A stretch of 43,078 nucleotides of DNA from Fragilaria crotonensis (lineage: Eukaryota; Bacillariophyta; Fragilariophyceae; Fragilariales; Fragilariaceae), in contig JAKSYS010000539.1 of the NCBI GenBank assembly GCA_022925895.1, forward strand, positions 1 through 43,078, given 5' to 3'. Numbering within the stretch: position 1 is the stretch's first letter; the number at the start of each line of letters is the position of its first letter. Shown here in pieces: positions 1 through 43,078 of the stretch. The notes below the pieces were generated by a model. That model worked only from the letters and a program-made list of their open reading frames with translations, searched no databases and had not been told where the DNA came from. The translations under genes and the position numbers were made by a program.

Positions 1-1130
1 ATACTAAACACAACCGGGGTACAGTTGGGTTGTCTTGTGCTCATTTGGTAGTCTAATTAGTGCCCGATTAGCGCCACCAGGCCACAGCCACTGGCCACGC
101 ATGTCACCCTGGTATGTCAGTATGCTTGATCCTTCGGTACTTTGTGTACTTGTACACAGGTAGTACAATAGGCGATTTTCCGTGAGCAGAATACAACGTG
201 GTCATGCTGCATGGTTATTACTATTACATTGGTACCTGATAGCATGCTTTCGCCCTCTTGGCTCGGTGCTGCGTCTGATAAACTAAAATAAAACATAGAT
301 TAGTAGTCAACATCGTAATTTGGCGTACTAAGGAAGTGGGCGATGGAACATGGGAACATGGGCCATATAATCGACCGATAGAGACTGGTACAGGCCAGGG
401 GTTGCGATGTCACTTCCTCGCATCACGCGAAGTTAGCTGATATGTTATTCCAGCTGACTGAGTCATCTATCACTCAAGAACACAATTATAGTACATTAGG
501 GACCAGGTACTATCAGATGTCAGTAAACACCACAAGTCACATGCAGCACACTCTGTAAAAGGAACATTGCAGCCCATCAACACTGGTACTCATTGTACTG
601 CAATGAACCATTGTGTATGACAACATGTGCAGCATCATTTCTTGATGCCCAGGTGCAACCACCCTTGTCAATGACCATCTTAATGCAGCTCATGTTCCAA
701 ACCTCAGCATCATGTCCATTAGATTGAATGCTGAAAACAACCTCAGCTAATCTTGCAACATTCTGGCTGACGAGGTCTAAGGATCAAGTAAGTTCTGACT
801 GCTGCTATAACTCTTGAATTGATCACATCTATCAGGAAACTCCAAGAATTTTAATTGAACTACTATGCCCAACTGGTCAACCTCCCAACAATTGATACCA
901 AGGGGGGCTGGCTGGCCAAGGACGATGAAAGCCATACTAGTAAGAAACATGTATCTTTGCTGCTTGCTTGGAGGGGAGCCCCTGGCATACTACAAAGTTT
1001 GCGATGATGAAAAATGGTGCTTGCCCCCACCACACCAGATCCTTAAAAATGATCAGAGGACTGTCCATGGATATGAGAGGATTGCAGGTGCACCACAATA
1101 ACCCCTAACACTTTGAATGCCAAGGTCTTA
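1..1130. other. Gene-free stretch
   Basis: I see no convincing gene, RNA gene or transposon ends here. The only open frame of note (865-1101, 78 codons) has no recognisable domain or compositional bias and is probably chance. The sequence is AT-rich with many CA/TG-rich words. It ends where the TIR of the Harbinger-like element begins. Confidence 0.6.
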
Positions 1131-2713
1131 GGAGGGAGTGTCCATAACTGAAGTTTTTGATCGAAGTTCCCAAGTTTCCAAGGGCTCATTGCCAGTTCCT
1201 TTGTAACTCAACCTCAATCAACCTTTTGGCAGGACTCATCTGAGGCAGACTTGGATGTCCAAGTCCGCCTCAACTTTCTGTCCAAGAAGTCAATGTATCA
1301 AAGTTTGATATCCTAATGAGTTGCTACAGTTTTGACCATTCATCCTGACTTGTTCCTTTCGCAAACAACAACAAGTACTCTAGATTGGGCATCAACAAAA
1401 CCTAACTTTGTCCGGACTTACAATCAACTCTTGTCATTAAGTTCTGTTCCTTTGGGAATCACCACCGCAGAGAAAGACAATGTACAGGAGCCTTGACAAT
1501 GCCTTCCCAAACCTTGCCGGCAGTAGTTTAGACATCTCGACTCTCTTGATACCTTGACTTCAAGCATTTTGTCAAGACGGTCCTGGTGCTCTTGCTCTCG
1601 CCAATTTATGATTCGTTTGCACAAGGACCAGTCTCAAGTCTTGCAATCGATCAGCCTCGAATATCGCAACAAAGGAAAATCCGCTCCAAAGCTTGTCAGC
1701 TCCCATAATTTGTGCCACAACAAGTGACGGGAACAAGTGGAGCAATGGTCGGAATTCGGACGCGGTTGTGAGCTGAAAAGTGCTGGTGTGACGGAATTTG
1801 GACACGATTGTAAGCATTGAAAAGGGCTGCAGCATCCTATGTCCTTTGATAGCTACAGAAATTCCCTAATGTAATTGAATGTGAATTGGTGACTAGTTGA
1901 AGGTGCAAATTGGCGGTCATATGTTGGTAATTCGGTGGGAAATGCAGTGAGTGACGTGCATCCTCCTGCATGACGAGTCGGTAACTCCTTCACAGGAGGA
2001 TTGGTGGCTGATCAATGGCCCCCAAACAATGTAAGGATGGTCTTCGCTTCGCGGCCAAAGAAAAAGAAGCTCTCCCCGAGGGAGCTTTGATGCCCTTAAC
2101 ATGGGCCTTTTTAGGTTTGGTGTTGGAACAGACGACGATTGCAGTGGCAAGGTCCACTAATAGCCTGCTAGTAGAAACAAAGCAGACGTAAGGACTAGTC
2201 TTGTTCTTTACTATCTTTTGCCTCTTTCCGGCGGTTACTAGGTCGGAATCGTTGTTCACTCTCATTTTCGCTCGGCACTGTCTGATCGATGTCGGCATTG
2301 CCTCGTCGAGTTGCTCAGTCGTCAACGCGACATGTGAATTGCTAAATATTCATGTCAAGAGTCAAGATGCACCTGCCTTGAGGTGGTAGGTCTATCGGCA
2401 TCGGATGTGCTCCATTTTGTCCGCATATGACACTAGCCTTCACATCCGAGTTTTCTCAGATATAAGCGTGGTGATCTTCAAGATGTGTAAGACAAGATTG
2501 TTGCAAAAAATGCTGAACATCAGTGGTACTCACCTTCGATCAACTATTTGAAACTTGGGAGCTCAAAACTTGGACACTTCAATCCAAGTTTCTTGCATGG
2601 AAAACACTCGGGGGGAGGAGACAATCAAACTTAAAATCATCTAGTTATGCGCCCTTGGAACTCTGTTGAAAGAAGAAATTTGGATCAAAGTTTCTTGTAT
2701 GGAGGACACTCCC
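1131..2713. mobile_element. Non-autonomous PIF/Harbinger-like element
   Basis: The ends form an imperfect inverted repeat. The left end (1134 on) reads GGGAGTGTCCATA, and the right end read backwards from 2713 starts GGGAGTGTCC followed by TCCATA. About 50 bp further in, both arms carry a TTCCAAGGGC block. TTA flanks each end (1128-1130 and 2714-2716), matching Harbinger target choice, but the left end has an extra GGA, so the exact boundary is uncertain (TTAGGA versus TTAGAA is the alternative flank). The subterminal words CCCAAGTT and CCAAGGG also occur in the ends of the autonomous Harbinger element at 15929-19622, which suggests kinship. No transposase is recognisable inside. A second copy of the right terminus lies at about 2580-2620. 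Confidence 0.55.
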
Positions 2714-2970
2714 TTAGAAATGTAAGCATCCTCCAATGGCATGATGAAGAGAAAGGCCAGCCAGAGTCTGATACTTGACACTCAACCTCACAAATTAAGA
2801 ATGTTTGTGAAACTCATATCAACAAGCATCTTTGCCCAGAACATGTATGCACAAGGTGATTTTGAGGGCAATTAGTATCTGTCCTTAGCAGGAACCTGGA
2901 ATTGTGGGCCATCAAAAGTGTCAACATGATGCTGACAAGACTGACATGTAGCTACTACAAGGCTACTCAT

Positions 2971-3291
2971 CAGAGACGGGAATTTCAAACCCAGCCCACC
3001 CAAACCCACGGCCCACCCAAACCCATTGGGTTAAGGGTGGGTTTTGGGTGAGCTCAGGACTTCATGGGTGGGTCTGGGTGGGCCGGCAAATCATAGCAAA
3101 AAATGACAGTAGATGTTTGCTACCGGTAGTAGTAGAAACATATACTCCAGTACTAACTACTGGGTTTGGGTGGGTTTGGGTAGGTCTTGGTAGATCGTAT
3201 GGGTTCTGGGTGGGTTTGGGCTGGTACTTCCGTGAGCGTAGCTTTACGTGGGTACCCATGGGTTTGATATTTTCAGAAATTCCCGTCTCTG
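2971..3291. mobile_element. hAT-type MITE with 8-bp target duplication
   Basis: A 321-bp element whose ends read CAGAGACGGGAATTTC on the left and the reverse complement GAAATTCCCGTCTCTG on the right. It is flanked by a perfect 8-bp direct repeat CTACTCAT at 2963-2970 and 3292-3299. An 8-bp duplication and a 5'-CAG terminus are hAT hallmarks. There is no room for a transposase. The interior is made of degenerate GGGTTTGGGTGGG-like words, on the minus strand near the left end (2990-3025) and on the plus strand on the right (3045-3265), so the whole can fold back on itself. The G-rich plus-strand half has G-quadruplex potential. Confidence 0.85.
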
Positions 3292-3299
3292 CTACTCAT

Positions 3300-4666
3300 C
3301 ACAAATCCAACAAGCATGCTTGACAGCAGCTCCTTTGCATTGAGTGGAGGGATGTTTCCATGGTGTCCTGGGAATGTCTTGCTGACCTCAAGGATTCCAG
3401 AATAGTATGCAACCTTACATGGCATCATCTTATAGCCAGCAGCACTTGCTTGGCGCTGGATGCAATACCAAATACAATGCAAGAGTCATATAATCATTGT
3501 GCTAGCATAGTACAGCCTGCAGTCTGCCAGTGCATCCATCCAAAAGCATCTAGCAATTACATGCATCACTTTGGATGGGAATAATGTAACGCAGATAATG
3601 ATGTGTGGGAGTAAGAGCAACAAGGAAGTGCAACCTGAGGATGACAACAACAACTGCTACCCAAAATGCTTGTTATAATTGCATTACCTCAGCCTATTTG
3701 CATTTGACCCATATGACACGAATTTTATCCCACCAATCATGAAGGCATCCTTGGTCAATTGGGTTCCAACAAAGTTGTATGTGACGGGGTTGCCAATGAC
3801 CAACAACAGTATGCCACCGTGTATGCTGCATATGCAGCACTGTTGTTTCATGCACACCTGAATTTTGGAGTTAGCTGAGCATACTCAGTGGCATCTTGAA
3901 TAAAGAAATGTTAATGAGGAAAATGCCACCCTGCCTGCTTGCAGAAGCAAAATTATGACTACAGCAGTCGATTAGCAATACAGTTGGGAGATGTATCATA
4001 TTGAATAGCACATGGCAGAGTTAACAAGATTGAAATATTAACCATAACAAAAATCTGAGTGTAACAAATACTGCATGGGAAGATGGGAAGTGAGGATGGC
4101 AGGCATGTGAATTTGAAAATAGCTGTACAATTGGTGACCTTGATACTGTATATTGAGCAAATTACTGGGTTTCTTGAGCAAGGGTTTTACCAGTACAGGT
4201 ACGTATGCATAGTTGGTGTAGCAGTCACTTCGAGAAATATGGGCAAATGGCAGACGTTTTTCTTCTCTCTCTGCATCGTCTCATGGACAATCTGGAAACT
4301 GGACAACTGGACAACTACGACGGAGAACAAACTCGAAACTAAAAAAAGAAAAGGACACCTAAAAATCTTCTATTCGCCTGAAATGCCACTGGAGTACATG
4401 TACCGTCTACTTGTACCATACCACGACTATGATTTTTGAATTTCGGTCATTGTTCGAGGAGTTCGCACCTTGTATGATAGACGCTTACTATACTCGTACC
4501 TGGTGTACCTGGTAGTACATACCTTGTACCAGTAGCGTTGTCAAACCGATACATATATACACAGTGTGCAGTACCCTGGTACTCATATCATATATGTTCA
4601 TAGCGATAACAGACACGAGTTGCAGGTTGCAGGTTGCAGGTTGCAGGTCAGAGTGTTGGAAAGGTA
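3300..4666. other. Gene-free stretch
   Basis: No gene is supported. Open frames of 60-118 codons (for example 4083-4439) have no recognisable domain or homology signal I can name. The segment 4490-4580 is rich in GGTACC/GTACC words like other intergenic DNA in this window, and a short tandem repeat sits at 4619-4648. Confidence 0.5.
4619..4648. repeat. 7-bp tandem repeat (GTTGCAG)4
   Basis: Four consecutive copies of GTTGCAG are directly visible, just upstream of the TA-flanked MITE that begins at 4667. This is a simple short tandem array with no evident function. Confidence 0.9.
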
Positions 4667-5403
4667 CCAGTTAAAAATGGCTTTGAGTCATTAAAAAACA
4701 CCATGTTGGACTAAAAAGTTCTCAATGAAAATCTGACGCAATGCAATCAACTTCAAGTGCCACACATGTCGATCATGCTTTATGCTTCATCATGGTTGAA
4801 TCATTTCTATACTGGACAAAGAATTCATGAAGATATTGATGCTTTTAGAAGCGTCGTTCTCGGTTTAATGGCTCTAAGCAATTTACTCGTTTATATATAT
4901 ACCTGAATATTTTTCAATATTTGTCCGTTGAGTTTTTTTACCCCATTCAACATAATCTCATCATCGTCGTCATCCAATTTCTTTGTACTGCTACGCTGAT
5001 TCTACGTCGCAATTTGGTAACACGCCAAAACCTAATATAATTCATCACGTGAAGTACATGGCGTGGGAACTACAGTTAAGCAGCTATCTATATTTCTCGC
5101 AATGATTAAAAAAAATACTGCATGGAATGTCTACATAAAATTGGTGGCCCGGCTCAATGGTGGAAAATTTGAGATGTGCAAAATCTCCGAGGTACCAACA
5201 TCCAGTGCGTTCAGCAAAACCGCGGCTTCCAAAATGCCTGTTTTGCACTGCAAAGGAAAGTAGGTGCACATGGCAAGGAACGTCATTGCCGTATGTGAAG
5301 CGGTAATTAGAATGATATTGAGCACCTTTTTTGTAGAGGTCGTGAAAATTACACCATTTAGTGGCTCAATTTTTTTTAAGGGCTCAAAGCCATTTTTAAC
5401 TGG
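4667..5403. mobile_element. TA-flanked MITE, Tc1/mariner-like
   Basis: A 737-bp element with inverted ends. Both begin CCAGTTAAAAATGGCTTTG; identity runs 21 bp without mismatch and continues to about 32 bp with two mismatches, ending in an A-run. TA dinucleotides flank both sides (4665-4666 and 5404-5405), as expected for Tc1/mariner-type insertion. The interior encodes no recognisable transposase. It is AT-rich on the left and contains unrelated unique sequence. The right end lies about 330 bp upstream of the SCYL1-like start codon, so it may overlap that gene's promoter. Confidence 0.8.
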
Positions 5404-5405
5404 TA

Positions 5406-5736
5406 GCATCATAGGATTACGCATGCATCGTATTAGGACACGATGACGTAGTACTACCGGTACTGTACCAGGGTACCAGGTACTGGAGTACCTGGTAGCG
5501 GGAGGCGGGAAATATGCATTTGTATTGTATGCATATGTGAAGGCGTACACCGGGTACAGTAGAAGTACTGTGCGCGCTCATCCGAGGCCCCAAGGATGCG
5601 CATGATAGTGTTGTCCATTGTTTGTCTATGATACACACGCCGCCGTGAGTCGTCTTCGTGTTGCTGGTCTCCGCTGCCTCCCGTCCCCCGTCTCGAGGCC
5701 TATTATCCGTTATTGCTTTTATTCACTTCTGTGTAG
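5406..5736 (+). promoter_or_regulatory. Upstream region of the SCYL1-like gene
   Basis: This is the 331 bp between the MITE and the ATG at 5737. It includes a GTAC-rich palindromic patch at about 5450-5490 (GGTACC and TACTGGAGTACC words). No TATA box or other defined element can be called with confidence. The region nearest the ATG is pyrimidine-rich, as in many 5' leaders. It is marked as the likely promoter only by position. Confidence 0.3.
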
Positions 5737-7935
5737 ATGGGCAACTCCGCTTCCTCCCTTCCCTATTCCATCGGAGACAAGAAACCAAACGACGATGGAT
5801 GCTGGGCAGTCCATGATGGCAGTCAAAAGTCTGATGGCGCGCAAGTGACAGTTTTTCAAGCTCAGAAGCCTCAACTCGCCAAGGAAGGTTTTCGCGGAAA
5901 TCCGTCTGAGAAACAGATCTTTGTGGCTCATCACCACTTTGTCATGGCGAAGAAACTGCGCCACCCTTACATTTTGCAAGTATTAGCGACTTTGGATACA
6001 GACGCGCCCTCGAATGAAGAACCAGCCAACACGCAGGCTATGGCTACTAGTGGAGCCTACATTATTGTTACCGAACCCTGCAAGCCTCTCCAAGATTGGT
6101 TGATTGAGGATTCTCCAAATCCCGATCAACTTGCCTGGGGTTTGCAGTGCATTGTCCAAGCCTTGTGCTTTGTCCATACTGGTGCTCAACTTGCACACGG
6201 AATAGTCACTCCCAAATCGTTCTGGGTTACGCCCAGTGGAGATGTCAAGTTATGGAATTTTGGTATCGTGACGCCCATTGGCGTTGCCGATGGAGGTGGT
6301 GGTCCTTCACAACATTTTCGACAATATGAGGCATTCGTTACTCCACAAGCCTATCGCAGCCCGGAACGGGTCAAGGCACAATGGGAGGCGCTGGCAACAA
6401 ATCCCGTTCATTGTATGGATGCCTATTCGTTGGCAATTCTGATTAGTGATTATTTCCATGGCGATATCCCTGGTCCCCTCCAAAAGGCATCCCAACGACT
6501 CATGACACCTTCCCTCAAGATGAGACCACGATTGGGCCCACTCCTCAAATGCCCTATCTTTGAAACACCATACGCCAAGTTGCTACAAGAGCTGATGGAG
6601 ATACCGATTCAACCGGTTGATCAAAAGTTAAGATTTTGGCAGTCTCTCAATATGGAAACTATGGATCCGTCAGTCGCGCAATTCAAGGTTCTTCCACTGA
6701 TCCAGAGTACCATTAAGACTATCTGTTCCTCTGAGGCGATGTTGTCCCAGGACTTATACCGTCGAGAAGTTTTGGCCATGCTGACGCCCCTTTTCTATAT
6801 ATCGGAAAATATTTTGGAGAAGGATGATATCGCAAAGGCTCTCTCGCCTCTAATGCAGCTCTTGTTTTCTGTTAAAGATCGAGGTGTTCGTGGCTCACTC
6901 TTGGGCAAGACTCCGCTATTTGCCTCGCATCTGTCCAAACAGGATTTGAATACACTAGTCTTCGAACCGCTCTGTTCTGGATTTGCCGATTCCAGCGATG
7001 CCCTCCGAGAACTAACCCTCAAAGCAACCTTCGTCTTGGTTTCTCACCTATACCCCCCTAACGTTGAGAAATTGAGTCGATACCTGGTGCGACTCCAAAG
7101 TGACACCTCGCCTGGAATTCGAGCGCATACCATGATCATGATTCCGCAGCTTGCACCCCATCTCAGCGAAGTGGCACGACAGAAGTTATTACTCCCCGCA
7201 TTTGCGCGAGCCTCCAAGGATCCTCATCCCCCCTGCCGTTTAGCGAGTTTGCGATCGACCACCCTATGTCAAGAATACTTCACACTGGACGAGTTGGCAA
7301 CCAAGGTGTTGCCAGGATGCATGCCACTTGTGTTGGATGGCGTCGGTGACGTACGTTCCGCGGCGTTTGAAGTGATTGAAGAGTTCCTGGGAAAGTTGAA
7401 AGCCGCACACAAGGAGAGATCAGTCGGAGAAGTTAGTGGTGCAGTCTCGTCTGTGGCGAGTCAAATGCCAGTTCTGCCGTCGGCAGCAGCTCAACCATCC
7501 GCATCCGCATCGGTGGCGGCGGTGGCGGCTCCTAGTAGTGGCAGCTATTTGGGTGGTCTATCCGGGTGGTACAGCAGTACGTCTGCTGCCGCTCCAACGC
7601 CCCCACCCCCACGACCAGTTGTTCCTCCAACACAAGTGCGAAGCACTCCCGTCGCAAAACCAGCCACGCCAAAATTTTCTTCTATCAGCATCGGGGGCGA
7701 AACATTGGGTGCAAGTGGGGGATGGGATGATGATGACGACGACTTGGGCCTGGATGACAACGAGGAGGAGGACGTGTTCGCATCAATTGGCATGAATAGT
7801 AAGAAGGCCACGTCAACGTCGAGTGGAGGCAAATTAATCATGAAGAAGGCGGTTGTGACATCAAGTAAAGTGAAGAAAGCAGATGTGAAAAAGCTATCCC
7901 TCGACGATGAGTTCGACGGGTGGGATGATTTTTAA
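5737..7935 (+). CDS. SCY1-like pseudokinase (SCYL1/NTKL family)
   Basis: An intact single-exon gene for 732 residues. SCYL1-type proteins bind COPI coat and act in Golgi-ER membrane traffic and tRNA export; this role is inferred from the family. The N-terminus MGNSASSLPY matches the family and is a good N-myristoylation signal (Gly2, Ser6). Residues about 20-300 form a kinase-like domain that looks inactive: the catalytic-loop position reads AHGIVTPKSFW (from residue 153) instead of HRD-K-N, and the DFG position reads WNFG (173-176). Residues about 330-560 are helical HEAT-like repeats. Residues 570-660 are Ala/Ser/Pro-rich linker. The tail has two acidic tryptophan motifs, GGWDDDDDD and the C-terminal DGWDDF. 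The animal C-terminal RKLD coat signal is absent. The start is fixed by the family N-terminus. Confidence 0.93.
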   Translation: MGNSASSLPYSIGDKKPNDDGCWAVHDGSQKSDGAQVTVFQAQKPQLAKEGFRGNPSEKQIFVAHHHFVMAKKLRHPYILQVLATLDTDAPSNEEPANTQAMATSGAYIIVTEPCKPLQDWLIEDSPNPDQLAWGLQCIVQALCFVHTGAQLAHGIVTPKSFWVTPSGDVKLWNFGIVTPIGVADGGGGPSQHFRQYEAFVTPQAYRSPERVKAQWEALATNPVHCMDAYSLAILISDYFHGDIPGPLQKASQRLMTPSLKMRPRLGPLLKCPIFETPYAKLLQELMEIPIQPVDQKLRFWQSLNMETMDPSVAQFKVLPLIQSTIKTICSSEAMLSQDLYRREVLAMLTPLFYISENILEKDDIAKALSPLMQLLFSVKDRGVRGSLLGKTPLFASHLSKQDLNTLVFEPLCSGFADSSDALRELTLKATFVLVSHLYPPNVEKLSRYLVRLQSDTSPGIRAHTMIMIPQLAPHLSEVARQKLLLPAFARASKDPHPPCRLASLRSTTLCQEYFTLDELATKVLPGCMPLVLDGVGDVRSAAFEVIEEFLGKLKAAHKERSVGEVSGAVSSVASQMPVLPSAAAQPSASASVAAVAAPSSGSYLGGLSGWYSSTSAAAPTPPPPRPVVPPTQVRSTPVAKPATPKFSSISIGGETLGASGGWDDDDDDLGLDDNEEEDVFASIGMNSKKATSTSSGGKLIMKKAVVTSSKVKKADVKKLSLDDEFDGWDDF

Positions 7936-8115
7936 AGATAAGGGTGTCCTTGTTTGGGAGCCTAGTAATGTTGCCATGGTGCCTCTGTCCTTAAGAGTCT
8001 AGAACCGGTAGTAGAGTACTCCGGAGTTGGTTCTATTTGGAAACTACGAGTACATTGTACTCCAGAGTTCAATATATATGAAATATGACGTATTTTTCAT
8101 CCACTTGCTCGCAAT

Positions 8116-8155
8116 AATGAAGTTGTGTACACTGTACGCTGTACACAACTTCATT
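8116..8155. other. Perfect 15-bp hairpin downstream of SCYL1-like gene
   Basis: The arms AATGAAGTTGTGTAC (8116-8130) and GTACACAACTTCATT (8141-8155) are perfectly complementary around a 10-nt loop, and a T-run follows on the plus strand. It lies 181 bp after the SCYL1-like stop codon, so it may be in the 3' UTR or mark transcript end. Eukaryotic mRNA genes do not need such a hairpin, so the function is unknown. Confidence 0.6.
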
Positions 8156-8220
8156 TTTTACTACAGTAGTAGGATTACACCACAAATTTATTTCATTATT
8201 ACTGAAAAATCACATATATT

Positions 8221-8792
8221 CAGGGGTGTCCTATTTAAGGCGACCGGGCCGGCGCGCCTAGCAGCGCCTTAATTAGTTAATATAGGCGCTTTTTTGGACC
8301 TTCAAAAAGGCGGTGTAAGGCGGTTGGGGTTAGGGGTTAGGGTTTTGGGGATTTAGAGTTAAGGTTTATGACTGTACAGTGCAGCTGCAACGCTCATCCC
8401 CACTTCAGTCCATCAAGAAAATGAAACTGCCAACAGACCTCACAGCTCACCATGAACAATCATGGATGTAACTTCAATTGTTTCAGCTTTTTTCACTGCA
8501 ACAGTTGAGTTCCAAGTCCAAATTAAGCATCTGGCTACTGGCTACGGATATACTGGAGTACTGTACAATATGGTACTGTATCCATGTTTTTACTGTATGT
8601 TGTTTATAATCTACTGGAGTACTGTCGTACTATGCTACGAGAGTGCTCCGTACAAACTTACACGTACAATTCTACGCGATGGTATGTTTGTAGCGTAGAA
8701 TCTACAGGACCTTATTTAAGGCGCTTTTTCAAGGCTTCAAAAAGGCGATTGGCCCCAAAATTAAGGCGCCCGCCTTAAATAGGACACCCCTG
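8221..8792. mobile_element. hAT-type MITE carrying a telomere-like tract
   Basis: A 572-bp element with ends CAGGGGTGTCCTATTTAAGG on the left and its reverse complement on the right (at least 22 bp matching including the next GC-rich bases). It is flanked by a perfect 8-bp duplication CATATATT at 8213-8220 and 8793-8800. A CAGGGGTG terminus and 8-bp duplication are typical of hAT elements. The subterminal regions repeat AAGGCGC and AAAAAGGCG words in both orientations. There is no transposase inside. It is inserted 285 bp after the SCYL1-like stop codon. Confidence 0.88.
8320..8352 (+). repeat. Telomere-like G-rich tract inside MITE
   Basis: Degenerate TTAGGG-type words (GGTTGGGGTTAGGGG, then TTAGGGTTTTGGGG) run for about 33 bp inside the hAT MITE. 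TTAGGG is the usual telomeric repeat of stramenopiles. It is short and degenerate, so it is an interstitial telomere-like sequence rather than a real telomere. Confidence 0.75.
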
Positions 8793-8800
8793 CATATATT

Positions 8801-11800
8801 TACTACTACCGGTAGATCATGTTTGGTCATCTGCGTCGCCTCTCACCTCTTCTAAAAAAAACCGATGGTGTCGTAGACCAGCCATACTACTGTACTCAGC
8901 GTCAAAATGATAAATGCGCACCATGTCACCATGATCTTGTTCTCAATAACTTCATTGCCAATCCTTTGAATTCCAAGCCAACATCTGCGTGGAACTTCAT
9001 CATCATCAAGACTCTGTTGTGGCCATAATTTTCTTTAGTAGTAGTACTTCATCAACAAATATGTGTGATTGTTAAGGCTTTTGATGATGAGCTTATTGCA
9101 ATTTATGAAGGGGTCTGGCATGCAGTGCAACACCAACAGGACTTTATCTTTCCCAAATGCCATAGATGCTTGGGCAGTTGTCGGGGAAAAAGAGAAGATT
9201 ACTTTGAGTGTCTGAGTGTCACATTTCAAGATTCCCTACATGTAAAGTGTTGGCAGGGAGAAAATCCGACTATTGATATTGCTACAGCACACCAGAAATT
9301 TGTGTACACAATACCGGTATGCAGCAATGAATTGGCTTTCAAGGGTGATGTAGTGATTAGTGCTGCATGAGAACAGAAATTGAGAATAAACAAGTAACAC
9401 CATGATGAGTCATACTGAACACTGTTGCACTTAATCAGCAGAGGATGTTTAGAATTGTTTCCGAAAGATCATGTGCGCCGGGCTGTACTGTATTGTAGAC
9501 ACACTGCCAAACAGCACGGTGCGTATGTACTATAGTGGACACCATATGGTAAGTCGTGAGAAATATGCCGTGACGGTTCATTGCAGCAGTTCGAAGGGTA
9601 TACTCTTCATTCAAGTTTTTGAAGAATTACCCGCAAGGAACTGGTACATCAACTGATGTGGTGGTGGCTGTGCTACTAGGCAACAAAATGACATTTTAAA
9701 CTTGTCCATGTTCATCTGCCTGGTTCATTGCAGTTGGAAGGGTATACTCTCCATTCAAGTTTTTGAAGAATTACCCGCAAGGAACTGGTACATCAACTGA
9801 TGTGGTGGTGGCTGTGCTAGTAGGCAACAAAATCACATTTTAAACTTGTCCATGATCATCTGCCTGGGACAAACAAACTACAAACAATACTAGTTTTCTT
9901 GCTACCTTGTCCACTAGACAAATGCTGTATGCACATGAGAACAACTGATTTTTAATTCATCTGCACTTAGATGTCCCCCATCCAGCAAGACCTGTCATGA
10001 TGTACAAAGGAGCGAGTAATTTTGATGGTGGGCACCCATCAGCCATCATACACTCATTACAAGAAAAAACACAATGAATAATTTCACAAGGAGACACCAG
10101 CCACACAACAATAAATTCACTCCCTTAAATCCTTCACCCTGTCTCATCATGTAGGCATGAACTTGCTGAGGGTGACAGCAACTAGTAGTCGTTCCTCTTG
10201 AACTCTTCTTGACAAGAATACTACATGTAGTACTAGTAGCTAGCTAGCGGAGGATGCATCATCTTGTCAACAGAGAATGGGCTAGAAGAAGGATGCTCAT
10301 TTTCTTTTATATCAACCACCATTCAGAAGATGTAAAGTATTTCAACATCCTTAAGCAACTGAAGAAAAAATTGTTTTGTTGGGAGAAAGCATTGTTGTAC
10401 ATCTCTCACCGCAACAGAGAGTTGCGGCATCTTTCCCTTCACATTTCAGATACAACAACTGAGGACATCTGACAAAGAACATGATATCTTGTGACACAAC
10501 CAGGACAAGTTCAGTGCTTGCGGTTTTTGGCCTATGGGCATATTTGTCCTTCCTTCCAATGAGGCCTTGTTACCACACAGAGAAAAACCAGTCTTGCCGG
10601 GCTTCAAAACTGACCTCCCCCAACTTCCTTTTCAGACTCTAAAGAATCCTCATTACAGCAGGGAAAGGGTACTCAACAAAACTTAATTGACCTCAACATT
10701 GTGTTGAGGAGTTGAGAATGAGATATTTGGAAAGCACATTCTTTGCAACAAAAGTTGAGAATGCTTGAATCTCGTTAATCATGAGACTTATCTTGGTGAA
10801 ATAATGTGTGTTATCTCCAACATACACCATGTATGTCACTTTTCACAAAGCATCAAGGAAAAACACTTTGTTCATCATTCTGACTGCTACTGCTCCAAAT
10901 GAATTCGAAGAATGTGACAGGGCGAGTTGTTTGAAGTGAAGCGATGATAGTGCAACAGTTCCTGCATGATTGCATGTTACTGCCCATTGATGATGTTGGA
11001 TGTTGAGGAACAAAGAACTGTTCCTTGTTGTGAAGCACTCTCCAAAAGCTCATCTGATTGCTTTGTTGATGGTAACAATCAGGATTGTTCTGACATGGAC
11101 ATTCGACATCTTCGTGACGTGCGGTGTACTCCAGCATGATTCTACCGGTAGAATGTTTGTACAGAACGGGAGTTCTATTCACGATACGGTACAACGAGGG
11201 ACTCGGAGTTTGACAGAATACTGCCTACCGGTGGACTCCCTTCAAACGTCAAAGAACGTGAGACGTGAGAGTTTTGAGTTCTTTGCATATTACTAGTAGT
11301 AGCTAGTAGCTAGTACTACTACTACCTGGTACTACAGTACCATTTCTGCTCGTCAAGAAGGGGCTTGAATATGGCCCTGCCTCTTTCCGTCCTCAAAAAA
11401 ATTCAGTAGGACATCCAGCACATGTGACATACGACCATTTCGCGCGTTGATCAGGTATGAAGGCGTTTCCGCTTGGTTGGTGTCGTTTTTTCTATGCCTG
11501 ATTCAAATCGCCGCCGTCATTGACAGCTACCTATTGCCCTCCACTCTTATTTTTCCAATAGTACGTGCTCACAACGTCATTCAGGATGACACCAAAACGT
11601 TCGGTAACATAGTCGTGACTGATCACAAGGCATCAGAAGAAACTCAAAAGAAAAATGGCGTCAAGCCACGGGCATCACAAAACTGCGAACTACCGTACTA
11701 TACATGGCATCAATCAATGCGAACAGGAAAACATTGGTCTCATTTCGCAGTAGAAGACCCATTCTGGAGAACTTGGTGTCCACAATTATTGGTGGAATAT

Positions 11801-11837
11801 ATACAAACAGACTTCATAGCCAAAGACAAGCACCTCG
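8801..11837. other. Gene-free stretch with one tandem duplication
   Basis: No gene is supported over about 3 kb. Frames of 60-140 codons occur on both strands (for example 9063-9370 and 11447-11872), but they lack ATG starts in good context, recognisable domains or codon bias. The interval contains the 145-bp tandem duplication at 9575-9865 and several CTACCGGTAG-like palindromes near 11144 and 11226. The segment 11290-11340 is a TAGTA/CTAC-rich low-complexity patch. Confidence 0.5.
9575..9865. repeat. Tandem duplication, two copies of about 145 bp
   Basis: The segment 9575-9721 is repeated immediately as 9722-9865. Both start GGTTCATTGCAG and end CATCTGCCT. They differ by one 3-nt indel and about five substitutions, so the duplication is young. 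Neither copy encodes a recognisable product. Confidence 0.9.
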
Positions 11838-12425
11838 ATGCCGAAGATATCAAAACGCAGAACAGTTTTTGACGATCCCTCCTATGGGAGTCAAACGTCT
11901 ACGATGAATGAAACCAGAATGGTTTCCTTCGAGGAAACGCCGCTCCCGCAATCACCGCGACTCGATTCGATACATTCGACGTCCTCGGGATCACTGCCTA
12001 GAACGAGCTGCTGTCGAGACTTCAGCCAAGCATCCCAGTTAAGGCGTCGGCTGACGTCCAGTTTTTGTCTCGCCGAGATGCCAGACGTTCACGAGGTTAC
12101 CGATGATCAGGAAGTTCTCCAGTGCTTTGGGTCACCCGTGGCGATGGAGGAGAGTGAAGAGCCATGCTCCCCATGGGGCCAATTTATTGACGTGGTTCCT
12201 TCTACACCAGAAAAGGAAGTTACCAAATCGTGCCATGCAGCCTCGCCCTTGCTTTCTGGTTTCTCATCCATAAATTCCTTCCGACCCTACTACAAACCAA
12301 AACGTGGATCTATCGGGAATACAAAGGAATTCCTGCCTGATTTCATTCTGGGAATACCTCTGACTCGCTCAATACCCACAACTACGGATGAAGTCGTGGG
12401 GGCACTGAGGCAAATGCAAATGTAG
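11838..12425 (+). CDS. Hypothetical protein, Ser/Pro-rich, 195 residues
   Basis: A clean 195-codon frame with ATG start and TAG stop; a later in-frame ATG at 11904 is an alternative start. No known catalytic domain is visible. The protein looks largely disordered, with many Ser, Pro and Glu residues and SP/TP sites (QSPR, CSPWG, STPEKE), so phosphorylation is plausible. Residues 27-31 read RMVSF, fitting the RVxF docking motif for protein phosphatase 1 ([RK]-x-V-x-F); this is only a short-motif match. The C-terminal segment with NSFRPYYKPKRGS and LPDFILGIPL may be a conserved block. It stands alone between empty regions. Gene reality rests on frame length and composition. Confidence 0.6.
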   Translation: MPKISKRRTVFDDPSYGSQTSTMNETRMVSFEETPLPQSPRLDSIHSTSSGSLPRTSCCRDFSQASQLRRRLTSSFCLAEMPDVHEVTDDQEVLQCFGSPVAMEESEEPCSPWGQFIDVVPSTPEKEVTKSCHAASPLLSGFSSINSFRPYYKPKRGSIGNTKEFLPDFILGIPLTRSIPTTTDEVVGALRQMQM

Positions 12426-14450
12426 ATTCAGTCCTCGAGTCGTGGACGCTTTCCTGCCGCAAGTAGTTAGCAGCTGCTGGAAACTTGAAAAACTGTACAA
12501 ATCTTGGAAGGAAGTTTAGAAAAAAGTTACGATGAAATGGAACGCTGTTCATTGCCTTTGTGAAGTAGCAATAGAGCGTAGTTCGCTTTTGATTTCAACC
12601 CAGATAGGATCTCACCTTGTGAGTTGTGACACGACGATAGTCGTTGGTGACACGATATCGTCAAGTGGCTCGTTCATGCTACTCGTACCGGGGTATTGGC
12701 GGACGACCACAAGCACACACACCATACACCATAGGCGTATACATTAGTAGTATACATTAGCGTGACATGCTGCTGATCACATAGCACTACAGTAGATACG
12801 GTACAGTAGGTGGTCCCGAATACGTCCGACACGTCATCAACACATCTGCAGATGTCGACGTTTTGCTCTAGCGGTACCTACCGCAGTTGACGGTTTCGCA
12901 TTCGAATGCAAGGAAATGACGTCAAGCCGTACCAGAATCAGTACTGCGTACTGACCTTTTCATGTACTGGAGTACTTCCTACAGTGATACAGTTCTCCAG
13001 CAAGGCAGTAAAATGGGGAGACCATGATGATTGGTACAAGGTACAAGGTACGGCTTGACATCACTTCCTTGCATTCTAATCAGATCCATCATTGGGGAAC
13101 GGGGAGCAGCAGAGCACAGATCCCGCTTTTTGGATTATTGAAGCTACAAGTTGATGATGAGGAGGTCATGGACCAAGATTGCATCCTCCTCACTTCACCT
13201 TTGTCACATTTCCGTACACACGGCATATATTTTGAAGGTGAAATCCAATGCAACAAAGGAGTACAACAAACTTGCAATGGAGAACTCCGAGGGCAATGAG
13301 TTACCATCAACAGCCTACAAAAAACTGGAGTAAAGATTCACCTCCTACAGGATAGTTAGCACCTACTAGTACGTCTAACTTCTGTGAAACACTTTTAATT
13401 AGTACATGAACACCTGCCTCCTTTGACAAGAAATGCCTGTTCTCTGCAGACAGTATGGTGAACCAAAAAGTCAAAATGGTCACCTCACTGCTTGCACCAT
13501 GACCCTTTTCTCTATCATTTCACCACCAATGCACTGACTTACAACCCGTCCTCGTCTGGTGCTTGGAACTTCATTATTATCAACAAACCCTTAATGTTTG
13601 TCATCATGCAGTTCAGAGGTACTTCTTTCATCACAATTTCAAATTGCATTACAGCTTCTTGCTGATGAAAAGCATTTTCATTGATTTGAATTGTGTCATA
13701 GCATACACATTGTCAGTGCCCAATCAGGTGATATGCGAGCGCAATGACATGCAAACGGCTGCAATTTGTGTTCATCAGTCAACACTTGTTAGCCAGCATA
13801 ACTGCCATATCTAATAGCTTGTCTCCTTTCATCCTGAAGAGCATTGACTTTGATAACCCCAAGGGCAATACTCCTGCAGCCAAAGTCTGAATTGCCTTTC
13901 TCTGCTGCAATTGTGGGACTTGTTTTATTGTTTCATCCTCTTCATCATTATTGTAAAGCTGCTTACGACCGGTATTTGTACTCGTCTGCGGTGAGGATGG
14001 ATTGTGATAATTTGCAAGCACAATGCGCTCCCACACTGTCCTTTTTGTTTGGCAATCCACCTTGAAGTCACGTGCCACAGCTGTTACGCTCTGTATGATA
14101 ATGTTTGATTTGGAATGTTAGGTTTGACCATCAAAAGCATTCTTCTTGAAACAAAAGATCTTATCTCCAACAACATCAGAATAGTCTTCTTTGTTGACAA
14201 AGGAAGAGGTGGTTGTTCAGCTTCAAGGAAGGTCAGGACAATCCGTGGAGATGAGATATAAGCTGCACAACAACAAACACCAGTTGTGATGACAAATAAT
14301 GCTAGAAATGAGCATTCCAGGCCATCAGCCTAGTTTAGCAATCAGATAACACAGTCATGGATAGCTCTCATTTAGCTCAAGTATTCAAATGACATGACGT
14401 TTTGGTGAATTTCCAGAAGAAAGCAACTGCGCATCTTTTTTGGACAGTCA
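12426..14450. other. Gene-free stretch
   Basis: No gene is supported. Frames up to 99 codons (13779-14078, minus) show no domain. The stretch contains the long hairpin at 12904-13076 and a GTAC-rich patch at 12690-12990, including a TACTGGAGTAC word near 12965. Confidence 0.5.
12904..13076. repeat. Long inverted repeat, 30-bp arms, 113-nt loop
   Basis: The left arm 12904-12933 starts GAATGCAAGGAA and ends AAGCCGTACC. The right arm 13047-13076 is its reverse complement with two mismatches. A transcript across it would fold into a long stem-loop. It could be a tiny foldback transposon, a small-RNA precursor, or a remnant of an insertion. No target duplication is evident. Confidence 0.7.
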
Positions 14451-15604
14451 GTTAAGTACTGCAAGCAATAAATAGGGGCACATATAAAAAGAACAACTAA
14501 GGTTGTGAGGCTTAGTATTCTGTCGTAGCTGTAAAATGCACACTTTCGGGTGTGTGTACAGTGTGGCTGCTGTATACTGTCCACCTTTTCTCAATCCCAT
14601 TGAACTAATTGGGGAAGTGTGCACAAGCATTTAGGTCGACATAGATCATAACACTGATATTTAGCCGTCATCCTGATGCTGGATAGACAAGGAACTCTGG
14701 ATAAACTGTCGTAAAGCAAAAACAACTGTGGCAGGGGAGCATCACATTTAATTTGTTATGTCTTATAGAATTAGACCAACCAGGTTATCTTGTTTCTGAC
14801 CACCGGGGATAATCATTGTACCGACAACGGGGTTATTATGCGTCAGAATACGTGAAGTGGTGCATTCTCCCATAGCAACAGCTTCACGCACAGCATGATA
14901 GCTCACTGAATTAGACTTGCTTTGTCTTCAGCGTCGACTCCGGGCGCTGCGTATTATGTATGACAGACATATTGTTGCCATAGATAAGCAACAGGCCATC
15001 CATTGGCACTCCTATCATATGTAACTTGTAGCAGAGTCCGCTCAAAGCCTCCATGCAATGTTTTATTGCAGCAAACTTGGCCCCAAAGACACTAGCTGGT
15101 TTCAATTGTTGCCTACTTCTTGGCATGCCAAGTGATTGATGACATGTGAACAAGGTAGATTAGGAACCCTGTTTGCGATTGTCGAGTTTGCTGGTATCCC
15201 GCACCAGCAGCCATGATCGGAATCGACAAACACGCGAATGTCGAAGTCCTTGCGTCGTGGTGTCGTGGTGAGGACGGATCGGGCGGGACTGGTGGCTGTT
15301 TTATACCTCCATGATCATGGCTGACAAAATGAATCGTCCGGCGTGATTCCGTTTGCCGATGACGGTTGTTTTCCTGTTCCAATCTCATTTTGCAATTGAA
15401 TCCTACGCGCGTGATCTCAAAAGATCATGAGAGGCTCTGTGGGTCTGATAAACTTAAAGTGCAGCAAGCAACGAATAGTCTAGTAGTGGCACGTATAAAA
15501 GGACAACTAAGGCTGTGAGGCTTATTCTCTCATAATCGTAAAACGCGCATTCACGGGTGTGCGTACGTTGTGCTGTATACTGTCTACCTTTTTCTAAAAC
15601 GATG
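14451..15604 (-). mobile_element. Internally deleted Ty1/copia relic with both LTRs
   Basis: Two direct repeats of about 150 bp flank a minus-strand pol fragment. Copy one is about 14451-14593 and copy two about 15451-15604. Both contain ACAACTAAGG[TC]TGTGAGGCTTA and TGCTGTATACTGTC. Between them, on the minus strand, is the RNase H end of a copia polyprotein. The arrangement is LTR - RNase H remnant - LTR, so gag, protease, integrase and most of the reverse transcriptase are missing. LTR divergence is substantial, so this is much older than the copia element at 37316. Confidence 0.72.
14755..15390 (-). pseudogene. Copia RNase H remnant
   Basis: Minus-strand peptides match the end of Ty1/copia pol. 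GYQQTRQSQTGFLIYL (about 15200-15150) corresponds to the conserved RRSxTGFxxxL block. FGAKFAAIKHCMEALSGL then YGNNMSVIHNTQRPEST (about 15090-14940) correspond to the E-A-E/D-N-x-A region of copia RNase H. It continues in another frame as YHAVREAVAMGE near 14880. The key acidic positions are partly lost (FGAKF where FGAEF is usual; YGNN where YGDN is usual), and frameshifts break it. It is not functional. Confidence 0.75.
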
Positions 15605-15928
15605 GAGCGTACGGAGTACTGGAGTACTCCAGTATGTCTTACTGTCGCAAGTCGCATTGCAAGACTGATACTCGGACGACTCCAGTACTCCAGTAAACAT
15701 TGACGATGGTCACATTGGTACTACCGTCTACCGTGCACCGTGCACCGTACACCGTACTGGAGTATACCGTATCCCAGGATTGTGGTACAGTACCTGGTAC
15801 CTGGTACCTGGTACATACTACGAAAACACTCCAGTACTTGTAGACAGTAGACCACGTATCGCATCTCGCATCTGTACTGTAGTGACTACAGTACAGCTGT
15901 AGTGGCTTCAGTCGGGTACTTGTACTTA
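15605..15928. other. GTAC-rich intergenic island
   Basis: By hand count there are 17 GTAC tetranucleotides in 324 bp, many in palindromic words such as AGTACTGGAGTACTCC (from 15616) and tandem GTACCTGGTACCTGG (from 15791). The tract lies between the copia relic and the Harbinger element and encodes nothing recognisable. Confidence 0.8.
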
Positions 15929-16065
15929 GGCAGTGTGTATACAGCAAAAAATTTCCAAACATGCATCCAAGTTGCCAAGTTTCCAACGGAATCTCTCCTC
16001 CGAAAACCAAAATAGATTCCCATATTCGTGAATCAACTTGGATTTCTGATTTCCCATGATTCATT

Positions 16066-16097
16066 CGTGGTCAACTTTGACGTCCAAGTTGACCACG
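16066..16097. repeat. Subterminal palindrome of the Harbinger element
   Basis: Perfect 12-bp arms CGTGGTCAACTT (16066-16077) and AAGTTGACCACG (16086-16097) surround an 8-nt spacer. It lies about 140 bp from the left end of the transposon and upstream of the companion gene. Subterminal palindromes can serve as binding sites for transposase or its partner; that is inference. Confidence 0.75.
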
Positions 16098-16204
16098 GAT
16101 TTTTTGCCAAGTTTGCATCCAGGTTGCGCATTGCGCGCACTTGTTCTTCGTTCGTACTCACATGGACTGCCTCCATATTCGCTCCATATCTTGCAATATG
16201 CCAG

Positions 16205-17960
16205 ATGACCCTTGATGACACACTTCAATCAACCACCAGTATGAGCAACAGCAACACCACCACACCAGAGAATGTTGGTCAACCACCTGATGATGGAGGC
16301 ATCAGCATTCATGCTGATGATAGTCCTGAAAGTGTTGAGGAGGTAGCCACCATGGTGCCCGAATATGTTTCAACACCACACAGCAGCAGCGAGTGCAAAA
16401 AGGTATACGTGGAGTCTGGTAATGACAAATCGATGTTGTATGTTTTGTCAATTGGTCAAGCTGGTCTTGACCACGATGACGAACCCCTTTTTTCTCTTGA
16501 ACAGGAACCGTGGTCACGCCTTCCTAAAAACGCGCTCCGCCCACCGAAGAATTCAGACCTTGCGAAAGAAGTCCGACGTCGAGCAGCGATCGACAACAAT
16601 ACGAGACCAGGACCAAGACCAAGCAACTGGACACGCAATCAAATGATTGAGTGGCTTCAAGAAAACCCAGTGTCTGCATCAAAGGATGTTCAATTTCTTC
16701 GTTTTGAAGTTCTGCGCCTAAGGGAAATAACCCTCCAAATGCAGCGGGAACGGCAACAGTTGGTAACAGTGGAGGGTGCTGGTGTAGGAGGTTATTGGCG
16801 CGGTTGCATTCCATACTTGAGAGTCATCATGACTCTGACACTTGACGACGTCAAGTCGTTGTTTCTTACTAGAGGAAATTGCCTAACGCGAGCTCAACTG
16901 GACGCTCGTAATTCCGATACAAGGTAAGTGACATGCAATTGTTCTATTCTTGTTGACAAACCAAAAGTATGATTCTAACCAAGCGTATCCTGCGTCCTCG
17001 TTTGCAGACCGCCAAATTGCTTTGAGCGTATTGCGGAGCTTTGGAATAGTCCAGACTTTAATCCAATAGCTCCTCCGTCAAGTTGCCATTCTGATTTCGT
17101 GTCTCAAATTGATTGCAGTCATGCTGCCGTTGCTGGTCTTACTGCAGCAACTGCAGACAGAATTGCGGACCTCTTCACAAGCATGAGAAGCAAGCTCATG
17201 ACAATTATCAAGAACTGGGAAGCAAGCGGTCAAGGCGGTGGTGGAATGGATGCAGAAGAACAGGTGGTTGACAACAATGCCAACATGGACATCAACGACC
17301 ATGAAGAAGGCAATGATGATCATTTCGGAAGTCTCGCGCACAGGCCAGCCAGAGCTCTCGACTCTCGTGCTGCATTCTTAAAACCGGGAATGCCGTCGTA
17401 CCTCCTCTACTACTGGGAGGTGGCTGAGAGTCAACAGTTGTTGACCTCGTGCCTGCAACGGCTCAGTAATCGCGCGAGCGCAGCTGATGCATCATCAGCA
17501 CCTGCTGTGTCAACGAGGGTACGAAGGATGTCATCAAGTACTACTAGTAGAAGCAGAACAAGGAGGAGACGGGAATCATCGACAAGAGGAGAAACTCCAA
17601 TGTCAGCCAGGAGTAGCATCTCCAGCACCAGCGGAGGAAGCAGTTCCGGGAACCACAGTCACGCTCAGAGCACGGAGAAGAAGAAATTGATTGAATCAAT
17701 TCAAGACCTTGTTGATTGTCAGCGAGATCTGCTGAGTGATCGTGCTCTTGATCGACAACACCAAGAGCGTGAAAATACTCGTAAACGACGTTTCGATCGT
17801 CATGCGTTCTTTGCTTGATGAGGCCCGTTCGTATCGAACGAAGATTGCGGAGTTGAGCTGCGCCGACGATCACCGTAGTCGCCACATGGTTCAATTCTAT
17901 AATTCTGAACTTTCACGATTGGAGGACGAGATTCGGCAAGTTGATTCTAGTGATGATTAG
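16205..17960 (+). CDS. Harbinger companion protein (two exons, one frameshift)
   Basis: Exon 1 is 16205-16923 and exon 2 starts at 17008; the 84-bp intron has GTAAGT donor and TTTGCAG acceptor and joins in phase as SDT-R-PPNCFERIAELW. The start at 16205 is the first ATG in frame. The central part (LTRAQLDARNSD, RPPNCFERIAELWNSPDFNP, then MRSKLMTIIKNWEASGQGGGG) is a block I recognise from stramenopile Harbinger-associated proteins; it probably supplies DNA binding alongside the transposase. The middle is Ser/Arg-rich (RSRTRRRRESS), and the C-terminus is a predicted coiled coil. Near 17805 the frame ends as RHAFFA-stop, but the coding signal continues one frame over as MRSLLDEARSYRTKIAEL to the TAG at 17958, so a one- or two-base indel is likely. 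It faces the transposase gene tail to tail. Confidence 0.78.
16924..17007 (+). other. Intron of the Harbinger companion gene
   Basis: 84 bp with donor AAG|GTAAGT and acceptor CGTTTGCAG|A. Removing it joins the two exons in frame, splitting an Arg codon after its second base. Confidence 0.85.
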
Positions 17961-17981
17961 TATCTACTAGTGCTTATTTCA

Positions 17982-19383
17982 TTAGACGTCAATAGCAGAT
18001 TGAACACTGGGTCTCGTTATACCAATAGAGGCAATGTACGAATGTAGTTGCTCTCTCGGTAGCAGTACATGTCGGTATGACCGATCTCGACGACGAATAC
18101 CTGATCGTCCAATATCATCAAAATGCTCACCGCCATGTAATAATTGTTGTGGAACGAGGCTGCTGAGGCGGGATTCGGAGCCCTGATCATAACCTTCAAC
18201 TGGGACCAAGGGGACAGCACCGTTGATTTCAGATAACCACTCATCATGTGCAGTATTTGCAGAAACGTCGGTGTCGCGTGCGTTGATACAGAAGTTATGC
18301 AGCTTAGCTAGAGCCACAACCAATGCAACTGTCTTTTCAATTTCTGATGTTCACCGGTATCGCGCTCCGTAGTATTGCCCATCGTTTAGTCAAAATTCCA
18401 AAGGCACATTCAATTCGTATTCGCAGCTGCGAATGATAAAAGTTGTAGGCGTCCTTTGTCCCACCAGTTGTGCCCGAGTATGGAGTTGCCATGAAGGGCG
18501 TATTCAAGTATGCATTGTCTCCAAAGATACATAGACCAGGAGCGAGAAGCCCATCCTCTAATTGTTGACAGAGGGTCATGCCCTCGAAAGCAAGACAATC
18601 CGAAGTCGATCCAGGATACATGATAGAAATGTCAAGGAACCTACCATCAACGTCACATACTGCCTGGCAATTTAGTCCAAACTTTTTTTTCCGAGTACAC
18701 ATGAACTTACCATCACTACAACCAACGTCCATGCAGTCTTTCTTGGAGGGTTTATGAATCCATATTAGGATACCATCTATGGCCCCGGGGGCACAACAAT
18801 TGAAGCCGGCACTGGAGACGTTTTGAAAACCACGTGCAATCTGTCTTTGAGCATCATGGTCTGTTGGGTATTCAATCTTGAAGTTCGGATGAGAATTGAT
18901 AGCATCTACAACGAACCAGTAACTTCGAAGTGTATCTGAATGACCAATACCGTACGTCGTCATAAGATCATATGATGATGCACCAGAAAGCCATCGAATT
19001 GCACAAGCTAGCCGGACATCGGGACATATTGGACCATTTGGGACAAACCTTCTTGGTCCTCCTTTTTTCCCACATGCATGAAGTATATGGGGACGAAGCT
19101 CGTCCGCAAGAGCCTTGAAGGTGCTGTATTTCATTCGATATGCCCTTCTAAAATACAAAGGGCCAAGTTCATTGTGAATGTCCTCTACAGACCTTCTCTT
19201 GCGTACTTGAAAATGTCTTGTGCGACGAGACCGACGCTTTCGATGACGGCGTCCTTGAACTTTCCTTGATTGACGTTCAAGAAGGACGGCAGTGACATTG
19301 GCAACAATGCTACTAACCCTTAAGGAGTTCTCTAAGCCATCATCGTGGGACAGCATCTGCACATTGCTTGCGGTGGCAGTCAT
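17982..19383 (-). CDS. PIF/Harbinger DDE transposase (HARBI1-like), one frameshift
   Basis: The start is ATG at 19383-19381. The protein has an N-terminal basic stretch (RRHRKRRSRRTRH, residues 45-57) and a DDE_4-type nuclease domain. Catalytic candidates are Asp203 in GAIDGILIW, Asp289 in FGDNAYLN and Glu325 in RIECAFGILTKRW, all intact. At about 18338 the frame hits a stop just after IPVNIRN. The expected continuation IEKTVALVVALAKLHNF is present one frame over and runs to the TAA at 17982. The protein would therefore be about 460 residues, a normal HARBI1 size, with a single indel near an A-run (AGAAATT). The enzyme would cut and paste the element together with its companion protein. Confidence 0.85.
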
Positions 19384-19625
19384 GATATCATTTATAAGAT
19401 ACTACTCGTCATGCGCATCCGCCGCCTTCTAGAGTGGCACTCACCTTCGTCTTCCTAAAGAGAAACTTGGGAGTTTTCAACTTGGATACCAAGGTTCAAT
19501 AAATGCTGTATACATGCCACTGGACCAGGTCGAAAAAACAACTTCGAATTGATTCCCAAGATTCCCTTGGGAACTTGGCAACTGGATCGAAAGTTCTGAA
19601 TTTTTGTTGTATACACACCGCCTTA

Positions 19626-19872
19626 TACTCAGTACGGTCGTTCTTCTCGATGTCCAAGTTCACGGTAATGACGAATACCAGTAGTACTTGTATGGTACAA
19701 CCTACCGGTAGTATTCGAGGGTAACATATTTGGCGTACTGCACGCAGGCAAAATGAGATTATTGGTATCATACCCAGCCCTTGTGTAATAGTGTGAATTT
19801 AGCAATGTAATTCCGGCGACATACCAGGTGCAGGGCTTTAGTTGTACTATAATTTGCAATTTGGACTACTGG
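19626..19872. other. Short spacer between two DNA transposons
   Basis: 247 bp separating the Harbinger target site from the TA of the next element. It contains a CTACCGGTAG palindrome near 19702 and no gene. Confidence 0.5.
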
Positions 19873-19874
19873 TA

Positions 19875-22800
19875 CAGCTGGTTTTCTGTTCTAAAATCCG
19901 GGCGCACGTCCCAGTATTAATTCTACGCTAGACCGATTTCACTGCCAATATGACGTCACGAGGGCGGACTTTGTCGTGTTGGAAGCAAGGCTTCCACAAT
20001 GAGATTTTCAAGCCGTCGTTTGCAACATTTCCATTCTAATCTATAGATTTACCTCCTGCAGTCACCTTCCTATGTAACTCAGTGAACCTACTGTTGGTGA
20101 TAAATCTATAGATACAATGGTTGACAAAGGTAAATATGCTATTTTGACTGATGCCGTCATGCTACTTCGAACAGACATCACGTATGGTCCGAGATTGTCA
20201 AATTGCTGGCTTCCTGCATCAACTTGGGCTGAAGCTTTAGGAGATTTGATGTCAATGCGTCCCTTGGCGTCATTGATGTAAGAAGGTTCAATACAGGGAT
20301 GTCCAAGTCGGCTTCTTTCGGAGAATTGATGCACCGATTTGATGGATCAAACACAACAGGAGTGTTCAGAGTCACATACAAGAACACATTCTATTACTAC
20401 TTCACAGAGAAATCAAGGCAGATACGGTACCCATGTCCACTTAACAGTGCATGGAACGAAAAAGTAATGGAAGCAGCCGCAAATGTGCTAGTCATTCCAA
20501 GCACAAGATCAAGACCCGCTCTCGACACAATGATAACTACACCTGTCAACACGGAGGCTACAACGGGAGGAAGGATCGAGACATTGTTGAGCAATCACCG
20601 AGCAAACGAGCAAGGATAGGAGATACTGGTGCGGCCGCTGTAATGATTGCTGCTGATGCTTCTAGCTCAAGTTACTGGCCATGTAGCCCAGAGGCATACC
20701 GAGTGTTCAAACCACCAAAGAAACATGGGACAACGAATTGCGAGGATGGGAATGATACTGATTTCGATTCTGAAACTCCAATGGAAGCACTTCAGAGAAG
20801 GATTGTACTGCTTCAAAGCGTTCATGAGGAAGAAAATAATTGGAGGAATGTTGTGCAAGGTAGAGATATCGACAACGTGTGTACCAAAGCTGAGATATGC
20901 GCTGTCAGGCAAAGGGCGACGTTTCTTTGTTATGCGTACCGATTGGCTCTTGCAAAATGAATGAATGGACGTGGCAAGACTGTTGCACTGAATCTTGTAA
21001 GGTATTGAACACTGTTGGTATGACGCAAGCAACCTTCTATAAAACCATCGCAAATTGGAACATTGTGTTCCGTAATTTTGAATGCTTCCCAAACCCAAAC
21101 TTGTCTGTTCAGTGTGGAAACGACCTCTTCCTCGAGTTCTCGAAGTGTTTCCATGCGCAAAGGAGCAGATTGTTGCATTTGGCGTCGAGAACTTGTCACA
21201 TCTTTCAATTGAAGCAGTCTATCAATTCGTTCATTCGTCTGTAATCCCAAGGCTGGCTGCGTTGTGGAAACGTGAATCGGTAGTAGACGAAGATACTGCA
21301 GAAACGTCAACATTGAGTACAAGTACTACAGCCATTAATCCTACTAGCAATCCTGTCGATGTCGATCAAGATGAGGATGATATTGCGCTTTCCTTCGCGC
21401 ACATAGACTTAAAAACATGAGCTTCACAACAGCATGGCGCTGGATGCGATTACTCGGATTCAAGTATGATACGAGAAGGAAGAGCTTCTACGTCGATGGC
21501 CATGAACGTGAAGATGTTGTCGCACATCGAAATGCATTCTGCAAGAACTACCTTACCGTGCTTGAGCCACGTTGTCGGCGTTGGATTCAGCTTCCACTCA
21601 GTGAAGCTGCTACGATCAAGACCTTAGACACAGATTTCGGACATCATTACTATGATATTATATCTGATGAGACTCGGGTTGAGTTTCACGTTGACTATTG
21701 GAAGAATTGCATATCAAGAATCAAAAGGGAGAAGAGGCAGCGCGAGATGTTGAAGCAAAAACAAGCATACGAGTGTCATCATCAGTCAGGCCCTTGATGA
21801 TTATTGGTCAAGATGAGTCTGTCTTCGCGCAGTATCTACTGTCCTCCAAACAATGGGTTGGGCCAAAAGGACAAGTGCCACTTCTGCCCAAGTCGGAGGG
21901 CGATGGGTATATGCTTTCTGCGTTCGTGTCACGCGAATTCGGCTTTGGCAGGCAGATGACAGAGGATGAGTTACAAAGAGTGAATATGGCAAGGCAAACA
22001 GCAGCCTCGGCGGTGGAAATTACCTCGATACAACAGCTGCGATGGAAATCTTGGGAACAACGAGGAAGCCGATTTTGTTGGAATCCCCTTCGTAAAATAC
22101 TTGTTCATCGGAATCAATAATCAGGGTTATTGGAATTCATACCACATGAGTCTTCAGCTTGAGGATGTGGTTGATTGCCTACGAATCCTATATCCAAGCT
22201 TCGATTTTGTATTTTTGTTCGATCATTCTCAGGGACACGCTCGCAAACGTGATGGTGCACTCAGTGCGATCAACATGCAAAAGAACTTTGGAGGATCAAA
22301 CAGCAGATGAGAGACACAGTCATAATGTCACAAGAGGGTTATCTGGGCACACACTCACCAACCCTGGGCATCGGAGACACACAGTCAATGGTATTCAATA
22401 CTGACGACTGTGGCCCATGGTATTTGACACCAGAGCAACGTGACTTACAACGTCATGATCGAATAATGGGGAAAAGAAAAGCCAATTGAAAAAACAAAGA
22501 AGACCCTTCTTGAAGAGCTCAACGAAAAGGGTGTGACGCTCCAACAAAAACGCGGGTACACTAAAGCCGAACTTCAGGAATTGGCAAGAAACAATTCAAT
22601 CGAAACTCACAAAGAAGTCGACAAAATCCTATCTGGATGGGAAGGAAAATCTAAAGGCATGCTACAAGTTCTGTGGGAAAGAGGACTGATTGATCCAAGT
22701 GAGTTAGATAAATACACTGTCGACGGAAAGAAAGACACAATTTCAGGGAAGATTGACTTACGGTATTCCCTACGCCATCTCATCGCAGAGTGTGCTGATT

Positions 22801-23430
22801 TCAAGGATGAGGAAACGGCACTTCAGTACCTTGGATCTCAGCTGGGCATCACGGTACTTCTAACACCAAAGTTCCATGCCGAATTAGCAGGGGAAGGCAT
22901 TGAATTTTGCTGGGGTCACGCAAAGGCTTTCTACCGACGGGTTCCTGTATCTCAAAAGAGGGGACGAGAATTTCAAACAACTTGTGAGAGATTCAACGTG
23001 TTCAATCAAGGAGTTGACCAAAGAAAGGATGGGAAAGTTTGCTTCGAGAGCACGCGCATATATTTGTACTTACCATCATCTTTTGAGAGTCAGCAGAGAA
23101 TGAGGCAGCAAGGTCGTACCCACAACTTCATCGCAAGTATAACAGAAGATCAAGGACTTCTGTACTCCGAAATCCAACGCCTGATGAAATTGTTCAAGTC
23201 TCACAGGTGTGCATTGGACTTCGATCGTGGCTTCGTCAACAGTGCACTCAAAGAAGCAAAGACAAGAAACGAGGAGGACGAGGTGTGATCATCATGTCGA
23301 CAGAGATGGATTTTTATGGTCGCAGGAGACAGCTGCTACTAAAACTTGATAAAGGATATGGAAATAATATGCGTGCATGGTACGAATTGTACACAACCTA
23401 CGTTCGGACGCTTCAACGAAAAACCAGCTG
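19875..23430 (+). mobile_element. Tc1/mariner-IS630-like transposon
   Basis: A 3,556-bp element flanked by TA at 19873-19874 and 23431-23432. The ends read CAGCTGGTTTTCTGTT (left) and CAGCTGGTTTTTCGTT (right, read inward), followed on both sides by a TCCGRRCG word. The TA target site and 5'-CAG ends fit the Tc1/mariner superfamily. It holds one large transposase gene on plus, now split by several frameshifts. The right end stops 190 bp before the ATG of the SUMO/AT-hook gene. Confidence 0.85.
20117..23288 (+). pseudogene. Broken IS630/Tc1-mariner-like DDE transposase
   Basis: Coding segments follow one another in changing frames across 3.2 kb. An ATG at 20117 opens a short frame. A charged N-terminal region with PSKRARIGD follows. 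A helical segment (TTAWRWMRLLGFKYD, about 21430) resembles the helix-turn-helix end of such enzymes. The catalytic core comes next. The DDE triad appears as Asp in IIGQDESVF (about 21810), Asp in FVFLFDHSQGH (about 22215) and Glu in GIEFCWGHAK (about 22900). Between them are GYLGTHSPTLGIGDTQSMVF (about 22340) and an internal lysine-rich segment. At least four frame changes occur (for example near 21795, 22060, 22300 and 22490), so no intact protein is predicted from this sequence. The family assignment is from motif recall, not a search. Confidence 0.75.
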
Positions 23431-23620
23431 TACTCGCTACTTGTACAGGTAGTAGAGCTAAGGTACAGTAGTAGACAGTAATTGACTTCAAACTTCGAAC
23501 TCTCCCACCTCAGCATAACACAGAGCACACAACCAACAATCGAGTCTAAAGTTACCACAACATCATTAGCGGGCATCCAATCAAAACAGAACTTAATTCA
23601 TTGCTGTGAAACCATCAATT

Positions 23621-26600
23621 ATGGATTTTGAATTCTTTGATGATGACGATGCCGAAGAAGAACAGGTACTATCAGTGGAAGATGCTCTTCATCGAGTCGA
23701 AACCTTGTTCACCACAAAACACGATTTTTTAAAGGAAGATTTCCTCCAACGTATGGAACCCACGATTCGATACGCTTTGGGCCGAGTGGACGATGACGAA
23801 ACTGAGTATGTGTTTCAAAGTCTAGCAATGATGAATCTGGCTGCGCATCTTTGTGGGAGTCATCAGTATTCCTGCTTTGTTGATGGTTTGACTGTGCTAG
23901 GTGGCGTGTTTTTGAGCGACACGGAGGAGGAATTGCCAGAAGACGACTTGGAATCCACCTTGAGTGTCCTACACCACCTTCAGAACCGTCTGTACCCCCC
24001 TGTGCACTGCATACCGCATCGCCGGTTCTACCAGATGAACCGACGCGCCGATCCTTTGTTGGTGGCTCTGGTCGCTCATGTTGTGGCCCAGTCAGCCGTC
24101 GATTGGGACGAAGTGGCGTCCACCACCAAGCATTTCATCCAGTCATCCACTCATATGGACGCTAACAGCGTTCGAGTCGGTCTGGCAATCTACGGGTTGC
24201 AACGGCTCAAGAGGAGACAAAGAATGGAGGGGCTAACCATGCAGCTTGTTTTGGAGAAGTTGAGCCCGAAATTGTAAGCTTTTTTTCTCACGCTGTTCTC
24301 GTTTGCAGAGACCACGCGACTCATTCATTTTGTATTTACAGCTCGATCGGAATATTTTCGCGCCGCAGCTCTGTCAACTTATGTGGCTTCGATGTACATT
24401 ACTAATGCGGTTGTGCTTATCGACGATGTTGATGATCAAACTTACTCAAGAAATGTTGATGCTCTCTCCGGATTGCTACGAGAGACTGGTGCGGCACACG
24501 AGGATGCTGCTTACAGCTTTATTGAAACGGCGAACAAGAGCCGCGCGACTAGCCACACACCTAGTGCGCTAGCGATCGAAGGCTCTGGTCCACAAGAGCG
24601 AATTACTGTCCTTTCTCCTGAGTTTGTTCTGGAGACACACCTCATGCTTTTCATCGCCCGTGATGAGTTATCCGCAGCTAGGAGGCTTGCGTTGAAAATG
24701 GAAGGCTGTTCGTGGTTGAGTTCGAAGGTTAAAATGGATGCTTGGGGTCGTATCCTGAGTCACCTGCGCCAAATCGGAATGCTACTCCTTGACGGCAATC
24801 ATGCGACTCCTTGCTATGAGAGAAAATTCCAAGATCTCACTATCCTGGTCATGAGCATGGGCCAGCCTCTAGGAGTGGACGTCTTGTGCAATTTCTTTCA
24901 TGATTTCGCATCAGAGGTATCTCGAAATGATGCGGCTACAGAAGAAGAGAAGACCTATGTCACCTTGGCAGCTCAGCGGACGCTGCTCCTTCTACTCCGG
25001 AATAGGTACTCGAACGATGAGAAAGCCGTCAAGGAGTGGCTGGACGTCTTTCCAAATTTATCATATTTTGGTAGTAGCGCAGTAGATTGGGCTGAGGGTT
25101 TTGTACAGCGAAAAAATCTCATCCCGCCGTCACTATTGGTCGACGGCTTTGTTGATCTGAATGCCTTCCGCACCCGCGCGATTAAATCTCGCATACTCGC
25201 TCCTATTGAAGCTCTGGAAATCCAAGAGGAATCTAAAGAGCATTTGCGACGTATGCGCGCGGACGAGGAAGTGTGTGTTGTGGACGACGAAGAAGGACAG
25301 GATGTCGACGAAGTGTGTGTCGTGGATGACGAGGAGGAGCAGGATGTCGCCGAAGTCTTTGTCGTGGACGACGAAGAGGAACACGATGCCGACGAAGTGA
25401 TTGACATTGTTGACAACGATTCTGACGTCGTCGAGGATATGGAAGACGTAGAGAGTGAAGTTGATGAGGACGACACAGAGGAGCTCGACCAAGCGGAAGG
25501 CGTTATGTATGGCACCGGCGAGGAAGAGTCTCACGAGGGAAACGATGAAGATGCCGAGACTGAAGAAACACACGGTCGTAGTCGCGTTTGGACGGACGAA
25601 AGCAAACGCCTTCGTGTTTCTGGAGATCAAAGGCTTGGCGAGAAAGAAGCTGACGAAGTCGAGGGGCGAGAACCATCTGGTCGTGCTCGTTACGATGACG
25701 ACTATGATTTTGACGGAGAGATGGGTCCTGGCGAAAGCGACGACGGGTCGGATGTGCGCGAAAACGAGGGTACCATCGAGGAAGAGGAGTCAGCGAGTGA
25801 TAATCATGATGTCGTTGAAATCCTTGACGACAGTGACGACGACGAAATGTTGGAAGAAAGCGAGTCCTTCCGTGAGGAACAACTGGAAAGCGACGATGAT
25901 GCGCAGGATGCCGATGTGGAGCACCTGGACGATGATAGCGACGATGAAGCAAGGGATGCCGATGCAGAGCGACTCAACGCTGACAGTGACGCGCAAGACG
26001 ACGGCGACACTCCAGATGTAGGACTAGACACATCAGACATACAGCCTGATATGCAACCAGCGTCTGCGCATGCGGAATCACTCGAAATCGAAGACGCCGA
26101 GCATAACGAAGGGACCGTGTTGAGTGATCTTCAACCGAGAAAAAACCAAAGTTATGCCGAAGATAGGCTGGACCCAGGTTACGAGCCAGACTCTGCTGGG
26201 GGAGATACTTCGCAAGCGGAAACGCACTCTCGACTGGAGAAAGGCTACGAGCCAGACTCTGCGTCCCAGCATGATGACCAAGAAGAGACTCCTTGCAAAG
26301 AGATGTGGAGAGGGGCAAACGAAGAAGCAGCGCGTTTGGAAATGGGGTACGAACCCGACACAGCTGCTGGAGGCGACATCTCGCATGCGGAGATGCAAGA
26401 TCGTTTGGAGAAGGGGTATGAACCCGACGCTGGATCTCAAGTTGATGACCAAGAAGATGACGTGCTGGAGGAGGTACAGCGTGCAAGGAAACTACGAGAA
26501 GCACAAGCTCGATTGGAACAAGGATACGAGCCCGATACGGCTGGAGGAGACATATCTCAGGCCGAGATGCAGGATCGTCTGGAGCAGGGGTACGAGCCCG

Positions 26601-29600
26601 ATACCACTGCTGTGTATACCGAAGAAGAAGTATCAGAGGCGGCTCAAAGTGAGGACGACGACAACGCTTTGGACGAACCTTCCCGAGAACACGACAGCAA
26701 AATCGATGCAGTGTCGACAGCCCAGAAGCCAACACCCGATCAACTTGGGGCGCTCTCTGACGACATGGACGCTGCTGATGACCGGACTGAAGTTGATCAT
26801 GGTGCTGAACTATCAGAAGTTGAAGAAAGCATGTCGCAGGCTTGTGAGGCGGCGGACCACGGTGTTTCAAGCAGCCTAGAGGCAAGCTCGACACTACTTG
26901 CATTCGCCTATGAAGCACAAAATCGTCCTACTGACATAAACGAAGAACTCGCTACTGACCTACGCAGAAACAAGATCGATGCTGCCTATTCTCTGTTGGC
27001 TTCCAGGATGTCGCCCGCAGGAAGGACTTCGGAAGCTGTTCGCATGACGTCGTCAGTGGATGGTACATTAGATGCAGAGATCGCCTTCGGGTTGACCCCC
27101 GGTAATGATGCAACCCACCCAGAATCGGAATCGGCGAAGGATGGCTTTGTCCAAGCCGAACATCAAGTTTCGAATGATTTGGCACCCGAACCTTCTGTTG
27201 ATCCGCTCGAGAGAGGGCATTTCAATCATCTCCCAGGGCTTCACCATCTCCGCCCTCCACCCCCGGAGCGAAGCTTATCCACTATTGTGCACTTGAGTGC
27301 TAGCGAGATGAGTGACGATGGAGGGGTGGACGAGCCGGCTAAAATCCAGGAAGAAGATGTTTACGACGAAGCAGAGAGCGATTACGATCCAAAGCATTCC
27401 GACATTCTTCCTGCACTGGACCCTGCGCCCAAGTATGCTGCTTTGACGGGGGAAGAAGGAGAGGACCGTGAGAGTGAAGTCGATGCCAAGTCTCGCTGCA
27501 TTCCGCCTCCCGTAGAACGGTCGCCGAAACGTGCGTCTGATACATGTGAGAAGGGAGAGGAGCCTGTGGAGGAATATGATGCCCACGTACCGGACATTCG
27601 GCCCTCTAGGGAGCCTTCCAAACATGCTTTCAAGGCAGTTGAGGAAGGAGATGACGAGCCTGACAGAGGACTGCAAGCGAATACTCAGCGTCGCGAGGTC
27701 CATTCACCCGAATGTGCTGTTGATGTAGGGGCGGAAGGAGAGGGTCCTCATAATGAAGTCTGTGCCACTGTGCTGGACTCACAGATTCCCTCCAGACCGA
27801 CGCCAAGGCGTACTAGTGAGGCATCCGAGAAAGGACAGGAGTCTGACAATGGCGTCAATCTAAATTCAAAGAACTTAAAGGAACCACTCCAAAGTGGTGT
27901 CGAGACCCTTGAGGAAGGAGTCGAGCCTGATGGTATAGCCTGCGCGACGCCAACGATTAGCCAGCATAGTGTGGCACGGGGGCAGAAAGAAAGGCCTGGA
28001 ATCCCACCTACGTCTGTTGAAGGAGGAGATGGTGCGCTGAGTTCTGCCATCGCAGTCGATGTAAAGGTGCAGCTGACACGCAACGGAAGGTCTAGAATGA
28101 ACCCTTCGCCTGCTGAGAACGGGGAAGAAGGAGACTATCCTGAGAATGAAGGCGATACAAAGGAAACTCAGGCTCTTGTGTCACTTGGACGCAAAGGAAA
28201 GTCCAGAATCCTTTCTGCGCCTACAGAGAATAAAGAGGAACGAAGTAAACCTTCGATTGACATCGATGCTAGTCCAGAGGAAGTCAAGCCACCTGAGGCT
28301 GCAGGACGCAAGAGAAGGCCCAAAACCCAGCTCGAAGCCGAGCGTGATGTTGCGACGGCAGATGCCGTGTCAATTCCTAGGAGAGAAACCCGTTCAACGA
28401 CAAAAACGGTTGTGGAAGTGGTGCGACAGGATAAGCCTGAGAAGCGAGGTCGCCAGCCGGTGAAGGAAGAGGAAAGTCATGTAGCTCAACCGAAACAGGC
28501 ACGAGGTGAGGACGACAAGAGTGGCACTGAAATTGAAATCCTTAGGGAGGAAAATGAGCCTATCTTGCGACAGGCTAAGCCTAAGCCTAAGAAGCGAGGT
28601 CGCCAGCCGGTGATGGAGGAGGAAAGTCATGTCGCTCAACCGAAACGGGCACGAGGTGAGGACGACAAGAGTGGCGCTGAAACTGAAATCCTTAAGGAGG
28701 AAAACGAGCCAATCGTGCGACAGGCTAAGCCTAAGAAGCGAGGTCGCCAGCCGGTGAAGGAGGAGGAAAGTCACGTCGTTCAACCGAAACATGCACGAGG
28801 TGAGGACGAAAGAGTGGCACTGAAACTGAAATCCTAAAGGAGGAAAATGAGCCAATCTTGCGACAGGCTAAGCCTAAAACTCGAGGTCGCAAGCCGGTGA
28901 AGGAGGAGGAAAGTCATGTCGCTCAACCGAAACCGGCACGAGGTGAGGACGAAACGAGTGGCGCTGAAACTGAATTCCTAACGTTAGAAAATGAGCCATC
29001 CGCACGAAAGGATAAGCCTAAGAAGCGCGGTCGCCTGCCTGTGAAGGAGGAGGAAAGTCATGTCGCTCAACCGAAACAGGCACGAGGTGAGGACGAAAAG
29101 AGTGGCACTGAAACGGAAATCCTTAAGGAGGAAAATGAGCCAATCTTGCGACAGGCTAAGCCTAAGCCTAAGAAGCGAGGTCGCCAGCCGGTGAAGGAGG
29201 AGGAAAGTCATGTCGCTCAACCGAAACGGGCACGAGGTGAGGACGACGAGAGTGGCGCTGAAACTGAATTCCTTAAGGAAGAAAATGAGCCAATCTTGCG
29301 ACAGGGTAAACCTAAGAAGCGAGGTCGCCTGCCTGTGAAGGAGGAGGAAAGTCATTTCGCTCAACCGAAACAGGCACGAGGTGAGGGCGACAAGGGTGGA
29401 GCTGAAAGTGAAGTCCTAAGCGAGGAAAGTGAGCCTATCGTCGACGAGCCGAAGCGTCGTGGTGGTAAGTATTCTGTAAGGAATTCTACCGAAGCGGCGC
29501 CAGTCACGAGCAGACGCTCCGCAAGGGCGCGTGTAGCTACTGTGGAAGAAGAAGTGCCTGATGGAAAGGGAGAGGCCAAGTCACTTGGTAGACAGACTCG

Positions 29601-30147
29601 TCGTCAATCAGAGACGAATCTTGACGAGAGAAAGCCAAGAAAGCGAGGACGGCTTGCAGTGGAGGACACCGATCAGGATACCGCAGTTATTCCGAACAAA
29701 AAACTCAGTCGTGGTCGACAGTCGAAGGCATCATCTGAACCCGATGTCAATGAAAAACACGAGAATCAACCGCAGGCACGGACGACGCGCGGTTCTGGGA
29801 AGAAAGCTCGTGACGCATCACCCGCCTCAATGAGGCAGTCCGCGGATGTTCGCAACACAAAAAATGGCGGTGATGAGGAAGGGGTCCAGAAGGCGGGAGC
29901 GCAACGTAGAAATACCAGAGGTGTTAAAAAGGAGAAAGGCAGCGTTCCTCTGAATTCAGAAGCTGGTAGGAGCGACACCGGTGCTACGGGTACGGATTCC
30001 CTTCAGTTAGCGAAGGAGGAGGGAGGGGAGCTACAATCTCGCAAGGCTCGAGTGCCTAGAAAGAAGAGTCCAGTCGCCCCAGTTGAGGAAACAGTTGTTC
30101 CGACGCGACGCAGCGCGCGTGGAAGGAAACCCAATAACAAGTACTAG
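23621..30147 (+). CDS. Giant acidic SIM / AT-hook-like repeat protein (candidate SUMO scaffold)
   Basis: I do not recognise an orthologue. The ATG at 23621 opens MDFEFFDDDDAEEEQ. Exon 1 ends at a GTAAG donor (24274) and exon 2 runs to TAG at 30147. Total length is about 2,150 residues. The first about 550 residues look folded and helical. Then come: (1) an acidic region with four tandem 14-residue units carrying VCVVDD, VCVVDD, VFVVDD and VIDIVDND, plus VVEILDDSDD, all resembling SUMO-interacting motifs; (2) six RLxxGYEPD repeats; (3) a long disordered acidic region; (4) seven 48-50-residue repeats, most with an AT-hook-like KKRGRQP/KKRGRLP and SUMO consensus VKEE and/or LKEE; (5) a basic tail ending RRSARGRKPNNKY. 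A one-base loss in AAA at 28809-28811 shifts the frame, and the exon junction is one base out of phase. Both may be assembly errors. A nuclear, chromatin-bound SUMO hub is inferred. Confidence 0.75.
24274..24308 (+). other. Probable short intron, phase unresolved
   Basis: A 35-bp interval with GTAAGC donor, a T-rich middle and GTTTGCAG acceptor. Joining here leaves the downstream frame (TTRLIHFVFTARSEYFRAAA) one base out. No other nearby AG restores the frame without deleting coding-looking sequence; the next that fits ends at 24450. Either the true splice differs or a one-base error lies nearby. Confidence 0.5.
25271..25843 (+). repeat. SUMO-interacting-motif array, with 42-bp tandem repeat
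   Basis: Inside the giant gene, four units start at 25271, 25313, 25355 and 25397, exactly 42 bp apart. They encode VCVVDDEEG, VCVVDDEEE, VFVVDDEEE and VIDIVDNDSD. A fifth, VVEILDDSDDDE, is at 25811. Each is a hydrophobic V/I-rich core followed by Asp/Glu or Ser, the usual form of a SUMO-interacting motif. Binding is inferred from the motif only. Confidence 0.7.
26164..26605 (+). repeat. RLxxGYEPD repeat region
   Basis: Six copies of the core R-L-(D/E)-x-G-Y-E-P-D-(S/T/A) are encoded, starting near 26164, 26231, 26333, 26400, 26510 and 26576. Spacing varies, with GGDISxAEMQD linkers between some. The core is strongly conserved against a low-complexity background, so it is probably a linear binding motif. 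I do not recognise it. Confidence 0.8.
28442..29440 (+). repeat. Coding minisatellite, seven units of 144 or 150 bp
   Basis: Units begin at about 28442, 28592, 28736, 28879, 29023, 29173 and 29317, a spacing of 144 or 150 bp (one extra KP dipeptide in the longer ones). Each encodes an AT-hook-like core (RGRQP, RGRLP or RGRKP), the SUMO consensus VKEE (six of seven units), a QPKxARGED linker and ILKEENEP or a variant; LKEE, also a consensus, is in four units if the frameshift is bridged. High nucleotide identity between units implies recent expansion or gene conversion. The third unit carries the one-base deletion at 28809-28811. Confidence 0.88.
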
Positions 30148-30569
30148 GAGAAGAGGGCGACAATCTTGGCTTGATAGGAATGCTCACGCGATGCTAGTGC
30201 CATACTGAGATCATCACAAGGATTTTCGATCGCTATTAAAAGGGTTACATCACCAATTAGGTCATGACTGACTAGGTAGAAGCACAACGACGATTTCCGC
30301 CACTATGTGCGGGCTTAGCATACGAAAATATACCTGGTACTTTGTTCATTCCCAGTACAATGCAAGGGGATCTGCCAACTAAGTACGGGGAGTGCTAGGA
30401 CATCAAATCGCTGCAATCGCGGCGGCGCCTTCGCTTGACTCGCCGATGGCTCTTTAAGGGTCGCTAAGGAATATCCAACCAGCGTTGCAATGTTAAGTCT
30501 AGAGGGCTAGAATTTGTCGACAAAAAACCTTCGGTTAGGATTCGTGCTGGTATGATCCCCCCATCGCCT
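30148..30569. other. Spacer between convergent genes
   Basis: 422 bp between the stop of the giant gene and the stop of the tryptophanyl-tRNA synthetase gene on the other strand. It must hold both 3' ends. No gene, hairpin or transposon end is evident. Confidence 0.6.
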
Positions 30570-33404
<2,835 letters not shown>

Positions 33405-34190
33405 TTAGGTGCGCACCATAGAGGATGCCAGGAACGAATCAACTGGAAAACCAGCCGGAAAATCAATGTTGACGAGATTAATGACGCAAGTCGGCGACGT
33501 GCTCCTCTGGTGTAGCTGGGCTCGATCATGCTCTTCTTGTTCCCATGCTGCTTCGGAATCGGCACGGCCAATGAGGGCCGCAAATCGGACAGATGGTTCC
33601 GAATAGTGTCGGTACCTACTTGCAATGGTTTCTTGAATGGCTGGAGACAGGTATCCATGATTCGCCATGGCGGTTGCATGCAAATCCAGTACAGTTCGAA
33701 TGGCCAGACGGCGATATTTCGCCATTTGACCAGCGAGACCATGTACACTTAGTTTCTCCAAGCCGCGTCGGGCATGCGCATTTGCGATCCAATGAAGAAG
33801 ACTTTTCCGTTCCTTGTGGGTCAGCGATGTTGAATGACAGCACGAGGATTCGAAAGCTCGAAGCATGATTGGAGTGTACTCGGAGTAGCTGTTTGCCGAC
33901 AAATCAGAAGAATTGCTGACGGATTCATATCCCATAATGGACGAGCCGCGATTGTCATGAGGGTTGTCATGAGCATGAACTTGCTTCGCAAGCTCTCGAG
34001 CCATCCTTCGCATAGTCTTCTTTTCCTTTCTGGAACAATGCATTCGTTGGTTGTCATCCACTGCGTTGGAAGGAATCCATTGGACTTGAAATCCTACCTC
34101 ACTGTCCCCGCATCCCTTGGCAAATGTAACACGATGGTGGCGACGGTGGGTGTTGCTACTGGCAGATTTTAGAGAGGGTGCTTGGACCAT
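33405..34190 (-). CDS. Diatom-type hypothetical protein (RRGLE family)
   Basis: An intact 261-codon frame with ATG at 34190 and TAA at 33405. The function is unknown. The pattern HRVTFAKG...VQWIPS near the N-terminus, then HARRGLEKLSVHG, MAKYRRLAIRTVLDLH and a C-terminal RHYSEPSVRFAALIGRADSEAAWEQ segment, matches a protein family I know as abundant in diatoms and without a known role. It is probably soluble and helical; no signal peptide or membrane segment is seen. The region between residues 85 and 125 is Ser-rich. No frameshift is present, unlike most neighbours. Confidence 0.8.
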   Translation of the reverse strand: MVQAPSLKSASSNTHRRHHRVTFAKGCGDSEVGFQVQWIPSNAVDDNQRMHCSRKEKKTMRRMARELAKQVHAHDNPHDNRGSSIMGYESVSNSSDLSANSYSEYTPIMLRAFESSCCHSTSLTHKERKSLLHWIANAHARRGLEKLSVHGLAGQMAKYRRLAIRTVLDLHATAMANHGYLSPAIQETIASRYRHYSEPSVRFAALIGRADSEAAWEQEEHDRAQLHQRSTSPTCVINLVNIDFPAGFPVDSFLASSMVRT

Positions 34191-34983
34191 GATCGTTCTT
34201 TGAGAGGCAACAACGCTTTCGGGTATTGTATATTGTATCGGTTGTGCGCGATTTTTGTATTTGTGTGTTTCAGTTCGAACGCATCTTCAACGATGTGGCG
34301 AATACGAATGTTTTCTCTATGTACGGGAACAACGAATCGAAAAAGGTGAGCGAGCTAGCCGGAGACATCGCATGACATGGCTTGCCATCTGAATATGGAC
34401 ACGCTTCTCGTCACGAGACCCGGGACTAGGGAGTTGAATTCGAGTCCCTATTCTCTTGTTTGTTAAGATTAGAGTTGACTTTCAATGTTCTGCGAGACAC
34501 GAGGACTGCTTGTTAGATTTGAGGTTTTTTTTCTTTAAATGAGGACAAAAATCCTCATTTAATTTTTGAAATCAAACTCAAATAAGGGTGACGTCATACA
34601 TACTTAATTATGTCCGTGATCAGTCCCAGTACATTACCTGCGTTTTACAACCGATGTTGTACTTCTTTTTCCGGATTTCGTGGGATTCCACGACCTCTGG
34701 TATCCGAGATCCAGCGCGTACCCTCCCAAAAAAGAGGGTGCGGATAACCCGGTTTGTGTAGCTTTTTCGTAGAAATATACCCGAAAAATAGGAGAGTACC
34801 ATCGATTCCTCCTTACAACCACACGTTTTAGATAATGTTGATATTACTTAGCTGGACTTACAACTTTACAACTGCTAAGAAAGGTACGTCTTCGCACTTG
34901 GAAGGTATCACAAGTGGTACTACATTCTGTAATTCTGCGAGAAGAATACATGAATTTCTTGTGCACTTTCCAGCAGCACCACC
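34191..34983. other. Intergenic region before the Crypton-like element
   Basis: No gene is supported. It has a hairpin at 34535-34562 (TTAAATGAGGA, CAAAAA loop, TCCTCATTTAA) in an AT-rich patch, and a smaller ACCCTC/GAGGGT foldback near 34720-34740. The start of the Crypton-like element lies somewhere in this interval, but such elements lack terminal inverted repeats, so I cannot fix it. Confidence 0.5.
34535..34562. repeat. 11-bp perfect hairpin
   Basis: TTAAATGAGGA (34535-34545) and TCCTCATTTAA (34552-34562) around CAAAAA. The palindrome extends imperfectly outward (GATTTGAGG... / ...GAAATCAAACTC). Function unknown. Confidence 0.7.
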
Positions 34984-36430
34984 ATGTCAGTTGATCCTCA
35001 AACACTTAAGCGATACAAGAGCGTCCTCGCAGCGTTCATGTCATTCCTTCATCGGCGTCTGCCAGGCGATTCATATGAAAGGGACCACGTATTCACCGAA
35101 GCAGAGTTGACAGCAGTGATCCCATTGGATGTGTGTAGGGTATATGAGGTTGAAGGCGTACGGTTCAGAATTTCCATCTCCGGACGAATCCTATTCATAG
35201 TCGACACTCAGCAATATCCTTTGACAAGAAGGCAATTTCTTTCTGGATGCCGAATCGAGACAAGTGGAGTGTGACAAGAACAGAAGGAACCCAACGCAGA
35301 GTAAGGATGTGCTTGATCTTTTGAAAGCGGTGAAGAAGAAAGAAGTGCGGAAGCAGGGTGCAAAATCTCAGGTACGACGTCCGATGGTAGGATGGAATTT
35401 GAGAGTATGCATAAACTTTTGCTTGAAGCTGGCAATGAAAATGACAGGCGGACTACAGCTCACGCATCATCATGGAATAGGTATGGTATAAGTGCGCTTG
35501 TCAATTTTCAATTCCACATGATTGCTCGAATCGACGACTCCACACAGGTTGTACTACGAGAGCACGTTCGTGTGGTGCATGATAAATTCTCTCATTCATT
35601 GAAGGTAAGACGACTCAACTGGTCAAAGAATGTGAATGATGAATTGGGGTCAATGAATCCTATCTATTGCGTACTATTGTGGTCACTTGGAGTGTGGCTC
35701 AAATTGAATTTAAAAATGTATCCACCAGCAATGGAATCTCCGTATCTCTTTTGTTTTTGCGATGACTTTCGGATTCCAGAGGGAGGGCACAAGGCAAAGT
35801 CAATGATACAATCCTTTATGACAAAGATGTTCAAAAGACGCGAATTTCACGAGGAAGAGGAGAATGCAAAGAAATTATTGTTGGGCTCGCACAGTATTCG
35901 TAAGTTTGCATGTACGTATGTTCGATCTTGCGGTATCCACAAAGATGAAAAAGATATTCGGGGTCGCTGGAAAGGGTAGGTCGTGTCAGATGTATATGAC
36001 ATACAGAGTTGCCATATCCAGACGCAAAGGTTGGTGCTGTCCTTTGCGGTGGCGGTCCATGTATTTACAAAACAAATCCAGCAGTTGACTCGCGATGATG
36101 GACTCGTTTGTTCTGAGCCACGTTGTGCCAAACGCGAGGAAGAGGCTCCTGATTCGGCTTGCCTTGTGCTTGGTAAGGCGTTGATGTGGATGATCACGTC
36201 GCCATTTGCTGATGATCACATCCCTGTGGAATTTAAGGACAAGCTGCTTTCAGATTGGGCTCGTTTGCGGTGGCGATTCGGAGTTGGATGCCGAACAAAG
36301 TGCGATATATAAAAATCCTGTCCAAAACTGGCGGTTGTGGTGTCGGAGATTTTGGAGCAGTATTCATTGATACAATTGGAGAGTTGGAGGAGGGTGGAAG
36401 GTGGTGGCGGAGGTAATAGAGCTTTGGTAT
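34984..36430 (+). pseudogene. Crypton-like tyrosine recombinase, frameshifted
   Basis: The ATG at 34984 (CACCATGTC context) opens MSVDPQTLKRYKSVLAAFMSF, a SAM-like N-terminal helix region. Coding then changes frame near 35230 (FWMPNRDKW), 35280-35390 (KKKEVRKQG) and 35392-35979. Tyrosine-recombinase residues are visible: Arg in MIARIDDST (about 35530), the H-x-x-R pair in GSHSIRKFACTY (about 35895) and a Tyr in SDVYDI (about 35995). After another one-base shift, ELPYPDAKVG and LCGGGPCIYK follow (about 36005-36075). This family moves by site-specific recombination rather than DDE chemistry. At least four frame changes make it non-functional as read. Confidence 0.78.
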
Positions 36431-37010
36431 GCAGGGATCGCATGCAAACTTTCGAAATCAGTTAACGGGAATGCAATCATGTCTATTGGCGTTGAGGCAG
36501 GAGAATATGGAAATGAAGAGTTCTATTTCTGGGTTGAAAATAAGTATGGAACGAAACTTTGGGATTGTGAATGGAAATGTTCGACGACTCGCGATGCGAC
36601 CAACGAGAAATTTGACTGTTCTGGCGACGGCGGCGACAAATCAACAAAACCAAGGGGGAGTGGCAGCCCAGCATGCAGGGGGCGACCGTGCAATGATGCT
36701 TGCGACCCTCATGCCAACGCCCAGGAGTCTTCATGACCTCTGGCAGGAGTATGAGTTTGGGGTCGGTGGGAGGAAAGCTGCAAAGCTTTTTTCCTATACT
36801 GAGCGCGGTCGCTCCAAGCACAAATATCACCGCAGGAAGGTTGTGTGGGACTTGATAAGTGGCCTTGTCAGACAAGGTCACACAGCTGATTCGGGCATAG
36901 ATACAATCTATGCAGTGTACTATGGAGGGCAAACAAGTGTGAGCAACATCATCAACGGATTGAAACGAGATAAAAAAAATGGCACGATGAATCCAAACCT
37001 TGTATTATAA
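36429..37010 (+). CDS. GCR1_C-like DNA-binding C-terminus of the Crypton element
   Basis: An open frame of 193 codons to TAA at 37010. It begins with a predicted coiled coil (LTGMQSCLLALRQENMEMKSS). It ends with SLHDLWQEYEFGVGGRKAAK, a basic YHRRKVVWDLISGLVRQG block and TSVSNIINGLKRDKKNG. This matches the GCR1_C domain pattern (L.(D/E)LW.EY..G..GRK.A), which Crypton recombinases carry after the tyrosine-recombinase domain. It was probably the C-terminal part of one protein with the preceding recombinase; the ATG at 36429 is likely internal. Confidence 0.72.
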   Translation: MQGSHANFRNQLTGMQSCLLALRQENMEMKSSISGLKISMERNFGIVNGNVRRLAMRPTRNLTVLATAATNQQNQGGVAAQHAGGDRAMMLATLMPTPRSLHDLWQEYEFGVGGRKAAKLFSYTERGRSKHKYHRRKVVWDLISGLVRQGHTADSGIDTIYAVYYGGQTSVSNIINGLKRDKKNGTMNPNLVL

Positions 37011-37315
37011 AACGAAGCTTCATTCTTCATACTACTACTGTACCGTTGTGCACTGTAAAATTTTGGTACTTCGCGAGTTACTTCACGCGGTGAAAGCATG
37101 GAGGGTTTTCCTACAGCGATCGTAGTATCCTCCTACAGAGTTGTAACATGAGTTCTAAGAATTTTAGGCACGACCACAGTACACGGGACAGTACGACAGT
37201 AGACTGTCCGTGGTTGATGACGTCTCTGTCTCAAGCACATTCGGGTTAGGGATATCAGTGTACGGACTACGGACTACGGACCCTCAAATAAAAGCCATCA
37301 TGCCATCATCCATCA
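37011..37315. other. Spacer between Crypton-like element and copia 5' LTR
   Basis: 305 bp with no gene. It includes several GTAC words and a TACGGAC triplet-like repeat (37260-37282), and ends CATCA directly before the LTR. Confidence 0.55.
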
Positions 37316-37864
37316 TGTCAGATCATACTGTGCTACTGTTGGTGGAATCGACGGTACGACCGTACGAGGCGACAACGATGCCGAGCTCGACAGTACGACT
37401 GTACCAAAGTACGACTGTAGTAAAACTAATTGTTCGTGCGGATCGACGTCCAGCAATGTCTATCAAGAGGAGGATCTTGGTTGGACCATTGTTGGCAAAG
37501 GTTCAAAGAAGTACAAGACCAAGACCTGACATGAGGAGTTATGCCTTGAAGGCTGGAACTGTATGAAAGCCTTATTAGGCATATGTCTCTTGGGATTTGG
37601 AGACTGGATTGATGTACTTGGTTTGCTTTCGGTCTTGGAGTTGGTCTTGTTCCAACTCGGACTTAAGGAAAGCAATCTTGTGTTTGTGTTGTTTTGTTGG
37701 ATGGGATGTGTGTTCAATCTTGGGAGCTTTTGGAGTCCAGGAACAAGATTGGAATCGATCTAGAAAATGTAATTCTAGATCTCACAATATTCGAAAACGG
37801 TATTTGGTAGTGTCTAGGAGAACTACTGGATTAAGAGTCTACGGTATTGTTGAATTGTTTAACA
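37316..37864 (+). repeat. 5' LTR of the copia element
   Basis: 549 bp, TG...CA ended, nearly identical to 42480-43030. It should contain the promoter for the genomic transcript; no TATA box can be picked with certainty. Confidence 0.93.
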
Positions 37865-37894
37865 CGTTTTAAAACGATCAGTTAGATTGTAACG

Positions 37895-38870
37895 ATGGAA
37901 GAGCAGAAGGAAGCTACGTTCGGGTCTACGATCAGGGCATTCGCCTTCGACGGCGACGAGACGAAGTTCAGGTCCTGGGAAGGGAAGACGATCGCTCTCG
38001 CCGGTTCGAAGGGCTTCCTCCTTGCTCTCACCAAGGCACCTACGGCCACTGGGTTGACTGCTGAAGAGTTCGAGAACGGCGAAGTCGTCGTGCTGGGCGC
38101 TCTGTTGACTGGCGGTGGCGTGGATGCGACCACCTCTTCGTGCTGCTTCGACGACTCGTACGCCTACGACTGCGGAGAACAGGAAGTACAGCGCGTGCGG
38201 CCGCTTGGACTTACCTTGTTGCTAGCTGCTCGGATAAAGCCTACGCTTTGATTGAGCGCAGCGCCGGCGATCCTTTCATGGCTTGGACGATCTTGCAGGA
38301 AGTATTGCTCTACGGACGCGGAAGAGAACTATCCAGATCTCGCGGAGGCTTTCAGCGCATGCAAGTTGGTGGAAGTCAAGCGTGACCCCGAGTTGTGGTT
38401 TAACGACTTGGATCATCTGAACATGCGCATTGGCAGGATCAACACGAAGTATGAGAAGGACGAACTACAAATGAAAGCCCACATCATGAACGCGATGTCT
38501 TCGGGATACGATCCGGTGGTGGTGAAGTTTCGCGGCGAACTTGCAGAGACTTCGCACCAAGCTCAGAAAGGAGATTGTTCTCCAGTATAAGTCTTTGGTG
38601 AAGGTGAAGGGCAAGTCCACTTCGGAGTCTGCTTTGTTGGCGAATGCGAACAAACATCCATTCAAGAAGTTCAAAGGAACCTGCAGGAATTGTGGCAAGA
38701 TTGGCCACAAAGCGGCTGATTGCACCTCGAAGGCAACCGAAGGGAATGGCGCATCCGGAAAGGGCAAAGGCACCGCTGACAAGTCTCACGTCACGTGCTA
38801 CAATTGCGGCGAAAAGGGCACTATTCTAACAAGTGTCCTAAACCCAAGAAGGATAAAGTCAAGGGTGAAG
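37895..38870 (+). pseudogene. Copia gag with two zinc knuckles, frameshifted
   Basis: The ATG at 37895 is 30 bp after the LTR. The N-terminal part (IRAFAFDGDETKFRSWEGKT) matches the copia gag start, with F-DG-(N/E)-W spacing. The capsid-like part continues with WFNDLDHLNMRIGRI near 38400. A first CCHC knuckle, CRNCGKIGHKAADC, is intact at about 38680. The second, CYNCGEKG(H)YSNKC at about 38796-38840, is broken by one missing base at about 38819. Other frame changes occur near 38140-38250 and 38540. Gag would form the particle that packages the element RNA. Confidence 0.85.
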
Positions 38871-41800
38871 AAGCTACAGCTGATATGGCTATGTTTGTGG
38901 GCGTCGCTCGCTTCGTTACGGAGATCGGCGACGACAATGGCGGTCAGGAGGCGAGGAACGGCGACAGGACCAACGATTGGGACGATTCTGAGTTTTTGAT
39001 TTTGGAGAAATATGTGGAGTCATTGGAGTCAGGTCCGACGGCACGATCCCCATTTGAAATTCCTACCATTGTCGCGGAGGACTCTGGTACGAAATTTGTC
39101 GGAGCTACGACCATTACGGTCATTAACCACCCTATCGATCATTATGCCGGCTACTCCGTGACAAGGGATTTTGTCGGAACTGCGGATGCTTCCTGTACGA
39201 ATGGTATCGAGGAATGGTTACTGGATTCGGGTGCCACTTCGGGCGTTACCGACAACAGTCATATGACTGATATGCGTCCATCAAACCGCAAGATCGAAAT
39301 CGGAAACGGTGACATGATTGAGACATTTGGACAAGGTACGGTGACACTGTTGGACAATGACGGCAAGTTGGTTTACTTCACAGATGTGTACTATGCGCCT
39401 GAGTTTACGAAACATATTGTCAGTTTTCCAGCTCATCGAAAAGAATTGGAGTCTCACTTCGGTCTCGCGTGACGAATTTGTCTGGGATGCTCAATGTCTA
39501 CTGAACCGGTACGATTCAAAATGAATGCCTCGGACAAATTGTGTTACTTTGAGGTACGAGGACAACGGTGCCGGAGGAACACCTTACAGTAAATAGTTTA
39601 ACTGCAAGTCCTGTGACTCTTGATATCAATGTTGCTCACGGACTGCTCGGTCATCCTGACACTCGGACTGTGAAGGCTATGGCGGCGCAACACGATTGGA
39701 TTTTGACGGGTTCGGTTCAACCATGTGGATCGTGTGCACTTGCTAAGGCACGAGCCAAAGCAGTTCAAAGTCTACGTTGACGAAGGCGAAGGTTCCCGGA
39801 AAGACTCTTTTGGACATTTCGGGACCATACGCCGACTCGCTGAATCAAAATAAGTACTGGCTTCGGATCGTGGACGACTTTTCGAAATTCAGTTGGGACT
39901 GTTTTCTTCCTAAGAAGAGTGGAATTCAGATTCCGTTGGCGAAATTACTTAAGGCTAATAAAGCCGCTGGAAAGCCCTGCAAGCGCTGCGACAATGCTGG
40001 AGAAAATGAGTCTTATGTACAGGAGCTTTGTGTGGAATATGATGTCATACTTGAAATGACTGCTCCTAACACTCCCCAGATGAACGGTGTCGTGGAACGG
40101 AGCTTCGTGACATGTCGTAATCGTGCTTTCGCTACTATGTACTGTGCGAAACTTTCTTTGGAGACCCAGGCATTGTTGTGGCCGGAGGCAATTAACACGG
40201 TTACCAAGCTGGGCAATTCACTCCCTAAGAAGGCGTCCGATGACCCGTATACTTTGTGGTACGGTGCGGAGGTAAGAAGAACCGTATTCTGGACTATTTG
40301 CAACCTTTCGGACGTGTCGCGTACATCACGAATCGGTCGAAGCTCAAGGCTAAGTTGGATCCGAAATCATTTAAGTGCATCTTTGTCGGATATTCGGATG
40401 ACCATTCTGGCGACACTTATAAGTTTTATAACCCTGCGACTAAGCAGACCATTTTGTCTCGTGACGTGCATCAGTGGATGGAGTGGCATGGACGAATCAG
40501 TGCTACGGATGACCTACCTCTGTTTGAACAGTTGAAGATTCTCGAGGACAGTTCGGTCATTGTGCCTGCTTCTGCGATTGTTCCTTATGTTGAAGATGCC
40601 GAAGTTCGTGATGTTGATGATCTTCTGGACATTCCTGCCGCTACGCCTGGACCGGTCGCGGAGGATGTCATACCAAACGCGCCAGCTATCGTCGATGTTC
40701 CTGCACGGAGGAATTTGGCTGCCTCATTCTCGCCAGCGCATACGAGATCGAAGACGGCGAGCAGCTATGCCGGACATGGACGTTGCTGCGATGTCTGTTC
40801 TATGCGAGACGATACTAAGTGCGACGTTGCAATCGGATCCACAGTTGGGAGTACCAAAGAACTACAAGAGTTAATTAAGCAAAACGACCCTCTATGGATA
40901 AAGTCGATGCATTCGGAACTCGAGAATTTCCTGAAGCGTAACGCCTGGGAATTCCTACGTCGAAGCATGCTACCGAAAGGCCGTAAGACACTGCGAACTC
41001 GCTGGATATTTAAGGAGAAGACGGACGGGACTAAGAAGTCACGATCAGTCATACTGGGCTCGAGCAGGTACCTGGCGTAGATTTCAATGACTCTTACTCG
41101 CCACTTGCGTCGAATCCCACCATCAGACTTGTATTATGCATCACATTGGCAAACGGACGTAAGAAAGATTATTGGGTAACGGACATGATCGATGTTGAAG
41201 CTGCTTTCTTAAATGCTCTTATGGATCAAGACATTTTTATCGAGCTACCTGAAGGGCTGTTGGAATACTTCCTAAGTAAAGGAAAGGACCTTCGTGATTT
41301 TATTATAAAGCTACGGAACAGTACGGATTGGTTCAGAGTCCGAGACTCTGGATGGAAACTTTGCTAAGATATTGATCGGACTCGGGTTAATACAGTGTAA
41401 AACTGATCCGTGCTTGTTTATGCTGTTTACAGATGGCGAACTTCAAGCTCTCGTGGTGGTTTACTGCGACGACTGCATCGTAACGGGCACTCCGTCAGCC
41501 GTTAAGACAATCAAGAAGGGGTCGCTGGCTCTGTCACTATCTCGGACTTAGGCAGGCTAAAGCGACATCTTGGTGTCAATTACGAGTTCGGAACGGACAA
41601 AAATGGCGACTATATTCTGTCCGGTATGACGGATTATCTTGAGGCCATTGTTCGAGACTACGAAGAGTACATCGGAAGTGACGTCAAGGAACGGTCGACT
41701 CCCAGTGCATCTGTGACACCACCCCTGCTCGCCCGAAGACGAAATCATCAATATGGAAATGTTTCGGTCATTTGTCGGACGAATTCTATTTGCATGTGGC

Positions 41801-42437
41801 AAGACGGAACCTACTATAGCTAATGCGTGCAGAGAACTGACCTCACACCTTACTGCCCCAAGCGAAGAACATTGGAACGCTCTGAGTCATTTGGTGGGAT
41901 ATCTTAAGACTGCGTCACTTCAAGGAATCAAGATGAGGACTCCCGATGATTTAAGAGTGGTTGCCTATGTCGATTCGGACTATGCCGGTGACAGAAACGA
42001 TCGGAAGAGTATCTCTGGTTACTTGGTCACGGTTGGAGGATGTCTTGTGTCTTGGATGTCTAAGAAACAGACTGGTGTCACTCTGTCCTCAACGGAAGCA
42101 GAGTTTGTGGCTATGAGCAACGTGGCGACTGAGGTAAAATTCATTGTGTCTCTACTCACGGAGATTATGGGAGGCGGACCTGACGGATCCGACGGCGAAG
42201 GGAAAGGTCCAATCATGCCGAGCATTCTACGCGAGGATAATACCGGGGCGATCTTTATGGCGAAGAACACTGCCATCACACAGGACGAAACACGTGGACA
42301 TTCGAGCAAGATTCGTCAATGACATGGTTCAAGCGAAGGAATTGTCCGTGGAACACATTCAGGTGAAAAACGAGCGACTGTATGACGAAGAATCTGCCGT
42401 TGGTATTGTTCAAGAAACACGCGGCACTTGTCTGTGA
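38871..42437 (+). pseudogene. Copia pol (protease, integrase, reverse transcriptase, RNase H), frameshifted
   Basis: The protease active site is in WLLDSGATSG (about 39215). The pre-integrase zinc region has H-x-H and C-x-x-C (LLGHPDTRT; PCGSCALAK, 39640-39740). Integrase DDE residues are in LLDISGPY, CDNAGENE and GVVERSF (39810-40105), followed by the FGRVAYI and FVGYSDD blocks of the copia integrase tail in a shifted frame (40300-40400). Reverse transcriptase has LRTRWIFKEK, VTDMIDVEAAFLNA and the YCDD active site at 41462-41473. RNase H has YVDSDYAGDR, SSTEAEFVAM and REDNTGAI (41965-42250). Frame changes occur near 39470-39570, 39780, 40260, 41060-41080, 41300, 41540 and 42300, so no complete polyprotein is read here. 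Confidence 0.88.
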
Positions 42438-42479
42438 CGGAATGTTTACACGACTTCACGAACCGACGAACACGGAGGA

Positions 42480-43030
42480 TGTCAGATCATACTGTGCTAC
42501 CGCTGTTGGTGGAATCGACGGTACGACCGTACGACGCGACAACGATATCGAGCTCGACAGTACGACTGTACCAAAGTACGACTGTAGTAAAACTAATTGT
42601 TCGTGCGGATCGGCGTCCAGCAATGTCTATCAAGAGGAGGATCTTGGTTGGACGATTGTGGGCAAAGGTTCAAAGAAGTACAAGACCAAGACCTGACATA
42701 AGGAGATATGCCTTGAAGGCTGGAACTGTATGAAAGCCTTATTAGGCATATGTCTCTTGGGATTTGGAGACTGGATTGATGTACTTGGTTTGCTTTCGGT
42801 CTTGGAGTTGGTCTTGTTCCAACTCGGACTTAAGGAAAGCAATCTTGTGTTTGTGTTGTTTTGTTGGATGGGATGTGTGTTCAATCTTGGGAGCTTTTGG
42901 AGTCCAGAACAAGATTGGAATCGATCTAGAAAATGTAATTCTAGATCTCACAATATTCGAAAACAGTATTTAGTAGTGTCTAGGAGAACTACTGGATTAA
43001 GAGTCTACGGTATTGTTGAATTGTTTAACA
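42480..43030 (+). repeat. 3' LTR of the copia element
   Basis: 551 bp, matching 37316-37864 with about a dozen differences (for example a 3-bp insertion near 42502 and single-base changes near 42534 and 42965). A short purine-rich stretch, CGGAGGA, precedes it as a possible polypurine tract. Confidence 0.93.
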
Positions 43031-43078
43031 CACCATCGCATAACATCATCCATTATATAAACTTTCAAAATCATTTAA
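43031..43078. other. Flank after the copia element
   Basis: 48 bp of AT-rich sequence with no feature visible; the window ends here. Confidence 0.6.

Follow-up and report, generated by a model that had tools for sequence, protein, structure and literature searches.

Gene layout, copy number and reading frame

The window analysed here, a stretch of 43,078 nt from Fragilaria crotonensis (contig JAKSYS010000539.1, forward strand), carries a gene for a large repeat-containing protein, the putative scaffold (Table 1). The start at 23621 and the stop at 30147 given in the original prediction are both correct; the interval between them is not one clean frame, the intron join and the third tail unit each being one base off.

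Table 1. Parts of the putative scaffold gene and the neighbouring TrpRS gene
Feature	Position	Strand	Remarks
Gene, ATG at 23621 to TAG at 30145-30147	23621..30147	+	about 2,150 codons as three added parts
Exon 1, first half of N-terminal region, probably helical	23621..24273	+	217 codons; ORF and model
Probable intron, 68 nt	24274..24341	+	GTAAGC donor, TTTACAG acceptor; joins one base out of frame
N-terminal region, second half, probably helical	24344..25264	+	mostly-helix model, generic helical matches; assigned to no family
Acidic region	25265..26107	+	D or E at 121 of 281 residues
Four SIM-like cores in tandem array	25268..25420	+	period 42 nt
Fifth SIM-like core VVEILDDSDD, then more acidic residues	25811..25840	+	
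Six RL(E/D)xGYEPD(S/T/A) copies	26165..26629	+	GYEPD at 26177, 26243, 26345, 26414, 26522, 26588
Long linker, acidic, Ser/Pro/Ala-rich, probably disordered	26630..28438	+	judged by composition alone
Seven tandem tail units, 143-150 nt each, charge-balanced	28445..29466	+	consensus RGRQPVKEEESHVAQPKQARGEDDKSGAETEILKEENEPILRQAKPKK
Basic tail, 226 residues	29467..30147	+	C-terminal end TRRSARGRKPNNKY; 52 K+R, 31 D+E
TrpRS gene	30570-31985	-	one-base frame change beside CCC run near 31345, probably an assembly error

The gene was found once in its 62 Mb genome. Neither N-terminal piece, nor the GYEPD region, nor the tail DNA matched any other place when searched against this genome (62.1 Mb), and the tail protein gave three matches here and one elsewhere at E 0.96. 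All these counts are lower bounds, drawn from the best candidates scored. No relatives were found in a viral contig collection searched with both N-terminal pieces, in a genome contig collection searched with the second piece (24344..25264) or in a plasmid collection. Four pieces of the protein scanned against Pfam gave two weak matches below the cut-offs and none above. Conservation is seen between repeat copies within this one protein.

After the probable intron the frame stays open as far as a stop whose last base is 28837; the final part of the gene is read in a different frame, which is open over 28804-30147. The best-looking pair of splice sites, donor 24274 and acceptor 24341, joins one base out of frame. 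The scanned range holds 24 in-frame GT/GC-AG pairs, none of which is this pair and which are weaker sites, as judged by eye; the GTAAGC donor itself has a single in-frame partner, a poor acceptor whose end lies at 24450. The second break falls in tail unit 3 (28739-28881), which at 143 nt is one base short, the other units being 144, 147 or 150 nt long, lengths that depend on where the units were cut. An intron in this unit was rejected, as joining GTGAGG (28800) to the ACAG that follows it (28866) creates a stop, and so was programmed -1 frameshifting, as no start of an X XXY YYZ heptamer lies within 28795-28839.

The neighbouring TrpRS gene is broken in the same way. A stretch of 24 residues aligns with residues 89-111 of the solved TrpRS 3n9i (E 2e-6). 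The stretch that follows is in a different frame and aligns with residues 115-345 of that chain; the two meet beside the CCC run near 31345, with no space for an intron. Since a housekeeping gene next door shows this kind of break, both frame breaks of the scaffold gene are likely indel errors of the assembly. The N-terminus of the TrpRS carries a presequence containing SRAFV, which resembles a diatom plastid-targeting motif.

Elsewhere in the window, a DDE_Tnp_4 transposase is located at 18337-19383 (minus strand), and ORFs at 38541-42322, named by eye, resemble a Copia-type retrotransposon whose frame is broken; of these, a single piece (41753-42319) was scanned against Pfam, with no match up to E 0.01. 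An ORF at 5737-7935 has weak kinase and HEAT matches, both under the curated cut-offs, and is perhaps SCYL-like.

N-terminal region, SIM-like cores and the GYEPD array

As judged by predicted models, the N-terminal region is probably helical. Exon 1 gave a weak single-sequence AlphaFold model, mostly helix, with a mean pLDDT of 42, and 24344-25264 gave a mostly helical model with a mean pLDDT of 50. PDB sequence searches with the N-terminal pieces returned weak matches only (E 1.2 and 1.6 for the second half), and Foldseek with the model of 24344-25264 (pLDDT 50) found no match at E up to 0.001. A looser fold search with the same model returned TPR, 14-3-3 and varied natural or designed helical repeats, with no Nse5 among the matches listed; because the pLDDT of the model is 50, these fold matches were rejected as uninformative. 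The helical module may be an alpha-solenoid. An extra loose SIM match, VVLIDDVDDQ (24410), lies within this part and may be buried.

The original prediction had assigned possible SUMO binding to the middle of the protein, on the basis of five V/I-rich cores followed by acidic residues. All five are present at the positions checked: VCVVDD (25271), VCVVDD (25313), VFVVDD (25355), VIDIVDND (25397) and VVEILDDSDD (25811). The first four are exactly 42 nt (14 residues) apart and the cores therefore do not represent five independent origins. In one review, a SIM core is described as four residues, typically with at least three hydrophobic ones and with Cys among those preferred, and acidic or phosphorylatable residues as able to strengthen binding (PMC12751080). 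Hydrophobic cores with such flanks at close spacing, as in tandem SIMs, were found here with a loose pattern; a stricter pattern fits two of the five.

Enrichment was assessed by shuffling of the 281-residue acidic region, which is 43% D+E with 14 K+R. The loose V/I pattern finds 5 cores, compared to 0.42 expected (none of 5,000 shuffles reached five), and still 3 versus 0.23 when two tandem copies are removed (P 0.0002). With a broader V/I/L pattern the figures were 5 versus 0.95 (P 0.001) in the acidic region, 3 versus 0.63 (P 0.014) after removal of two tandem copies and 6 versus 1.9 (P 0.008) over the entire acidic-to-linker stretch. The stricter pattern, a simplified form of the ELM patterns, was not enriched over shuffles (2 of 5 cores, 1.0 expected, P 0.27). 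As a control, 15 other ORFs of the window (4,033 residues), unmatched for acidity and several of them transposon-derived in appearance, contain no SIM core and two psi-K-x-E motifs. A PDB sequence search with the acidic region gave no match.

At the codon level, the three closest SIM copies differ mostly at synonymous sites in the core (10 synonymous and 2 non-synonymous differences, pairwise; pS 0.667, pN 0.030), in contrast to the linker (pS 0.240, pN 0.218). The contrast drops to pS 0.442 and pN 0.175 when the fourth, less alike copy is added over the first seven codons. Together with the loose-pattern enrichment and a genome encoding SUMO and an E1 subunit, this constraint makes SUMO binding through the middle plausible, while the result with the stricter pattern weakens it; on balance, support for SUMO reading by the array is moderate.

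A further array, absent from the observations behind the original prediction, follows the acidic region. RLExGYEPD occurs in six copies, with RLDP in the first. The seven minimal substitutions in the GYEPD codons of the six copies are without exception synonymous (pS 0.911, pN 0.000), a result with a probability of about 5e-5 by chance, assuming random placement and a ts/tv weight of 2; the eight flanking codons have pS 0.776 and pN 0.320. Among the parts of the protein tested, this array is the best constrained. A degenerate DNA search of the whole genome for GYEPDxA found four sites, all in this gene, with a pattern that by its form leaves two of the six cores in this gene undetected, and the GYEPD region searched as protein against its own genome matched no place outside this gene. 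A PDB sequence search with GYEPD gave no match, and the one literature match listed for it concerns bacterial vaccine design. The array is a sharp candidate docking motif and deserves attention first.

The repeat tail

Six of the seven tail units contain VKEE (unit 2 has VMEE) and four contain LKEE, whose lysine has become R in unit 1, T in unit 4 and S in unit 7, so that the original count of about ten psi-K-x-E sites holds. The consensus unit carries two such motifs, compared to 0.16 (P 0.008) or 0.38 (P 0.047) expected by shuffling, according to the residues allowed. Outside the array, [VILMAFP]KxE occurs as LKME (24692), VKKE (29923) and AKEE (30010).

The array overall (pS 0.180, pN 0.120) is younger than the SIM and GYEPD arrays. 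The first six units have a pN/pS of 0.52 (bootstrap range 0.28-1.00, 300 draws). The segment RGRxPVKEEESH has a pN/pS of 0.22, with four synonymous changes among seven minimal ones, and the next segment, VAQPKxARGEDDK, a pN/pS of 2.5, which speaks against a general constraint. For the acceptor sites, constraint is at most suggested. Charges are balanced in the repeat units (23 K+R and 22 D+E in units 1-2, 43 K+R and 46 D+E in units 4-7) and only the segment after the array is basic. Another tandem repeat of the window, two copies of 144 bp with 96% matches at 9586-9867, shares the period of the tail array, its unit looking unrelated by eye.

A SUMO-site predictor has been applied to diatom silicon transporters (PMC2758714). 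Here, psi-K-x-E motifs are present in a genome with genes for SUMO and an E1 subunit, as would be needed for a SUMO substrate. SUMOylation at the tail, as originally proposed, is possible; the proposal loses strength because both motifs of a unit trace back to a single unit that was duplicated, and because three of the seven copies have another residue in place of the LKEE lysine. The case for SUMO attachment at the tail, as read from sequence motifs, is weak.

The prediction of one RGR-type core per repeat was borne out: RGRxP is found in all seven units and once more at the extreme C-terminus. Five units have PKKRGRxP, the others being PEKRGRQP (unit 1) and PKTRGRKP (unit 4). No GRP core exists in the tail repeats or the basic tail, and no Pfam family was detected in 28858-30144 at E up to 5, a search in which the HMMER filters drop most matches above about 0.1. 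AT-hooks mostly have GRP, with four exceptions in one list (PMC11354804). The tail lacks the GRP with basic flanks of HMGA-type hooks and carries instead the PKKRGRxP of the MeCP2 AT-hook 2 type, PKKRGR followed by one residue and P. In a study of MeCP2, this hook (PKKRGRKP) has a barely detectable AT-hook character, a displaced proline being a suggested cause (PMC5028900). MeCP2 has one such motif and a methyl-CpG domain, whereas the scaffold has seven units, each running into an acidic EEE that should weaken DNA contact; the seven RGRxP copies could nevertheless bind DNA by number. Among the diatom literature matches listed, no AT-hook protein of such kind appeared. Without GRP, and with a nearest form that is barely AT-hook-like, AT-hook binding by the tail is the least supported of the original claims and has little support from its sequence.

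SUMO machinery and possible roles of the protein

The genome encodes a SUMO (on contig C40) that shares 45% identity with yeast Smt3 across 67 residues and has PDB matches to SUMO, as well as a UBA2-type E1 domain (80 bits). The C48 protease family has 58 matches, many of them perhaps from mobile elements, and the SUMO-like family PF11976 has 14, several ubiquitin-like by eye. A search for zf-MIZ (PIAS/Siz) gave one match, below the cut-off (27.1 versus 33.5 bits). Two weak SUMO-like matches (G000:C203:6779-6958 and C763:11880-12059, E about 0.004-0.005) are possibly Rad60/Esc2-like.

The motif layout of the protein is real and unusual. Tentatively, and at somewhat less than even probability, we read it as a single-copy, mostly disordered nuclear scaffold that would read SUMO through several weak sites. 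The helical N-terminal module might hold a partner complex; the four close SIM-like cores and the fifth would bind chains of SUMO or proteins SUMOylated at several sites, with an affinity raised by acidic flanks and phosphorylatable serines; and the GYEPD array might offer repeated docking sites to a partner. Through its RGRxP repeats and basic tail end the protein would reach the nucleus and make a loose, charge-driven contact with nucleic acid rather than specific AT-hook binding, and some VKEE lysines may serve as SUMO acceptors. Against this reading stands a frame that is broken twice in the assembly.

Known systems offer parallels. In PML, SUMO acceptor sites are combined with SIMs, and the scaffold shares this combination of acceptor-type sites and SIM-like cores. 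The likeness to PML put forward in the original prediction stands as an analogy and goes no further, as none of four pieces had a RING or B-box match in Pfam at E up to 5. By analogy of layout, and with no claim of kinship, the scaffold would work like SIMC1, the SLF2 partner and SMC5/6 cofactor, in which tandem SIMs in a long disordered region and an alpha-solenoid make a working SUMO-directed adaptor (PMC9708086). The order is reversed in the scaffold, whose helical part is N-terminal, and the GYEPD array and repeat tail are its extras. The four closely spaced cores also recall RNF4, described as a poly-SUMO reader with four close SIMs (PMC12751080); unlike RNF4, the scaffold showed no RING in Pfam scans of four pieces, is far larger and is acidic. 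No SUMO-reading nuclear scaffold in diatoms appeared among the titles and abstracts listed, drawn mostly from outside the subscription literature, and the combination of tandem SIMs, phase separation and PML gave no literature match. If the SUMO-reading scaffold proves true, it could count among candidates for organising SUMO-rich nuclear bodies beyond the animals.

Possibly, if on the doubtful side, the protein is instead an acidic chromatin- or histone-binding adaptor, whose acidic stretch would bind histones or other basic proteins and whose basic tail would bind nucleic acid, the SUMO motifs being by-products of V- and E/K-rich disorder. The D+E content of the acidic region with its few basic residues, the lack of enrichment of the stricter SIM pattern, the shared origin of both tail psi-K-x-E motifs in one duplicated unit and the replaced LKEE lysines are all consistent with it. 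Against it stand the enrichment of the loose pattern and SIM cores that change mostly at synonymous sites when their linkers do not.

The self-associating scaffold of the original prediction, in which a SUMOylated tail is bound by the middle of other copies and AT-hook-like cores anchor the assembly on AT-rich DNA, appears unlikely. The ten acceptor consensus sites, the SIM-like array and the SUMO and E1 genes would suit it, as would SUMO itself, described as glue-like in PML bodies (PMC8430037) and used with its peptide ligand as a phase-separation model (PMC10859935). Counting against it are the missing GRP core, the resemblance of RGRxP to the barely active MeCP2 hook, charge-balanced rather than basic units and the absence of LKEE from three units. 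Quite improbable, in our view, is a chromatin organiser specific to this lineage and driven by SUMO, which it would both carry and read, with a client recruited repeatedly through a new short motif, RLExGYEPD(S/T)A; such an organiser would be PML-body-like, built without RING or B-box.

That the gene is decaying, its out-of-frame intron join and short unit 3 being real and no full-length protein being made, is very unlikely given the same kind of break in the TrpRS next door, which points to assembly indels, a frame that apart from the breaks is open across 1,484 codons, and the codon constraint on the GYEPD and SIM cores.
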